Source: Actinomycetes bacterium (GTDB taxonomy: Bacteria > Actinomycetota > Acidimicrobiia > Spongiisociales > JAHEDJ01). From it: DNA of 64,000 nt. The stretch is taken from positions 62,001 to 126,000 of the forward strand of contig JAHEDK010000001.1 in assembly GCA_024641245.1 (NCBI GenBank), given 5' to 3'. The translations under genes were made by a program, and so were the position numbers. The notes under the pieces were generated by a model. That model did no database searches and had not been told where the DNA came from. It was given only the letters and a program-made list of their open reading frames with translations. This document shows, piece after piece, positions 1 to 64,000 of the stretch (position 1 is the first letter of the stretch; every line of letters starts with the position of its first letter).

Positions 1-417
1 GAACCGGCTTACATCCTCTTCGACCTCCCTCGTAATCAGGTCGATTGCCACAAAGAACGCCATCTGTCCATCGCGCAACGCGTCGAGCAGTTCACCGTCA
101 TCTGAGGTGATCTTGAAAATCGACGTACCGTCCGTGACGAGCTTGACCTCGGCGAGATGGGTTTCCATATCCGCATTGCGCCGCAGGTAATCCCAGGCAC
201 GTCGGACCCGTTGCACAGACATCCCATTGTCGAGCAGGCTCCGCACGACGCGCAACGCGACCAGATCGCGAAACGAATAGAGCCGTCGCACACCAGGCCG
301 CCCGCCGGTCGCCTGGATTGAAGGCCGCACCAGATTGACGCGGTCCCAGTAACGCAGTTGATGGGGCGTGCAGCCTGTCAGTTTCGAGGCCTGCTGCGCC
401 GTATATCCGTCGTTCAA
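1..417 (-). CDS. MerR-family transcriptional regulator (partial, cut by window start)
   Basis: Minus-strand translation from a TTG at 417: MNDGYTAQQASKLTGCTPHQLRYWDRVNLVRPS...GGRPGVRRLYSFRDLVALRVVRSLLDNGMSVQ, a typical MerR helix-turn-helix; open at position 1. Confidence 0.8.
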   Translation of the reverse strand, partial: MNDGYTAQQASKLTGCTPHQLRYWDRVNLVRPSIQATGGRPGVRRLYSFRDLVALRVVRSLLDNGMSVQRVRRAWDYLRRNADMETHLAEVKLVTDGTSIFKITSDDGELLDALRDGQMAFFVAIDLITREVEEDVSRF

Positions 418-538
418 TCCTCACTCCCCGAAAGCCCGTTGGCGGACAATGCCGCCGCGATTCAATCCTCAAACCGACGCTGATGCGCTCCCTCGACGGC
501 CCACGCTCCCGGTGCGCCGGGGGCGTCACTCTAGCGAC

Positions 539-898
539 TCAAGACGGAGGTCGGAACCGTCCGTTGTTCCGGAATTTCGCAGTCCAGGAGTTCCACCGCC
601 CGGGTCCGTCCGATACGCCGCCGGCATCGAGGTCGCGACGCCGATAACCCCGCAGCACGGCTGTGGTCGAAATCACGATCAGCAGGAATCCGAACAGAGC
701 GATGAACGTGTTGTAGCGGAAGGTGGCCAGCAAGACGACAACACCGAAAACAACTCCGGCGATGGCCAGTCGGGACGACCAGCGGTTCAAGCCGCGACCT
801 GAGATGTTCCGGACCGCGTGCGCGAGGTCTGGATCTTCCTCATAGAACTGGCGTTCAATCTCCGCCAGAATCTGCTGCTCTCGATCGTCTAATGGCAT
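539..898 (-). CDS. DUF3040-type small membrane protein
   Basis: MPLDDREQQILAEIERQFYEEDP N-terminus followed by two hydrophobic segments. Confidence 0.75.
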   Translation of the reverse strand: MPLDDREQQILAEIERQFYEEDPDLAHAVRNISGRGLNRWSSRLAIAGVVFGVVVLLATFRYNTFIALFGFLLIVISTTAVLRGYRRRDLDAGGVSDGPGRWNSWTAKFRNNGRFRPPS

Positions 899-933
899 AT
901 GGCTTCCGTTGGGTTCACACCCGTCGTGTGATC

Positions 934-939
934 ATTATA
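934..939 (-). promoter_or_regulatory. Candidate -10 box (TATAAT) for the DUF3040 gene
   Basis: Perfect TATAAT on the minus strand about 40 bp upstream of the start codon; -35 not clear. Confidence 0.35.
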
Positions 940-961
940 CGTTGGAGCGTACCTAAGAGTC

Positions 962-2182
962 TCACCCTTCGTCGTGATCAGGGCGGGTCAATCTGGCAGG
1001 CTTCAGCGCTTCCGCACCGAATCGGTCGCGCACCTCGGAAACGGCCCCGGCCAGGTCGTCCCATTCCCCCGGCCGGTCGGTGGCGAGTTGATGCGGAGCA
1101 CTACCCTCCTCGAGCATGGAAAGCCCGATGCCGATCAGCCGGACGGGACGCTCTCCGATATCCGACCGTTCGAGAAGGTCCCCCGCCATCCGGTAGATGT
1201 CGCGCCCGACATTCGTCGGCCACGGAAGCGTGCGGCTCCGTGTAATCGTCGAGAAATCCGAGAAGCGCACCTTCAAGGTCACCGTTCGTCCGGCGAGCCC
1301 GGCGCGCCGCAACCGCTCTGCAACCCGTTCAGCCTGTCTCAGCAACTCGGCCCCGATCAGCTCCCGGCCCGCGATATCCGTGTCGTAAGTCTCCTCGACC
1401 GAAACCGACTTCGCTTCACCTCCGCCGGCAACCGGTCGAGCATCGATTCCATGGGCGAGTTGGTGCAGGTGACGGCCGAGAGTTGCACCGATTCTGCGTT
1501 CGAGCGTGCCCACCGGGATTCCTGCCAGATCGCCGATCGTCTTCACCCCGAGACGCTCGAGCTGCGCATACGTGGCTTCCCCCACTCCCCACAGGCGCCT
1601 TACCGGTAGCGGGTGAAGGAACTCGTCGATCGCATCGGTGGGCACCAGCCGCATACCATCCGGCTTGGCGTCTTGAGACGCCAGCTTGGCCAGCAGTTTA
1701 TTCGCAGCGATACCGGCCGATGATGGGAGGTTCAGCTCGTTACGAATGGCGCAGCGAATCGTCCCGGCGACGGACGCTGCATCGTCGAAGTGGCGTCGCA
1801 GTCCAGAGACGTCGAGAAAGGCTTCGTCAATCGAGATACCCTCGACTTCCGGGGTAAAGCGGCGAAGGATCTCGAAGACGAGTTCGCTCTGTTTGCGATA
1901 CTCGGCGTGATCTGGAGGAACGATGATGAGCCCCGAACACATCCGCTTGGCTCTGGCGACGGGCATCGCCGACCGCACGGAGAAGGCTCGTGCCTCGTAT
2001 GAAGCTGAGGCAACAACGCCTCTCGGGCCGGTTCCGCCCACGACCACCGGCGCACTCCGCAGAGATGGATCGCGCAGGCGCTCGACCTCGACAAAGAAGG
2101 CATCCATATCGAGGTGGATGATCGGCTCGGAGAAACGGTCGTCGGAGGCCACACCGTGACGATAGAGAAGGCGGTCCGCCAT
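962..2182 (-). CDS. dinB: DNA polymerase IV (Y family)
   Basis: HLDMDAFFVEVERLRDPSLRSAPVVVGG; SIDEAFLDVSG; NKLLAKLASQDAKPDG motifs. Confidence 0.93.
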   Translation of the reverse strand: MADRLLYRHGVASDDRFSEPIIHLDMDAFFVEVERLRDPSLRSAPVVVGGTGPRGVVASASYEARAFSVRSAMPVARAKRMCSGLIIVPPDHAEYRKQSELVFEILRRFTPEVEGISIDEAFLDVSGLRRHFDDAASVAGTIRCAIRNELNLPSSAGIAANKLLAKLASQDAKPDGMRLVPTDAIDEFLHPLPVRRLWGVGEATYAQLERLGVKTIGDLAGIPVGTLERRIGATLGRHLHQLAHGIDARPVAGGGEAKSVSVEETYDTDIAGRELIGAELLRQAERVAERLRRAGLAGRTVTLKVRFSDFSTITRSRTLPWPTNVGRDIYRMAGDLLERSDIGERPVRLIGIGLSMLEEGSAPHQLATDRPGEWDDLAGAVSEVRDRFGAEALKPARLTRPDHDEG

Positions 2183-2225
2183 GACGAGCCACCCTCGATT
2201 CCCCTGGCATTTACACTCGTCGCCA

Positions 2226-2857
2226 TGGCATCAATGGTCCACCTGACACGCCACGGCGAAGTCGAGAACCCGAAGCATCTGGTATACGCGGATTTGCCGG
2301 GATTTGGTCTGAGCGACCTCGGCAGACTGCAAGCAAAGCAGGCAGCCCGCTACCTATCGTCCCGCCCGATCGTGGCCGTGTGGTCATCACCGCTTGAGCG
2401 CGCAATCGAAACTGCCCAGTACATCGCGGCTCGCCACCAACTCCCGGTTCGTGTCGACGAGCAGTTGACCGAGTGGCATCTGTCATCACGGTGGTCGGGC
2501 ATCCGATGGGAGGACCTCCCGACGAGGCTTCCGGGGGAACTCGAGGCATACCTCAACCATCCGTGGGACCTGGACTTCACACCAGAGACTCTGGTGGACT
2601 TGGCAGAACGGATGGCTGAGGTGGCTCTTCGCCTCGCAGAACGTCACCGGGAGGGTGATGTGGTCGTAGTCGCCCATCAGGACCCGATCCAGGCCGCCCG
2701 CCTTCGCCTAACCGGGGCGGATCATCGCAGGCAGCAAGACGCCAAACCCGGCCACGCATCGGTCGTTTCCCTCCGGCCGGGAACTCCCTGGACCGAGCTC
2801 AGCGCTTGGGAACCCGAGGCAGCCTCATCCTGGCCGCCGACCACTGATCGAACCTAG
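2226..2857 (+). CDS. Histidine phosphatase family protein (phosphoglycerate mutase-like)
   Basis: VHLTRHGEVENP (RHG motif), SSPLERAIETAQ, VVAHQDPIQA. Confidence 0.85.
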
Positions 2858-2861
2858 GTCG

Positions 2862-3419
2862 CTAGATGCGGCCGCCGAGCGATGCGAGAAGGGCCTCGTC
2901 GGTCTCGAACGCCAGAGGTGGAAGATCGTCCATCGCGAAGTAGCCAACCTCGTCGGCGTCATCGCCTGCCTGGAGTCGACCACCCGTGATCGTTCCGGCA
3001 AACCATATGCCGACGGTTAGCTTGGCCGGATCGTGGAAGTTCGATGCCACGAAGACCGGTTCACCGACGTCGACCAAGAGTCCGGTTTCCTCTTCCATTT
3101 CGCGTCGTGCCGCCTCGCGGATGTCTTCGCCGTAGTCGACATATCCTGCAGGAATCGCCCAGAACCCGGCTCGCGTTGAGCCGGATGCTCGCCGGATCAG
3201 GAGGACCCGGCCCGCTCCGTCACGAACCAGGACCGCGGCGCCGACGCCGGGGTTTCGCCAGTGGACAAATCCACAATCGGGACAGACGCGGCGGTCGCCT
3301 CCCCCGAGGCTACGAACGGTCAGCCGGGAGGCGCACATCGGGCAGAACGTGAACTCACCGGGCCAGTGGGTTGCCATGGGCCTCGATGGTAGGCGTGGCA
3401 ATCGACAAGGACGCGTCAT
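2862..3419 (-). CDS. NUDIX hydrolase with N-terminal zinc ribbon
   Basis: CPMC...CPDC ribbon plus Nudix box GYVDYGEDIREAARREMEEETGL. Confidence 0.88.
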   Translation of the reverse strand: MTRPCRLPRLPSRPMATHWPGEFTFCPMCASRLTVRSLGGGDRRVCPDCGFVHWRNPGVGAAVLVRDGAGRVLLIRRASGSTRAGFWAIPAGYVDYGEDIREAARREMEEETGLLVDVGEPVFVASNFHDPAKLTVGIWFAGTITGGRLQAGDDADEVGYFAMDDLPPLAFETDEALLASLGGRI

Positions 3420-3428
3420 AATGGACTG

Positions 3429-4223
3429 GTGGATAGGCCCCCGATATTCGCACCCGTCGCATTGCTGGCTGCCGCAGCAGCCTGGACATTGACGCTCGCC
3501 TTCGGGGAGCCGACGATCGGGACCAGCGCGGCGGCGGTAGCGGCCATCGATCTGTTGTTGGTGACGGTGACGGCCATTGTCGGCATCGTCGTCGCCAGGG
3601 CCCGGTGGGCACGCCGGTTTGCCCTCGTCATCATCGGTTTCATGGGCGCGATGGCATTGACCATGCAGATCTCGAACAACTGGATCTTTGCCCTTGCACT
3701 GACCGGCGTGGCGATCGTCGCCGTGACCGGCCCCTCACTCGACCGGTACCTACCACCGCGCCCCGCCTCCGGCCCACCGCGCAAGGCCGTTGTGCTTCCC
3801 CTCCTGCTCCTTCTGTTCCCGGGGATAGCCGCGTTTGCCTCCGGCTCGCCTGTGTCGGTCGCCGCCTGGTTCGTGATCGGCGGGACCCCCGTCGTCGCCT
3901 GGGGGTACGGAAAGGCGCGAGCTGCGGGATTGTGGGCGGCGCGAATCGCTGTTCCTATCGCGGCCATGGCGATGATGTGGTCGCTCGACCCCTGGTCGAT
4001 GTTGCTTCTGGGCGCCGCCGTATTGGGCGAGTTTTGGCTGGCTTGGAGTGGCGACGCGGCTCTGGCGATCGAGGGTTCCGGCCAGAACCGTTTGGCGCGC
4101 TCGATCGCGATTCCACCGGAACTGACTCCGCCGGAGATCCTGGCGGCGGCCGGCGTGGACGACCGTGGGATGCGGCTGCGGGATCAGGCATCAGAATCAG
4201 GCGAGGAAGAGGGCGGCGAGTAG
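3429..4223 (+). CDS. Hypothetical multi-pass membrane protein
   Basis: ORF with many hydrophobic helices; no family recognised. Confidence 0.55.
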   Translation: MDRPPIFAPVALLAAAAAWTLTLAFGEPTIGTSAAAVAAIDLLLVTVTAIVGIVVARARWARRFALVIIGFMGAMALTMQISNNWIFALALTGVAIVAVTGPSLDRYLPPRPASGPPRKAVVLPLLLLLFPGIAAFASGSPVSVAAWFVIGGTPVVAWGYGKARAAGLWAARIAVPIAAMAMMWSLDPWSMLLLGAAVLGEFWLAWSGDAALAIEGSGQNRLARSIAIPPELTPPEILAAAGVDDRGMRLRDQASESGEEEGGE

Positions 4224-4490
4224 ATGCGTCGGTATCCCAATCCGTGGGTGTTTGGACCTGCGACGGTCGGATTGATCATCGCCACCTGGCTCGGCTACTT
4301 CATCGCCAAATTGAGTGGCAGCGGCCCCGGCGCGGCATTCGCCTTCGCAGTCGTCGCCGGATTGGTCGCAGCCATCGGTGTGGCCGTTGTCGCGGTACTG
4401 GCCATCCGATCATTCGATGAGTGGAAGACGGCCCAGGAACAAGGACTGCCGGCACCCGAAGCGGGTTGCGAGGTCCCACCTACCGACTGA
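4224..4490 (+). CDS. Small hypothetical membrane protein
   Basis: ORF abutting the previous gene; two hydrophobic segments. Confidence 0.5.
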   Translation: MRRYPNPWVFGPATVGLIIATWLGYFIAKLSGSGPGAAFAFAVVAGLVAAIGVAVVAVLAIRSFDEWKTAQEQGLPAPEAGCEVPPTD

Positions 4491-4491
4491 G

Positions 4492-4542
4492 TTTTCTGCG
4501 CAATGCTGTGGACCACCACACACCATTGCATTGCGGAGAAAA
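4492..4542. repeat. Palindromic element copy A1
   Basis: Arms TTTTCTGCGCAATGC (4492-4506) / GCATTGCGGAGAAAA (4528-4542), 21-nt spacer; same arms as 36436-36484. Confidence 0.85.
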
Positions 4543-4546
4543 GCCG

Positions 4547-5815
4547 TCAGTGGGGTCGGTCTCCGGGAGCCGAGAAGATGAGCGCCACGTTGTGACCTCC
4601 GAAACCAAAGGAGTTGCTCATCGCGTGGCGAATCGTCATCGATCGTTCAACGTTCGGCACATAGTCCAGATCGCATTCGGGGTCCGGGTCATCGTGGTTG
4701 ATCGTCGGTGGGGCTATACCGTCGCGGATGGCCAGGACGCTCATCATGGCTTCGAGAGCGCCGGCACCTCCCAGCAGGTGTCCGGTCATAGATTTGGTCG
4801 ATGAGATGGCCACGCCGGCGGCCGCCTGCTCGCCGAGGGCAATCTTGATGGCGCTGGTTTCGGTGCGATCGTTGGCGGCCGTCGAAGTGCCGTGAGCGTT
4901 GATGTAGTCGATATCCGATCCCTGCAGCCCGGCATCCTTGAGCGCCATCTCCATCGCCCTAGCTTGTCCGGCGCCGCCTGGTCGAGGTAGCGTCACGTGA
5001 TAGGCATCCGACGACATTCCATATCCGCTCACCTCAGCGTAGATTCTGGCTCGGCGGGCGACGGCGTGCTCTCGTTCCTCGAGGATGAGGGTTGCCGCTC
5101 CCTCTCCCATCACGAAACCATCCCGTCCTGCGTCGAACGGTCGGCTGGCCCGGGTAGGTTCGTCGTTTCGAGTCGACAGGGCCTTCGAGGAATTGAAGGC
5201 GGCCACTGCAAATTCGACGATCACTGCTTCAGAACCGCCTGCCACCATCACATCGACGATGCCTCTCCGGATCATCTCGGCTGCATCGCCGATCGCATTA
5301 GCCGAGGCCGCACAGGCGGTGACGGTGCAGTTGGTCGGCCCCTGGAGATTGAAAGCGATCGAGGCGTACCCCGCCGCCATGTTGGGGATCAGCTTCGTGA
5401 TCGTGAGCGGATTGACCCTCGCCGCGCCCCGTTCGCGCAGCGTGTCGAGCCCCTCAATGAAGGAGTGCATCCCTCCGAGTCCGGCACCCACAACGGCCCC
5501 CACCCCAGCGGCGGCCCGGTCGTCTCCCCGGTAGTCGAGGCCGGCGTCATCGAGAGCCTGCGATGTCGCCGCCACGAAGAATTGCGTGTAGCGATCCAGC
5601 CGACGCGCTTCCTTGTGCTCGAGGTACTCGAGCGGGTCGAAGTCTCCGACCTCAGCCGCGATCTTGGTGGCCGTGTTCGAGGGATCGAAGGCAGTGATCC
5701 GATCCACTCCCGAGACTCCGGCGCGGGCGGCCGCCCACGACGACTCCACATCGAGGCCGAGCGGATTGACCGTACCGAGCCCCGTCACGACGACCCTGCG
5801 ATCGTGCTGTCTCAC
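4547..5815 (-). CDS. fabF: 3-oxoacyl-ACP synthase II
   Basis: RRVVVTGLGTVNPLG; VTACAASANAIGDA active-site Cys; NAHGTST; NSFGFGGHN. Confidence 0.95.
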   Translation of the reverse strand: MRQHDRRVVVTGLGTVNPLGLDVESSWAAARAGVSGVDRITAFDPSNTATKIAAEVGDFDPLEYLEHKEARRLDRYTQFFVAATSQALDDAGLDYRGDDRAAAGVGAVVGAGLGGMHSFIEGLDTLRERGAARVNPLTITKLIPNMAAGYASIAFNLQGPTNCTVTACAASANAIGDAAEMIRRGIVDVMVAGGSEAVIVEFAVAAFNSSKALSTRNDEPTRASRPFDAGRDGFVMGEGAATLILEEREHAVARRARIYAEVSGYGMSSDAYHVTLPRPGGAGQARAMEMALKDAGLQGSDIDYINAHGTSTAANDRTETSAIKIALGEQAAAGVAISSTKSMTGHLLGGAGALEAMMSVLAIRDGIAPPTINHDDPDPECDLDYVPNVERSMTIRHAMSNSFGFGGHNVALIFSAPGDRPH

Positions 5816-5824
5816 GATCCGCCC

Positions 5825-6070
5825 TCAGCCGGCAAGCTTGGCCACCACGAGTTCAACAGCCTGGCGCACCGTAGCGAGGTTTTCCGCCTCTTCGTCGGGA
5901 ATCGTGACGTCGAACTCGTCCTCCAGCGCCATGAGCAGCTCAACGACCCCGAGCGAATCGACCTCGAGGTCTTCTTCGAATCTGGCCTCCGGGTTGATTT
6001 TTGCCTCGTCAAGTCCCAACTCACTCACCAGCAACTGCGTGAACTTCGCCTCTATCTCTGCTCTTTCCAT
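5825..6070 (-). CDS. acpP: Acyl carrier protein
   Basis: 81 aa with EVDSLGVVELLMALEDEF phosphopantetheine site. Confidence 0.95.
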   Translation of the reverse strand: MERAEIEAKFTQLLVSELGLDEAKINPEARFEEDLEVDSLGVVELLMALEDEFDVTIPDEEAENLATVRQAVELVVAKLAG

Positions 6071-6080
6071 GGTTCCTCCT

Positions 6081-6815
6081 CTAGATCGTCAGGCCACCGT
6101 CGACGACGATGACTTGTCCTGTTATGAACCCCGCTTGTTCTCCGGCCAGGTACCCGACCGCGGCTGCAACGTCCTCAGGTCGCCCGAGCCTACCGACTGA
6201 AGCAGCCGATGCGGCGGCTTCCAGAGCAGCCTCTCCGAGTGACGCCGTCATGTCGGACTCAATGAAGCCGGGAGCGACGACGTTGGCGGTAATGCCACGC
6301 CCGCCCACCTCTTTGGCGACCGACTTGGTGAACCCGATGATCGCAGCCTTGCTCGCTGCGTAGTTGGCCTGGCCCGGGTTGCCTGCCAATCCGGAAACCG
6401 ACCCGATGGAAATGATCCGGCCCCATCGATTCTTGAGCATCCCGCGCATCACGGCCTTCGTGCACAGGAACACCGACCGGAGGTTGACCTCCATAACCCG
6501 ATCCCAGTCGTCGGATCTCATCCTGGCCAACAGACCGTCGCGAGTGACCCCCGCGTTGTTGACGAGAACCTCAACGGGGCCCATGGCTGCATCGATCTTT
6601 CCGATGAGATCGGAAACGGCTCCCTCATTCGAGACATCTGCCTGAATCGCAATCGCGTCTCCCCCTCCGGATCGGATCTCCTCTGCTACCGCCGCCGCCG
6701 CGTCCTCACTCGTCGCATAATTGACAACCACCCGACAGCCGTCGGCGGCCAGCCCGAGAGCAATGGCCCTACCGATTCCACGCGACCCTCCGGTGACGAG
6801 CGCAATCCTGTTCAC
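6081..6815 (-). CDS. fabG: 3-oxoacyl-ACP reductase
   Basis: TGGSRGIGRAIA, NNAGVTRDGLL, YAASKAAIIGFTKS SDR motifs. Confidence 0.95.
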   Translation of the reverse strand: MNRIALVTGGSRGIGRAIALGLAADGCRVVVNYATSEDAAAAVAEEIRSGGGDAIAIQADVSNEGAVSDLIGKIDAAMGPVEVLVNNAGVTRDGLLARMRSDDWDRVMEVNLRSVFLCTKAVMRGMLKNRWGRIISIGSVSGLAGNPGQANYAASKAAIIGFTKSVAKEVGGRGITANVVAPGFIESDMTASLGEAALEAAASAASVGRLGRPEDVAAAVGYLAGEQAGFITGQVIVVDGGLTI

Positions 6816-7891
6816 TGCGGCTCCAACCCGAAGAAGTCGAAATTGGGCTGCAAGAGCTCCAGTGTGGTCCGATCGGCAGGCGGGAAGTCGACGTCACTGG
6901 TGCCGAGAGGTTCGGTGCGCTGTCCCCACCGCAGCACAGCGGCCGCCCAACTCAATCCGCCCCCGAATGCTGCGAAGACGATATTCGCTCCTGGACGAAT
7001 CCTGCCCTGCTCGAGCGCTTCAGTCAGCGCGATCGGAATCGTGGCTGCCGACGTATTCCCGTAGTCGCCGATGTTCATGAACACTCGCTCCGAAGGGAGT
7101 TTGAGTTTGCGGGCGGTGGCATCGATGATCCGCTGGTTTGCCTGATGCGGGATAAGGATGTCGACGGCCTCGAATGCGATTCCCGCTTTCTCAACAACCC
7201 GCACCGAAGCGCCCCCCATCATCGTGACCGCCCGCCTGAAGACTTCCGGCCCATCCATGCGCACTCCGACCTCGGAAGGCGCGTCGGCCACCCGATCACC
7301 CCTTGTTCCGTAGCCGGGTATGCAGAGCGACTCGGAGGCGTCCCCATCCATGCCGAGCTCAGACGACAGCAGTCCTTCGTCACCGTCGGTCGGCTCGAGC
7401 ACCACCGCGCCGGCACCATCGCCGAAGAGCACCGACGTAGTCCGATCTGTGAAATCCATGTAGTAGTGGAGCTTCTCGGCCCCAATCACAAGTACCCGCT
7501 TGTGTGTCCCTCCGCGGATCATGTTGGCTCCGAAGACGAGCGAGTAGATGAAGCCGGAGCAGGCGGCGTTGAGATCTACGGCTCCTGCGTTCTTGGCGCC
7601 GAGCTTTGCCTGGACATACGCAGCCGCGCTGGGAATGAGCGTATCGGGGCTGCACGTGGCCACGATGATGAGGTCGACATCGTGCGGCTCGAGCCCTGCC
7701 GCCGCCAGCGCACGGTGAGCGGCGATTGTCGCCATGTCCGAAGTCTCCACATGACTGATACGACGTTCCTTGATCCCGGTGCGTGAAGTGATCCACTCAT
7801 CTGATGTATCCATGAAGGATTCGAGGTCTTCGTTGGAAAGAACGGACGGGGGCAAAGCCTTGCCCCATCCGGTAATTGCGGCGTTGGTCAT
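6812..7891 (-). CDS. fabH: 3-oxoacyl-ACP synthase III
   Basis: SDEWITSRTGIKERR; DLNAACSGFIYSL; IPHQANQRI; GNTSAATIPIAL. Confidence 0.95.
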   Translation of the reverse strand: MTNAAITGWGKALPPSVLSNEDLESFMDTSDEWITSRTGIKERRISHVETSDMATIAAHRALAAAGLEPHDVDLIIVATCSPDTLIPSAAAYVQAKLGAKNAGAVDLNAACSGFIYSLVFGANMIRGGTHKRVLVIGAEKLHYYMDFTDRTTSVLFGDGAGAVVLEPTDGDEGLLSSELGMDGDASESLCIPGYGTRGDRVADAPSEVGVRMDGPEVFRRAVTMMGGASVRVVEKAGIAFEAVDILIPHQANQRIIDATARKLKLPSERVFMNIGDYGNTSAATIPIALTEALEQGRIRPGANIVFAAFGGGLSWAAAVLRWGQRTEPLGTSDVDFPPADRTTLELLQPNFDFFGLEPQ

Positions 7892-8835
7892 GGGCCTTCC
7901 TCCTCGTCCCCCTCGAGCTTCCTGATCGCTTCATCGATGCTGATCAGATCGTTGACAACCAGGGCGTCGGCGCCGGGAACCGTGCGCCGGGCCATGCCGG
8001 CGGTCACATCACCGGGTCCAACGTGTACGAACGTCCGGATCCCCTGTTCGGCCATCCCGTCGAGCGTATCCGAGAACCGTACAGGAGCAACTACTTGACG
8101 GGCGAGTAGCTCCGGGATTTCAGCGACGGCTACCGGAGCAGCGCTGACGTTCGACCAGACGGGGAACTCCGGCGGTCCCGGCACTACAGTCGCAAGTCCG
8201 GCAGCGAGTTCAGCTTGTGCTGAGGCCATGAACGGCGAGTGAAACGCTCCGGCCACCTTGAGTGGCACTACCCGACGCAGTCCCAATGTCCGGCCCTCTC
8301 TCTGAAGCCATTCGATGTCGGCGGCGCCGCCGGCGACTACCACCTGGCCCGGAGCGTTGAGATTGGCCACCCACAATCGCCCCCCGGCTTGCCTCCTGGA
8401 GGATGCGACTTCCCCGGCCGTCTCGACTGTAGCCCCGATGAGGGCTGCCATGGAGGACGGTTCAGCATCGGCCGCGGACGCCATCGCCGTTCCGCGCAGT
8501 GCGACAACCCGCAGGGCGGTGGCGAAGTCGAAGGCCCCGGCTGCGGTGAGGGCCGTGTATTCGCCAAGCGAGTGCCCGGCGGCCCCTGCAGGCCGGGTTC
8601 TGAGCCGGCGGGCCAACTCGTCCCACAGAGCGAAGGCAATGGCGAAGAGGGCAGGCTGGGCGCGTTCGGTACGGGTCAGTTCCTCCTCCGGGCCATCGAG
8701 ACATATGTCGCGAAGACTCCACCCGAGAGCCTCATCGGCTTGCTCGATGAGAAGATCGGGTCGGGCATCGAACAGATCGGCACCCATTCCGACATACTGA
8801 CTCCCCTGCCCGGGGAAAAGAACCGCGTACGACAT
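7888..8835 (-). CDS. fabD: Malonyl-CoA:ACP transacylase
   Basis: MSYAVLFPGQGSQYVGMG; AGHSLGEYTAL; start chosen at MSYAV. Confidence 0.93.
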   Translation of the reverse strand: MSYAVLFPGQGSQYVGMGADLFDARPDLLIEQADEALGWSLRDICLDGPEEELTRTERAQPALFAIAFALWDELARRLRTRPAGAAGHSLGEYTALTAAGAFDFATALRVVALRGTAMASAADAEPSSMAALIGATVETAGEVASSRRQAGGRLWVANLNAPGQVVVAGGAADIEWLQREGRTLGLRRVVPLKVAGAFHSPFMASAQAELAAGLATVVPGPPEFPVWSNVSAAPVAVAEIPELLARQVVAPVRFSDTLDGMAEQGIRTFVHVGPGDVTAGMARRTVPGADALVVNDLISIDEAIRKLEGDEEEGP

Positions 8836-8900
8836 TGCGGCTTTCGACTGTAGGCGGGCCGGGAACGTTACGAAGGGCACCAACGGGCAAATTCTATTCC

Positions 8901-9938
8901 CTAGAGGGTTCCCAACACATCCAGCACCCGCCCGACGTCTCGCTGATCCACGTCCCGGTGCGTCACGAATCGGAGCGAGTGTCTCGAAATCGAACCGACC
9001 AAGACTCCGGCGTCTGCAAGACGCGCCTGGAGTTCGCCCGTGCCGACCGGCAGGCCCTCGCCGTGGACCACCACCATGTTCGTTTGAACCTGCCCGAGCG
9101 AAACCGCCTCCGGGAAACGGGCGACGATCCCCTCCCCCAGCTTCCGCGCCAGAAAATGATCGTCACCGAGCCGATCGCGCGATTCGAGAGCCAGCGCGGC
9201 CGCGGCTGCGATCACGCCGACCTGTCGCATGCCGCCACCAAGGCGCTTGCGGAGGAAGCGGGCTTCGAGGATCACATCGGCGGGGCCGCACAGGATGGAG
9301 CCGATCGGCGCCCCCAGTCCCTTGCTGAAACAGAACTGGACGGTATCGGCGTGGGCGGCATACTCATGAGCACCAATTCCGGTCGCCGCCACCGCATTCC
9401 AGAGACGTGCCCCATCGAGATGTATCCGCAAACCGGCGGAACGTGCCACAGCAGAGGTTTCTCTCATCAGTTCGAACGGAACCACCGTTCCGCCCGACCA
9501 GTTGTGGGTGTTCTCCCACTCCAGCATCGCGATCCGGGGGAAGTGGTAGCCACTCTGTTCGATGGCGGCCGCAACATCCGAAGGCCGGATTTCACCGGAG
9601 CCGCTTGCCACCGTCCGGAATTGCAGGCCGCCGATGGCGGGCGCCGCCCCCATTTCGTAGTTGCGTACGTGGGCGGTCTCCACGCAGAGCACCTCATCGC
9701 CGGGACGGGCTTGTGTCACCAGGCCGAGCAGGTTCCCCATCGACCCGGAAGGTACGAACAACGCGGCTTCCTTCCCGACGAGTGCGGCAGCCTCCTCCTC
9801 CAGCGAGTTGACCGTCGGATCCTCACCGTACACATCATCACCGACGTCGGCCGCCGCCATCGCTTGCCGCATCGTGGCGGTCGGACGCGTCACCGTGTCC
9901 GACCGAAAATCGGCAACGCCGTCGGGAAATGCCACCAT
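8901..9938 (-). CDS. Low-specificity threonine aldolase / beta-eliminating lyase
   Basis: [52 protein letters not shown]; start at MVAFPDGV (ATG 9936-9938). Confidence 0.9.
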
Positions 9939-10008
9939 CGCTCCTTCATCTGGTTTCCTCACAGCGTAGATCCTTGGGGCTGGACCGCGAACGGTCCACA
10001 ATGGCGAC

Positions 10009-11058
10009 GTGCGCCGCCGTCTCCTCTTCGCTTTCAGCATTCTCATTGCTGCCCTGGGTCCGGCCGCCCTCGGATCGACCGCAGTTGATCGAGCGTTTGA
10101 CCTCGCCGAACTGCGTCTCGAGCGCCCGGCGCTCGAAGCGCTGGTAGGGAGTGCCCGAGCCGATTTCGAGATAGTCGGCGCCAGCCTCGAGTTGAGTCGT
10201 ATGGGACTCGACGCCGTTCTCGCCGAACAGATCGTCGCACTCGACCGGCTCGAGGAGGTGGAAGGTGATCTGCGAGCCGCTCGCGCCAGGTTCGATGACG
10301 GCATCGAGCAGTTGTACATCCGCGGCGGGACGGCGGCATTGACGGTCGTGATGTTCTTCGATGATCCCACTGATGCCGGTATCGCCACTCACTACCTCGA
10401 AGCTCTCAACGACTCCGAAACGGATTCATTGGGCGACATCGAGGAACTGCTCCCCGTCATGGATGAGCTCAAGTACACCGCCTTCGATGCAGTCGAGCTG
10501 GCCGAAGCCGACTATGCCGAGCGGGAGAGGGCGTTCCTGCTGGCCGCCGGCCACCTGTCGGAACTCGAGTCGGAGCTGGCACGGCTCAACGTGCGTATTG
10601 ACCGCCTGACGACAGAGTGGCGCGAATATCGTTTGGGACTCGTCGAAGACGTACTCCAGGCCACCGGCGCCACCGGCGTTCTGGCGGAGGTCACGGTTGA
10701 GCAGGGCGCACTGCGGGCTTCGTTGCCGCTCGGACCGACGATCGGCATCCCGCCGGGTCTCGAATCCACCGGGCGGGTCCTGTCTGGAGTTGCCTCGTGG
10801 TACGGGCCGGGATTCCATGGACGGCGGGCCTCGAGCGGCGCAATCTTCGATGAACGCGACTTCACAGTCGCCCACAAGACGCTCGCGCACGGGACGTTGC
10901 TCCTCGTCACATTCGGGGACAAGCAGGCCGTCGTGATGGTCAACGATCGGGGACCGTTCATCGAAGGCCGGTCGTTCGACCTATCGAAGGCCGCCGCCCA
11001 ATACCTAGGTGTTGGACTCAACCGGATCAGGGCGGAGGTCCTCGTAGCTGCTCCCTGA
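10009..11058 (+). CDS. Secreted coiled-coil protein with C-terminal RlpA-like double-psi beta-barrel
   Basis: Signal-like N-terminus, coiled coil, then [58 protein letters not shown]. Confidence 0.85.
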
Positions 11059-11122
11059 TCGAGCAGCATCCGTGCGACGCTATCCTGCGCACGCTTCCTT
11101 TTCCCTACCCGTGAGATTCTCC

Positions 11123-13252
11123 ATGATCAAAATCCCTGTTCTCACGTCAGACGAACTCCGCATCCCCGAGCGATATTCGCTGCTCTACGAACTCGCCTAC
11201 AACCTCTGGTGGACGTGGGACCCGGTGGGTCAGGATCTCTGGCGAACCGTTGCTCCCGGTTTGTGGACCGAGTACCACAACCCGATCGACTTGCTACGGG
11301 CTCTCGACCCCGACACATGGGTGGCGCTCGACGAATCTGAGACATTCCACGACCTGTATACCGAGGCGACGCGCCGCTTCGAGGAGTACATGAACGACAC
11401 GGACACCTGGTGGACGAGGGAGCACGGCAAGGCGCTGCCGTCGGGCCCCATCGCCTATCTCTGCGCCGAATACGGAATCCACCAGGCGCTTCCGATCTAT
11501 TCCGGCGGTCTCGGCGTCCTGGCGGGCGACCACACAAAGGCGGCATCAGATCTGGGTCTCCCGTTCGTCGGCACGGGTTTGCTGTATCGCCGCGGGTATT
11601 TCCGCCAGGAGATCGATGCCACGGGAGATCAGCAGCACATGCATCCACACCTCGACGTCCGCCAATTGCCGGTTCGCCAGGTGGCGGGGCCGACCGGTGG
11701 TCAGCTCAAAGTCGCGGTCGATTTCCCCGGGCGCAAAGTCCAGGCCGTCGTCTGGTTGCTGCAGGTCGGGGTGGTACCGATCTTGCTGCTCGACACCGAC
11801 ATTCCCGAGAACGACCCGGCGGACCGGCCGATCACCCACACCCTCTACGTGCGTGGTCGGGAAATGCGCTTCTGCCAGGAGATGCTCCTCGGCATAGGGT
11901 CGGTCAAGGCTCTGACCTCGCTCGGCATCGAACCGTCGGTCTGGCACGTCAACGAGGGCCACGCGGCCATGTCGATACTCGAGCGGCTCAAAGACACCGT
12001 TGCGGAGGGTCACAGCCTCGCGGAAGCCGAGGAACTCGTGCGCTCTAACACGGCTTTCACGCTGCACACTCCGGTTCCGGCCGGCAACGAAGTCTTCGAT
12101 TTCTCACTTGTCGAGAGGTACTTCGGATACTGGCCCGGTCTGGTGGGTTGCGACCTCGGCTACCTGGCCAGGCTCGGTGCTTCTCATGACGCGGAGGATG
12201 GACGGTTCGACCTCGGTGCCATGGCCATCAAGATGGCCTCGACGGTGAACGGTGTCAGCCAGCGCCACGCGGGCATCGTCAACGACGGGTGGGGCCACCT
12301 GTTGCGTTCTCCTGCCATCGGCGTAACCAACGGCGTGCATACCCCGGGCTGGATCAGCCGTGACCTCGATCGGCTCCTCACCCGCCACATCAGCGTCAAC
12401 TGGCGGCACAAGCTGGTCGACGACCCGGGGGCGTTCGACGCTATTCGCAAGATTGACGACGCGGAACTCTGGGCAGCTCACCTCAGCCAGAAACGGTTGT
12501 TGACCCGTTTTGCTCGCGGTCGGATTCGCGGGCAATTCGCCCGACATGGAGCATCTCCCAACGAACTGCGTTCGGTCGAAACCATGTTTCCCAGCGATCG
12601 GCTCACGATCGGCTTTGCCCGCCGCTTCGCCGGTTACAAACGTTCCACCCTCATGTTCCACAACAAGCCGTGGCTTCAGGCCATCCTGACCAATCCGGAC
12701 CGCCCGGTGCAGATCGTGTTTGCCGGCAAGGCTCATCCTGCGGACCAATGGGGTAGCGGACTTCTTCAGGAAGTCCATGAGCTGGCCAACTCCCCCGAGT
12801 TCAAGGGCCACCTCTACGTCCTCGAGGACTACAGCCTCCGGATGGCCCAGTTCCTCGTCCAGGGTGTCGACGTGTGGTTGAACAACCCGCGCCCGCCTGA
12901 GGAGGCGAGCGGGACCTCCGGAATGAAGGCCGCCCTCAACGGTGCCCTCAACGTGTCAACACCGGATGGCTGGTGGATCGAAGGTCACAACGGCTCGAAC
13001 GGCTGGGTCTTCGGCAGCGAGCACGGAAACGGTGACCACGCCGCCCAGGACGGTGAAGACGCCGTAGCTCTCTATCACACTCTCCAGGATCAGGTGATTC
13101 CCGCCTTCTTCGACCGTGATGACAAGGGCGTTCCCCACGCCTGGGTGGCGATGATGAAGGAATCGATCATTTCGGTGGTCAATGACTTCTCCACGGCCCG
13201 CATGGTTTCCGAGTATGCAGAGAAGGTGTACCTGCCGCTCGCGGGTCGCTAG
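11123..13252 (+). CDS. glgP: Alpha-glucan (glycogen) phosphorylase, GT35 family
   Basis: PIAYLCAEYGIHQALPIYSGGLGVLAGDH; WHVNEGHAAM; RPPEEASGTSGMKAALNGALNVSTPDGWW. Confidence 0.93.
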   Translation: MIKIPVLTSDELRIPERYSLLYELAYNLWWTWDPVGQDLWRTVAPGLWTEYHNPIDLLRALDPDTWVALDESETFHDLYTEATRRFEEYMNDTDTWWTREHGKALPSGPIAYLCAEYGIHQALPIYSGGLGVLAGDHTKAASDLGLPFVGTGLLYRRGYFRQEIDATGDQQHMHPHLDVRQLPVRQVAGPTGGQLKVAVDFPGRKVQAVVWLLQVGVVPILLLDTDIPENDPADRPITHTLYVRGREMRFCQEMLLGIGSVKALTSLGIEPSVWHVNEGHAAMSILERLKDTVAEGHSLAEAEELVRSNTAFTLHTPVPAGNEVFDFSLVERYFGYWPGLVGCDLGYLARLGASHDAEDGRFDLGAMAIKMASTVNGVSQRHAGIVNDGWGHLLRSPAIGVTNGVHTPGWISRDLDRLLTRHISVNWRHKLVDDPGAFDAIRKIDDAELWAAHLSQKRLLTRFARGRIRGQFARHGASPNELRSVETMFPSDRLTIGFARRFAGYKRSTLMFHNKPWLQAILTNPDRPVQIVFAGKAHPADQWGSGLLQEVHELANSPEFKGHLYVLEDYSLRMAQFLVQGVDVWLNNPRPPEEASGTSGMKAALNGALNVSTPDGWWIEGHNGSNGWVFGSEHGNGDHAAQDGEDAVALYHTLQDQVIPAFFDRDDKGVPHAWVAMMKESIISVVNDFSTARMVSEYAEKVYLPLAGR

Positions 13253-13263
13253 TCGCTACCTGC

Positions 13264-14436
13264 CTAGAGGCGGTCGAGCGCCTTCCGCAACCCGCGCACT
13301 GCCTGAGCGATCCGGTGTTCGTTCTCCACGAGGGCGAACCGGACGTAGCCCTCCCCGGAGACCCCGAACCCGACGCCGGGGCTAACCGCCACCTTGGCCC
13401 GTTGCAGAAGGTCGATGGCGAAGTCGACTGAGCCCAGCTCACGATACGGATCGGGAATCGGGGCCCAAACGAACATCGTTCCCTTCGGTGCTTCCACTTT
13501 CCAGCCGGCGCGGTTGAGGCCGTCGATGAGTACATCGCGTCTGCGCGTGTAGGTCGCGTTCACCTCGGAGACAAACCCGTCACCCTCATTGAGAGCGATG
13601 ATCGAGGCAATCTGGATGGGCTGGAAGGTACCGTAATCTAGGTAGGACTTGAGTTTGGCCAGAGCCGCCACCATCTCGGCGTTCCCAACTACGAAACCGA
13701 CCCGCCAGCCCGCCATCGAGTGACCTTTGGTCATCGTATATAGCTCGACGCCGACGTCCTTGCCGCCCGGGACCTGGAGCAGACTAGGCGGTGAGTAACC
13801 GTCGAAGGACACGTCGGCGTATGCGAAGTCGTTGATGACGAACACGCCGTACTCCTTGGCAAGGGCGACGAGTCTGACGAAGAAGTCCTCTTCGACGCAC
13901 ATCGTGGTGGGGTTGTGGGGGAACGACACAAGGATCACCCTTGGTCGCGGCCAGGAGTCGTGGAAGGTCCTCTCCATCCGCTCGAAGAAGTCCTCGTCGG
14001 CGGACACGCGGACTTTGCGCACTTCTGCTCCGGCGAGGAGCGGCGCGTAGATGTGGATCGGATAGCTCGGCTCGGGAACGAGTGCGACATCACCGGGTTG
14101 CACGAGGGCCCACATCAGGTGCGATAGGCCCTCTTTGGCACCGATCGTGTTGATGATTTCCGTCTCGTGATCGAGTTCGATACCGAACCGTCGCTGGTAG
14201 CGGTCTGCAACGGCTTTCCGGAGATTTGGTATGCCCCGCGACTGCGAGTAGCGATGATTACGGGGATTCCGGGCGGCCTCGGTCAGCTTCTCGACAACCA
14301 CCGGATTGGTCGGAATGTCCGGATTACCGAACCCGAGATCGATGATGTCCTCACCCGCTTGCCGGGCTTCCCGCTTCAGCGCGTCGACCTTGGCAAAGAC
14401 GTACGGCGGCAGGCTGTGTATACGGCGAAATTCCAC
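13264..14436 (-). CDS. Class I/II pyridoxal-phosphate aminotransferase (AlaC/LL-DAP-like)
   Basis: [56 protein letters not shown]. Confidence 0.88.
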
Positions 14437-14536
14437 GGATTCTCCCTCCTCGCCGCAGCGTACCCGTTCTTGCGTAGATGGCTTCCTTCTCAGAGGAAGC
14501 GAAGTACGCATGAACGATGATCATGTTGAGTGGGAT

Positions 14537-17500
14537 CTATGTCGCGCGGCCGACCGCAACGTCGATCGGCGCGGTTGTCATGCCGATGCTGTTGGCCATC
14601 TGCCGGGCCTCTTCGAAGAGCGACTCGCGCTCCGGATGGTCTCCCGGCAGCAGGAAGGCGCCTGCCACAAGCAGGACGATGGCGGCCGGTGGCGAGGCCC
14701 AATACTCAGCCCACTGCCGAACCTTGTCTTTCAGAGCGCCGGTATCACCCGCCTCGGATCGATCGAGCGCCTCGAGTTCACCACGGAACGCCTTTACCCA
14801 CGCGTCGGAGGGTACCTCCGCCAACCGGTTTCGATACTCGGCGATCAGCTCGGGATCGCCTGACATCAGCGCCGACATACGCGCGAAAAACATGATGATT
14901 CCCTGTGAGAAGGTGAACCGCCGCGACAGATCCAGCGCCTCATCGAGACCATCACGAAACCGGCCCTCGGCCCAGGCGATGGTCATGGACGCCCTCTGAA
15001 TGGCCTGGAGAAGCTGAGGATCGTCCAGGTCGCCGATCAGTTCCCTTGCCTTGGCCAACTCTTCCTTCGCGAGAGCAACGTCGCCTTTGTTGGCCGAGGA
15101 CGATGACCGATACACATAGTGCTGGGACCACCAGTCCGCCGGGGCATCTGCGAAGACGGGGTCGTCGGTGATGGTCGCCGGAGCATCGAAGTCGCCCATG
15201 TAGATCCGGTAGGACGCCCAGTTGCCTGCGAAAAACTGGAGGTGGGACTTGTCCCCGAGTCGCCTCGACTCCCGGTAGCCGGCCTCAGTGGCCGCAATGC
15301 TCTCTTGAGGGTCAGGCGATCCGTAGCCGATATTGGCGAGTGCTCGGAGTTTGGTGCCGACCAGACCGTTCTCCTCGGCGATCTTGAGTGCCTCGCGGAG
15401 TAGCGCCATGGACTCGCGCGGTCGTCCCCGAGCCGATAGAGCGGTTCCCCGTGTGATCATCGATTGGGCGGCGACCTCGTCGAGATCGAGTAGATCGGCA
15501 GCCCGCATAGCCACCAGAGCCGTCGCCGCTGAGTCTCCTTCGCCTGCCAGCATCTCTGCCCGAGCTAGGGCCGTGTATGCCATGGTGAGTCCCACGTCTC
15601 CTTCAGGGTCCGGGTAATCGGCCAGATAGGGCGTGAGGACTTCAACAGCGCGTTTTGCGCGGTTGCTCACGTTGTAGGCCGTACCGAGCAAGCTCATCGC
15701 CCGAGCCTCCGTGCTCTGGTCGCCGAGTTCGTGGGCGACCTCGATAGAGCGCCGCGCATAGGCCTCGCACTCCTCATATCGAGCGAGATGCTCGGCGGCG
15801 GCGGCGGCGCGCTCGAGGAACGGCAGCAGATCGCCCGGTTCGACAAAGAACTCCTCCGCCTGCTTGGCCAGACCGAGGCATTGGTCCCAGGCGTTTAGGT
15901 CGTCAGCCCGGTCGATGGCGCCGAGCATGGCGGCCTTCGCTCGATCGCGAAGCCGCTCGGCGTCCTGTGGGTCGGGCATGGCCCTCAGCGTCTCGACGAG
16001 GTGGAAAGCCACCAACCCGGCCAGCTCGTCGTCTTCGAGGGAGGCGAAGAAGTCGGCGACCTTGAGGTGACGAACGCGACGAACCTCACGTGAGATGCGG
16101 GCGTGCGCGACCTCCCGTATCAGGCCCTGCACGAACCGATACTGACCACGCTCAGGTGAACGGGGGTCGCGGACGACTTCCAGCAACTCGTGCCGGACCA
16201 GAGGTTCCAGCCCGGACTCGAGATTCGCGATGGTCTGATCGGTCAGATACGCCAGGCCGTCCATGCTGAATGAATGACCCATGACTGCCGCGTCTTGCAG
16301 CAGGAGCCGATCCGCTTCGGCGAGTCGATCGAGGCGAGCACCGATTACAGCACTGACCGACTCGGGCACAGCTAGATCCTCGAGATCGCCGGTGATCTCA
16401 AACGCCCCGTCGCTCTGCTGGGCGATAACGCCCTGTCCGAGCAGCATGCGCACGAATTCGACTGCGTACATGGGAACGCCGCCCGACCGTTCGACCACAC
16501 CTCCGAGAGTCTCGTCGGGAATCCCCGGTACCAGCCCGGATACGAGGGCACTCATATCGTCATCGGCCAGGGGGCTGAGGTTGAGAGAGATAAACCCGCG
16601 CTTGCCAGCACCCCAGGCAGGTCGCCGATCGAGGAGGTCGGCGCGAGCCAGCGTGATGACCAGCATCGGATGATCTCGAGACCAGTCGGTTAGCTCTTCG
16701 ACGAAGTCCAGCAGGGCAGGGTCGGCCCAGTGGAGGTCTTCGAAAACGAGAACCGTGGTTCCCTTGGCGGCTATCCGCTCGAAGAAGAGCCGGTACGCCG
16801 CGGCTTGCTCGCTGCCTTCACCGACGTGGCCATCGCGTAGCCCGAGCAAACCTTCGAGGTGGGGTTCGACCCACCGCTGTTCGTCCGGGTCGGGGATGTA
16901 TGTGTCGATCATCTCCCGGAGTCGGGCTCGTGAGGTGGCGGAATCGTCGGTTGTGGCGATGCGGGCACGGTGGCGAACCATCTCACCGACCGCCCAGAAG
17001 GCGAGGTTGTCGCCGTAGGCGGGCGACCGACCCTGGTGCCAGTAAATGTCGTTTATGACACCATCGATGTACTTCTGGAACTCCCAGACGAGGCGGCTCT
17101 TGCCGATGCCGGCCTGCCCGATCACCGAAATGAGCCGTGCCCGTTGCTCGCGCTCGGCGGCGTGGAGCTGATCCTTGAGCATGCGCAGTTCGGGTTCGCG
17201 GCCGGTGAACGGTGGCTCGAGACCGTCGTTGCGGAGCGCACCGCCGATCTGGGCAACGATACGGAGGGCCTTCCACGCCGCGACCGGTAGCTCTTTGCCC
17301 TTCATATCGAGCGAACCGACCTCTTCGAACTGGATCGAATCGCCAGAGGCCCGGTAGGTGCTCTCCCCCACGTATACCGAGCCGGGTTCAGCCGAGCTTT
17401 GGAGCCGGGCGGCTGTGTTGACCAGGTCGCCGATCACCATGCCTTCAGAGTTGGTATCCGACCGGACCGATGCTTCACCCGTCAGCACCCCTGCCCTGGC

Positions 17501-18001
17501 TGCCATCTCGGGAACACCGACATCGGCTCCGAGCTTGGCCACCATGTCCACCAGTTCCATGCCTGCTCGAACGGCTCGTTCTGCATCGTCCTCGTTGGTA
17601 GCCACGGCGCCCCAGGCAGCCATGACGGCATCGCCGATGAACTTCTCGACGACGCCGCCGAAACGTTCGATGATCTCCCTGCTCCGGTCGAAGTAGTCGG
17701 AGAGGAACGAGCGGACGTCCTCGGCGTCACGACCTTCAGAGAACGACGTGTAGTTGACGAGGTCGACGAAGAGTACCGAGACGATCCGTCGCTCGAGGTC
17801 GGTGGTCGGCTCTGCCGCGACGGCTGCCGAAGGCGCTACTCCCCCGCCGGCCCCAAGATCCGTGCCGCATTCGCCGCAGAACCTATTGCCAGGTGGGTTT
17901 GCCGTGCCACAAGTCGGGCACGCGGCTGCCAGCTTGGTGCCGCAGTTTCCACAGTACTTCTGGCCGGCTTCGTTCTCCTGTCCACAGTTGGGGCAGGTCA
18001 T
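14537..18001 (-). CDS. Double zinc-ribbon + class III nucleotidyl cyclase + AAA ATPase + TPR-like protein
   Basis: CPNCGQ...CGNCG / CPTCG...CGECG; SVLFVDLVNYTSFSEG; EKFIGDAVMAAWG; GDLVNTAARL; GQAGIGKSRLVWEF Walker A. Confidence 0.88.
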   Translation of the reverse strand: MTCPNCGQENEAGQKYCGNCGTKLAAACPTCGTANPPGNRFCGECGTDLGAGGGVAPSAAVAAEPTTDLERRIVSVLFVDLVNYTSFSEGRDAEDVRSFLSDYFDRSREIIERFGGVVEKFIGDAVMAAWGAVATNEDDAERAVRAGMELVDMVAKLGADVGVPEMAARAGVLTGEASVRSDTNSEGMVIGDLVNTAARLQSSAEPGSVYVGESTYRASGDSIQFEEVGSLDMKGKELPVAAWKALRIVAQIGGALRNDGLEPPFTGREPELRMLKDQLHAAEREQRARLISVIGQAGIGKSRLVWEFQKYIDGVINDIYWHQGRSPAYGDNLAFWAVGEMVRHRARIATTDDSATSRARLREMIDTYIPDPDEQRWVEPHLEGLLGLRDGHVGEGSEQAAAYRLFFERIAAKGTTVLVFEDLHWADPALLDFVEELTDWSRDHPMLVITLARADLLDRRPAWGAGKRGFISLNLSPLADDDMSALVSGLVPGIPDETLGGVVERSGGVPMYAVEFVRMLLGQGVIAQQSDGAFEITGDLEDLAVPESVSAVIGARLDRLAEADRLLLQDAAVMGHSFSMDGLAYLTDQTIANLESGLEPLVRHELLEVVRDPRSPERGQYRFVQGLIREVAHARISREVRRVRHLKVADFFASLEDDELAGLVAFHLVETLRAMPDPQDAERLRDRAKAAMLGAIDRADDLNAWDQCLGLAKQAEEFFVEPGDLLPFLERAAAAAEHLARYEECEAYARRSIEVAHELGDQSTEARAMSLLGTAYNVSNRAKRAVEVLTPYLADYPDPEGDVGLTMAYTALARAEMLAGEGDSAATALVAMRAADLLDLDEVAAQSMITRGTALSARGRPRESMALLREALKIAEENGLVGTKLRALANIGYGSPDPQESIAATEAGYRESRRLGDKSHLQFFAGNWASYRIYMGDFDAPATITDDPVFADAPADWWSQHYVYRSSSSANKGDVALAKEELAKARELIGDLDDPQLLQAIQRASMTIAWAEGRFRDGLDEALDLSRRFTFSQGIIMFFARMSALMSGDPELIAEYRNRLAEVPSDAWVKAFRGELEALDRSEAGDTGALKDKVRQWAEYWASPPAAIVLLVAGAFLLPGDHPERESLFEEARQMANSIGMTTAPIDVAVGRAT

Positions 18002-18107
18002 GTCAGTCCCCCGCTATCTCCTCAGCCATGCGGCGTTTCCGTCGAGTAACCAACAAGATACGGTACGCGAGGCGGTTTTGCACCAAGGCAGGTCGATCGG
18101 TGCTCGA

Positions 18108-18908
18108 TCAACAGGGCTGGCAGGTCGGGCACCACCAGATAAGACGGTTGGCCATTTCCGTCCTCAACACCATGTCTCCGCAGCGGCGGCAAGGCCGTCC
18201 GTCTCTCTTGTAGACGTAGAGTCGCTCTTGGGGCGGTATGTCCTTTCGGGCACGGACGCCGACGTCGTTGGGACCAACGGTCACGATCCGGCCGGCCGTT
18301 TCACCGGCCCGAAGCTCTGATTTGATGATCGACCACAGGGCGGAGGCGTCGGAACCGTCGAGTTGATCTGCCGGCCGTTGTGGAGCAATCCCACATTTGA
18401 ATAACACTTCGGCCCGATAGACGTTTCCAACCCCGGCCACGATCTGTTGGTCGAGAAGCGCGGCTCCGATTGGGATACGGCGACGGGAGAGATTGCCGGC
18501 GAAGCGACGGCCGGCGCGCGGTTCCGCCAGAGGGTCGGGTCCGATTCGGGTCCGCAATCCATCTTCATCTTCGGGAGTAATGAGTTCACAGATCGTCGGT
18601 CCTGCCAGGTAGACCACCGCTCTGTGGTTGGCCATCGCCAGGCGGGTCATTTCGGTAGGCGGAGGCGGATCCGACTTGAACGTCTTGAACTTACCGAACA
18701 GTCCCAGGTGGACGTGCAGAGTGTCGCCGGAGTCCCACCGGTAGAGAAGGTGTTTTCCCAATGCCTCGATGTCGTCGAGTTCTCGACCGTCGAGCCGCGC
18801 CGCTCCAGCTGCAAACCTCCCCTGCGGCGACCAGATTCGAAGCCGTTCGCCGGCGAGGGCGGCTCGCTGGAGCCGTGCCTGTCGATGGATCGTATGTCCC
18901 TCGGGCAT
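18108..18908 (-). CDS. Fpg/Nei family DNA glycosylase (endonuclease VIII-like)
   Basis: MPEGHTIHRQA N-terminus; QQIVAGVGNVYRAEVLF; C-terminal CRRCG...CPTC zinc finger. Confidence 0.92.
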   Translation of the reverse strand: MPEGHTIHRQARLQRAALAGERLRIWSPQGRFAAGAARLDGRELDDIEALGKHLLYRWDSGDTLHVHLGLFGKFKTFKSDPPPPTEMTRLAMANHRAVVYLAGPTICELITPEDEDGLRTRIGPDPLAEPRAGRRFAGNLSRRRIPIGAALLDQQIVAGVGNVYRAEVLFKCGIAPQRPADQLDGSDASALWSIIKSELRAGETAGRIVTVGPNDVGVRARKDIPPQERLYVYKRDGRPCRRCGDMVLRTEMANRLIWWCPTCQPC

Positions 18909-18911
18909 CGT

Positions 18912-19649
18912 TCAGAACTTGATCCTGCGAGGCAACCCGACCCGTACGGGCACCCCTGCCGCGTAGTGCACCACCGGTATGCCATCCGGAGCCGGGTAGC
19001 CTGCGGCTGCTACAAGGTGATCGTCGATGTCGACGAGTTCGGCCAGCCTGAGGGACCACTCGGGATGATCGACCGGCGCGTAGCCGATCCCGCTCCCGAA
19101 TCTGCTGTAGAGGCCCCAGCGGGCGGTCAGAAAGCGCTCCAAGTCCCCTACGGTGCCAATCGGCGCACCGGGTTGTAGAGCTATCCGGCTGGCCGTGCCG
19201 GCCGGTCCGGGCCAGCGCGTGCGGGCCGTGTAGGTGATCTCATCGCCCGTTCGATCGATGCTCATTTCCGACCAACGATAGGGAAGCCGGTAGCTCCCTT
19301 GGGCGACGAGTACCGGAATCAGACGGGTTATGTCGAGCGATTCGAACCAAACGCCCGGATTGCCATCAGGACCGCGCACGTAGGTGCGAACGTTGGTCTC
19401 GGGAAACGACCCCAGATACGGAACCGCCGGCAAGAATGGCAGCCGTATACCTCGCATCTGGAAGGCTACGAGCCCCACCCAGGCGCGGTCTTCGAAGGTG
19501 TCTACCTGAAGTCCTGAGGGAAGCCGCGACTGCACAATCTCAGGATCAATCGGCCAGTGCAGAAACGTGACATCGTCCCACCGCTGCAACATGACGGCCC
19601 GTCGAACGGGACTAGGGGTGGTGAGGGGATAGTCGTTGGCCGTGATCAT
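18912..19649 (-). CDS. DUF2071 (YqjF-like) protein
   Basis: MLQRWDDVTFLHWPIDPEIVQSRLPSGLQVDTFEDRAWVGLVAFQMRGIRLP. Confidence 0.8.
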   Translation of the reverse strand: MITANDYPLTTPSPVRRAVMLQRWDDVTFLHWPIDPEIVQSRLPSGLQVDTFEDRAWVGLVAFQMRGIRLPFLPAVPYLGSFPETNVRTYVRGPDGNPGVWFESLDITRLIPVLVAQGSYRLPYRWSEMSIDRTGDEITYTARTRWPGPAGTASRIALQPGAPIGTVGDLERFLTARWGLYSRFGSGIGYAPVDHPEWSLRLAELVDIDDHLVAAAGYPAPDGIPVVHYAAGVPVRVGLPRRIKF

Positions 19650-19679
19650 GACATTCGGAACCGTGACCGCAGCTTCGGT

Positions 19680-20810
19680 TCAGGCGGCCTCAGGCCGCAC
19701 GTTGTGCAACGATGCCAGCGTCCGGGCGGTTTCGGCCACGGTGGCGAACTGAGCCTGAGTTATCGTGCCAACTGGAGTTGACCCTTCCCAGACCACGGCA
19801 AGCGGCGCAGTCGATATCTTGCGCAGCAGTCCCGCAGCCGGTTCATCGGCCCGAACTGCCGGGTACTCGTCGACCGGTCGTGCAACCGTGCGTACGGACG
19901 TTGTCCACCGATCACCGGCCTCCACTGCAGCCAGAGCTTCGACCGTCACCACCCCGCCGACCGATCCGCCCGGTTCGCCGACCAGATAAAAAGGGCGGAT
20001 CTGCCGGGTCGCATGTCCGTCAATGAACGCAGCGACCGAGAGCCAATCTCCGGCGACCGGTTCGACCGCCGTCATGATGTCACGTGCGGTTACGGCTCCC
20101 AGATCCTTGTTCAGCGACGCGAACTGGATTTCGGCCGTCGCCGCGTTTCTCAGGAACCAGCCGATGAACACAGTCCACAACCCGCCGAATCCGCCGAATA
20201 CGAGTTGCACCAGGCCCAGTGCCATTAGCGCGGATCCGAAGGTGCGACCCACCTTGCCGGCGGTTTGCGTTGCTCGTTCCCTATCCCCGTGGCGCTTCCA
20301 CAGCCCGGCGTGCAGGAGACGACCCCCGTCGAGAGGAGCGCCGGGAATCAAGTTGAAGACCGCCAATACGATATTGATGAGACCCGCCCAGCCAACGATG
20401 GCCGCGGGAAGTCCGGTCAGTACGGTCGCGATGCCGTAAAGCCCGGCGCCGAGCAGCAGACTGATGCCGGGTCCAACCCCGGCGATCTCTGCTTCGGCAC
20501 GGGGGGCTTCAGCCTCGCCCTCGAACTGGGCGACTCCGCCGAAAGCCCATAGCCTGATGCTTTCGACTTCGACTCCGTGACGGCGAGCCACGACCGCGTG
20601 GCCGAGTTCGTGGAGCAAAACGCTGCCGAGCAGAGCAGCGGCCGCGATCAGCCCTCCCACCAGATAGACGGCATCGCTCCGGCCGGGAACTGCGGCGGGT
20701 AAGAAGCCTCCTGAGGCGGAAAGCGTGATGAGGAAGGCGATCACCAGCACGCTCCAGTTGATTTCGATTCTGACACCGGCCAGGGTGCCGAGACTGAGGT
20801 TGTTTCTCAT
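19680..20810 (-). CDS. Site-2 protease family (M50) membrane metalloprotease, CBS-like C-terminus
   Basis: LHELGHAVVARRHG; NLIPGAPLDGGRLLHA. Confidence 0.88.
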   Translation of the reverse strand: MRNNLSLGTLAGVRIEINWSVLVIAFLITLSASGGFLPAAVPGRSDAVYLVGGLIAAAALLGSVLLHELGHAVVARRHGVEVESIRLWAFGGVAQFEGEAEAPRAEAEIAGVGPGISLLLGAGLYGIATVLTGLPAAIVGWAGLINIVLAVFNLIPGAPLDGGRLLHAGLWKRHGDRERATQTAGKVGRTFGSALMALGLVQLVFGGFGGLWTVFIGWFLRNAATAEIQFASLNKDLGAVTARDIMTAVEPVAGDWLSVAAFIDGHATRQIRPFYLVGEPGGSVGGVVTVEALAAVEAGDRWTTSVRTVARPVDEYPAVRADEPAAGLLRKISTAPLAVVWEGSTPVGTITQAQFATVAETARTLASLHNVRPEAA

Positions 20811-20867
20811 GGGATGACTCCTTTTTGGGGTCGGGCGACCGGGCAGTCGCCGGGAGGTGTTGTGAAA

Positions 20868-21332
20868 TCAGGCGGCAGTAGGACAGGGCTCGAGGAAATC
20901 GGACAAAGCCTCTTCCTTGGCCGGGTCGAGAGATCCGCTCGATCGCCACAGGATGCCGCCAGCTCGATCGATGAGCAGAGTATGGATAGTCGAATCGTCT
21001 TCGATACCAAGTGACGCAAGGAACTCGACCTTGTCGATGTAGAGCGTGATGGTGTGTTCACGGATGGTGCGGTCGGGAATTCCGGAGCGCATTCCGCTGT
21101 CGATGAACCACTGCGAAAGCCGGCCCCTGGATTCGATGACCGGCAACTCGTAGGCCACCAGATCGGAGTGACGGGCCTGGAGCCGTCTTGCCAAAGGCAT
21201 CCAGGTATCGACCAACGTCTGATGGTTTCGCCAGAAAGCCAGTATGACGAGGTTCTTCTCGCCTTCGAGGTCGCCCGGAAGGGTGAAAGACCTGCGTTCG
21301 AGATTCGATCCGGCAACAGTCGGGAAGTGCAT
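20868..21332 (-). CDS. Thioredoxin-fold/peroxiredoxin-like protein without obvious redox cysteines (ATP10-like?)
   Basis: Sequence pattern only: PGDLEGEKNLVILAFWRNHQTLVDTWMPLARRL. Confidence 0.45.
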   Translation of the reverse strand: MHFPTVAGSNLERRSFTLPGDLEGEKNLVILAFWRNHQTLVDTWMPLARRLQARHSDLVAYELPVIESRGRLSQWFIDSGMRSGIPDRTIREHTITLYIDKVEFLASLGIEDDSTIHTLLIDRAGGILWRSSGSLDPAKEEALSDFLEPCPTAA

Positions 21333-21407
21333 AACTCCTCCAAAAAAACTCTTCAACCTGTCTACGGAGCCCGCCACCGGTTCGGATGGATGAGTCTCTC
21401 GGCCGAC

Positions 21408-22352
21408 TCAGAAACCGACCGAGCGAACGGTCCGGCGAATGGTGTCTGCACTGGCATTCAACTGCCGTTGCTCTTCACCGGTGAGAGGGATCTCCATCCA
21501 GCGGACGACGCCACCGGCCCCGACGACTACAGGCATCGACAGGCATACGTCGAAGACACCGTGCGTTCCCGGCTGAAGAGTGCTGACCGGGAGGATCCGA
21601 TGCTCGTCGTTCAGAATGGCTTCCAGGATGCTGGTCACTGCCAGTCCTACCGCGTACGTCGTGGCTCCCTTGCCCTGGATGATCTCATAGGCCGCATGCT
21701 TGACCCTTTTAGCGATGTCGGCGCGCTCGTCTTCGTTCAACATCGTTCCGTCGGGCCTCTCCCACCTGTCGAGCGGGACAGTGCCGATCGACGCGCTGCT
21801 CCAGAGTGCAAACTCGGAATCACCGTGCTCACCGGCGATGTTGGCATGGACATTCGCAACAGCCACCCCGCAGTTTTTCGCCAACAGGAAATGGAGGCGA
21901 GATGTATCCAGCACGGTCCCGGATCCGATCACGCGAGTCGGGGGTAGACCGCTCAACTCCAGTGCGACCTGGGTCAGCACATCGACGGGGTTCGTGACCA
22001 CGAGCAGCACGGCGTCGGGGGCCAGTTGGGCTGCGGCCGGGATGAGTTGGCGAAAGATATTGGTGTTGCGGCCCGCCAGATCTAACCGGGTCTCCCCCGG
22101 CCGCTGCTTGGCACCGGCGGTAACGACGACCACGTCGGCATCTCGGCATACGTCCAGATCGTCGCTTCCGATGACCCGGGTGGGCGGGGCGAAGCGCAAC
22201 CCATGGTTGAGATCGAGGACTTCGGCGTGGACCTTGGCTGCGTCGATGTCATACAACGCCACCTCGCGGGCCGTGCCACTGATGAGGGTGGCGTAGGCAA
22301 TGGTGGTACCGACGCCACCGGCCCCGATGATGGCAACCTTGGATTCATTCAT
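21408..22352 (-). CDS. ldh: L-lactate dehydrogenase (LDH/MDH family)
   Basis: GAGGVGTTIAYA; AGAKQRPGETRLDLAGRN (Gln at the specificity position favours LDH); GEHGDSEFALWSS. Confidence 0.85.
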   Translation of the reverse strand: MNESKVAIIGAGGVGTTIAYATLISGTAREVALYDIDAAKVHAEVLDLNHGLRFAPPTRVIGSDDLDVCRDADVVVVTAGAKQRPGETRLDLAGRNTNIFRQLIPAAAQLAPDAVLLVVTNPVDVLTQVALELSGLPPTRVIGSGTVLDTSRLHFLLAKNCGVAVANVHANIAGEHGDSEFALWSSASIGTVPLDRWERPDGTMLNEDERADIAKRVKHAAYEIIQGKGATTYAVGLAVTSILEAILNDEHRILPVSTLQPGTHGVFDVCLSMPVVVGAGGVVRWMEIPLTGEEQRQLNASADTIRRTVRSVGF

Positions 22353-22466
22353 GGCAAGACGTTATGCGAGAAAGCGCGCTAACTGAAACGCAAGCTCGGT
22401 GGGAACCACGAAGACATCCCACCGGTCTTTTGTGTGGCATCCATGGTCGCAGCGTGACGCCGGCTG

Positions 22467-22796
22467 ATGATGTTCCGGGAACGTGCCAAGATTCGAGCAG
22501 TGTCTGAACGTATTGTCATCATCGGCGCCGGTATGGCGGGACTCGGCGCCGCGGTCTCTTTGCGTGAGGTCGGATTTCAGCCGGTGCTCGTGGATAAGAG
22601 CCGGGCCGTTGGCGGACGGATGTCAACCAGAACAATCGGGGATGCCAGGTTCGATCAGGGCGCGCAACACTTCGGAATCGAGTCCGATTCGGTGGCGAAA
22701 CTGCTCGAACCTGCAATCGAGGCAGGAGTCGTGCGATCACCACCCGGAGTCACGGCGCTCGGGCGTCGCGCGAGTATCGATGGCCGAGAGGACTAG
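22467..22796 (+). pseudogene. N-terminal remnant of renalase-like NAD/FAD-dependent oxidoreductase
   Basis: RIVIIGAGMAGLGAAVSLREVGFQPVLVDKSRAVGGRMSTRTIGDARFDQGAQHFGI then abrupt end; domain is normally about 300+ aa. Confidence 0.75.
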
Positions 22797-24126
22797 TCCA
22801 CTCGTGGCAACCGGCGTCGGTTCGCCGGTAGCTCCAGCCCGCACCGTGTCGTACACGGTGGTCGTGCCGGCAGAGCGGTGCAAGGTTGCACCAGCACGTC
22901 GGTCCGCCGTCAGACCAGGGCGTTATATGGTCGAGGTCGCACCGCGTCGACGGGATACGGCATCCTGGGAATGTACACGTCGGGAATGCCGTTTCGATCG
23001 TGCGCCGATCTGCTGCTGTTGGACGGCGGCGGGTGATCCCGGCACAAATCGGCTGGTGTTCGGCGTCGGTCACAACGAATCGCCACTCGTCGCTGAGCGA
23101 GGTTTCGGCCACCCGGCGGGCGATATCGGAAATCACCGGACCGTACCCACCGAGATCGCCGGAAGATTCGGCCAGACCGGCGAGTGTGGCGAGATCAACC
23201 GTCATCACGAGAGATCCGCTCCTCAACTTGCGCTGAGAGTGTGGAACGCTGGGATCGAGCACATCGAGGGCAAAATCGGCTCGGAGCTGGTCCATCGTCC
23301 GGGTCTCTCCCGAGGTCCGCAGGTCGCGGGCAGCCGAGTCGATGCGATCACGAATCCGGGCGGCTCGATCGGGTGGCAGGTCCATCAGGTACAGATGAGC
23401 TGTGCCGTCTGTGCCAGGCTCGAGAACGACTCGACGCTCATCGACAGCGTTCCCATAGCGGTGTTTGGCATCTTCGGTATCTGCCTCGACGCTCAACTTT
23501 CGCAGCAGCGCGGTCAGCTGCCCGGTCGTGAGCTCGGAAGCCCGCTCCAACGCCAGGTGGGCAACTTTCTGCGCCTGAGCGATCGGGAGATGGTTGGTGC
23601 GATGAAGGATGAGGTTGGCGCGGCGCCTGTCGATTCGCCCGGAAGCGAAGTCCTGCCAGACCGCCGGCAGGCGAGTCTTGAAATCTCGGGCGATCGACAA
23701 CTCGCTGTCGGCTGCCCGCCGGGTTAGTCGCAGTGCCGCCCGGATCTCCGAAGAACAGGCATCGTCCACCAATTCGAGATCGGTTTCCCCGTCGTTCCCG
23801 AGTGCTTCAGCAACGGCGTCGGCCACCGAGGCCATCGACGCGTAGACCTGGGCCTGATAGTAAGAAGCCATCCGCTGGTGGGCGGCCAGAACGACCACCC
23901 GGTCGTGACCTGCGAGAGCGTCGATGTCGATCTTCGACAACGCAGCGCCGAGAACGATCCCCGGTTCGATGTGGGCGACCTCGGGCGGGATAGTCGGCTC
24001 GTGAGGAGCGGAGAGTTCCGCCTCTTCGGTCATCAGCGCCAGCTCGGCATCGCTGAGATCGGCTTCGTCGAGCCTCGCCTGAATCGAGGACCCCTTTGTC
24101 AATGTATCGAACATATGTTCGATCAT
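22750..24126 (-). CDS. DUF222 / HNH endonuclease domain protein (13E12 repeat family type)
   Basis: DUF222-like helical region plus C-terminal CTFPGCRIPSTRCDLDHITPWSDGGPTCWCNLAPLCRHDHRVRH. Confidence 0.88.
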   Translation of the reverse strand: MIEHMFDTLTKGSSIQARLDEADLSDAELALMTEEAELSAPHEPTIPPEVAHIEPGIVLGAALSKIDIDALAGHDRVVVLAAHQRMASYYQAQVYASMASVADAVAEALGNDGETDLELVDDACSSEIRAALRLTRRAADSELSIARDFKTRLPAVWQDFASGRIDRRRANLILHRTNHLPIAQAQKVAHLALERASELTTGQLTALLRKLSVEADTEDAKHRYGNAVDERRVVLEPGTDGTAHLYLMDLPPDRAARIRDRIDSAARDLRTSGETRTMDQLRADFALDVLDPSVPHSQRKLRSGSLVMTVDLATLAGLAESSGDLGGYGPVISDIARRVAETSLSDEWRFVVTDAEHQPICAGITRRRPTAADRRTIETAFPTCTFPGCRIPSTRCDLDHITPWSDGGPTCWCNLAPLCRHDHRVRHGAGWSYRRTDAGCHEWTSPLGHRYSRDARAP

Positions 24127-24207
24127 ACCGGCTGCCGCCGACAGAAGACACCCCCTTGTCCTCTGGCCCTCGGGCAAGTTCCGGAGACATCGTTCCCGGC
24201 AAGCGCA

Positions 24208-24244
24208 AGAACCCCCGGAACTGAGATGAAGTTCCGGGGGTTCT
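24208..24244 (-). terminator. Strong inverted repeat downstream of the fasciclin gene
   Basis: AGAACCCCCGGAACT / AGTTCCGGGGGTTCT, perfect 15-bp stem, 7-nt loop. Confidence 0.7.
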
Positions 24245-24270
24245 CGTTTGGGTGGCTTGAGCGCCGGTGA

Positions 24271-25269
24271 TCAGGAAGCAGACGGAGGAAGGATCACTGC
24301 ATCGATCACGTGAATAACACCGTTCGAGGTGACGATATCGGTGGTCACGACGTTGGCGGAACCGTTGAGGACGACGCCGCCGTCGACGACGACGATGGAG
24401 ATGTCTTCACCTTGCACGGTGGTGGCAGCCTCGAGGCCGACGACGTCGGCGGCAAGGACTTCACCGCTTACGACGTGGTAGAGCAGGATTTCGGACAGAG
24501 TCTCGGTGTCTTCGAGCAGGCCGTTGATTGTTTCCTCGCCGAGTGCAGCAAACGCCTCGTCGGTCGGGGCGAACACGGTGAACGGACCCTCGCCCTGCAG
24601 GGTTTCCGTCAGACCGGCTGCTTCGACTGCGGCCAGCAGGGTCGTGAACGATCCGGCTTCGATTGCCGTGTCGACGATGTCGGACATCATCGACATCTCT
24701 TCAGAAGCTGCGTCGGCGCCAGAGTGCAGGGACGGCGGAAGGATCACCTGGTTGATGACGTGGATGACACCGTTAGAAGCCTCAACGTCGGTGGTTACGA
24801 CGTTGGACGTCCCGTTGAGGACTACGCCGCCGTCGTCGACGGTGATGGAGATCTCTTCGCCCTGCACCGTGGCAGCTGAGGCGAGACCGACAACATCGGC
24901 TGCGTACACCGCTCCGCTCACAACGTGATAGGTGAGCACATTCGCCAGCGCCTCACTGTCGGCCAGCAATCCGTCGAGGACTCCATCGGGGAGGGCTGCA
25001 AAGGCCTCATCGGTCGGCGCAAAGACTGTGAAAGGGCCCTCACCCTGAAGTGTTTCGACCAACCCCGCCGCCTGAACGGCAGCAACCAGAGTTTCGAACC
25101 CGGCGTCGACGGCTACATCGACGATCGTGTTGTCGGTCATCCCAGCTTCGGTGCTTTCCATCACTGGAGCGGCGGTGGTGGTTGTGGCAGCCTCTTCTTC
25201 CGCGCTGCACGCGGCGACGACGAGAGCGAAGAGGGCAATCAATGCGATCAGTCGCAGTTTCATGGTCAA
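24271..25269 (-). CDS. Fasciclin (FAS1) lipoprotein with two tandem FAS1 domains
   Basis: Lipobox-like [10 protein letters not shown]; two near-identical [16 protein letters not shown]...[17 protein letters not shown] units. Confidence 0.92.
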
Positions 25270-25387
25270 TCCTTTGGTAGCTATCGGCCCCTATGAGGCT
25301 CATTACAAGCTCTCTTCGGATCCGACCATGGTTTTGGATGACGGGAAGTCGATGAGCAACGTCTCGTCGGGGCCGGCTCATCGAGTT

Positions 25388-25681
25388 TCAACCTTTTCTG
25401 ATGCCACAGCCAAGACAACAGAGAAGACGGTGAGACGGCATCGCATCGATCCGCCGCAGCCTCACCTGCATCGACGAGCGAACAGACCATCCGCGGATCG
25501 ATGGTGTCGATCGACGACTCCGGATCTCATCGAGGGTCGGACAGGGATCGATCCGATAGGTCGAGCACTCCGTATCCGTGAATCCACTGGTCACGCCGTC
25601 CGCAGCCGAGCCGATCAGGTCCTCCGTCCGGAGGGGCACCGTGGCCCAGACACCGTTGGTCGTGCCAAGGTCGGTGAAGAC
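25388..25681 (-). pseudogene. Possible degenerate FHA-domain remnant
   Basis: In-frame VFTDLGTTNGVWATVPLRTEDLIGSAADG resembles the FHA D-x-G-S/T-x-NG strand; preceded in frame by TGA TAA stops. Confidence 0.3.
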
Positions 25682-25744
25682 TTATCAATCCTGTGATTCT
25701 GTGCAGTCGCGGATGCCGGGTTCCATGTGAGTCCCTTCGGTCGC

Positions 25745-26173
25745 TCAGGCAGCAGACAAGCGGCGCAGGAGGCGCAGGATTGGCTTCGGTAACAAGTTGG
25801 ATGCGAAGCCGGTGATTGATTCGACGAGCTCAAGAAGGTCTTGACTGCCGTCCCAGTGCTCCAGAACGATCTCCGTTCCCGCCACCTCGATGATGTGGCG
25901 GATCGCATAGGCCAGCAGCAACACATCGTCGGCCTGGCCGACCATCGGGATGAAGTCGGGGACGAGATCGATCGGCACGACCAGATAACCAAGGATTGCC
26001 CCGAGAACAAGTTTGCTCTTGCGCGAAATGCGCGGATCCCGCATGAGGCGGTAGACCAGCTTGACGAGATTGGGCAGTGCCAGCGCGGCTTCCTTCATCC
26101 ACATCCCGCGCAGCGCGACCGGGTGACCGGTTGGGTCGTAGACGGCATCGGGTCGGAGCGGATCACCCATCAA
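25745..26173 (-). CDS. DUF1232 (YkvA-like) protein
   Basis: KLVLGAILGYLVVPIDLVPDFIPMVGQADDVLLLAYAIRHI. Confidence 0.85.
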   Translation of the reverse strand: MMGDPLRPDAVYDPTGHPVALRGMWMKEAALALPNLVKLVYRLMRDPRISRKSKLVLGAILGYLVVPIDLVPDFIPMVGQADDVLLLAYAIRHIIEVAGTEIVLEHWDGSQDLLELVESITGFASNLLPKPILRLLRRLSAA

Positions 26174-27095
26174 TCATCTCCAGAGCTTGAAGTCCTGCAC
26201 CGATCACAACTCCATTCTGACCGAACCGAGAGGCAACCATCGAAAAATGCTGCCTGACGTTGTCACCGTAGATACTGTGAGCCAGAGCCGTCCTGGCCGG
26301 ACCGAGGAGGAGATCACCAGCCCGCGATGGCCCTCCTCCGACCACTACAAGGTCTGGGTCGAGGACGGCAGCCAACTGGGCGACGCCGCGCCCGAGCCAT
26401 GTGCCGGCTGCGGACCATGCTTCCATGGCGCCGGGATCCCCTGCCTCAGCAGCCACCATCAGGTGTTGCCCGGTCGGCCGTCGATGGGCTGCAGCCGACG
26501 CTACCGCTCCTTTCGAATCGGTCGCGGCAAGCTGCAGGGCAGCCGCATCGAGCACCGATCCAGATACGAGTGTTTCCCAGCAACCATCTCGACCGCACGC
26601 GCACGGCGGTCCGTCCGGATCAAGGGTGAGATGACCTATCTCCCCTGCGAACCCACTCCCCCGGTAGATCTCGCCATCGATGACGATCCCACCGCCAATC
26701 CCGGTGCCCAGCATCACCATAAGGACATTGTCGAATCCCTTGGCCGCTCCGAGGCGAACTTCCGCAAACGCGGCTGCGTTGGCGTCGTTGTCTAGGATCA
26801 CCGACAACCCTGTCGCGGCCTCTACCGCCGGACCAATCGGTGCAGGACCGGCCACATGCGGGCCCCACATGTGAACCCGGTTCGCGGAGTCAACCAATCC
26901 GGCCGACCCGACTCCAACGCCCACGACGTCATTCGACACGAGTTCCGAAGCCATGTACGCGCAGCGGTCGGCAACTCCTCGCCCCGTTTGAGGCGTCGGG
27001 TGCTGTATGAGTCCTTCAACACTCCCCCGATGATCGACCAGGGCCGCCTTGATCGACGACCCGCCAATATCGATTCCGATCGCCTGAACTGTCAT
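26163..27095 (-). CDS. ROK-family glucokinase
   Basis: AIGIDIGGSSIKAALVD; MLGTGIGGGIVIDGEIYRG; GEIGHLTLDPDGPPCACGRDGCWE. Confidence 0.92.
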   Translation of the reverse strand: MTVQAIGIDIGGSSIKAALVDHRGSVEGLIQHPTPQTGRGVADRCAYMASELVSNDVVGVGVGSAGLVDSANRVHMWGPHVAGPAPIGPAVEAATGLSVILDNDANAAAFAEVRLGAAKGFDNVLMVMLGTGIGGGIVIDGEIYRGSGFAGEIGHLTLDPDGPPCACGRDGCWETLVSGSVLDAAALQLAATDSKGAVASAAAHRRPTGQHLMVAAEAGDPGAMEAWSAAGTWLGRGVAQLAAVLDPDLVVVGGGPSRAGDLLLGPARTALAHSIYGDNVRQHFSMVASRFGQNGVVIGAGLQALEMIDG

Positions 27096-28258
27096 CACCC
27101 GCCGAAGGTCACCCGGAGCACGCCGCCGGCCAGCTTGGCTCCTGCGATGCGACGGCGAAGCAACGAATCCGGAAGCACGAAGGAGCGGCGGTAGGGCCCA
27201 ACCGTGATGTACAGCTCGCCGCCCCGCCTGAGGACATCGAGCTCCTCTTCATCGGCAAAGGGAACGGCGAGCTCGATGACGACCTCTTCTCCGTCCTCGG
27301 TGAGGGTGAACGGTGAAACGCCTTTGAATCCCGTTATCGGATCGGTATCTCCGTAGAGCTCGGCCGCCAACTCTCTCAGCCGGTCGACACCAACCATTTC
27401 CTGCCCGAACAGGCGCAACGGCAAGATCGAGACCTCACGGAACGATTCCTCGATCTCTGCGAGGTGTCTGGCCTGCACTTCGCGCCACGCATCGAAATAG
27501 CTGTCGGAGACGCTGGCCGGCAGCACCCGATTGACAACAACCGCGTCGACGCCGTACCCGAACAAACCCAGGTAGGTGTAGGTACGCCGAGCCTCATTGA
27601 CAACCATTTTCTCCGGATTGACTACTAGCCGCGCAGACGTCACCTCCGAATCAGAGAGAAGGGCCTTGACCCCTTCGACGGCTAGGAAGACGCCTTCGGC
27701 GGCATCAAAAACGTCCTCGCCCGGGACCGGCAGATTCGTCATCCGGGTCAATACCGGGCGAGCCGCCTTCATCAGCCGCCGTTCGGTAGGCAGAACCCTG
27801 TCGAAATACCATGAAAGCACCTCCGGTAGGCTGAGCAGGCGAAGCGTCTCGGCGGTAGGCGCGCAGTCGACGATGATCGTATCGTAGCTTCCCGAGTCGG
27901 CATGATCCTTGACTTGCAGAAGCGAAAACAGCTCATCCATCCCGGGAAACACGAGGAACTCCTCGGCTTCGATGCCCTTCACGCCACCCCAATCGAATAC
28001 CCGCTTGAGCTGCTGATGGAGCTCCCCCCAGTGTTTCGCGAGCTGCAACTGGGCGTCGATCTGCTGGACGTCGAGGTTCTCAAACAGTGTGCTGGGAACG
28101 TCTCCCAACGGCACATCGAATGCATCGGCGAGGCTATGAGCCGGATCGGTCGAGGTGACAAGCGTTCGGTGACCCAGCTCCGCCGCTCGGAGGCCCGTGG
28201 CGGCGGCGACGGTTGTCTTGCCGACTCCCCCTTTGCCGGTCACCAGGACGACGCGCAT
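27095..28258 (-). CDS. ArsA-like (Get3/ArsA) anion-transporting ATPase family protein
   Basis: MRVVLVTGKGGVGKTTVAAATGLRAAELGHRTLVTSTDPAHSLADAF. Confidence 0.9.
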   Translation of the reverse strand: MRVVLVTGKGGVGKTTVAAATGLRAAELGHRTLVTSTDPAHSLADAFDVPLGDVPSTLFENLDVQQIDAQLQLAKHWGELHQQLKRVFDWGGVKGIEAEEFLVFPGMDELFSLLQVKDHADSGSYDTIIVDCAPTAETLRLLSLPEVLSWYFDRVLPTERRLMKAARPVLTRMTNLPVPGEDVFDAAEGVFLAVEGVKALLSDSEVTSARLVVNPEKMVVNEARRTYTYLGLFGYGVDAVVVNRVLPASVSDSYFDAWREVQARHLAEIEESFREVSILPLRLFGQEMVGVDRLRELAAELYGDTDPITGFKGVSPFTLTEDGEEVVIELAVPFADEEELDVLRRGGELYITVGPYRRSFVLPDSLLRRRIAGAKLAGGVLRVTFGG

Positions 28259-28704
28259 CAGGCGGTTTGAACTTCCTCGACGCGCTTCTTGAGGCCCCGC
28301 AGTGCCGTCCCGACCAGTTGCTTTTCGGCCTGACGGCGCAGGAATCCGGGAAGTGGAAACGAGTAGTCGACTTTGAGGGCGTAGACGACCTCTGTGCCAC
28401 CGTCTTCGAGTTCCGTCAGGTCGTAGGAACCCTCCATCTCGGTGATGTCGTTGCCCGGGAGGGCCGTCCACGTAATGCGGTGAGGAACCTCGTATTCGTA
28501 CTCGAGTTCGTACGAGATCACCTTGACCATGGCGTCAACCTCAAACAGGGCCCGCTCCGCCAGTCCGTCATCCCGTTCAGCGGTGACGGTGACAGACCGC
28601 ATGGCGGTGATCCACTCGGGGTAGGTTGGGAGATCGGCGAGAACCGAAAATACGTCCGCGGGAGCAGCAGATATCTCGATGCTTTGAACGGCGCCTTCAG
28701 CCAT
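28258..28704 (-). CDS. SRPBCC / polyketide cyclase-like protein
   Basis: QSIEISAAPADVFSVLADLPTYPEWITAMRSVTV; overlaps the ArsA start. Confidence 0.82.
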   Translation of the reverse strand: MAEGAVQSIEISAAPADVFSVLADLPTYPEWITAMRSVTVTAERDDGLAERALFEVDAMVKVISYELEYEYEVPHRITWTALPGNDITEMEGSYDLTELEDGGTEVVYALKVDYSFPLPGFLRRQAEKQLVGTALRGLKKRVEEVQTA

Positions 28705-28747
28705 GACCCTTCTTTCTCGAACTGACAACAGGGTAGTCGGGCGGTGA

Positions 28748-29479
28748 CTAGCCGGTCACCCAACCCGAGATCGACACGAACTCGAGGTCTGCGGCAACCG
28801 GCTCTGCTCCCTGCGGATACACCGAACGGAAGACCTTGATCCCCTCCTCGAGCTCACCGTCCTCGACGAGTTGGAGCGTGCTCACGAATCGGGCTCTGAA
28901 CGCCTCCTCCCATTCAGCAACGGTCCGCTCAACTCGTTCGACGATCCCTCCTAGCGCCACCCGCTCCATTCCCGAGGAGGCGAACAGGTCGGCCACTGCG
29001 GCCACGTCGGGAAAACGGCGAAGATCGTTTCCACGAACCGAGGGAAACCACCTCCCGGTGAAAGAGGTTTCGAGGTAGTTCCTGGAGAATGTCCAGATCC
29101 ACACCTTCCCGCCGGGCCGGGTGACCCTGGTGGCTTCGGTCACTGCGTCGAGCCAGTCGCCGTAATGCAGAGAGAGATGGAAATAGGCCATATCGAATGA
29201 TCGATCGGCGAATGGCAATCGCTGGGAGACTCCCCCGACAACCTGCAGGTCGCGGCCGTGCGCCTTTGCTCGCTGGGCTGCCGATGGATCAATGAGCACC
29301 GGCGTACAACCCTCGGTCCTCATTACCTCCGAATGAGCTCCCGTTCCGCCGCCGATGTCCAGCACCCGGGCTCCAGGGTCCAGCCCGGCAAGCGCCATGC
29401 GGACTCGGTCCTCTCCTTCGGTTCGCAACGGGCGGAACCGGTACGTCTCGGAAAGGTGGTCTAGATCAACGTCAGGCAT
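28748..29479 (-). CDS. Class I SAM-dependent methyltransferase
   Basis: GARVLDIGGGTGAHSEVM; FDMAYFHLSLHYGDW. Confidence 0.85.
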   Translation of the reverse strand: MPDVDLDHLSETYRFRPLRTEGEDRVRMALAGLDPGARVLDIGGGTGAHSEVMRTEGCTPVLIDPSAAQRAKAHGRDLQVVGGVSQRLPFADRSFDMAYFHLSLHYGDWLDAVTEATRVTRPGGKVWIWTFSRNYLETSFTGRWFPSVRGNDLRRFPDVAAVADLFASSGMERVALGGIVERVERTVAEWEEAFRARFVSTLQLVEDGELEEGIKVFRSVYPQGAEPVAADLEFVSISGWVTG

Positions 29480-30230
29480 GGCGCACCGCCCGCGCCGTGG
29501 CCCTGAAGTAGCCGACGTTGACGCACAGCGTGCGCCCGACCCGCCATCGGGATGCTTGTGGCTGGTGGATGTCTCCAAAATAGTGCACGAGGGGTTGGTG
29601 GCGATGGAGGTATTCGGCAACCGCTTCCGAACCCCCCTCGAGCCGGCCCGTGATCACATCGAACCGCAGTGGATCGATAGAAGGGGCAACATGTGTCCCG
29701 AGCACGTCAACCGGACCCATGTATTCGAGCAACCGCGCCATCTCCTCCTCGCTGATCTCCCCGGCTGCGTTGAGGCCGGTCTTGGAGCCACCACCGACGA
29801 TGCCCATCCGTACCCCTTCGAAATCCACTACTTCGCCGTTCACGTACCGAAAGCCGTCCGGTAGGTGGGATTTGAGTAGAGACGGAACGTCTACGTTGCC
29901 GTGGGTGATGTAACCGGAACCTCCGTCCAAGGCAGACCGCATCGCCGCGTACTGAGCTGCGATAGCGCCGCCTACCTGGGCGCGAACCTCCTCCTCGCGA
30001 CCGGCCGACCGCTCCCGCCACAGGCGGCGCGAGGCGGCGAAGTCGCCCTGTCTCCGGTACCGGGCGGCGGCCTGTGCGAACTCCACCCCGAAGACCTCCG
30101 CGGCGATACCCTCACCTGTTCGGTAGTCCACGAAGTTGATGAGATCGCCGAGGATGACCACCGGTTCACCGGTCGCGATCACCCGGGCGAGATCGTCGAA
30201 CGCCCCGTGGACATCTGCCACGAGCAGCAT
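29472..30230 (-). CDS. Metallophosphoesterase
   Basis: MLLVADVHGAFDDLARV; VVILGDLINFVDY; YITHGNVDVP. Confidence 0.8.
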   Translation of the reverse strand: MLLVADVHGAFDDLARVIATGEPVVILGDLINFVDYRTGEGIAAEVFGVEFAQAAARYRRQGDFAASRRLWRERSAGREEEVRAQVGGAIAAQYAAMRSALDGGSGYITHGNVDVPSLLKSHLPDGFRYVNGEVVDFEGVRMGIVGGGSKTGLNAAGEISEEEMARLLEYMGPVDVLGTHVAPSIDPLRFDVITGRLEGGSEAVAEYLHRHQPLVHYFGDIHQPQASRWRVGRTLCVNVGYFRATARAVRHA

Positions 30231-30527
30231 TCAGTCTGCATCCGGTTCGGAGCCCGGATCGTACCGGTACGCGTAGGCGGCGAATACCAACGCGGCGAAG
30301 AGCGCCGCCGTTATCGCAGCTGCCGTCGGCCACCCCCCGTAGGATGCCGACAGTCCCCCGATTCCGAACGCGGTCAAACCTGCGACGACGCCCCGTCCGG
30401 TTGCTCCAAATCGCTCATCGGGATGCGAAGGTCGGCCGCTGTTCGACTCTGAGAGTCCGCCCAAGAGGATCCAGGCGACCAGGGCTATGAGGCCGACCAC
30501 GAGGCTCAGGCCGTACACCCCGTTCAC
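30231..30527 (-). CDS. Small hypothetical membrane protein
   Basis: ORF between overlapping neighbours; hydrophobic segments. Confidence 0.5.
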   Translation of the reverse strand: MNGVYGLSLVVGLIALVAWILLGGLSESNSGRPSHPDERFGATGRGVVAGLTAFGIGGLSASYGGWPTAAAITAALFAALVFAAYAYRYDPGSEPDAD

Positions 30528-31264
30528 GGTGTCGTCCCTTCGCCGGTAATGGAGACGGCCGCCACGATTACCAGCATGAATACCAATCCCATGGCCGAGG
30601 TCACCACCCGGGGTCGCAGCAGGACGGCATCCTCGTTGCCCGCCGCCAGGCGGGTGGCGTCGTAGATGGAGATCCCCCAGGCGATGAAGGTGAACACCAC
30701 CAGGATGATTCCGACGGGGCGTCGATTCCCTCCGATCATGAGGACGCCAAACGCCAGGCTGGCGAGGAGCAGCCCAGCTACTGCCAGCCCCAGTGCAGAC
30801 TCACCGACCTTGAAGTGCCCACCGCCGGGCAACAAGCCCCACAGGGCAGCCCTGGAGGGTTCGACCTCGGGACGATCTTCCTCACCCGCCCCGAACGCCT
30901 CATAGATGGAGGTCTGGCAAGATCGACAGCTGTCGACGGACACCGGATTGACCGTACCGCATACCTTGCAGGTCCAGCCATCGGTGACGATGCCGGCGGT
31001 CGTGCCGGGCGGTGGCAGGGGCACGCTTGGCGGCCGATCATGGCGGGCCGGTGGGGCCGGTGGGCCGAGTGGTCCCCTCGGCCCACCTTCCGGCGGGGCC
31101 GGGCTTGCCCGACCTGGCTGAGGTCGTGCCGGTTGGGCGGAACGAGAAGTGTCGGACACCGCCGGAGAGGATTCCGCTGTGAAGCTCGCATAACACTGTC
31201 CGCACCACTCGGATCCGGCTGGGTTGGCAGCCCCACAGGCGGGACACGTGATGATGTCTGGCAT
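30524..31264 (-). CDS. Double zinc-ribbon membrane protein
   Basis: CPACGAANPAGSEWCGQC and CKVCGTVNPVSVDSCRSC, Pro-rich linker, C-terminal TM helices. Confidence 0.7.
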   Translation of the reverse strand: MPDIITCPACGAANPAGSEWCGQCYASFTAESSPAVSDTSRSAQPARPQPGRASPAPPEGGPRGPLGPPAPPARHDRPPSVPLPPPGTTAGIVTDGWTCKVCGTVNPVSVDSCRSCQTSIYEAFGAGEEDRPEVEPSRAALWGLLPGGGHFKVGESALGLAVAGLLLASLAFGVLMIGGNRRPVGIILVVFTFIAWGISIYDATRLAAGNEDAVLLRPRVVTSAMGLVFMLVIVAAVSITGEGTTP

Positions 31265-31306
31265 GACGCTGCCAGGGTACCGCGCTCAGCACAGACGGCC
31301 AGATCA

Positions 31307-32974
31307 TCAAGCCGTGACGGCACCGCCCTCTGCAGAGCCGACCAGGCGTGCGTACTTGGCGAGAGCGCCCGTCGTATACCGGGGTTCCGGAGGCTTCCAT
31401 CCCGCCCGGCGGGTGGCCAGGGTCGCCTCGTCGACGAGAAGGTCCAACCGTCGAGCCGGGAGGTCAACCCGAATCGGGTCTCCCTCTTCAACGAGGGCAA
31501 GGGCTCCACCGTTTGCTGCTTCCGGGGCCACGTGCCCGATGCACAGACCCGTCGTGCCGCCGGAAAAACGTCCGTCGGTGATCAGCAATAATTCCTTGCC
31601 GAGGCCGGCTCCCTTGATGGCCGCCGTGATCTGCAACATCTCCCGCATACCGGGCCCACCCTTCGGACCCTCATAGCGGATGACGACGACGTCACCCGCC
31701 GCCAGATCGTGCCTGAACAGGGCCTCCAGCGCCCCTTGTTCGTCGTCAAAGACCCGGGCAGAGCCTTCGAAGGTGTCCAGTTCAATTCCGGCGATCTTCA
31801 CGACGGCTCCCTCGAGCGCGAGGGATCCTCGCAAAACGGCGATGCCTCCCTCGGGCGCCAGCGGATCGTCACTAGATCGGATCACATCCTGATCGCCGGG
31901 AAAGGTGACACCTGTGAGATTCTCGGCGACCGTTTTGCCGGTGACGGTCGGGATGTCGCCGTGGATGAGGCCCTCGTCGAGCAGCGCCCGCATCACGACC
32001 GGCACTCCCCCGATGTGATCGAGGTCGACCATGTGATAGGAGCCGAACGGCTTGAGGTCGCCGATGTGCGGCGTACGGCGGCTGATGATGTCGAAATCCT
32101 CCAGGGTCAATTCCACCCCTGCCTCATGGGCGATCGCCAAGAGATGCAGGACCGCGTTCGTCGACCCTCCCAAAGCCATGACCGTCGTGATGGCGTTCTC
32201 GAAAGCGGGACGGGTCATGATCTGCCGCGGCCGGAGGTTCGCATCGAGAAGTCGCATCACGGCTGCTCCCGACTGGACGGCATACTCCTCGAGGCGCGGG
32301 TCGGGGGCCGGGACGGTCGCGCTTCCGGGCAACGACATCCCGATCGCCTCCCCGACGGATGCCATCGTGTTGGCCGTGAACATTCCGGCGCACGAACCCT
32401 CACCCGGGCAGGCGGACTGCTCGATCCCGAGTAGCTCTTCTTTGGTGATCGTGCCTTCACTGAAAGCCCCGATCCCTTCGAACACGTCGACGATCGATAT
32501 GTCCTTTCCGCGCCAGCGGCCGGGCAGACTCGACCCCCCGTACAGGAACACACTCGGGAGATTGGTGCGGGCTGCTGCCATCAGCATGCCGGGTAGCGAC
32601 TTGTCGCAGCCGGCAATCGTGACCATGGCGTCGAATCGTTCGGCATGCATCACCAGTTCGACAGAGTCGGCGATAACCTCTCTGCTGACCAACGACGCTC
32701 GCATTCCTTCGTGACCCATTGAGATCCCGTCGGACACGGCGATGGTGGCGAATGTGAGCCCGATGCCGCCTTCCGCGCGCACCCCCTCTTTGGCCCGCGC
32801 CGCTAGTCGAGGACCGGAGAGGTTGCAGGGAGTGACCTCGTTGCCTGCCGAGACGAGGCCGACTTGCGACTTGGCAAAGTCCTCCTCCTCGAGGCCCACG
32901 GCCCGGAGCATTGCTCGTGCTCCTGCCTTGGCCGGTCCTTCCGTCACATCCTGGGAGTGGATCTTGCGAGTCAT
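31307..32974 (-). CDS. ilvD: Dihydroxy-acid dehydratase
   Basis: [67 protein letters not shown]. Confidence 0.96.
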
Positions 32975-33011
32975 AAGAGCATGGTACGCACAGCGGTTGA
33001 GTCAGGAGGCA

Positions 33012-34106
33012 TCAATCAAGATTGCCGATCGCTGCGTCGATCTCTTCCAGTACGGCCGGATCGTGCTCCACCGTTCTACGTTCGGCCAGGGCGGGCCGGG
33101 CCCCTTCGCCCATCTCACCGAGGGCCCAGGCCGCATGGCACCGAAGCGTTGCGCGGCGATGGTGGAGATATCGTGCCAGGATCGGGAGGTGTTCTGATCG
33201 ACCCGAGTTACCAAGCGCGATGAGGGCATTCCGCCTGATGTAGTCCGGGTCGCGTTTGGGGATGAACCAATGTCCGGCGAAATCGAGTAACGCCTCGTCA
33301 TCGGCCGACAGAAGCCCGGTGAGATCGATCCGCTCGCTCTCCGCTGTCTGTTCCAGAGAGGCGTGCCCGGGCGGACAGGCATCGAGGCAGTCATCGCAGC
33401 CATAGATGCGATCTCCCCATGGTCTGCGCAACGAACGCGGAACAACACCAGCAGTCTGAGCCCAGTAGGCAATACATCGCGTGGCATCGAGGACACCGGG
33501 TGCGATCAGGGCTCCCGTGGGACACGCCGGAATACAGACGTCGCACTTGCCGCAGTCGCGTCGCATAGCTTTGCTCAAGGGGAGGTCGGCGTCGGTGACG
33601 ATCGAACCCAAAAGCAACCACGGTCCGTGCTTCGGCGATATCACCATCGTGCTCTTGCCCCACCAGGCGACCCCGGCCCGGACCGCGGCGGCACGGTCGA
33701 CCAACCGGCCATCATCGACCAACAATTCCGCCCGGAAACCCGACGTCGTGAGCAGCTCTGCCAGCACTCCGAGACCGGCCCGGAGCGGGGCGTAGTGATC
33801 TCGGGTCGCGAACCGGGCTACCCGCCCACCGGTGCCGTCCGGCGGACCGGGCGAACCGGACCGGGGAACATACGCGCTCGCCGCCACCACGAGTGACTTC
33901 GCCCAACCGAACGAACGGCGGACATCTGCGGCGAGATCGGGATCGCGATAGGTGAACCCGAGCCGACCCGACAGACCGGCGTTCTTTCGCTCGCGCAGCG
34001 TGCGCCCCACCGCCTCAAACGGCTCGGCAGAGGCGATACCGAAGGCGTCGAGTCCGGCTAGATCAGCGGCAGCACGCATGCGCATAAGGAGTTGCTTCAC
34101 CCGCAC
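33012..34106 (-). CDS. queG: Epoxyqueuosine reductase with HEAT-like C-terminus
   Basis: CGKCDVCIPACPTGALIAPGVLDATRCIAYW; GCDDCLDACP 4Fe-4S clusters. Confidence 0.9.
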   Translation of the reverse strand: MRVKQLLMRMRAAADLAGLDAFGIASAEPFEAVGRTLRERKNAGLSGRLGFTYRDPDLAADVRRSFGWAKSLVVAASAYVPRSGSPGPPDGTGGRVARFATRDHYAPLRAGLGVLAELLTTSGFRAELLVDDGRLVDRAAAVRAGVAWWGKSTMVISPKHGPWLLLGSIVTDADLPLSKAMRRDCGKCDVCIPACPTGALIAPGVLDATRCIAYWAQTAGVVPRSLRRPWGDRIYGCDDCLDACPPGHASLEQTAESERIDLTGLLSADDEALLDFAGHWFIPKRDPDYIRRNALIALGNSGRSEHLPILARYLHHRRATLRCHAAWALGEMGEGARPALAERRTVEHDPAVLEEIDAAIGNLD

Positions 34107-34123
34107 AGGCTACGGCGTCTGGG

Positions 34124-34324
34124 TCATCCATTTGCAGCTGTGGGCTCTTCCCTGCGCGGAATCAGCCGGAGCCGGGGAACAAGCCCCACTTCGGCCAGGT
34201 TTCCCAACGCCTCAGTCTCCGTGTCGTTGAGTTCCACCGGCCCGGCCGCGAGCAAGTAGGTGACCACGCAATCCGTGCAGGCATCCGTGTTGCGCATTGC
34301 GCAGACGTCACAATCGATTCGCAT
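34124..34324 (-). CDS. Small Cys-rich (putative zinc-binding) protein
   Basis: MRIDCDVCAMRNTDACTDCVVTYLL: C-x2-C...C-x2-C in a 66-aa ORF. Confidence 0.55.
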   Translation of the reverse strand: MRIDCDVCAMRNTDACTDCVVTYLLAAGPVELNDTETEALGNLAEVGLVPRLRLIPRREEPTAANG

Positions 34325-34384
34325 GGCTTCCTTCCTGTTCGTGATTCCTCTCTCACCGTATCGTGAGGGTGGGACAGAAAAGGA

Positions 34385-34405
34385 GTCGCGGGTCGCGGGT
34401 CGCGG
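34385..34405. repeat. Three tandem copies of heptamer GTCGCGG
   Basis: Intergenic gtcgcgg gtcgcgg gtcgcgg. Confidence 0.8.
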
Positions 34406-34416
34406 GTTCTGAGGTT

Positions 34417-35193
34417 TTACGTTGTGGGTTCTGGTCCGAGCAGACCCAGTACCTCATCGTGGACGAGGCCGTTGCTCGATATCGCCGTGCCTCCCTCGTA
34501 GGTTGTCCGACCACGGAAATCGGTGAAGCGCCCGCCGGCTTCCTCAACGATGATCTGGAGGGCGGCGAGATCCCACGGGTTGACGATCGGCTCTGCGGCT
34601 ATGTCCACTGCGCCTTCCGCCACGAGCATATGCGACCAGAAATCCCCGAATCCCCTGGTACGCCAGCAGCGCTCTGAGAGCGACCGGCCCTCTTCGCCGA
34701 GACCATGGTCATCGAAGTCGAGGAGACTGCTGATCGACAGCTGTGCGTCTCCCAGAGCGGCAATCCGGGAAACACTGATCGGTTCGCCGTTCAGAAAAGC
34801 ACCGAGGCCCTTAGCCGCCCACCATCGGCGGCCAAGCGCCGGAGCGGTGACGACGCCGACCTCTGCATGCCCGGCTCGAGTCAGAGCGATAAGGGTGGCG
34901 AACACCGGTATACCGCGCACGTAGTTCATCGTGGCGTCGATCGGATCGATGATCCAGGTCCACTCGCCCGCCCCAGATGTGCCGTACTCCTCCCCCAGGA
35001 CCGCGTGGTTCCCTCGCTGCCCGGCAATCCGCTCACGAAGGAGCTGTTCAACTCGCCGGTCCGCTTCTGAAACGGGTGTCATGTCCGGTTTCGTGTCTAC
35101 AACCAGATCCAGTGCTTTGAACCTGGCCAGGGTTACGCGATCGGCGATGTCTGCCAGACCGAGGGCAAACTCGAGTTCGACGAGGAGGTCCAT
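34417..35193 (-). CDS. Inositol monophosphatase family protein
   Basis: VLGEEYGTSG; WIIDPIDATMNYVRGIPVFAT; VNPWDLAALQIIVEEAGG. Confidence 0.9.
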   Translation of the reverse strand: MDLLVELEFALGLADIADRVTLARFKALDLVVDTKPDMTPVSEADRRVEQLLRERIAGQRGNHAVLGEEYGTSGAGEWTWIIDPIDATMNYVRGIPVFATLIALTRAGHAEVGVVTAPALGRRWWAAKGLGAFLNGEPISVSRIAALGDAQLSISSLLDFDDHGLGEEGRSLSERCWRTRGFGDFWSHMLVAEGAVDIAAEPIVNPWDLAALQIIVEEAGGRFTDFRGRTTYEGGTAISSNGLVHDEVLGLLGPEPTT

Positions 35194-36407
35194 CACCTGC
35201 CTCGCATCCAACCAACGAACGACTCGCTCCACAGGGCGATAGCGCCGTTGTACTCGGCCCGCTCTCGCACTTCTCGATCCGTGGACACCACGATCACGTC
35301 GCCGGGGAGAACTGCGGCCAATCGAACGACCTCATCGTCGGCGCTCCGGACGAACCGTGTTTCGATAGGACCGGGGATCGTTGCTTCCTCCGCGGTCGAG
35401 TCGAACACGAGGACGATCGGCAACGGACCCTTCGCCAAACGTCGGAGGCGAATCAGGCCCTCCCTGACCTGTTCGCGCAACTCCGGAGTGGAAAACCTGC
35501 TCTCGTCGAGCTGGAACGAAACGTTGTATCCGTCCACAACAAGAGTGACCGGTCGCTCCTGCTGCAGCATCCAACGGATTGCATCGACCTGATCCGGCCG
35601 GATACCGTCGGGAACGACGAGCGGAAGAGGCTTGTCGCCCCTGACATCGGCATCGGTGGAGCGCGGGCGCATCGCCACCATGACCTCATCTAGCGTCTTG
35701 GCCATCTCAAGGGGATCACCCGTCCGCCAGATCCGCGGGCTGCCGTCGTCGTCGCCCGTACGCTCGGCCCGCCGTTCTTTGAGCAACATGTGCTTCAGCG
35801 ACTCGATCCGGCCATCGGCCTCGATTAGGTCTGTCCGCAACCGATCGACCTCGGCACGTGCCTGCAGCACTTCCTTCTCGAGATCTACCGAAGGTGAGGC
35901 TGCCGCCGTCCGGGCGGCCTCGGCGGCGATCCTCGCTTCCTTGACCTTCTTCTCCGCCGTCCGCCGGGCTTCCGCAAGTGCGGCCCGAGCTGAGCGCTCC
36001 TTCTCTTTGGACGCCTCGAGGGCCGACTTCATCCGCTCCAACGCCTGTTCGAGCGCAGCTACTTCTGTGCCCATCTGCGATTGCTCACGATCAGCATTCA
36101 ACGCTGCGAGGCGTTGCTCCCAATCCTCCGGCCGGTGCAGAAAGAGACCCGCAGCTGCCAGACGAGGCTCGCCCGAGTTCGGGTCTGCCTCCACCAGAGC
36201 ATCGGTGACCTTGTCGCGTAGCCACGCGTTCTCATCGATTTCGTAGAACAGGCTCCGGGCGTAGGGTGGGGTGAGCCGCCGGCCGGAGTCTTTCGCAACT
36301 TTCCGCACAGAGGCCGGGATCTCTTCGGGTTCCAGGTCCCGCAAGACACCGCGGGCAGCTTCGAGGACCGGGTCGAGCAGCTTCAAGAGGGTGTTGGAAC
36401 ACTTCAC
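35193..36407 (-). CDS. NYN (PIN-like) domain RNA-binding/nuclease protein with coiled coil
   Basis: VTLVVDGYNVSFQLDES; VLVFDS; VIVVSTDREVRERAEYNGA; central coiled coil. Confidence 0.85.
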   Translation of the reverse strand: MKCSNTLLKLLDPVLEAARGVLRDLEPEEIPASVRKVAKDSGRRLTPPYARSLFYEIDENAWLRDKVTDALVEADPNSGEPRLAAAGLFLHRPEDWEQRLAALNADREQSQMGTEVAALEQALERMKSALEASKEKERSARAALAEARRTAEKKVKEARIAAEAARTAAASPSVDLEKEVLQARAEVDRLRTDLIEADGRIESLKHMLLKERRAERTGDDDGSPRIWRTGDPLEMAKTLDEVMVAMRPRSTDADVRGDKPLPLVVPDGIRPDQVDAIRWMLQQERPVTLVVDGYNVSFQLDESRFSTPELREQVREGLIRLRRLAKGPLPIVLVFDSTAEEATIPGPIETRFVRSADDEVVRLAAVLPGDVIVVSTDREVRERAEYNGAIALWSESFVGWMRGR

Positions 36408-36435
36408 GCCGGCCAGGGTACAAACCTCATGGACA

Positions 36436-36484
36436 TTTCTGCGCAATGCAATGGACCGTCACACGTCAATGCATTGCGGAGAAA
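36436..36484. repeat. Palindromic element copy A2
   Basis: Arms TTTCTGCGCAATGC (36436-36449) / GCATTGCGGAGAAA (36471-36484), 21-nt spacer. Confidence 0.85.
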
Positions 36485-36485
36485 C

Positions 36486-36827
36486 TCAGGGTCGGGCGGC
36501 GCCGGCGCTGCAGACGACACACCGGGCGGTGGATGGGATCGCCTCGAGGCGCTCGAGCGGGATTCGTTGGCCGCAGCCGTCGCATATGCCGTAGGTTCCC
36601 TGTTCGAGCTTGCTGAGAGCTCGATCGATGTCGGAAATAGAGCGAGAAATCGACCGGGCCGTTGCAGTGGTACTGATCCGCTCGACGGCTTCAGTGGTTC
36701 CGTCGCCAACGCGTTTGCCAAAAGAAACATTGGCACCAGCCTCCGGAGGGGCCGTCAATGAATCGAGCTCCATGGCCAGTTCGGCTCTTCTCGTTCGCAA
36801 CCCATCGGCCGTGTTTCCGTGACGCAC
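36486..36827 (-). CDS. DksA/TraR-type zinc-finger protein
   Basis: DIDRALSKLEQGTYGICDGCGQRIPLERLEAIPSTARCVVC; GTG start at 36827 assumed. Confidence 0.82.
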   Translation of the reverse strand: MRHGNTADGLRTRRAELAMELDSLTAPPEAGANVSFGKRVGDGTTEAVERISTTATARSISRSISDIDRALSKLEQGTYGICDGCGQRIPLERLEAIPSTARCVVCSAGAARP

Positions 36828-36920
36828 TCGAGACTCTCCAGGCTCCCCGAGAAGGAGGTCGACAAGTCCCGACCTTCTCAACGGTATTCGTAGATCCACC
36901 ACTACAGTGACGGGCCCATT

Positions 36921-38888
36921 ATGGACAACCCGACGACAACCATCCCAAGCGGCACCGTGACCTTTCTCTTCACGGACGTCGAAGGAAGCACTCGTCGTTG
37001 GGAGGCGCACCGCGAGGCCATGACAGAGGCAATGGCCCGTCACGATTCGATCGTGCGGACGTCGATCGAATCCAATGGTGGCACCGTATTCACGACGGCG
37101 GGCGATGAGTTCTGCTCGGCCTTCTCATCACCGCAAAACGCGATTCGGGCCGCAATTGATGTCCAGATCAAGCTGGCTGCTGAGGATTGGGGTGACGTAG
37201 CACCCTTTCTCGTCCGCATGGCACTTCATACCGGAAACGCAGACGAGCGGGACGGAGATTACTTCGGACCGCCCCTCAATCGATGTGCCCGTCTGCTGTC
37301 GATAGGACACGGTGGTCAGATCCTCCTTTCGGCGGTCACTGCGCAACTGGTGGTCGGCGACCGGCTGGCAGGTGTGAGCCTCATCGACCTGGGTGGACAT
37401 GCGCTCAAAGACCTGGATCAACCTGAGCATGTTTTCCAGGTCATCCACCCGGAACTCAAGCCTGGGTTCCCAACACTGCGATCGAGCAGCCCGGTGCGGG
37501 ATGCGGCCGATCTTCTGGCTGAAGGACGACAGGCCTATTCGTCGCAGAAATGGGAGGCCGCCTATCAGGCGCTCAGTGCGGCAGGCGAATCTATCGAACT
37601 GGATTCTGAAGACCTGCAACGGCTTGGAGAGACTGCATATTGGACCGGCCGCACCGACGAGGCCGTGACCGTAAAGGAAAGGACCTACGGGAACCTCGTG
37701 CGAGAAGGCAAGACGCAGGCTGCCGCCCTCACCGCGCTCGACCTCGCTTTCCTCTACAAGTACCGACTTGCGACCGCCGTTTCCAAGGCCTGGGCCGTCC
37801 GGGCCGCGACCCTCGTTCGTGATGCCCCAGGAACCGAAGCTCACGGATATCTATTGCGCTGGCAGAGCGTAAATGCGTACGAAAGCGAAGGGGAACCCGA
37901 TAGAGCTCTCTCCCTGGCAGACCAAACGATCGCAGTAGGCATCGAACTGGGGAACAGGAGTATTGAAGCTCTCGGGCTCATGGACAAGGGCCGGTTCCTC
38001 GTTGCAATGGGCCGGGTCGACGAGGGTATGGCACTCGTTGACGAGTCGATGGTTGCGGCAGTTTCGGGTGAGCTGGACCCCGACGCCACAGGTCGAAACT
38101 ACTGCAACATGCTTTCGGTCTGCGATCAAGTAGCCGACTACCAGCGGGCGGCCGAGTGGAGCGACGCCGCCGAAGCATGGTGCAGCCAACACTCCGATTC
38201 AGCCTATCCCGGCATATGCAGAGTCTTCCGCGCAGAGTTGAAGTGGTTACGTGGCGACTGGGAAGCGGCCACAACCGACCTCAACCGCGCCGTGGATGAA
38301 CTCACCGGCTACACGCCGATCATCGGTGCAGCCCTCTATCAGATTGGCGAGGTCGAGTTACGAGCGGGCAAACTCGACGAGGCCGAGGCTCACTTCCGGT
38401 TGGCCCATGAGCATGGATTCGCTCCTCTCCCGGGACTGGCGCAGCTCCGGTTGGTCGAAGGCAATGCGGCAGCTGCAGAACGGCTACTGCTCGACGCACT
38501 GGAGGACCATCCCCAACCCCTCGATCGCGCCAAGTATCTCCCGTCACTGATCGACACAGCGTTGGCACTCGGCAACCTCGAACAGGCACGCCCGTTCCTG
38601 GCGGAATTCGAGAAGACTTCCGAACTGTGCCATTCCGATGCAATGAGTGCAACGGCAGCCGACAGACGGGCGGCGATCGCCGTCGCCGAGGGACGCCCGC
38701 TGGATGCGATCCGAGACCTGCAGTCGGCTATCAAGAAGTGGATGGGACTCCAGATGCCCTACGAGGCAGCCCAATCGCGCCTCCACCTGGGTGACATCCA
38801 TCGCGCCGTCGGTAACGAGGCCGCCGCGTTGATGGAGATTGAGTCGGCGGCCGCCACGCTTGAACGGCTTGGCGTAATTCGTGCCTGA
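36921..38888 (+). CDS. Class III adenylate/guanylate cyclase domain with TPR-like C-terminus
   Basis: GTVTFLFTDVEGSTRRWE; FTTAGDEFCSAF; PPLNRCARLLSIGHGGQ. Confidence 0.88.
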   Translation: MDNPTTTIPSGTVTFLFTDVEGSTRRWEAHREAMTEAMARHDSIVRTSIESNGGTVFTTAGDEFCSAFSSPQNAIRAAIDVQIKLAAEDWGDVAPFLVRMALHTGNADERDGDYFGPPLNRCARLLSIGHGGQILLSAVTAQLVVGDRLAGVSLIDLGGHALKDLDQPEHVFQVIHPELKPGFPTLRSSSPVRDAADLLAEGRQAYSSQKWEAAYQALSAAGESIELDSEDLQRLGETAYWTGRTDEAVTVKERTYGNLVREGKTQAAALTALDLAFLYKYRLATAVSKAWAVRAATLVRDAPGTEAHGYLLRWQSVNAYESEGEPDRALSLADQTIAVGIELGNRSIEALGLMDKGRFLVAMGRVDEGMALVDESMVAAVSGELDPDATGRNYCNMLSVCDQVADYQRAAEWSDAAEAWCSQHSDSAYPGICRVFRAELKWLRGDWEAATTDLNRAVDELTGYTPIIGAALYQIGEVELRAGKLDEAEAHFRLAHEHGFAPLPGLAQLRLVEGNAAAAERLLLDALEDHPQPLDRAKYLPSLIDTALALGNLEQARPFLAEFEKTSELCHSDAMSATAADRRAAIAVAEGRPLDAIRDLQSAIKKWMGLQMPYEAAQSRLHLGDIHRAVGNEAAALMEIESAAATLERLGVIRA

Positions 38889-38897
38889 CCCCCAATA

Positions 38898-38926
38898 TTG
38901 ACATCGCCCGGGCTTTGGCCCATACT
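38898..38926 (+). promoter_or_regulatory. Candidate sigma-A promoter for ilvB leader
   Basis: TTGACA (38898-38903), 17-nt spacer, CATACT (38921-38926). Confidence 0.6.
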
Positions 38927-38936
38927 GCCGCTCCAC

Positions 38937-38969
38937 ATGTTCGCAACAGAGATCCTCGTACTTCAATAG
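38937..38969 (+). CDS. ilv leader peptide MFATEILVLQ
   Basis: ATG TTC GCA ACA GAG ATC CTC GTA CTT CAA TAG: consecutive Ile-Leu-Val-Leu codons upstream of ilvB. Confidence 0.7.
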   Translation: MFATEILVLQ

Positions 38970-39000
38970 GCACATACGTCACAACCAGGACGTGTGTGCC
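38969..39000 (+). promoter_or_regulatory. Attenuator hairpin overlapping the leader stop codon
   Basis: GGCACATACGTC / GACGTGTGTGCC, 12-bp stem with one G-U, 8-nt loop. Confidence 0.65.
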
Positions 39001-39008
39001 CTCCGATG

Positions 39009-39031
39009 CCCTCCCCGCCGGAGGGTTTTTT
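39009..39031 (+). terminator. Intrinsic terminator of the ilvB attenuator
   Basis: CCCTCC-CCGCC-GGAGGG followed by TTTTTT, ending 22 bp upstream of the ilvB ATG. Confidence 0.75.
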
Positions 39032-39053
39032 GTATCCCGACCGAAGGAACACG

Positions 39054-40757
39054 ATGAACACAATCAGCGGAGCCCAGGCAGTCATCAAGGCACTGGAACG
39101 CGAGGGCGTCGACATCGTATTCGGCGTGCCGGGAGGAGCGATCCTCCCGGCCTACGACCCGCTGTACGACTCCCCGATTCGACACGTCCTGGCTCGCCAT
39201 GAGCAAGGCGCCGGTCACATGGCAGAGGGATACGCCTGGGCGACGGGCAAGGTGGGGGTCTGCATCGTCACCTCCGGGCCGGCTGCCACCAACCTGGTAA
39301 CACCGCTGGCGAACGCCCTCATGGATTCCATTCCGATCGTCGCCATCACCGGGCAGGTAGCAACCACCTCGGTCGGCAACGATGCATTCCAGGAGGCCTA
39401 CACCACCGGGATCACGATGAATGCCACGAAGCACAACTACTTCGTTACCAATCCCGACGACATCCCCGATGTCATTCACGAGGCGTTTCACATTGCCGCG
39501 ACGGGACGGCCGGGGCCGGTGTTGGTCGATCTCCCCAAAGACATCCTCAACGCGCACCTCAAATGGCACAAACCACCGAAGCTGGACCTGCCCGGATACA
39601 AACCGACGGTCGAAGGCCACCCGCGCCGGATACTGGAAGCAATAAAACTGATCGAGTCTGCCCACCGACCCGTCATCTACGCGGGTGGTGGGATCATCAA
39701 GGCGAACGCGTCGGATCACCTTCGGAGGTTCGCCGAGCAAACGAACGCCCCCGTCGTAACGACCCTCATGGGTCTCGGTGGGTTCCCCGGTACCCACGAC
39801 CTCTTCCTCGGGATGCCTGGCATGCACGGGACGTACGCAGCCACAACGGCGATTCAGAAGGCCGACCTTCTCATTGCGCTCGGAGTCCGCTTCGACGACC
39901 GGGTCACCGGCAACCCGGACTTCTTCGCCCCGCACGCCAGCGTGATCCACGTCGACGTCGACCCAGCAGAAATCGGCAAAGTCCGTCAGGCAGAAATCCC
40001 GATCGTCGGGGATGTCGGCCGGGTTCTGGAACAGATGCTCGAAGCCTGGGCGAACAGGCCGGCCCCCGATCACAAGGAATGGTTGGATAGGGTGAAGAGC
40101 TGGCGCGCCGACAACCCGGTTCGCTTCGACCAGAACCCCAACGGACCGCTGAAACCGCAGTTCGTGATCGAGGAGCTCTACAGGCGGACGGGTGGCGACG
40201 CCATCGTCGTGTCGGGAGTCGGCCAGCACCAGATGTGGACCGCACTGCACTGGAAGTTCTCCAGACCGCGCGAATGGATCAACTCCGGCGGGCTCGGCAC
40301 TATGGGCTTCGGCGTTCCCGCCGCCATCGGCGCCAAAGCCGGAGCGCCCGAGCGAACGGTCTATCTGATCGACGGCGACGGATCGTTCCAAATGACGCAT
40401 CAAGAACTGGCGACCGCCTCGGCGGAAGGTTTCCCGATCAAGATCGCCCTCATCAACAACGGTGTACACGGCATGGTCCGCCAGTGGCAGACCCTCTTCT
40501 ACGGAAGCCGCTATTCGGGGAGTGAGCTGGGCCGGGACACAGTCAACTTCCCAATGCTCGCCGAAGCGATGGGCTGCATCGGTATGCGGGTCGAAACACC
40601 GGGAGAGGTCGGCCCGGCAATAGAGAAATCGCTCTCGATCAACGACCGGCCGGTCCTGATCGAGTTCGTCGTCGATCCGGACGAGATGGTATTCCCGATG
40701 GTTCCGGCAGGCGGCTCGAATGACCAAATCATCCTTGGACCGGAGGACCTGGAATGA
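39054..40757 (+). CDS. ilvB: Acetolactate synthase large subunit
   Basis: GAQAVIKALEREGVDIVFGVPGGAILPAYD; TPP motif GDGSFQMTHQELATASAEGFPIKIALINN. Confidence 0.96.
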   Translation: MNTISGAQAVIKALEREGVDIVFGVPGGAILPAYDPLYDSPIRHVLARHEQGAGHMAEGYAWATGKVGVCIVTSGPAATNLVTPLANALMDSIPIVAITGQVATTSVGNDAFQEAYTTGITMNATKHNYFVTNPDDIPDVIHEAFHIAATGRPGPVLVDLPKDILNAHLKWHKPPKLDLPGYKPTVEGHPRRILEAIKLIESAHRPVIYAGGGIIKANASDHLRRFAEQTNAPVVTTLMGLGGFPGTHDLFLGMPGMHGTYAATTAIQKADLLIALGVRFDDRVTGNPDFFAPHASVIHVDVDPAEIGKVRQAEIPIVGDVGRVLEQMLEAWANRPAPDHKEWLDRVKSWRADNPVRFDQNPNGPLKPQFVIEELYRRTGGDAIVVSGVGQHQMWTALHWKFSRPREWINSGGLGTMGFGVPAAIGAKAGAPERTVYLIDGDGSFQMTHQELATASAEGFPIKIALINNGVHGMVRQWQTLFYGSRYSGSELGRDTVNFPMLAEAMGCIGMRVETPGEVGPAIEKSLSINDRPVLIEFVVDPDEMVFPMVPAGGSNDQIILGPEDLE

Positions 40758-40815
40758 GCGAGTCTGTGAACCCCCGGCCACCAACTGAGGTCCGCCTGCG
40801 ACCCTGGAGTGCTTC

Positions 40816-41313
40816 ATGAACCAGCACACACTCTCCGTTCTCGTCGAGAACAAGGCCGGCGTCCTGGCCCGGGTTTCCTCGCTCCTGGCCCGGCGTGGGT
40901 TCAACATCCATTCCCTGGCAGTGGGACCGACTGCCGACGAGGGGATCTCCCGGATGACGATCGTGGTGGATGCGCCCGAACTCGAGCAGGTGAAGAAGCA
41001 ACTCCACAAGCTGATCAACGTCGTCAAGATCACAGAGTTGGATAGGGCGACCGCAGTCGAGCGTGAGATCTCCCTCGTGCGAGTCTCCACCGACGGTCAG
41101 AAACGAAGCGACGTGCTCGAGGTGGCCACCTTGTTTGACGCCGTCGCCGTTGACGTTGGGGTCTCGACCATCATGTTCCTGGTGACCGGGTCACCAGACA
41201 AGGTCAACGATTTCGTAGAATTGGTGCGGCCGTATGGTATCGCCGACCTCGTCAAGTCAGGGCGCGTCGCTTTGGCACGGGACCAGAAGAGCCGTAAGTT
41301 GCGAGCGATCTAG
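40816..41313 (+). CDS. ilvN: Acetolactate synthase small (regulatory) subunit
   Basis: TLSVLVENKAGVLARVSSLLARRGFNIHSLAVGPT ACT domain. Confidence 0.95.
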   Translation: MNQHTLSVLVENKAGVLARVSSLLARRGFNIHSLAVGPTADEGISRMTIVVDAPELEQVKKQLHKLINVVKITELDRATAVEREISLVRVSTDGQKRSDVLEVATLFDAVAVDVGVSTIMFLVTGSPDKVNDFVELVRPYGIADLVKSGRVALARDQKSRKLRAI

Positions 41314-41325
41314 AAGCGAGGATTC

Positions 41326-42336
41326 ATGGCAACGATCTACTACAACGATGACGCCGACCCGTCGATCATCAAGGGCCGCAAGGTCGCGATCATCGGATAC
41401 GGCAGTCAGGGACACGCCCACGCCCTCAACCTGAAGGATTCCGGCGTCGATGTCGTCGTTGGATTGCGTGAACGTTCTGCCCGCCGTGCAGAAGCGGAAG
41501 CGGAGGGTCTGCGGGTGGCGACGCCCGCAGAAGCGGCCGCCGAAGCCGACTTCATCATGATGCTCACACCCGACCAGAACATGGCCGCACTCTACGAGCA
41601 CGAGATTGAACCCCATCTCGAAGAGGGCGATGCATTGTTCTTCGCCCACGGATTCAATATCCATTTCGGGGCCATCATCCCCCCGGAGCATGTCGACGTC
41701 GCCATGGTGGCGCCTAAAGGCCCCGGCCATCTCGTCCGCCGCACCTACACCGAAGGTTCCGGCGTGCCGTGTTTGCTCGCCGTGCACCAGGACCACACCG
41801 GTGTGGCGCACGACCTCGGACTCTCCTACGCATGGGCCATCGGCGGTGGCAGGGCCGGAGTACTGGAGACGACCTTCAAGGAAGAGACCGAAACGGACCT
41901 CTTCGGTGAGCAGGTCATCCTCTGCGGTGGCGTCTCCTCGCTGATCAAAGCGTCGTTCGAAACCCTCGTTGAGGCCGGATACCAGCCTGAGTCGGCTTAC
42001 TTCGAGACGCTTCACGAACTCAAATTGATCGTGGACCTCCTCTACGAAGGGGGCCTGTCCTACATGCGCTTCTCGGTGTCCGACACCGCCGAGTACGGCG
42101 ATTACACCCGCGGTCAGCGAATCGTCACCGACGAGACGAAAGCCGCCATGAAGGACATACTCACCGAAATCCAATCGGGCGCGTTCGCGCATGAATGGCT
42201 GGCGCAGGCCAAGGAAGGCGCACCTTTCCTCCTCGAGCAGCGCGCCAAGGGACGGGACCATCAGATCGAACAAGTCGGAGCAGATCTGCGACGCTTGATG
42301 CCGTTCCTGGACCAGAAGGTGGCGGACGACGCATGA
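41326..42336 (+). CDS. ilvC: Ketol-acid reductoisomerase
   Basis: [44 protein letters not shown]. Confidence 0.96.
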
Positions 42337-42395
42337 GAGATGGGATCGGCTCGAGCGGATGGTGGCTGGCGCTTCGCCGGCCGGGCGACCACTAG
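42333..42395 (+). CDS. Candidate leuA leader peptide [20 protein letters not shown]
   Basis: ATG overlaps the ilvC stop (ATGA); stop codon lies at the top of the hairpin at 42378-42408. Confidence 0.4.
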
Positions 42396-42408
42396 GTCGG
42401 CCCGGCCG
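42378..42408 (+). promoter_or_regulatory. Strong intercistronic hairpin between ilvC and leuA
   Basis: CGGCCGGGCGACC-ACTA-GGTCGGCCCGGCCG, 13-bp stem with one bulged G. Confidence 0.6.
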
Positions 42409-42514
42409 CAATAGGCACAGGGCCATCGTCGGGTTGCTGTAGGCAATTGCACGCAGCTCAAAGCTCGCATCCGATCGTCCGCATCCACCGTTCACCACAG
42501 GAGATCCTCACACC

Positions 42515-44053
42515 ATGTCTGACAAGCTGATCATTTTCGATACCACCTTGCGCGACGGAGAACAGGCACCCGGTATCGCCCTCAACTCCGATGAGAAACT
42601 GGCCATCGCCTTTCAACTGGCCAAGCTGCGCGTCGATGTAATCGAGGCGGGTTTCGCCGCCTCCTCAGATGGTGATTTCGAAGCGGTGTCTCGCATCGCC
42701 AAGGAAGTGAAGGGGCCGGTCATTGCGAGCCTGGCTCGCTGTGTCCCGAACGATATCGACCGTGCATGGGACGCGGTGCGCCACGCCGACCGGAACCGGA
42801 TTCACGTCTTTCAATCCACTTCGCCGATCCACATGGAACGAATGCTTCGCATGACCCCGGAAGAGGTGATGCAGTCGGTCAAGGAGGGCGTAGCGCGTGC
42901 CCGCAGCTACACCGATAACGTCGAGTTCTCACCCCAGGACGCCACACGCTCCGACCCCGATTTCATGCTGGCCGTCTGCCGGGCAGCCGTTGAGGCCGGG
43001 GCTACCACGCTCAACATCCCGGACACCGTGGGCTATGCCACCCCGAGCGAGTATGTCGAGCTACTGACCCGGGTGTATACGGAAGCGCGCGGCGCCAACG
43101 AGGACGTCATCATCTCGACCCACTGCCACAACGACCTCGGTCTGGCGGTCGCCAACTCGCTCTCGGCGATCGCGGCCGGCGCCCGGCAGATCGAAGGTGC
43201 CATCAACGGCATCGGCGAACGAGCGGGCAACACGTCCACCGAAGAGATCATCATGGCCATCAGGACTCGTGAGGATCAGTTCGGCGTCGAGATCAGCGCA
43301 GATACAACCGAGATCGTCGAGACATCCCGACTCGTGTCCAGACTCACCGGATATCCGGTCCAGTTCAACAAGGCAGTCGTCGGACGCAACGCGTTCGCCC
43401 ACGAGTCCGGCATCCACCAGCACGGCATGCTGCGCGACCGGGAGACGTACGAAATCATGGATCCGGCTGCCGTCGGTCACGTCAGCCAGATCGTTCTCGG
43501 CAAACACTCGGGCAGGGCCGGTTTCGCCGACGCACTCCGCAAGATGGAGATCGTTCTCGAGGATGAGGACTTCGAGCGGGCATTCGAGCGCTTCAAAGAG
43601 CTGGCCGACCGCAAAGGGGAGATCAGCGAGGAAGACCTGCGGGCGATCGTCGACTACACCTCGTCCAAGGATTCTGAGCTGATCCACCTGGTCAGCATGC
43701 ACGTTGCCGGCGGCAACGAGGTCACACCGCAGGCCAGTGTGAAGGTCGAGACGCGCGGCCTCACTCTCGAATACGAAGCGGAGGGCGACGGCATGGTGCA
43801 CGCCACGTTCGCGGCCTTGAAGAAAGCATTCGGAATCGATGCACGGCTGGTCGACTACCGGGTCGTTCCCGTGACCCGAGGTGCCGACGCAATGGCCGAG
43901 ATCAACGTCGTCGTGCAGATGGGGGGTCGTGCCTATGCCGGTCGATCGGTCGACACGGATGTCGTGGGCGGATCGGCGCGTGCCTTCGTCAACGCGCTGA
44001 ACAAGGCGGCCCAGCAAGTCATCGCAGAAACCGTCGGCGAGGTTCAGGCATGA
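42515..44053 (+). CDS. leuA: 2-isopropylmalate synthase
   Basis: [55 protein letters not shown]. Confidence 0.96.
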
Positions 44054-45111
44054 GCCGATACCGGCTGGCCGCCATCCCGGGCGACGGCGTCGGGGTTGAG
44101 GTCACCGCCGAGGCGATCAAAGCGGTGAGGGCTGCCGCCGATCGATTCGATTTCTCCGTCGACATCACCAACTACGATCTCGGCGGAGACCGCTACTTAC
44201 GCACCGGTGAGGTGCTTCCGGACACCATCGAAGCTGAACTCGCAGACCAGGACGCCATCTTGCTGGGTGCAGTCGGGACACCCTATGTGCCGTCCGGCGT
44301 GCTCGAGCGAGGATTGTTGCTCCGGCTTCGATTCTCGTTCGATCAGTACGTGAATGTGCGCCCCGTCAAGCTGTACGAGGGCGCTCCCACCCCGATTGCC
44401 GGACTAACCCCCGACCGATGCGACATGGTCATCTTTCGAGAAAACACTGAAGGCCCCTATGTGGGGGCAGGTGGATTCGTCCGCAGGGGCACACCACACG
44501 AGATCGCCACCCAGGAGTCGGTCAACACTCGCTACGGCGTCGAGCGGATCATTCGGCGCGCTTTCGATCGAGCGAGACGCTCTCGCCGCCACCTCACGCT
44601 TGCCCACAAGACCAATGTGCTCAACTACGCCGGCGACCTGTGGCAACGAACGTTCGATGATGTAGCCGACGACTATCCGGAAGTGGCTACCGACTATGTG
44701 CACGTGGACGCCATGTGCCTCTATATGATCACGCATCCAGAACGATTTGATGTGGTCGTCACCGACAACCTGTTCGGCGATATCATCACCGACCTCGGAG
44801 CCGCAGTGCAGGGCGGCATGGGCCTGGCAGCCAGCGGCAACGTCAACCCCGAGCGCGAGTTTCCGTCGATGTTTGAGCCGGTTCACGGATCCGCACCCGA
44901 TATCGCAGGTCGCGGCTGGGCCAATCCGGTGGCAGCAGTCCTCTGTGCTGCCATGTGCCTCGACCACCTCGGAGAAAACGACGCGGCGAGCGCAGTTGAG
45001 CGCGCAGCCGCCTCGGTCCTGCCGGGCCTGCGAACGATGGGCGGACCCGACATGGGATCAACCACCGCGGAGATCGGTGATCGCATCGAAACCGCGATCG
45101 CCGAGAGCTAA
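44050..45111 (+). CDS. leuB: 3-isopropylmalate dehydrogenase
   Basis: [51 protein letters not shown]. Confidence 0.93.
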
Positions 45112-45123
45112 TTGCACAGACAG

Positions 45124-47724
45124 CTACTCCAGCGGTAGCTCGAGTTGACTGCGGCCCTTCCCCGATTCGGACGATTCGACACCGTCTGGAGTGACCCAGT
45201 CCGGGAGGTCGATCGGCGCCGGAGAGCGGCGCCGGGGCTTCTTGACGGCGACGGGTCCGGGCCGCGGCCGCCCACCCGCCCGGAGGCTCATCCAGCGAGC
45301 CACCCGCCATCCCCCGGCGGCCACCAACGGCTGGCGGATCACTTCTGGAGCGTGGGCGAGAAGTTCGGGAGCCTGACGCATCAGATCGGGGGCAGATTGC
45401 AGCCACCTGGATCCGACCAGGGCCAGGTACATGAGGGTGCCCGTTAGCGACGCAATTCCGATGGCGGCGAACACGACAATGGCACGGGGAAGGTCGAGCC
45501 CGTAGAACTCTCTGAGAGATCCCCACAACAACGTGATGCCGAACAGGCCGGCCATGCTCCAAATCAACCACTTGCGGCTCGTAGTGAGCGGCCTGCACAC
45601 AACGGTCAGAGCAAAGAGACCCACGGCAACGAGCACGAGGGTGGCCATGGTTCGCGACTCCACGAGTCCAACGTCCTCGATCTGGGCCAGACCGTAGGCG
45701 GCGAACGTCGACAGAGCGGCCACCGCACCAACCGGAACCGCAAACCGCATCACGCGACCCACGAACCCTCGTTGAGCCCTGCGGGCAGTGGGTTCGAGGG
45801 CGAGGAAGAAACCGGGTATGCCGATGGTGATCGACCCGACCAGGGTCAGGTGCCGCGGTAGGAAGGGAAACGGCAGCACGGCGATTGCAATAGCCACGGA
45901 GAGCAGCACTGCGTAGATCGTCTTGGTGACGAAGAGGTTGGCGACCCGTTCGATATTGGCGATGACCCGTCTCCCCTCGGCGACGACTTCTGGCAGCGAC
46001 GAGAACGCTGAATCGAGAAGCACGACCTGTGCGACGGCCCGTGAGGCCCCCGACCCGTTGCCCATCGCCACGCCGATATCCGCCACTTTGAGAGCGAGCA
46101 CGTCGTTGACGCCATCGCCCGTCATGGCCACCGTATGGCCCCGACTCTGGAGGGCCTTGATCATTGCGCGTTTCTGGTGGGGATGCACCCGTCCAAATAC
46201 TGTTCCCCGCTCCATGACATCTGCGAGACGATCCGGGTCCTTCGGAAGCTCGCGTCCATCGACGACATTGCCCGGGTTCGGCACGCCGACCCTGGCCGCA
46301 ATCGCAGCAACCGTGGCGGGATGGTCGCCCGAGATCACTTTCACCGCCACGTTCTGCCTGGCGAAGAAGCTGAGCGTGTCGGCAGCATCCGGGCGAATGC
46401 GGTCTCCCAGCACCACGAGCGCAATCGAACGCACGGTCCCCGGCAGCGCATCGCCGGTCAGCGCATCATCTGTGCCGACCAGCGCCAGGACTCTCTTGCC
46501 GTCGGACGCATGGCGGTCGGCCGAACGCAAGATTTCGATATCGCCGGCGGCCACTACCTCCGGTGCACCCAGCACCCAGGTTCCCCGACCGGCGAACGAA
46601 GCAGCACTCCACTTCCGATCCGAGGAGAACGGCACCGTCTGGAGCACCGTCCAATCGGGGAGTTCCGCAAACTGCATGCCGATCGCCTGGAGTGTGGCGT
46701 TCGGAGTGCTGTCCGCTGCTGCCATTGCAGCCAACACCAAGCCGACGTCGACCGCCTCGTCGTACACCTTGACGTCGAGCACCCTCAGATGCCCTTCCGT
46801 CAACGTGCCGGTTTTGTCGAGACACACGACGTCGACCCGGGCGAGGCCCTCGACGGCTGGTAATTCCTGAACGAGGACGTTCCGGCGGCCGAGCCGCACG
46901 ACGGCTACCGCGAATGCCATGGAGGTCAGCAACACGAGGCCCTGCGGAACCATCGCAACGAGTCCGGCGACCGTCCCCTGCGCGGCCCTCCGGAATCCCA
47001 CATCGATCGACATCTGGCTCCAAACCAGCAGCGCCCCGGTGGGGATGAGTGCCCAGCTCACTGCCAGCAGGATCCAATCGATACCAGTCCTCAGCTCGGA
47101 GCTCGTGATGGTGAACAACTTCGCCTCAGAGGCCAATTGCGCCGCGTAGGACTCGCTTCCCACCCTGGTTGCCTGCATCCGACCGGACCCGGCGACGACG
47201 AAGCTGCCCGACCGACAAGAATCGCCCTTGTGCTTGCTCACCGGATCGGACTCGCCGGTCAGGAGCGATTCGTTGATCTCGAGCCCGTGGGACTCGAGGA
47301 CCTCGCCGTCGACCACGACCTGGTCGCCGGGAGCCAACACGAGTACATCATCGAGGACGATCTCCGCAATTCGGATTTCGACCGGACGGCCGTCGCGGAC
47401 TGCAATCGTCTTCGGAGTGCTGAGCAGCGCCAACCGGTCCAGCGTTCGTTTGGCTCGCAGCTCCTGGATAATGCCGATGGCGGCATTGATCACCATGACT
47501 GCTCCGAACAAGGCGTCCTGGATCGGGGCAACGAACAGAATAATGACCAGCAACACGGACAGAATGAGATTGAACCGGGTGAAGATGTTGTCCCGGAAGA
47601 TCGCCTTCGTTGTCCGGCTCGGTCCCTCCGGGATCACGTTGAGCTTGCCGGCCCCGACCCGGTCGGCGACTTCGCGTTCGGTGAGACCGCTCAGCGGATC
47701 GCGCAACGGCGCCTCGACATCCAT
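45124..47724 (-). CDS. HAD-IC P-type cation-transporting ATPase (CtpE-like)
   Basis: VVCLDKTGTLTEG; MTGDGVNDVLALKVADIGVAMG; ESLLTGESDPV. Confidence 0.92.
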   Translation of the reverse strand: MDVEAPLRDPLSGLTEREVADRVGAGKLNVIPEGPSRTTKAIFRDNIFTRFNLILSVLLVIILFVAPIQDALFGAVMVINAAIGIIQELRAKRTLDRLALLSTPKTIAVRDGRPVEIRIAEIVLDDVLVLAPGDQVVVDGEVLESHGLEINESLLTGESDPVSKHKGDSCRSGSFVVAGSGRMQATRVGSESYAAQLASEAKLFTITSSELRTGIDWILLAVSWALIPTGALLVWSQMSIDVGFRRAAQGTVAGLVAMVPQGLVLLTSMAFAVAVVRLGRRNVLVQELPAVEGLARVDVVCLDKTGTLTEGHLRVLDVKVYDEAVDVGLVLAAMAAADSTPNATLQAIGMQFAELPDWTVLQTVPFSSDRKWSAASFAGRGTWVLGAPEVVAAGDIEILRSADRHASDGKRVLALVGTDDALTGDALPGTVRSIALVVLGDRIRPDAADTLSFFARQNVAVKVISGDHPATVAAIAARVGVPNPGNVVDGRELPKDPDRLADVMERGTVFGRVHPHQKRAMIKALQSRGHTVAMTGDGVNDVLALKVADIGVAMGNGSGASRAVAQVVLLDSAFSSLPEVVAEGRRVIANIERVANLFVTKTIYAVLLSVAIAIAVLPFPFLPRHLTLVGSITIGIPGFFLALEPTARRAQRGFVGRVMRFAVPVGAVAALSTFAAYGLAQIEDVGLVESRTMATLVLVAVGLFALTVVCRPLTTSRKWLIWSMAGLFGITLLWGSLREFYGLDLPRAIVVFAAIGIASLTGTLMYLALVGSRWLQSAPDLMRQAPELLAHAPEVIRQPLVAAGGWRVARWMSLRAGGRPRPGPVAVKKPRRRSPAPIDLPDWVTPDGVESSESGKGRSQLELPLE

Positions 47725-47808
47725 CAGCTGAGGCTACCGGCTTCCCAGGACGGAATCGCGCCGATGGCCGTCGCCGATCGTTGGTGCGCTCGACGAGCTA
47801 CTGGCGAC

Positions 47809-50800
47809 TCACGACAATCTCGGTGGCGTCTTCTTCGGCCGGTCGCCAAATGCGGGCGGGGAAGGGGGGCGCTCGTTCATGATGCGGATCAATTCGGCGA
47901 TGCCGCGCTCGAGTTGAGGGTCTCGCCCGGCGGCGTGATCTTGCGGGGTGATCGCAACCCTGATGTCCGGGTCGGTCCCGTAGTTCTCAACGTCCCACCC
48001 AACATCTTCGAACCAGTTCGAGAACTCAGGCTGGGTCGTGATCGTTCCATCCACGAGCGATTGCTGCGGCCAGATACCGATGACCCCGCCCCAGGTGCGG
48101 GTTCCGATGAGGGGCCCGAGGCCGTGCATCTTGAAGGCATGCGAAAAGATGTCTCCGTCGGACCCGGCGTACTCATTCGTGAGCGCCACCATCGGCCCGG
48201 CCGGAGCATCAGCAGGGATCGCGTACGGCTCGGTCCACCTGGTCACTCGAAAGCCGATACGTCGCCGCAGGAGTTTCTCGAGAAGGATATGCGACACGTT
48301 TCCACCGCGGTTGAACCGGACGTCGATCACCAACCCGTCGTGATCGACCTCGGACAACCACGAGCGGTGGAATTCCGCGAACCCGTTCGGCCCCATGTCC
48401 GGAAGATGGATGTATCCGGCCCGCCCTTCCGATGCCTCGGCGACCCGGCGGCGGTTGTTCTCAACCCAATCCCGATACCGCAGTGGCGTCTCCGACTCGA
48501 GCGCCCGAACGGTGACAGACCGGGGTTGACGACGGCCCCTGCGAACCACGAGGCGAACATCCCTGCCCGCCCGATCGACCAAAGCCTCCTCCGGCGCACG
48601 CGCTTCGCCGAGGTCTTTCCCGTCGATCGAGAGGATTCGATCGCCCACCACCACGTCCACCCCGGGAGCTTGCAACGGCGACCAGGCTCGCTCGTCCCAG
48701 GAGTCTCCGTGCGGGATCGCCTCGATCCGCCAGCCACCCCGGGCGGTTCGGTCGAAATCCGCCCCGAGACTGCCGAGGAGATACTTCGGCTCCGGCCGGT
48801 AGTCACCACCGAGTTCGTAGGCATGTGAGGTGCCCAGTTCTCCCTGCATCTCCCACATGAGATCGGAGAACTCGGCACGGCTGGAAACCCGTTCGACGAG
48901 AGGACGGTACCGGTCGTAGATGTGTTCCCAATCGACCGCCGACATGTCCTGCGTCCAGAAGTGCTCGCGCTGGAGGCGCCATGCTTCCCGGAACATCTGT
49001 GCCCACTCACCGCCCGGATCGACCTCGAGACGGATCCTGTCCAAATCAAGCCAACCCGAGTCTCTGCCCGGTTTGTCGTTTTTGGACGCGTCGTCCTTGA
49101 AGGCGGCCGGAACGACCCTGATCCGGTTGCCGGCCCGGATCGCCATGATCTTCCCGTCCATCGAGATCGAGACACTCGAGACATCTTCTGCGATCACTTC
49201 CACCTTGTGTTGTTGGAAGTCGTAGGCCTCGAGCCGCCCCGCCGGACCAGCCGACACCATCGGTTGGGGCGCCAGCCGGCCGTGGATCGGCGCGGACAGC
49301 AGAAAAGACCGGCCCCTGGCGCCGAAGACCGCCCGGTAGGAGCCTTCCGGGACCGGATACGCCACCACCCGATCCTCGATGCCCTCCAGATCGATTTGCA
49401 CCGGAGCGGGAGCGTCGCTCTCCCTGCCGTCGGCGGCGGGCAGCGGTCCCGGCGGTGTGCCTGGTGGGCGGGGCAATCTCTGAGCGGGACTGAACGGCGA
49501 AGGGGTATCAGTAGCCAGCGGGATGAGGAATGGCCGGGTTCCCTTCGGAAATGAGTAGTCGTGGAAGAAGGCGTCCGGAACCGGGTCGAACACGCGGTGG
49601 CCGATGAAGTGGAGGAACCGGCCCTCCGGATCGAATGAAGGGCGAACGTCGGCGAAGTCGGGTCTCGTGATCCGGTGCGTTTCTAGCGTCTCGGTATCGT
49701 AGAGGTGAAGGGCGATCGTGTTACGGCTGACGGCCGCGGAGAAAGCGATCCACCGTCCGTCCGGGGACCAGTCGGTGCCTTGAATCCAGGAATGTGGGCT
49801 TCTGTGGATCACCGTAGAGGTGCCGGAGCCCAGCTCAACCAGGACGACCTCGAAACGGTGATTCGTCAGCACCACACGGTCGGATCCGGCGGGCGCCGGA
49901 TCCAGCGACCGGGGCCGTCCAATGTCACCACCGACCCGTTGCGCTGCTTGCCCGCCACCGGATTCGAACACGACTAGTTCTTCTTCGCCCGACTCATCGG
50001 TGACGGCGACGATGCGCCGTGCATCCGGCAGCCAGGCGGCCAACCGGTAGCGGGACGATGACACCTCGCCGTGACGGAGTGGCGCTCCCTCCCACAGATC
50101 CATGGTTGCCGCTCCCCCGCGGGCAACGATCGCCACCGCTTGGCCTTTCGGATCGAGGTCGAAAGACTCCACGAAACGGCCGGGACTGATGAAGCGGCGG
50201 TTTCTTTGCGGCCGGGCGCTTGGAACCCTCACATCGATCTTCGCCTGAGTGTCGCCATCGAAGACGTAGAGATCGGCACCGGCGTGGTAAACGATTCGCT
50301 TGCCGTCGGAGGCCGGGAAGCGAGCGTAGAAGTCCTCGTGCTCCGTGTGACGCTGGAGGCCGCGTCCCGTCGGTGTGCACGAGTAGAGGTTGCCGGTGCC
50401 TTCGTGATCGGAGAGGAAGTAGATCCGGCGTCCTAACCACATGGGGTCGGCCATGTTCCCCTCTAGCTCGATGAGGGGAGCAAAATCGCCCCATCCGGCG
50501 CGGTCGATCCAGAGCGTTCCGGTGCGACCGCCCCGGTACCGCTTCCAGCGAGCGGGATCGAAGGAGTTCCGGCCGATAACGACACCCGGCCCGCCGGGTT
50601 GATACGAAACGGCGCGGGCCGGTCCGACCTTGATCGGCCTGGCTGGACTGCCGTCCATCGGCACCGCGTGGAGGGCGAACTGCCCTGCGAACGGTTGCTT
50701 CCAGTCCGTCGCCACGATCACCGCACCGCCTTCGGGAGCCCAACCCACCACATGGGCAAGTCCTCCGAAAAACGTCAACCGGCGGGCCGGACCCCCGGCG

Positions 50801-51021
50801 GACGGCATAACGTGAGCCTCGAGGTGGCCCTCATCGCGGCTCGAGAAGGCGACGTAGGTTCCGTCGGGAGAAAACCTCGGGTAGGCAACCGTGCCGGGAT
50901 TGGCGGTCAAACGGTGGGCCGAACCGCCCGAAGCATCGACCGACCAGAGGTCATCCTCAGCCACGAAGACGACCCGGTCACGGTGGATCGTCGGATGCAG
51001 GTAGTAGCCGAGTTCACCCAT
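47809..51021 (-). CDS. Tricorn protease homologue (S41 family, beta-propeller and PDZ)
   Basis: GYYLHPTIHRDRVVFVAEDDLWSVDASGGSAHRLTANPG; C-terminal VIDVRFNRGGNVSH...TNEYAGSDGDIFSHAFK. Confidence 0.92.
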   Translation of the reverse strand: MGELGYYLHPTIHRDRVVFVAEDDLWSVDASGGSAHRLTANPGTVAYPRFSPDGTYVAFSSRDEGHLEAHVMPSAGGPARRLTFFGGLAHVVGWAPEGGAVIVATDWKQPFAGQFALHAVPMDGSPARPIKVGPARAVSYQPGGPGVVIGRNSFDPARWKRYRGGRTGTLWIDRAGWGDFAPLIELEGNMADPMWLGRRIYFLSDHEGTGNLYSCTPTGRGLQRHTEHEDFYARFPASDGKRIVYHAGADLYVFDGDTQAKIDVRVPSARPQRNRRFISPGRFVESFDLDPKGQAVAIVARGGAATMDLWEGAPLRHGEVSSSRYRLAAWLPDARRIVAVTDESGEEELVVFESGGGQAAQRVGGDIGRPRSLDPAPAGSDRVVLTNHRFEVVLVELGSGTSTVIHRSPHSWIQGTDWSPDGRWIAFSAAVSRNTIALHLYDTETLETHRITRPDFADVRPSFDPEGRFLHFIGHRVFDPVPDAFFHDYSFPKGTRPFLIPLATDTPSPFSPAQRLPRPPGTPPGPLPAADGRESDAPAPVQIDLEGIEDRVVAYPVPEGSYRAVFGARGRSFLLSAPIHGRLAPQPMVSAGPAGRLEAYDFQQHKVEVIAEDVSSVSISMDGKIMAIRAGNRIRVVPAAFKDDASKNDKPGRDSGWLDLDRIRLEVDPGGEWAQMFREAWRLQREHFWTQDMSAVDWEHIYDRYRPLVERVSSRAEFSDLMWEMQGELGTSHAYELGGDYRPEPKYLLGSLGADFDRTARGGWRIEAIPHGDSWDERAWSPLQAPGVDVVVGDRILSIDGKDLGEARAPEEALVDRAGRDVRLVVRRGRRQPRSVTVRALESETPLRYRDWVENNRRRVAEASEGRAGYIHLPDMGPNGFAEFHRSWLSEVDHDGLVIDVRFNRGGNVSHILLEKLLRRRIGFRVTRWTEPYAIPADAPAGPMVALTNEYAGSDGDIFSHAFKMHGLGPLIGTRTWGGVIGIWPQQSLVDGTITTQPEFSNWFEDVGWDVENYGTDPDIRVAITPQDHAAGRDPQLERGIAELIRIMNERPPSPPAFGDRPKKTPPRLS

Positions 51022-51043
51022 AAGGAGGTAATCGTAGCGACGC

Positions 51044-51075
51044 GTTGGTGCCCGGACCGCAGCCCGGGCACCAAC
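51044..51075. terminator. Perfect inverted repeat upstream of the tricorn gene
   Basis: GTTGGTGCCCGG / CCGGGCACCAAC, 12-bp stem, 8-nt loop. Confidence 0.5.
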
Positions 51076-51083
51076 CAAAACCT

Positions 51084-51133
51084 GTTTTCGCGCGGGGATT
51101 CCACCTCATAGGACGCGATCCCCGCGCGAAAAC
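51084..51133 (-). terminator. Perfect inverted repeat just downstream of the opuC-like stop codon
   Basis: GTTTTCGCGCGGGGAT / ATCCCCGCGCGAAAAC, 16-bp stem, 18-nt spacer. Confidence 0.6.
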
Positions 51134-51137
51134 GGAA

Positions 51138-52070
51138 TTATGCGTCGATAAAGCCGTTCTCGACCAGGAAGTCGCGAGCGATGTCTTCGGCGTCCAATTG
51201 CTCAATGTCGAACTTCCGATTCATCTCGGTCAAGTCCGCCGTCGAAATCGCTGCGCTGATACTGTCGACGAAGTCGCGGAAGTCCGACCCGTAGGCGTCG
51301 ACGATCTCATCGCTGGTCACCGGCACCACGTTGTCTGCGGCGAGCAGATTCTTGTCATCCTCCAGGAGCACCCAGCCCCGATCTGCGATGATTCCAGAAG
51401 TCGAGAACAGCAGAGCGATGTCGATCTCATCAGCTTCCAGCGCCTGCACCGTAATCGCCCCGGCATCGAGCGGCGTGAAGCTGCCACTCAGGTCGAGGCC
51501 GTACACACTCTGGAGACCCGGAATGCAAAACGCGTTGGTCTCACAGTCGGGGGGCCCACCCAACTTGAGGTCCGCACCCTTCGAAGCCAGATCACTGAGC
51601 GACGTGATACCAAGCGACTCACTCGTTGCCTGCGTGACTACGAAAGCGTTCGTATCGACGGCAGGCGAAGGATCGAAGGCACTCAGGCCCTTCTCGGTCA
51701 GATATCCGCGCAGGGACTCAGTAGTCCCCTCCGCATCACCGGTCGCCTCACCGGCGAACCCATTCAAGAACTCGAGCATCGACGCTGCGTACTCGGGAGT
51801 GAAGTTGATATCACCACTCTCGAACGAAGCCAGGACTATGTCACGGAAGCCGCCGAGGGGCTGGACGGCAACGTCGTACCCGTCTGCTTCCAGCGCCTGA
51901 GCATAGAGCGAGGCAAGAATCGCCGACTCTCCGAAGTCCTGTGCACCGACCTTGATTTGTGGCCCTTCTTTGGGCTCACCGGCGCCATCACCCGATCCGC
52001 ATGCACTGATAATCAGAATCAGTGTCAGCGTGATCGCCCCGATGGCACCCTTGCGGCGGAATCCCCGCAT
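51138..52070 (-). CDS. Glycine betaine/osmoprotectant (OpuBC/OsmF-like) substrate-binding lipoprotein
   Basis: ITLTLILIISACGSGDG lipobox; IKVGAQDFGESAILASLYAQALEADGYDV. Confidence 0.9.
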   Translation of the reverse strand: MRGFRRKGAIGAITLTLILIISACGSGDGAGEPKEGPQIKVGAQDFGESAILASLYAQALEADGYDVAVQPLGGFRDIVLASFESGDINFTPEYAASMLEFLNGFAGEATGDAEGTTESLRGYLTEKGLSAFDPSPAVDTNAFVVTQATSESLGITSLSDLASKGADLKLGGPPDCETNAFCIPGLQSVYGLDLSGSFTPLDAGAITVQALEADEIDIALLFSTSGIIADRGWVLLEDDKNLLAADNVVPVTSDEIVDAYGSDFRDFVDSISAAISTADLTEMNRKFDIEQLDAEDIARDFLVENGFIDA

Positions 52071-52147
52071 GGGTCTCTCCCTTCATTGTGAACCCGCCTC
52101 ACGGGCGGGGCTTCCAACCCTAGGGGATCAAGCGAGCTACCAAGACA

Positions 52148-52861
52148 TCATCCGTGCGCCCCAAGTTCGACCTGAGTCAGGTCTTTGGAAGATATCCCTT
52201 GTGGCAACACCCACTTCTCGGCGGCCGCGAACGCCTGATCGGTGACCACGGACAACGTCGCCACGAGGATCGCCCCCACGAACACCAGCACTTCGTTGCC
52301 CTGGGCGAATCCATCGATTACATACCGCCCGAGCCCGCCCCATCCGACAACGGCGCCCAGGGTGGCCGTTGCCACCACCTGCACTGCAGAGACACGGATA
52401 GCGGTCCAGATCACCGGCATGGCAAGCGGGATCTCCGTATGCGTGAGTACCTCCAGGTCGGTCATTCCCATGCCAACCGACGCTTCCACCGCAGCCGGAG
52501 ATACCTCGCGCACCGCCGTATAACCATTCGTGAATATCGGCGGGATCGCCAGCGCGACGAGTGCGACGAAGGTCGGCCAGGAGCTAAACCCAAGGCCCAG
52601 GCGCAGCGCGATGGGAAAGGCAAGTGCAACAATGCCAAACGAGGGAATGGCCCGCCCGATGTTGGCGATAGAGATTGCCAGAAACGCCCCGCGTCGCTGA
52701 TGCCCCAGCCAGACCGCGATGGGAAGGCCCAGGAGCACGGCCACCGCAACCGCGAATACGGAAATGCGAACATGATCGAAGGTCCTGATGAGGATGCCGT
52801 CTGCTCCGCTCCATGACTCCGCCGAGGTGAAGAACGCCACCACATCACTGAAGAAGCTCAT
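52148..52861 (-). CDS. Osmoprotectant ABC transporter permease
   Basis: IGRAIPSFGIVALAF; AAVEASVGMGMTDLEVLTHTEIPLAMPVI (EAA loop). Confidence 0.9.
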   Translation of the reverse strand: MSFFSDVVAFFTSAESWSGADGILIRTFDHVRISVFAVAVAVLLGLPIAVWLGHQRRGAFLAISIANIGRAIPSFGIVALAFPIALRLGLGFSSWPTFVALVALAIPPIFTNGYTAVREVSPAAVEASVGMGMTDLEVLTHTEIPLAMPVIWTAIRVSAVQVVATATLGAVVGWGGLGRYVIDGFAQGNEVLVFVGAILVATLSVVTDQAFAAAEKWVLPQGISSKDLTQVELGAHG

Positions 52862-53517
52862 GGAGTGTCCTTCTTCCGCACCCACGGTGTCGACCGGTTC
52901 TCGATCCGCACGAGCAGATAGTCGAACAAGGTCGCAAGCAGAATCGACATGACTGTGCCGACCAGGATTTCAGTGGCGAAGTTGCGGCCTAGACCCCTGC
53001 GGATGAAGGCTCCGTAGCCCCCCTGGCCGATCAGGCTCGTGACCGTCACCAAACCGACGGTGGTCACGGAAGCGACCCGCAGCCCAGCCACTATCACCGG
53101 CACTGCCAGCGGCACTTGGATCTCCCAGAGAATGCGGCGATCGGTATAACCCATTCCAAGCGCCGCCTCTCGAACCGAATCGGGAGTGCCGTCGATTCCC
53201 GCCACGATGTTGCGAATGAGGATCAACAGCGTGTACGAAACGAGACCGATCTCGGCGGTGAGAATCGAGAGACCGGTGAAGGGCACCAGGAAGGCAAAAA
53301 GGGCGATAGAGGGAATCGTGTAGAACACACCGCTGATCCAAGTGATGGGCGCATAGGAACGCCGGAAGCGGAGGGCCACGATCGACAGGACCAGGGATAG
53401 CCCGAACCCGACCACCACCGCGATACCGGTCAGGGTCAAGTGTTCAACGGTCCGCTGCCAGATCTCGTCGAGATGACTCCAGATCCACGACCAGCGAATG
53501 AACTGCTGCTCGGTCAC
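52858..53517 (-). CDS. Osmoprotectant ABC transporter permease
   Basis: FYTIPSIALFAFLVP; SVREAALGMGYTDRRILWEIQVPLAVPVIVAGLR. Confidence 0.9.
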   Translation of the reverse strand: MTEQQFIRWSWIWSHLDEIWQRTVEHLTLTGIAVVVGFGLSLVLSIVALRFRRSYAPITWISGVFYTIPSIALFAFLVPFTGLSILTAEIGLVSYTLLILIRNIVAGIDGTPDSVREAALGMGYTDRRILWEIQVPLAVPVIVAGLRVASVTTVGLVTVTSLIGQGGYGAFIRRGLGRNFATEILVGTVMSILLATLFDYLLVRIENRSTPWVRKKDTP

Positions 53518-54617
53518 CGGCGAATCTCGCGGTTGATCTGGTCGGCAGTGATCATTCCCAAGTAGGAATCTCCGTCAAAGACGGCAGCAACCTGCGTCCG
53601 GGTGGTGATGACCGCGTCGAGAGCCTGTTTGAGAGTTCCACCGGCATCGATCCTCGTTCTGAAAACCCGCAGCGGACCGTCGTCGATCCCTTCCCTACCG
53701 TCGAGATCGTCTGCGGCGACCCAACCGTCGATTCTCCTCCCCTCGCCCACCGCCACCCAATCGGTCGCATAGACCTCCATCACACGCCGCGCCTCGAGGA
53801 CGGTGCTGCCAGGCGCAACGACCGGGCCCCGAGCGAGTTCGACCGAGCTGATCGGAATCAGAGAAAGCCGTTTGATGCCACGATCGCTGCCGAGGAACTG
53901 GGCAACGAATTCGCTGGCCGGCTCCCGTAACAGTTCGTCGGGTGGCCCGTATTGCTCGAGCACGCCTCCGACGTTCAGAAGGGCAACCCGATCCCCGAGT
54001 TGGATTGCTTCGTCGATGTCGTGCGTCACGAATACGATCGTCTTTTGGACCCGCGCCTGCAATCGGAGCAACTCCTCTTGAAGCCGAGCGCGAACGATGG
54101 GATCTACGGCCCCGAACGGCTCATCCATCAGCAAGACCGGCGGATCCGCGGCCAGTGCTCGCGCCACCCCAACCCGCTGCTGCTGGCCCCCTGAAAGCTC
54201 AGACGGGTAGCGGTCTCCCATTTCCTGGCCGAGCCCCACCAGATCGATCAGCTCATCGACTCGCTCGGCGATGCGACCCGCATCCCAGCCGAGCAACCGA
54301 GGCACTGTGGCGATGTTCTGCCCTATCGTCTTGTGTGGGAACAACCCAATCTGCTGAATGACGTAGCCGATCTCGAGCCTCAACTTATGCGGCGCGACGG
54401 TGGCGGCGTCCCGACCACCGATCGAAATGGTCCCCGAGGTGGGTTCGATGACTCGATTGATCATCTTCAGAGTCGTGGTCTTCCCGCACCCGGATGGTCC
54501 GACCAGGACGACTATCTCGCCTTCGTGGATATCCAGCGATAGGTCACCAACGGCCGGCTCGGCCGTGCCCGGGAAGGTCTTGGACACGTGCTCGAGGCGA
54601 ATCATCGGTTCAGACAT
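53514..54617 (-). CDS. Osmoprotectant ABC transporter ATP-binding protein with CBS domains
   Basis: VGPSGCGKTTTLKMINR; LSGGQQQRVGVARALAADPPVLLMDEPFGAVDP; C-terminal CBS region. Confidence 0.93.
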   Translation of the reverse strand: MSEPMIRLEHVSKTFPGTAEPAVGDLSLDIHEGEIVVLVGPSGCGKTTTLKMINRVIEPTSGTISIGGRDAATVAPHKLRLEIGYVIQQIGLFPHKTIGQNIATVPRLLGWDAGRIAERVDELIDLVGLGQEMGDRYPSELSGGQQQRVGVARALAADPPVLLMDEPFGAVDPIVRARLQEELLRLQARVQKTIVFVTHDIDEAIQLGDRVALLNVGGVLEQYGPPDELLREPASEFVAQFLGSDRGIKRLSLIPISSVELARGPVVAPGSTVLEARRVMEVYATDWVAVGEGRRIDGWVAADDLDGREGIDDGPLRVFRTRIDAGGTLKQALDAVITTRTQVAAVFDGDSYLGMITADQINREIRR

Positions 54618-54728
54618 GGTTTCCGAGGATAGAGCGTTTCCCGTGCCGGCCCGGTCCGAGTAGGTCCACTGGTTGGCCATACTGCGGGCCGTGGATGTCT
54701 TGCTCGATCCGGAGAGGCCCATCGCCGC

Positions 54729-55421
54729 TCATGCCCACCCATCCGCGACCTCCGGCACCTCGGTCAGCGACATCACCTCCGCATCGGGCACGATGTCCGT
54801 GTCGTTCGGTCGGCCGGAACGATTCAGCCAGATACCCCGGATCCCGGTCGCCTGCGCCCCGGCGATATCGTCCGACAGCGAGTCACCAACGTATACGGCT
54901 TCGGCTGCAAGAGCCTCCGAGCGCTCCAGCAAGATCCGAAAGAGGCGGGGATCGGGTTTGGCGGCGCCCTCATCGGACGCGTGCACGATCGGGTCCAGGT
55001 ACCGATCCAATCCGTATCGAGCGGGGTCGGTGTTCCCGTTCGTGAGCAGCGCTGTTCGGTACCGCCCGGACAATGATTCGAGCACGGGCACTGCATCCTG
55101 AAATGGCGCCGAGTGCCGCTCCTTCACGGCGAAGAACATCGCGTTCAGCCGGGCCGCCAGACCGGGATCGTCGATACCTATCTCCTCGAGAGTGCGCTCG
55201 AAGGCGGCGTGCCGAACGACGGCCAGGTCGGTGACCCTCCCCTGCAACTCCTTTGCCACACGATCGCGGATCTCGATCATCCGCTCGACCGACAGTGCTC
55301 CGGTCGACGGCCCCGGCCTAACGGTCCACAACTCCTCGAGCGTCCGCTGTAGGGCGGTTCGCATCGCTGCATCAAAATCCCAAAGGGTGTTGTCACCATC
55401 GAACGCGATGAGACGGATCAT
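54729..55421 (-). CDS. HAD-family hydrolase
   Basis: MIRLIAFDGDNTLWDFD; ALLTNGNTD; VYVGDSLSDDIAGAQATGIRGIWLNR. Confidence 0.88.
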   Translation of the reverse strand: MIRLIAFDGDNTLWDFDAAMRTALQRTLEELWTVRPGPSTGALSVERMIEIRDRVAKELQGRVTDLAVVRHAAFERTLEEIGIDDPGLAARLNAMFFAVKERHSAPFQDAVPVLESLSGRYRTALLTNGNTDPARYGLDRYLDPIVHASDEGAAKPDPRLFRILLERSEALAAEAVYVGDSLSDDIAGAQATGIRGIWLNRSGRPNDTDIVPDAEVMSLTEVPEVADGWA

Positions 55422-55450
55422 GTCGCTGATTCTGCCTGCAGGCAGTCCGG

Positions 55451-56836
55451 TCAGCGAACCGTCGGAGCCGGCGCGAGTTCGCCGAGGCCAACGTTCCATT
55501 GTTCGTCGGCAACGCGAAACCCTTCCACCACGAGCGGAGCTATGGAAAGGCCGACCGGCGTTGCTCGCGCATTTGGCGTGAACCGCACGAATCCGCCCTG
55601 TTCGCCGGGGCCCAAACTCAGCGAAGCGACGGGGTCGTCGTTATCTGACGAGACTGTGAGGTTCCCTGCTTCAGCCCTGGCGAGGAGCACCATGCTCGTG
55701 CTCTCGACTTCGTCTTCAACGACCGTCCATCCTCCGCCGCCGCGCTGCCGATCCGCCGCTTCGACTGTCAACCGTTCGAAACCGTCGGCCATGTATTTCA
55801 ACTGCTCGCCCTCGATCAAGGCCCGATTGATCGAGCCGATGCCGAGACCGGGAAGGCCCGCCAGCAGAGTCCCGACTGCGGCACCCGCCCTGGTATTCAG
55901 TTCGGTGGGCAGGAAACCCTCCTCGGTCATCACTCCATCCACGGTGAACGCGCCGCGATAGTCCACTCGCTGCCGCAAGTGCTCCCCGACCCGGCCGGCA
56001 ACGGAGCGCATGACATCCCGATCGCTCTCTGTCGGGTCCCAGTACGACGCCGCGCCGCAGTACTTGAGTCGATGGCCGGGACGGCGAAGGGTCATCAGCT
56101 CGCACGGCCTCAGCGTTACGACCGTCTCAGGAAACACGAACCCGTGAATCGAACACGGAATGCCTTCCAGGAAAGGCATGATCCGGACACGGTCGCAGTG
56201 GCGGCCGAAGAATTCGAGAGGCTCCTTCAGATCGCCCGGATCGGCAACCCACCTGACGTATTCGGCCCCACCATTGAACCCATCCCTGGCATCACCGGTG
56301 AGGACGATCCCCGCCCCGCGGTCGAGCCCCGGCAACGCTCGCTCAATGGCGCGTCGCTCGACGGGAGTCACCACGGATGGGGCTCTGGCGACGCCGGCCG
56401 AGTCCCAGATCTCATCGACGATGATCTTGTCTTCAAGTGCGAGCCATTCCGGACGCCGCCAGCCATAAACCAATCTGCCCGCCATTGAATCTTGGTAGAA
56501 GAACGGCCCGGCCAGCATCACAGCCCGACGCTCGGGATCCCATCTATTGAGTCGCTCCACCATCTCCTGAGTTGGATCGCGCAAGAGGCGTTCCATGATC
56601 CGAAACGACTCAATCATCGAAGCTGCCCGTGTATCGAGTACCAACCAGTCTGCCGAATCGGCTGCCGGAAGTTCGCCGGTGCCCACCCCTGAGGCGAGCA
56701 AGAAAAGGTCGGTCGCGCCCAACTCTCGAGCCGTCTTGACGAAGGATGTGAACCCTGCAAGCGGCGCACCAGACAAGATGACCTTCCGGCCTTCAAACTG
56801 GTACCGGGTCAGCTCCCGGTAGTACTCGACGTCCAT
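55451..56836 (-). CDS. Uncharacterised ATP-grasp-like protein
   Basis: LALEDKIIVDEIWDSAGVARAPS; RIMPFLEGIPCSIHGFVFP; FTVDGVMTEEGFLPTELNTRAGAAVG (ExN metal-site-like). Confidence 0.6.
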   Translation of the reverse strand: MDVEYYRELTRYQFEGRKVILSGAPLAGFTSFVKTARELGATDLFLLASGVGTGELPAADSADWLVLDTRAASMIESFRIMERLLRDPTQEMVERLNRWDPERRAVMLAGPFFYQDSMAGRLVYGWRRPEWLALEDKIIVDEIWDSAGVARAPSVVTPVERRAIERALPGLDRGAGIVLTGDARDGFNGGAEYVRWVADPGDLKEPLEFFGRHCDRVRIMPFLEGIPCSIHGFVFPETVVTLRPCELMTLRRPGHRLKYCGAASYWDPTESDRDVMRSVAGRVGEHLRQRVDYRGAFTVDGVMTEEGFLPTELNTRAGAAVGTLLAGLPGLGIGSINRALIEGEQLKYMADGFERLTVEAADRQRGGGGWTVVEDEVESTSMVLLARAEAGNLTVSSDNDDPVASLSLGPGEQGGFVRFTPNARATPVGLSIAPLVVEGFRVADEQWNVGLGELAPAPTVR

Positions 56837-56927
56837 CGCTCAACAGTATTCGAGCATCGGAGCCTCGGGCGCCGGTTTCGGCAGAACTGTCTAACACCGC
56901 CACCGGAGTCGACCGACGAACTGCGAC

Positions 56928-57833
56928 CTAGGGCCCAACCACTCCCACAAGAAAACCGTCATCGTCGATCACCGGAACGGGAGCGCCTCCAAGCGCCTCT
57001 CCGACCTGGCCGATCTCATCGATCGGAGAATCGACCATCACCGCGACAGGGTCTTCCATCACTTCCCCAACTTGGGTGCCCGCACCGGCCAGCATCAAGG
57101 CCGATCGGCGGACGATACCCACGAGCTTCCCGTTGTCCGCCACCGGCAACACCGGAAAATCAATGAGTGCGAGGGCATCCGCCGTTCCGAGCATCGGACT
57201 GACGTAGGCCTCAGGTTGCCGGAGAAGCTGAAAGGCTCGTTGCGGCGCAGATCGCACGACGACGGTCCCCGATGGAGCACGATTCTGCAAGCGTCGGCCA
57301 GTTCCGAAGAACTGGCGTTGCAGCCAGGATCCGCCGGGGGCTCCAACCACAAGAAGAGAACCTTCATCGAGTTCCGCCGTCAGGTCGGCCGGCTCATCCG
57401 CCTCGATGAGCCTGTAGGGGATATCCTCGACGAGCGCGGCGATCATGGCCAGGCTATCTCGCACCTCCGACCGCTGGTTGTCCCCTCCATACGACGACAC
57501 CAACTCGGCCGAAACGTCGAGGGATTCCGACAGCTGCCTGGCAACGACGGCGGCGAGTTCGGAGTGGGGACCACCCGCAACAGCCGCAGTCACGGATGTG
57601 ACCGACTCGAGGTCGAGTTCGTGCGGAACCGCAACTGAGACCAGATTGAAGTTGGTTAGTCGCCGGGTTACCAGCAGTTCTGCACGGGCGGCCCTGCAGA
57701 TCTCCTCGAGGTCCCCTTCAACCCGAACGGCACCGGGAGAGATCGCGTCGGCGAGCTCACCGCATCCCTCTCCGCGCGTCCACACAACAGACCGCAATGA
57801 GAAATGAGACGACTCCGGCTGTGGGGCAGCGAC
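56928..57833 (-). CDS. Universal stress-like + CBS domain protein
   Basis: GSLLVVGAPGGSWLQRQFFGTGRRLQNRAPSGTVVVRS (Usp-like) then CBS pair MLGTADALALIDFPVLPVADNGKLVGIV... Confidence 0.6.
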   Translation of the reverse strand, partial: VAAPQPESSHFSLRSVVWTRGEGCGELADAISPGAVRVEGDLEEICRAARAELLVTRRLTNFNLVSVAVPHELDLESVTSVTAAVAGGPHSELAAVVARQLSESLDVSAELVSSYGGDNQRSEVRDSLAMIAALVEDIPYRLIEADEPADLTAELDEGSLLVVGAPGGSWLQRQFFGTGRRLQNRAPSGTVVVRSAPQRAFQLLRQPEAYVSPMLGTADALALIDFPVLPVADNGKLVGIVRRSALMLAGAGTQVGEVMEDPVAVMVDSPIDEIGQVGEALGGAPVPVIDDDGFLVGVVGP

Positions 57834-57985
57834 CATACGGGGCTCCAGTGTGGGGCCCTTTGATCTCGAGCGCAAGCTGCCGGAGCCTACCTTCAAGATC
57901 GGTCACCGAAAATCGAGCACCGTCAACCGGTGAACCGCGTTCGACTTGGGAATCGCGGCCGGAGTCCGTACATTCTTCTCTCGCA

Positions 57986-59122
57986 ATGATTATTGGCATA
58001 CCCAAGACCACAGAGGCCGGTGAGCATCGGGTTTCTCTGACTCCCGATGTTGTCGCCCGTCTGACGAAAGAAGGCCACGAGGTCGTCGTGCAATCTGGAG
58101 CCGGAACGGCTGCCGGATTTGTCGACGAAGCGTACGAAGGATCCGGCGCATCGATCGGCGATGCCGCCCGGGCCTGGTCGGCGGATGTTGTGTGTTCCGT
58201 ATCGTTCCCATCCGAAGAAGGTGCTTCGCACCTCAAACGCGGGGCGGTCGTACTGGGCATGCTGCAACCGCTCGATGAACCCGGCCGGTTCCCAGCGCTC
58301 GCCTCGACTGGTGTGACATCGATCGCATTCGAGGCCGTTCCCCGCACGACGCGCGCTCAATCCATGGACGTGCTGTCATCACAAGCGACGGTTGCCGGCT
58401 ACCAGGCGGTCCTAATGGCTGCAGACAGACTCGACAAGTTCTTTCCAATGTTGACCACTGCGGCCGGCACAATCGCCCCATCGAAAGTGCTCGTCCTCGG
58501 TGCAGGTGTGGCGGGCCTCATGGCCATTGCCACGGCTCGCAGGCTCGGGGCGATCGTCTCGGCGTTTGACGTCCGGGCAGAAGCCGCCGAGCAAGTCCAG
58601 TCTCTCGGTGCCCGATTCGTCAGCGTTGAAATGGAACAGCAGGATTCTTCCGCGACCGGGGGATACGCCAAAGAAGTCGCCGAGGAAACCCAGGCGAAGA
58701 TCCTGGCGGGCCTGGCTAAGCCGGTCGCCGAGGCCGACGTCGTCATCTCGACGGCACAGATTCCTGGTCGCCCCGCTCCGCTGTTGATCACACGACAGAT
58801 GGTGGAGTCGATGCGTCCGGGAGCGATCATCATCGACCTGGCCGCTCCCACGGGCGGAAACTGCGAGTTGACCCGGGCAGACGAATCGATAGTCCATTCC
58901 AACGTGACGATCGAAGGCCCGACCAACCTGCCCAGCATGGCTGCCGGAGACGCGTCGCGCATGTTCGGACGAAACGCTCTGGCCCTCATGAAGCTCTTCC
59001 TCACCGAGGAGGGGCTGAATATCGACTTCGATGATGACATCATTGAAGGTTCGGTCATCACTCACGGAGGCGCAGTTGTGCATCCGCGGGTCAAGGCACT
59101 ACTCGACGGAGGAGGTAACTGA
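57986..59122 (+). CDS. pntAA: NAD(P) transhydrogenase subunit alpha 1
   Basis: MIIGIPKTTEAGEHRVSLTPDVVARLTKEGHEVVVQSGAG; VLGAGVAGLMAIATARRLGAIVSAFDVR. Confidence 0.94.
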   Translation: MIIGIPKTTEAGEHRVSLTPDVVARLTKEGHEVVVQSGAGTAAGFVDEAYEGSGASIGDAARAWSADVVCSVSFPSEEGASHLKRGAVVLGMLQPLDEPGRFPALASTGVTSIAFEAVPRTTRAQSMDVLSSQATVAGYQAVLMAADRLDKFFPMLTTAAGTIAPSKVLVLGAGVAGLMAIATARRLGAIVSAFDVRAEAAEQVQSLGARFVSVEMEQQDSSATGGYAKEVAEETQAKILAGLAKPVAEADVVISTAQIPGRPAPLLITRQMVESMRPGAIIIDLAAPTGGNCELTRADESIVHSNVTIEGPTNLPSMAAGDASRMFGRNALALMKLFLTEEGLNIDFDDDIIEGSVITHGGAVVHPRVKALLDGGGN

Positions 59123-59403
59123 TGGAACTCGTGATCTCCATCACCGTGTTCGTCCTCGCCGCTTTCGTCGGCTTCGAGGTCATCACCAAGGTGCCGCCCA
59201 CGCTGCACACCCCGCTGATGTCTGGGTCGAATGCGATTTCAGGCGTCACGATCATCGGCGCCCTCATCGTCGCCGGAAAAGCCGACAGCACGCTTGGTGA
59301 GGTCCTGGCGTTTGTGGCGGTGACAATGGCAATGATCAATGTCATCGGGGGCTTCCTCGTCACAGATCGCATGCTCGAGATGTTCAAGAAGAAGGAGCGC
59401 TGA
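59122..59403 (+). CDS. pntAB: NAD(P) transhydrogenase subunit alpha 2
   Basis: 93-aa membrane protein; FEVITKVPPTLHTPLMSGSNAISGVTIIGAL; FLVTDRMLEMFKKKER. Confidence 0.94.
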   Translation: MELVISITVFVLAAFVGFEVITKVPPTLHTPLMSGSNAISGVTIIGALIVAGKADSTLGEVLAFVAVTMAMINVIGGFLVTDRMLEMFKKKER

Positions 59404-60776
59404 TGAGCCAGGAACTCTCAGCTCTCATCTATCTCGTTGCTGCTGCGCTGTTCATCTTCGGCCTCAAGCGGCTGTCGTCACCGGCCACCGCCCGCTCCGG
59501 AAATCAGCTGGCTGCCGCCGGCATGGCGATCGCGATCATCGTGACCTTGACCAACAGCGGCATCAGCGCCTGGACGATCATCGCCGGCATCATCGTCGGC
59601 AGCGGCGTCGGCGCTTACCTGGCCAGGACGGTCGAGATGACCGGAATGCCCGAGCTGGTCGCGGCCTTCAACGGCTTCGGCGGCGGCGCCTCCGTCATGG
59701 TTGCCTCGGCCGAGTACCTACAGAATCCGGACCCTGCGGTACAGACCATCGTGACGATTGCCCTATCTGTGGTGATCGGTGCAATCACGTTCTCCGGCAG
59801 CTTCATGGCATGGGGAAAACTGAACGGCAAGCTACCCGGGCAACCCTTCGGCTACCCGGCCCAGAAGCTGATCGATCCACTCATCGTGGCGACGATTGTC
59901 TTCCTGGGCGTGATGCTGGTTCTCGATGTCGGAGGATCTTTCGTCTTGTGGACGTTGTTGGTACTGGGCCTCGTGCTCGGTGTCACTCGCGTCATCCCGA
60001 TCGGCGGGGCCGACATGCCGGTCGTCATCTCGCTTCTCAATGCGTTCTCGGGTGTGGCAGCGTCGATGGCCGGGTTCGTCATCAATGAGAACGCCCTGAT
60101 CATCTCGGGCGCCCTTGTTGGAGCCTCCGGCCTGATCCTCACCAACATCATGGTGAAGGCGATGAATCGCTCCATCGCCAATGTTCTGTTCGCCGCCTTC
60201 GGCGGTGCCGACTCGACCGGGCAGGGCGGAACGACCAGCGACAAGCCTGTCAAGGCGGCCTCTGCTGAGGATGTTGCTATCACGATGGGGTATGCCCGGT
60301 CTGTGATCGTGGTTCCTGGCTACGGTCTGGCGGTGGCGCAAGCGCAGCATGTCCTGCGTGAGCTGGCCGATCTTCTCGAAGCGAAGGGCGTCGACGTCCG
60401 GTACGCGATTCATCCGGTGGCGGGGCGCATGCCGGGTCATATGAATGTGCTGCTGGCCGAAGCAGATGTGTCATACGACAAGCTGTTCGCCCTCGAGGAC
60501 ATCAACGGGGACTTCCCCCGAACGGACGTTGCCCTCATCGTCGGAGCAAACGACGTGGTCAACCCGGCCGCTCGAGACGATGAGACGTCGCCGATCTTCG
60601 GAATGCCGATCCTCGACGTCGACTTCGCCACCACCTCAGTTGTGATCAAGCGGAGTCTGTCACCCGGTTTCGCCGGAATCGACAACCCCCTGTTCTACAA
60701 CGAGAACAACCTGATGCTCTTCGGCGACGCCAAGGCCGCCATGCAAGAGCTCGTGAAGGCAGTCGCCGAGCTCTAG
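59403..60776 (+). CDS. pntB: NAD(P) transhydrogenase subunit beta
   Basis: GGADMPVVISLLNAFSGVAASMAGFVI; VPGYGLAVAQAQHVLRELADLLEAKGVDVRYAIHPVAGRMPGHMNVLLAEADV. Confidence 0.96.
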   Translation: MSQELSALIYLVAAALFIFGLKRLSSPATARSGNQLAAAGMAIAIIVTLTNSGISAWTIIAGIIVGSGVGAYLARTVEMTGMPELVAAFNGFGGGASVMVASAEYLQNPDPAVQTIVTIALSVVIGAITFSGSFMAWGKLNGKLPGQPFGYPAQKLIDPLIVATIVFLGVMLVLDVGGSFVLWTLLVLGLVLGVTRVIPIGGADMPVVISLLNAFSGVAASMAGFVINENALIISGALVGASGLILTNIMVKAMNRSIANVLFAAFGGADSTGQGGTTSDKPVKAASAEDVAITMGYARSVIVVPGYGLAVAQAQHVLRELADLLEAKGVDVRYAIHPVAGRMPGHMNVLLAEADVSYDKLFALEDINGDFPRTDVALIVGANDVVNPAARDDETSPIFGMPILDVDFATTSVVIKRSLSPGFAGIDNPLFYNENNLMLFGDAKAAMQELVKAVAEL

Positions 60777-60805
60777 GCAGCCGGTTGCGAGCCGCGAGGT
60801 CATTG

Positions 60806-60837
60806 AAAGGGGCGAGCCCGATGGGGCTCGCCTCTTT
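60806..60837. terminator. Bidirectional intrinsic terminator
   Basis: AAAGGGGCGAGCCC-GATG-GGGCTCGCCTCTTT between convergent pntB and methyltransferase. Confidence 0.75.
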
Positions 60838-60861
60838 GTATCGATCGATCTGAGGGAAGAT

Positions 60862-61671
60862 TCAACGGGTTGCGCCAACGGAGAACATCAACGGGATGCG
60901 CGGAATACCGGCCGGCAGTCGCCACCACCCATCACCGTCTTGCTCCATGTGCGGCATGGCTTGCCAGGCGATCTGATCGTATTCGCGAAAACCCGTGATC
61001 GTCAGGCCTGCGAACATGAGCGCACCGAGGACATCTTCGATCGGGTGCAGGCGCTCGAGAGTGTTGGTCGCTGGTCCATCCGGATCCGCATACGAACCGG
61101 TCTCCTCAAAGGCGAGCGCCTCCCGTGAGAAGTAGTCGTAGCGGAGGCGCATCTCGCCGTCGGTGCGCTCATCGTCGAAGATCCAGAGAACGGGGTGGCC
61201 GTCGATGAGGACGAACCTGCCGCCCGGCTTCAGGTGATTGGCGATCGTTTGACCCCAGGATCGAAGCTCCGGCAGCCAGCCGAGTACACCGTGGGAGCTG
61301 AAGACAACGTCGAACTGCTCATTGAGGTCGAGGCCGAGCACATCGCCAACCTTGAACCTCGTGTCGAGGTTGAGACTTGCAGCCAGAGACTTGGCGGCCT
61401 CGATGGCGACCTCCGAGAAGTCGACGCCGGTGGCGACTGCTCCCCGGCGGGTCCAAGACATCGTGTCCATCCCGAAGTGACATTGGAGATGCAACAGGGT
61501 GCGACCGGAGACGTCACCCACCAACTCCGCTTCCACCGGATCGATCGTGTCCCGGCCTTGTTTGAAGGACTCAACGTCGTAGAATTCCGAGGCGACGTGA
61601 CCGGGCGTGACAGCGTCCCAATGCTTGCGGTTGGTTGCGATGAAGTCGGTCATGAGTTGATTTGCCAGCAT
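60862..61671 (-). CDS. SAM-dependent methyltransferase
   Basis: RTLLHLQCHFGMDTMSWTRRGAVATGVDFSEVAIEAAKSLA; FVLIDGHPVLWIFDDE. Confidence 0.87.
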   Translation of the reverse strand: MLANQLMTDFIATNRKHWDAVTPGHVASEFYDVESFKQGRDTIDPVEAELVGDVSGRTLLHLQCHFGMDTMSWTRRGAVATGVDFSEVAIEAAKSLAASLNLDTRFKVGDVLGLDLNEQFDVVFSSHGVLGWLPELRSWGQTIANHLKPGGRFVLIDGHPVLWIFDDERTDGEMRLRYDYFSREALAFEETGSYADPDGPATNTLERLHPIEDVLGALMFAGLTITGFREYDQIAWQAMPHMEQDGDGWWRLPAGIPRIPLMFSVGATR

Positions 61672-61713
61672 ACCGGCGGCCGGTTCAACAGGTCGCCCGC
61701 TCCATAACCAGTC

Positions 61714-61761
61714 TTCTCGGCAATGCAACGCACGGTTTCGCGTACACAGCATTGCTGAGAA
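61714..61761. repeat. Palindromic element copy B1
   Basis: Arms TTCTCGGCAATGC (61714-61726) / GCATTGCTGAGAA (61749-61761), 22-nt spacer. Confidence 0.85.
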
Positions 61762-61774
61762 TCCTTCCGAATTG

Positions 61775-61822
61775 TTCTCGGCAATGCAGTGGTCGGTATT
61801 TCGTGCATAGCATTGCCGAGAA
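61775..61822. repeat. Palindromic element copy B2
   Basis: Arms TTCTCGGCAATGC (61775-61787) / GCATTGCCGAGAA (61810-61822), 22-nt spacer, perfect arms. Confidence 0.85.
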
Positions 61823-61835
61823 ACAGGGGTACACA

Positions 61836-62441
61836 ATGGAATTCAGCGAGGTTCTCAAGAAGCGCCGAATGGTGCGCAACTACACGGATGAACCGGTCGA
61901 AACCGACGCCATCGAGCGCATCGTCCGGGCCGGTCGCCGCGCACCGAGTGCCGGGTTCACCCAGGGCCAGTCGTTCGTAGTCGTCACCGATCCTGCCATC
62001 CGGGCCCAGATCGCCAAGCTCGCCGACGAACCCAACTACGTCGAGGCCGGATTCGACCCTTGGATTTCGCGGGCGCCGGTCCACCTGATCGTGTGCGTCA
62101 ATGAGCAGGACTACCACCGGCGGTACCGGGAGGACGACAAGGCGCCGGACGGAGACATGGTGTGGCCGGTCCCCTACTGGTGGGTCGATGCCGGTGCGTC
62201 GATGATGCTCGTGCTACTGGCAGCTGTCGAAGAAGGCCTGGCGGCCGGGTTCCTCGGCGTGCACTCGATTCCGGACCTCAAAGAACTCCTGGCCATTCCG
62301 GCTGAGGTTGAGCCGATCGGCGTGATAACCATCGGCCATCCTGCCCCGGACCGGAGATCGAGTTCCCTCAACCGCGGCTGGAGGCGCGACACCGAGATCA
62401 AACACTGGCAGCGCTGGAACTCACCCGGCGAAGGCGAGTAG
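61836..62441 (+). CDS. Nitroreductase family protein
   Basis: MEFSEVLKKRRMVRNYTDEPVETDAIERIVRAGRRAPSAGFTQGQSFVVV. Confidence 0.9.
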   Translation: MEFSEVLKKRRMVRNYTDEPVETDAIERIVRAGRRAPSAGFTQGQSFVVVTDPAIRAQIAKLADEPNYVEAGFDPWISRAPVHLIVCVNEQDYHRRYREDDKAPDGDMVWPVPYWWVDAGASMMLVLLAAVEEGLAAGFLGVHSIPDLKELLAIPAEVEPIGVITIGHPAPDRRSSSLNRGWRRDTEIKHWQRWNSPGEGE

Positions 62442-63230
62442 AACCAGGCCGGCCGCGATCATAGCCGCAGCGCGCAAGCGCCGGGCGCCAAGAGGTTCCT
62501 TGAGGATCAACCAGCCCCCGAGCGCTCCGAACACGACAGACGTTTCTCGAACGGCGGCCACCAGCCCGAGCGAGGCAGACCGCGCCGCGATCAGGACGAG
62601 TCCGTAGGCGCCCGCCGAAGCGATACCGGCAAACACATACCGCCATCGCTCTCTTCGCACTGCAGTTCCGAGTCGCGCCCACCCATGCGACCAGACGACG
62701 ATCGGCGTGAACAAGAGCGCACCTGTCACAAACACCGTGATCGTGTATGCGAAGCTCTCCCCAAGCGACCTAACGGCGGCGCCGTCGATACTGGTGTAGG
62801 TGGCGATGAACGCTGCGGTGAGCAAAGCCCACCAGGACCCCCGCTCGCCTCTTCTCAATCCGACGATGAGCACACCCGTCGTAAGGAGCAAGATGGCCCC
62901 CAGGCCGGCCACGCCTGGTCGGTCATCGAGGAACGCAAAGGCGACCGCCGTGATGAATAGGGGCGCCGCCCCCCGGGCGATGGGGTAGACGACCGATAGG
63001 TCCGATCGCTCGTACGCCGTTACCAACGACAAGCTGTAGGCGACATGGATGAACCCGGAAACAACGAAATAGGGCCACGCACTCCACGGAATTCCAACTG
63101 TCAGCAGAAACGGCAAGAACACCAGTGCGCCGAAGAACACCTGCGCCCAGCCGGCCACCAGGCGATCGTTGCTCGCCTTGACCAGCAGATTCCAAGAGGC
63201 ATGCAACAACGCGGCGGCTAGCACCAGCAC
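62421..63230 (-). CDS. EamA/DMT-family transporter
   Basis: Ten-helix pattern; LSLVTAYERSDLSVVYPIARGAAPLFITAVAFAFLDDRP. Confidence 0.85.
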   Translation of the reverse strand: MLVLAAALLHASWNLLVKASNDRLVAGWAQVFFGALVFLPFLLTVGIPWSAWPYFVVSGFIHVAYSLSLVTAYERSDLSVVYPIARGAAPLFITAVAFAFLDDRPGVAGLGAILLLTTGVLIVGLRRGERGSWWALLTAAFIATYTSIDGAAVRSLGESFAYTITVFVTGALLFTPIVVWSHGWARLGTAVRRERWRYVFAGIASAGAYGLVLIAARSASLGLVAAVRETSVVFGALGGWLILKEPLGARRLRAAAMIAAGLVLLAFAG

Positions 63231-63374
63231 GAACGCGGTCCAGGCGATGATGGCTCCTTTCCCGGCGGATTGTACGGGCAGCGTCCGCGCCTGACCCTTC
63301 CGCTCACGACGAAAGCCTGCCTACTGCACGAATCTCGCTGGAGCTAGCCTGGACCGTAGTCAGAGAGGAGAGGG

Positions 63375-64000
63375 ATGAGTTCCGAGCAGATCGCGTCAGT
63401 GCGCCTGGCCGTCACGACTTCACTAATCGAAGGCGATGCAGGAAGCGCGTTCCATCTCATTCAGAGTCTCCTCGAACAGGGCATCCCTTTCGATGTGGTC
63501 CTCTTCGACGTCGTCGCCGTCGCCTTTTCCGACTTCGGCAGAAGGTGGCAAGAGGGCGACTATCGGATCGGCGACGAGCACGCCGCAACCGGTACGGTCG
63601 AGAGTCTGCTGGCCCTGCTGGCCGGATCGTTTGACCTGCCGGATGGAGGCGAACCAGTAGTCCTCGCCGCCGCGCAAGGCGACCACCACTCGCTGCCGGT
63701 CAGACTCGCTTCTGCTCATCTGCTATCCCTCGGGTACCGGGTGCGCTATCTGGGATCGAACATGGAAGCCTCCGATCTGGGCGCGTATCTGCTTGAGGAT
63801 CCACCGAAGGCTCTGATCCTCTCCTGCGCGATACCGACACTGCTCCCCGGCGCGAAAGAAAGCATTCGGGCGGCTCATCGCGCTCGTGTACCGGTATTGA
63901 GTGGCGGCTCCGGGTTTGGGCCGAACGGAATTTGGGCCTACGCCGTCGGCGCCGACGCCTGGGTCGCTTCGCCACGCGAGATCGATGGAGTCCTGAGATC
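63375..64000 (+). CDS. Cobalamin (B12)-binding domain protein with CarH-like W-x9-EH motif (partial, cut by window end)
   Basis: Manual translation MSSEQIASVRLAVTTSLIEGDAGSAFHLIQSLLEQ...FGRRWQEGDYRIGDEHAATG...AAQGDHHSLPVRLASAHLLSLGYRVRYLGSNM...VPVLSGGSGFG; not in the ORF track because it lacks a stop in the window. Confidence 0.8.
   Translation, partial: MSSEQIASVRLAVTTSLIEGDAGSAFHLIQSLLEQGIPFDVVLFDVVAVAFSDFGRRWQEGDYRIGDEHAATGTVESLLALLAGSFDLPDGGEPVVLAAAQGDHHSLPVRLASAHLLSLGYRVRYLGSNMEASDLGAYLLEDPPKALILSCAIPTLLPGAKESIRAAHRARVPVLSGGSGFGPNGIWAYAVGADAWVASPREIDGVLR

Follow-up and report, generated by a model that had tools for sequence, protein, structure and literature searches.

The gene that starts at position 63375 of the window (the whole 64,000-nucleotide stretch analysed here, G000:C50:62001-126000, from a 2.7 Mb draft genome that is 88% complete) most probably encodes a photocobilin that stands alone, belongs to a divergent branch (clade II) and has a switch mechanism like that of SasPcob. 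By its architecture, the encoded protein is assigned to the photocobilin family, a known kind of photoreceptor (Zhang 2024), and it very likely senses light through adenosylcobalamin (AdoCbl). The novelty lies in the branch, whose bilin-binding domain is altered.

The open reading frame on the forward strand spans 63375-63998, encodes 208 amino acids within the window and is still open at the window end. Reading on in the contig gave a gene of 332 codons (L002:1376-2374, equivalent to window positions 63375 to 64373) with its stop 373 bases beyond the window end, so that residue 208 is the last one encoded inside the window (Table 1). A ribosome-binding-like GGAGAGG lies 5' of the ATG, and start codons in the aligned relatives fall a few codons or less from the equivalent position. 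A scan of the upstream gap for sigma-70 promoters and terminators gave no match. Misassembly of the contig is unlikely, as three sister genomes agree. When sister species were compared, dN/dS was ~0.14 in the B12 half, and purifying selection acts on both the B12 and the globin half, with faster evolution in the latter.

Table 1. Features of the photocobilin gene and its divergent neighbour, in window coordinates.
Feature	Position	Strand	Basis
Gene for the stand-alone photocobilin, codons 1-208 of 332	63375..64000, on to 64373	+	ORF, contig read-through, phmmer
Four-helix cap, residues 1-82, with G55-x-R57-W58-x9-E68-H69 adenosyl pocket	63375..63620	+	Pfam PF02607, invariant columns, AlphaFold2 helices 3-84
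W58-x9-E68-H69 motif	63546..63581	+	Sequence, alignment, PMC10979010, PMC11796333
Rossmann-fold B12-binding domain, residues 95-197	63657..63965	+	Pfam, alignment
GDHH with predicted cobalt-ligand His105 (SasPcob His108)	63678-63689	+	Pfam, alignment
Last in-window bases before linker and photoglobin domain	63999..64000	+	Read-through, alignment, AlphaFold2/Foldseek
Photoglobin domain, residues 211-320, with E256 and W282	About 64005-64334, wholly outside the window	+	Alignment, AlphaFold2/Foldseek
Divergent EamA-family transporter	62421..63230	-	Pfam; beside the gene in 4/4 genus members examined

The assignment to the photocobilins rests on matches that run the length of the protein. Even for the in-window part, the first PDB matches were photocobilins. 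With the full-length sequence, phmmer matched SasPcob (8J2X/8J2W) at 2e-42 over residues 7-305 and AbPcob (8J2Y) at 2e-28 over residues 18-320, and the globin part alone (the C-terminal 122 residues) gave 8J2W (SasPcob) as its first match (E 3e-4). A family profile built from 29 relatives matched photocobilin at 2e-90 over positions 9-323. The AlphaFold2 model made from the relatives had a mean pLDDT of 94.7, and its top five Foldseek matches were all photocobilin chains (TM 0.82-0.87, 326-331 columns). Pfam recognised B12-binding (3e-10) and B12-binding_2 (5e-8, residues 14-82), both above the curated cut-off, and a scan of the full protein gave these two domains and no other. The photocobilin cobalamin motifs W-(9/10)x-EH and E/DxH are present as W58, E68, H69 and D103-x-H105, and the cobalamin domain is followed by a five-helix globin-like domain, recognised by sequence match and by AlphaFold2/Foldseek, although its helices do not reach the length of those in a clade I model. 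The first-pass annotation, made from the window alone, had allowed for a different output domain fused beyond its end; the read-through gave instead a second sensory domain, the photoglobin, and no effector, so the protein is better read as a stand-alone photocobilin than as a CarH-like orphan. No fused output domain was found in the window protein or in the aligned relatives, which on read-through were all stand-alone proteins of 300-344 amino acids.

We anchored SasPcob numbering on the seven residues named in PMC10979010 (W61, E71, H72, H108, H137, D270 and W296), all of which landed on the expected letters in the alignment. W58, E68 and H69 correspond to W61/E71/H72 of SasPcob and W131/E141/H142 of TtCarH (PMC10979010, PMC11796333). 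As the first-pass annotation had read it, the helical cap contains W58-QEGDYRIGD-E68-H69, with exactly nine residues from W to EH, and GDHH supplies the ligand, His105, at the base-off histidine position it had pointed to. The LSGGSGFG that it had placed at the C terminus is present, but it is the Rossmann domain, not the protein, that ends close to it. W58, E68, H69 and H105 were invariant in all 29 relatives, at identities down to 25%. In the bilin-binding half, W282 (SasPcob W296) was kept in 27 of the 29, and the E256-to-W282 spacing is unchanged at 26 residues. However, the window protein has Glu256 in place of SasPcob Asp270, which binds biliverdin, and Asp134 in place of His137, which salt-bridges it (PMC10979010); its stretch from the first globin helix to the bilin site is also 11 residues shorter than in SasPcob, and all three differences count against our reading. 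AbPcob, an accepted member of the family, itself has His at the Asp270 position.

Of the characterised proteins, SasPcob (Saccharothrix syringae; PDB 8J2W dark, 8J2X light) resembles the window protein in domain order, length and lack of an output domain; the two are ~33% identical over their full length and have the W/EH/His-ligand set and the Trp296 equivalent in common, but lie on different branches of the tree. AbDPcob/AbPcob, a photocobilin-diguanylate cyclase from an Acidimicrobiaceae bacterium (PDB 8J2Y), has the same two sensory domains (TM 0.86) and a fused GGDEF domain, whereas in the window protein nothing follows the globin.

For SasPcob or AbDPcob it has been shown that AdoCbl is bound, that light splits the Co-C bond and adenosyl is released, that a helix shifts and the dimer opens, and that a separate cyclase domain is activated in trans (PMC10979010). 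By analogy, we infer that the primary light switch of SasPcob also operates in the window protein. Its N-terminal domain would hold AdoCbl base-off via His105, with the adenosyl group under Trp58 and Glu68-His69 linking across a head-to-tail dimer. Light would break the Co-C bond, upon which the adenosyl group would leave, the EH helix shift and the dimer open, as in SasPcob. The photoglobin domain would pack on the corrin edge and serve either as a bilin-binding red-light antenna, via Glu256 and Trp282, or mainly as a partner-contact surface. As the window protein has no output domain of its own, signalling would have to proceed by protein-protein contact, and we agree with the first-pass suggestion that it probably acts on a partner.

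A maximum-likelihood tree (support 99/97) separated clade I, comprising SasPcob, AbPcob and six class members, from clade II, comprising 23 Acidimicrobiia-type proteins including that of the window. At position 270, clade I has Asp in 7/8 proteins and His in AbPcob; clade II has Glu in 18/23, Asp in 3/23 and Ala or Val in 2/23. The stretch equivalent to SasPcob 240-270 measures 29-30 residues in 7/8 clade I proteins, L031 being the exception with 11; in clade II it ranges from 17 to 29, with 19 in the window protein, and the globin domain is shortened in most clade II proteins. The clade I model, compared with that of the window protein, has a longer helix before this stretch and a short extra helix. 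Among 395 genomes of the class, 143 had some match, mostly to the B12 part only, and ~30 matched both domains. Within the window's genus, four of the five genomes searched carried the gene, and the fifth is 56% complete. The two named relatives, Acidimicrobiia bacterium UBA4744 (68%) and isolate Ww198 (79%), are MAGs, which points to an Acidimicrobiia bacterium as the most likely source of the window.

It is a serious possibility, in our judgement somewhat short of even, that clade II has lost the bilin altogether and senses green light only, through AdoCbl, with the globin kept as a structural part or as a docking module for a partner. The replacements at position 270, the shortened helices before the bilin site and the faster evolution of the globin half all point this way, and there is a precedent in AbDPcob, which with His at that site had a biliverdin occupancy of only ~20% (PMC10979010). 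The supply of bilin points the same way, as heme oxygenase PF01126 was not found in the window genome or in 29 of the 30 photocobilin genomes (24/24 of clade II, 22 of them at ≥80% completeness, and 5/6 of clade I), and none of the 30, window genome included, had a PHY-type phytochrome. However, the absence of PF01126 from five of six clade I genomes means that it does not separate the clades. ABM/IsdG-type or HugZ-type heme-cleaving enzymes, or bilin uptake, are other possible sources, so the missing family does not refute biliverdin use; Glu retains an acidic side chain, which could hold the pyrrole nitrogens, and Trp282 and its spacing from E256 are unchanged. The combination of an altered bilin pocket and no canonical heme oxygenase makes clade II a natural experiment on the need for bilin. 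If bilin is unused, a large part of the family bears a name that would not fit it, and the role of the globin needs rethinking.

The supply of both cofactors also weighs against the window protein being a SasPcob-like photocobilin, for besides the heme oxygenase and phytochromes, neither adenosyltransferase family was found in the window's 88% complete genome. PF01923 is nonetheless present in two of three sister genomes: among the five genomes compared it was found in G030, G109 and G257 and not in G000 or G101, while PF02572 was not found in any of them. Genome incompleteness may explain part of the adenosyltransferase absence.

Within the window's genus the gene order is transhydrogenase-like subunits, methyltransferase, nitroreductase, EamA transporter, photocobilin, thioesterase and MenC-like enzyme; the transporter is the divergent one that the first-pass annotation had noted upstream. 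The pyridine nucleotide transhydrogenase-like subunit genes (window 57797-60776), recognised from translation only, keep their order in 4/4 genus members. The photocobilin stop and the start of the 4HBT_3 thioesterase overlap in GTGA, and the MenC-like protein scored 249 bits against the TIGR01928 cut-off of 200.65. Through these two enzymes, to whose genes the photocobilin gene is coupled, the window protein could control menaquinone or acyl-CoA metabolism, which we regard as unlikely though worth stating. The photocobilin-thioesterase-MenC-like order recurs in the three genus members whose sequence covers this side of the gene, but the arrangement is not kept outside the genus (G257 differs), and operon membership alone is no proof of control. 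Such control would add a partner to the photocobilin reading and does not exclude it.

The family-defining paper called the output of stand-alone photocobilins unclear (PMC10979010), and clade II offers a concrete candidate partner, an orthologous extracytoplasmic function (ECF) sigma factor beside the gene in several relatives. ECF sigma genes of one family lie within 1.5 kb of the photocobilin gene at ten loci outside the window's genus (L047, L049, L050, L052, L059, L060, L064, L065, L066 and L073), eight of them within 100 bp. The numbers expected from sigma counts per genome were ~1.0 and 0.4; tail probabilities for this linkage are too small because they treat the loci as independent, which neighbours counted in related genomes are not. 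The pairs occur in both divergent and convergent arrangement, and a safer count is two layouts in two sub-branches. Pairwise identity among the linked sigma factors is 40-78% (L065 and L067 rows left out of this comparison), and in some relatives RskA anti-sigma genes adjoin the sigma gene. The likely output in these relatives would be the adjoining ECF sigma factor, with RskA in some. A sigma gene also lies 2.75 kb downstream of the photocobilin in the window's genus, but on sequence comparison it belongs to a different family from the linked ones, so it was rejected as a partner and the sigma link is claimed for the relatives only; its absence from the linked family is a further point against our reading.

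Heliorhodopsin genes lie 40 bp to 1.4 kb from the photocobilin in L047, L049 and L065, where genes for an NmrA-DUF2867 protein and an ECF sigma factor are also near. At L078:1351-3144 (G078), a heliorhodopsin gene is followed a few bases on by one whose CarH-like product combines an HTH with a cobalamin domain (WQDGEIGVEDEH); here heliorhodopsin is paired with another kind of B12 photoreceptor. No paper treating heliorhodopsin and B12-binding together was found in the literature searched. We consider it improbable, but specific enough to set out, that clade II forms a separate B12 switch in which bilin is lost or swapped for another ligand and the globin directly gates the ECF sigma factor or RskA, alongside heliorhodopsin. 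If true, this would be a light-to-sigma pathway free of a DNA-binding domain, with the globin as its output surface.

The first-pass annotation had described a stand-alone cobalamin-binding protein with the CarH signature. A CarH-like sensor minus its MerR domain, whether AerR-like or an orphan CarH cobalamin-binding domain, is now very improbable as an account of the whole protein. AerR/PpaA is a stand-alone cobalamin domain that acts on a partner protein. Its structure 7TE2 matched the family profile at 3.5e-6, in the B12 half only, and unlike the window protein it has no photoglobin domain. The CarH/LitR repressors (PDB 5C8D, 3WHP) also match the B12 half, have in common with the window protein the W-x9-EH cobalamin domain, the E/DxH motif and the His ligand, and would be expected to take the same first photochemical step; however, W-x9-EH with a His ligand also occurs in photocobilins and so is not diagnostic for CarH. 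CarH begins with a MerR DNA-binding domain and lacks a globin, whereas the window protein is the reverse: as the annotation had seen, its sensor begins directly at 63375, and the full gene has no MerR or HTH domain. With the full-length sequence, phmmer gave photocobilin at 2e-42 and CarH at only about 1e-7, and the CarH match lies within the B12 half and ends near residue 185. The remaining 124 residues make up a domain through which the alignment to photocobilins continues to full length. The comparison of predicted structures, proposed with CarH in mind, ranked CarH-type domains after the photocobilins and again over the B12 half only, and the in-window part scored 39.2 bits against the cut-off of 400 for the NCBIfam CarH equivalog NF052513. 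A stand-alone domain of the AdoCbl light-sensor type thus stands, and the plain CarH orphan is refuted by the photoglobin domain of the full ORF. The bis-His light state of CarH was not seen in SasPcob (PMC10979010). No other CarH-type protein was found in the genome, where the only other B12-binding-domain protein recognised is methionine synthase-like.

Least probable of all is an MtgC/MttC-like corrinoid methyl carrier for a methyltransferase, in favour of which NCBIfam gave MtgC and MtbC as weak matches (20-24 bits, where the cut-offs are 310-370). Against it, Trp-x9-Glu-His is invariant, the nearest structures are photoreceptors, the SAM methyltransferase encoded close to the gene is of a non-corrinoid type, and no MtaB/MttB/MtgB-type partner was recognised among the neighbours.

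Further neighbours were seen in relatives. Genes for cyclopropane fatty acid synthase, amine oxidase, SDR and SRPBCC proteins cluster near clade II photocobilins at L046, L048 and L066, resembling light-induced photoprotection clusters. At L070:8797-10931 (G307), a clade I stand-alone photocobilin abuts a GGDEF protein with an ABM domain, a fold common to IsdG-type heme-degrading enzymes, and the pair resembles the AbDPcob fusion divided over two genes. At L068:7313-8929 (G386), a PAS-SpoIIE phosphatase gene is divergent from a clade I photocobilin, a layout consistent with the SpoIIE/STAS link proposed for SasPcob (PMC10979010).
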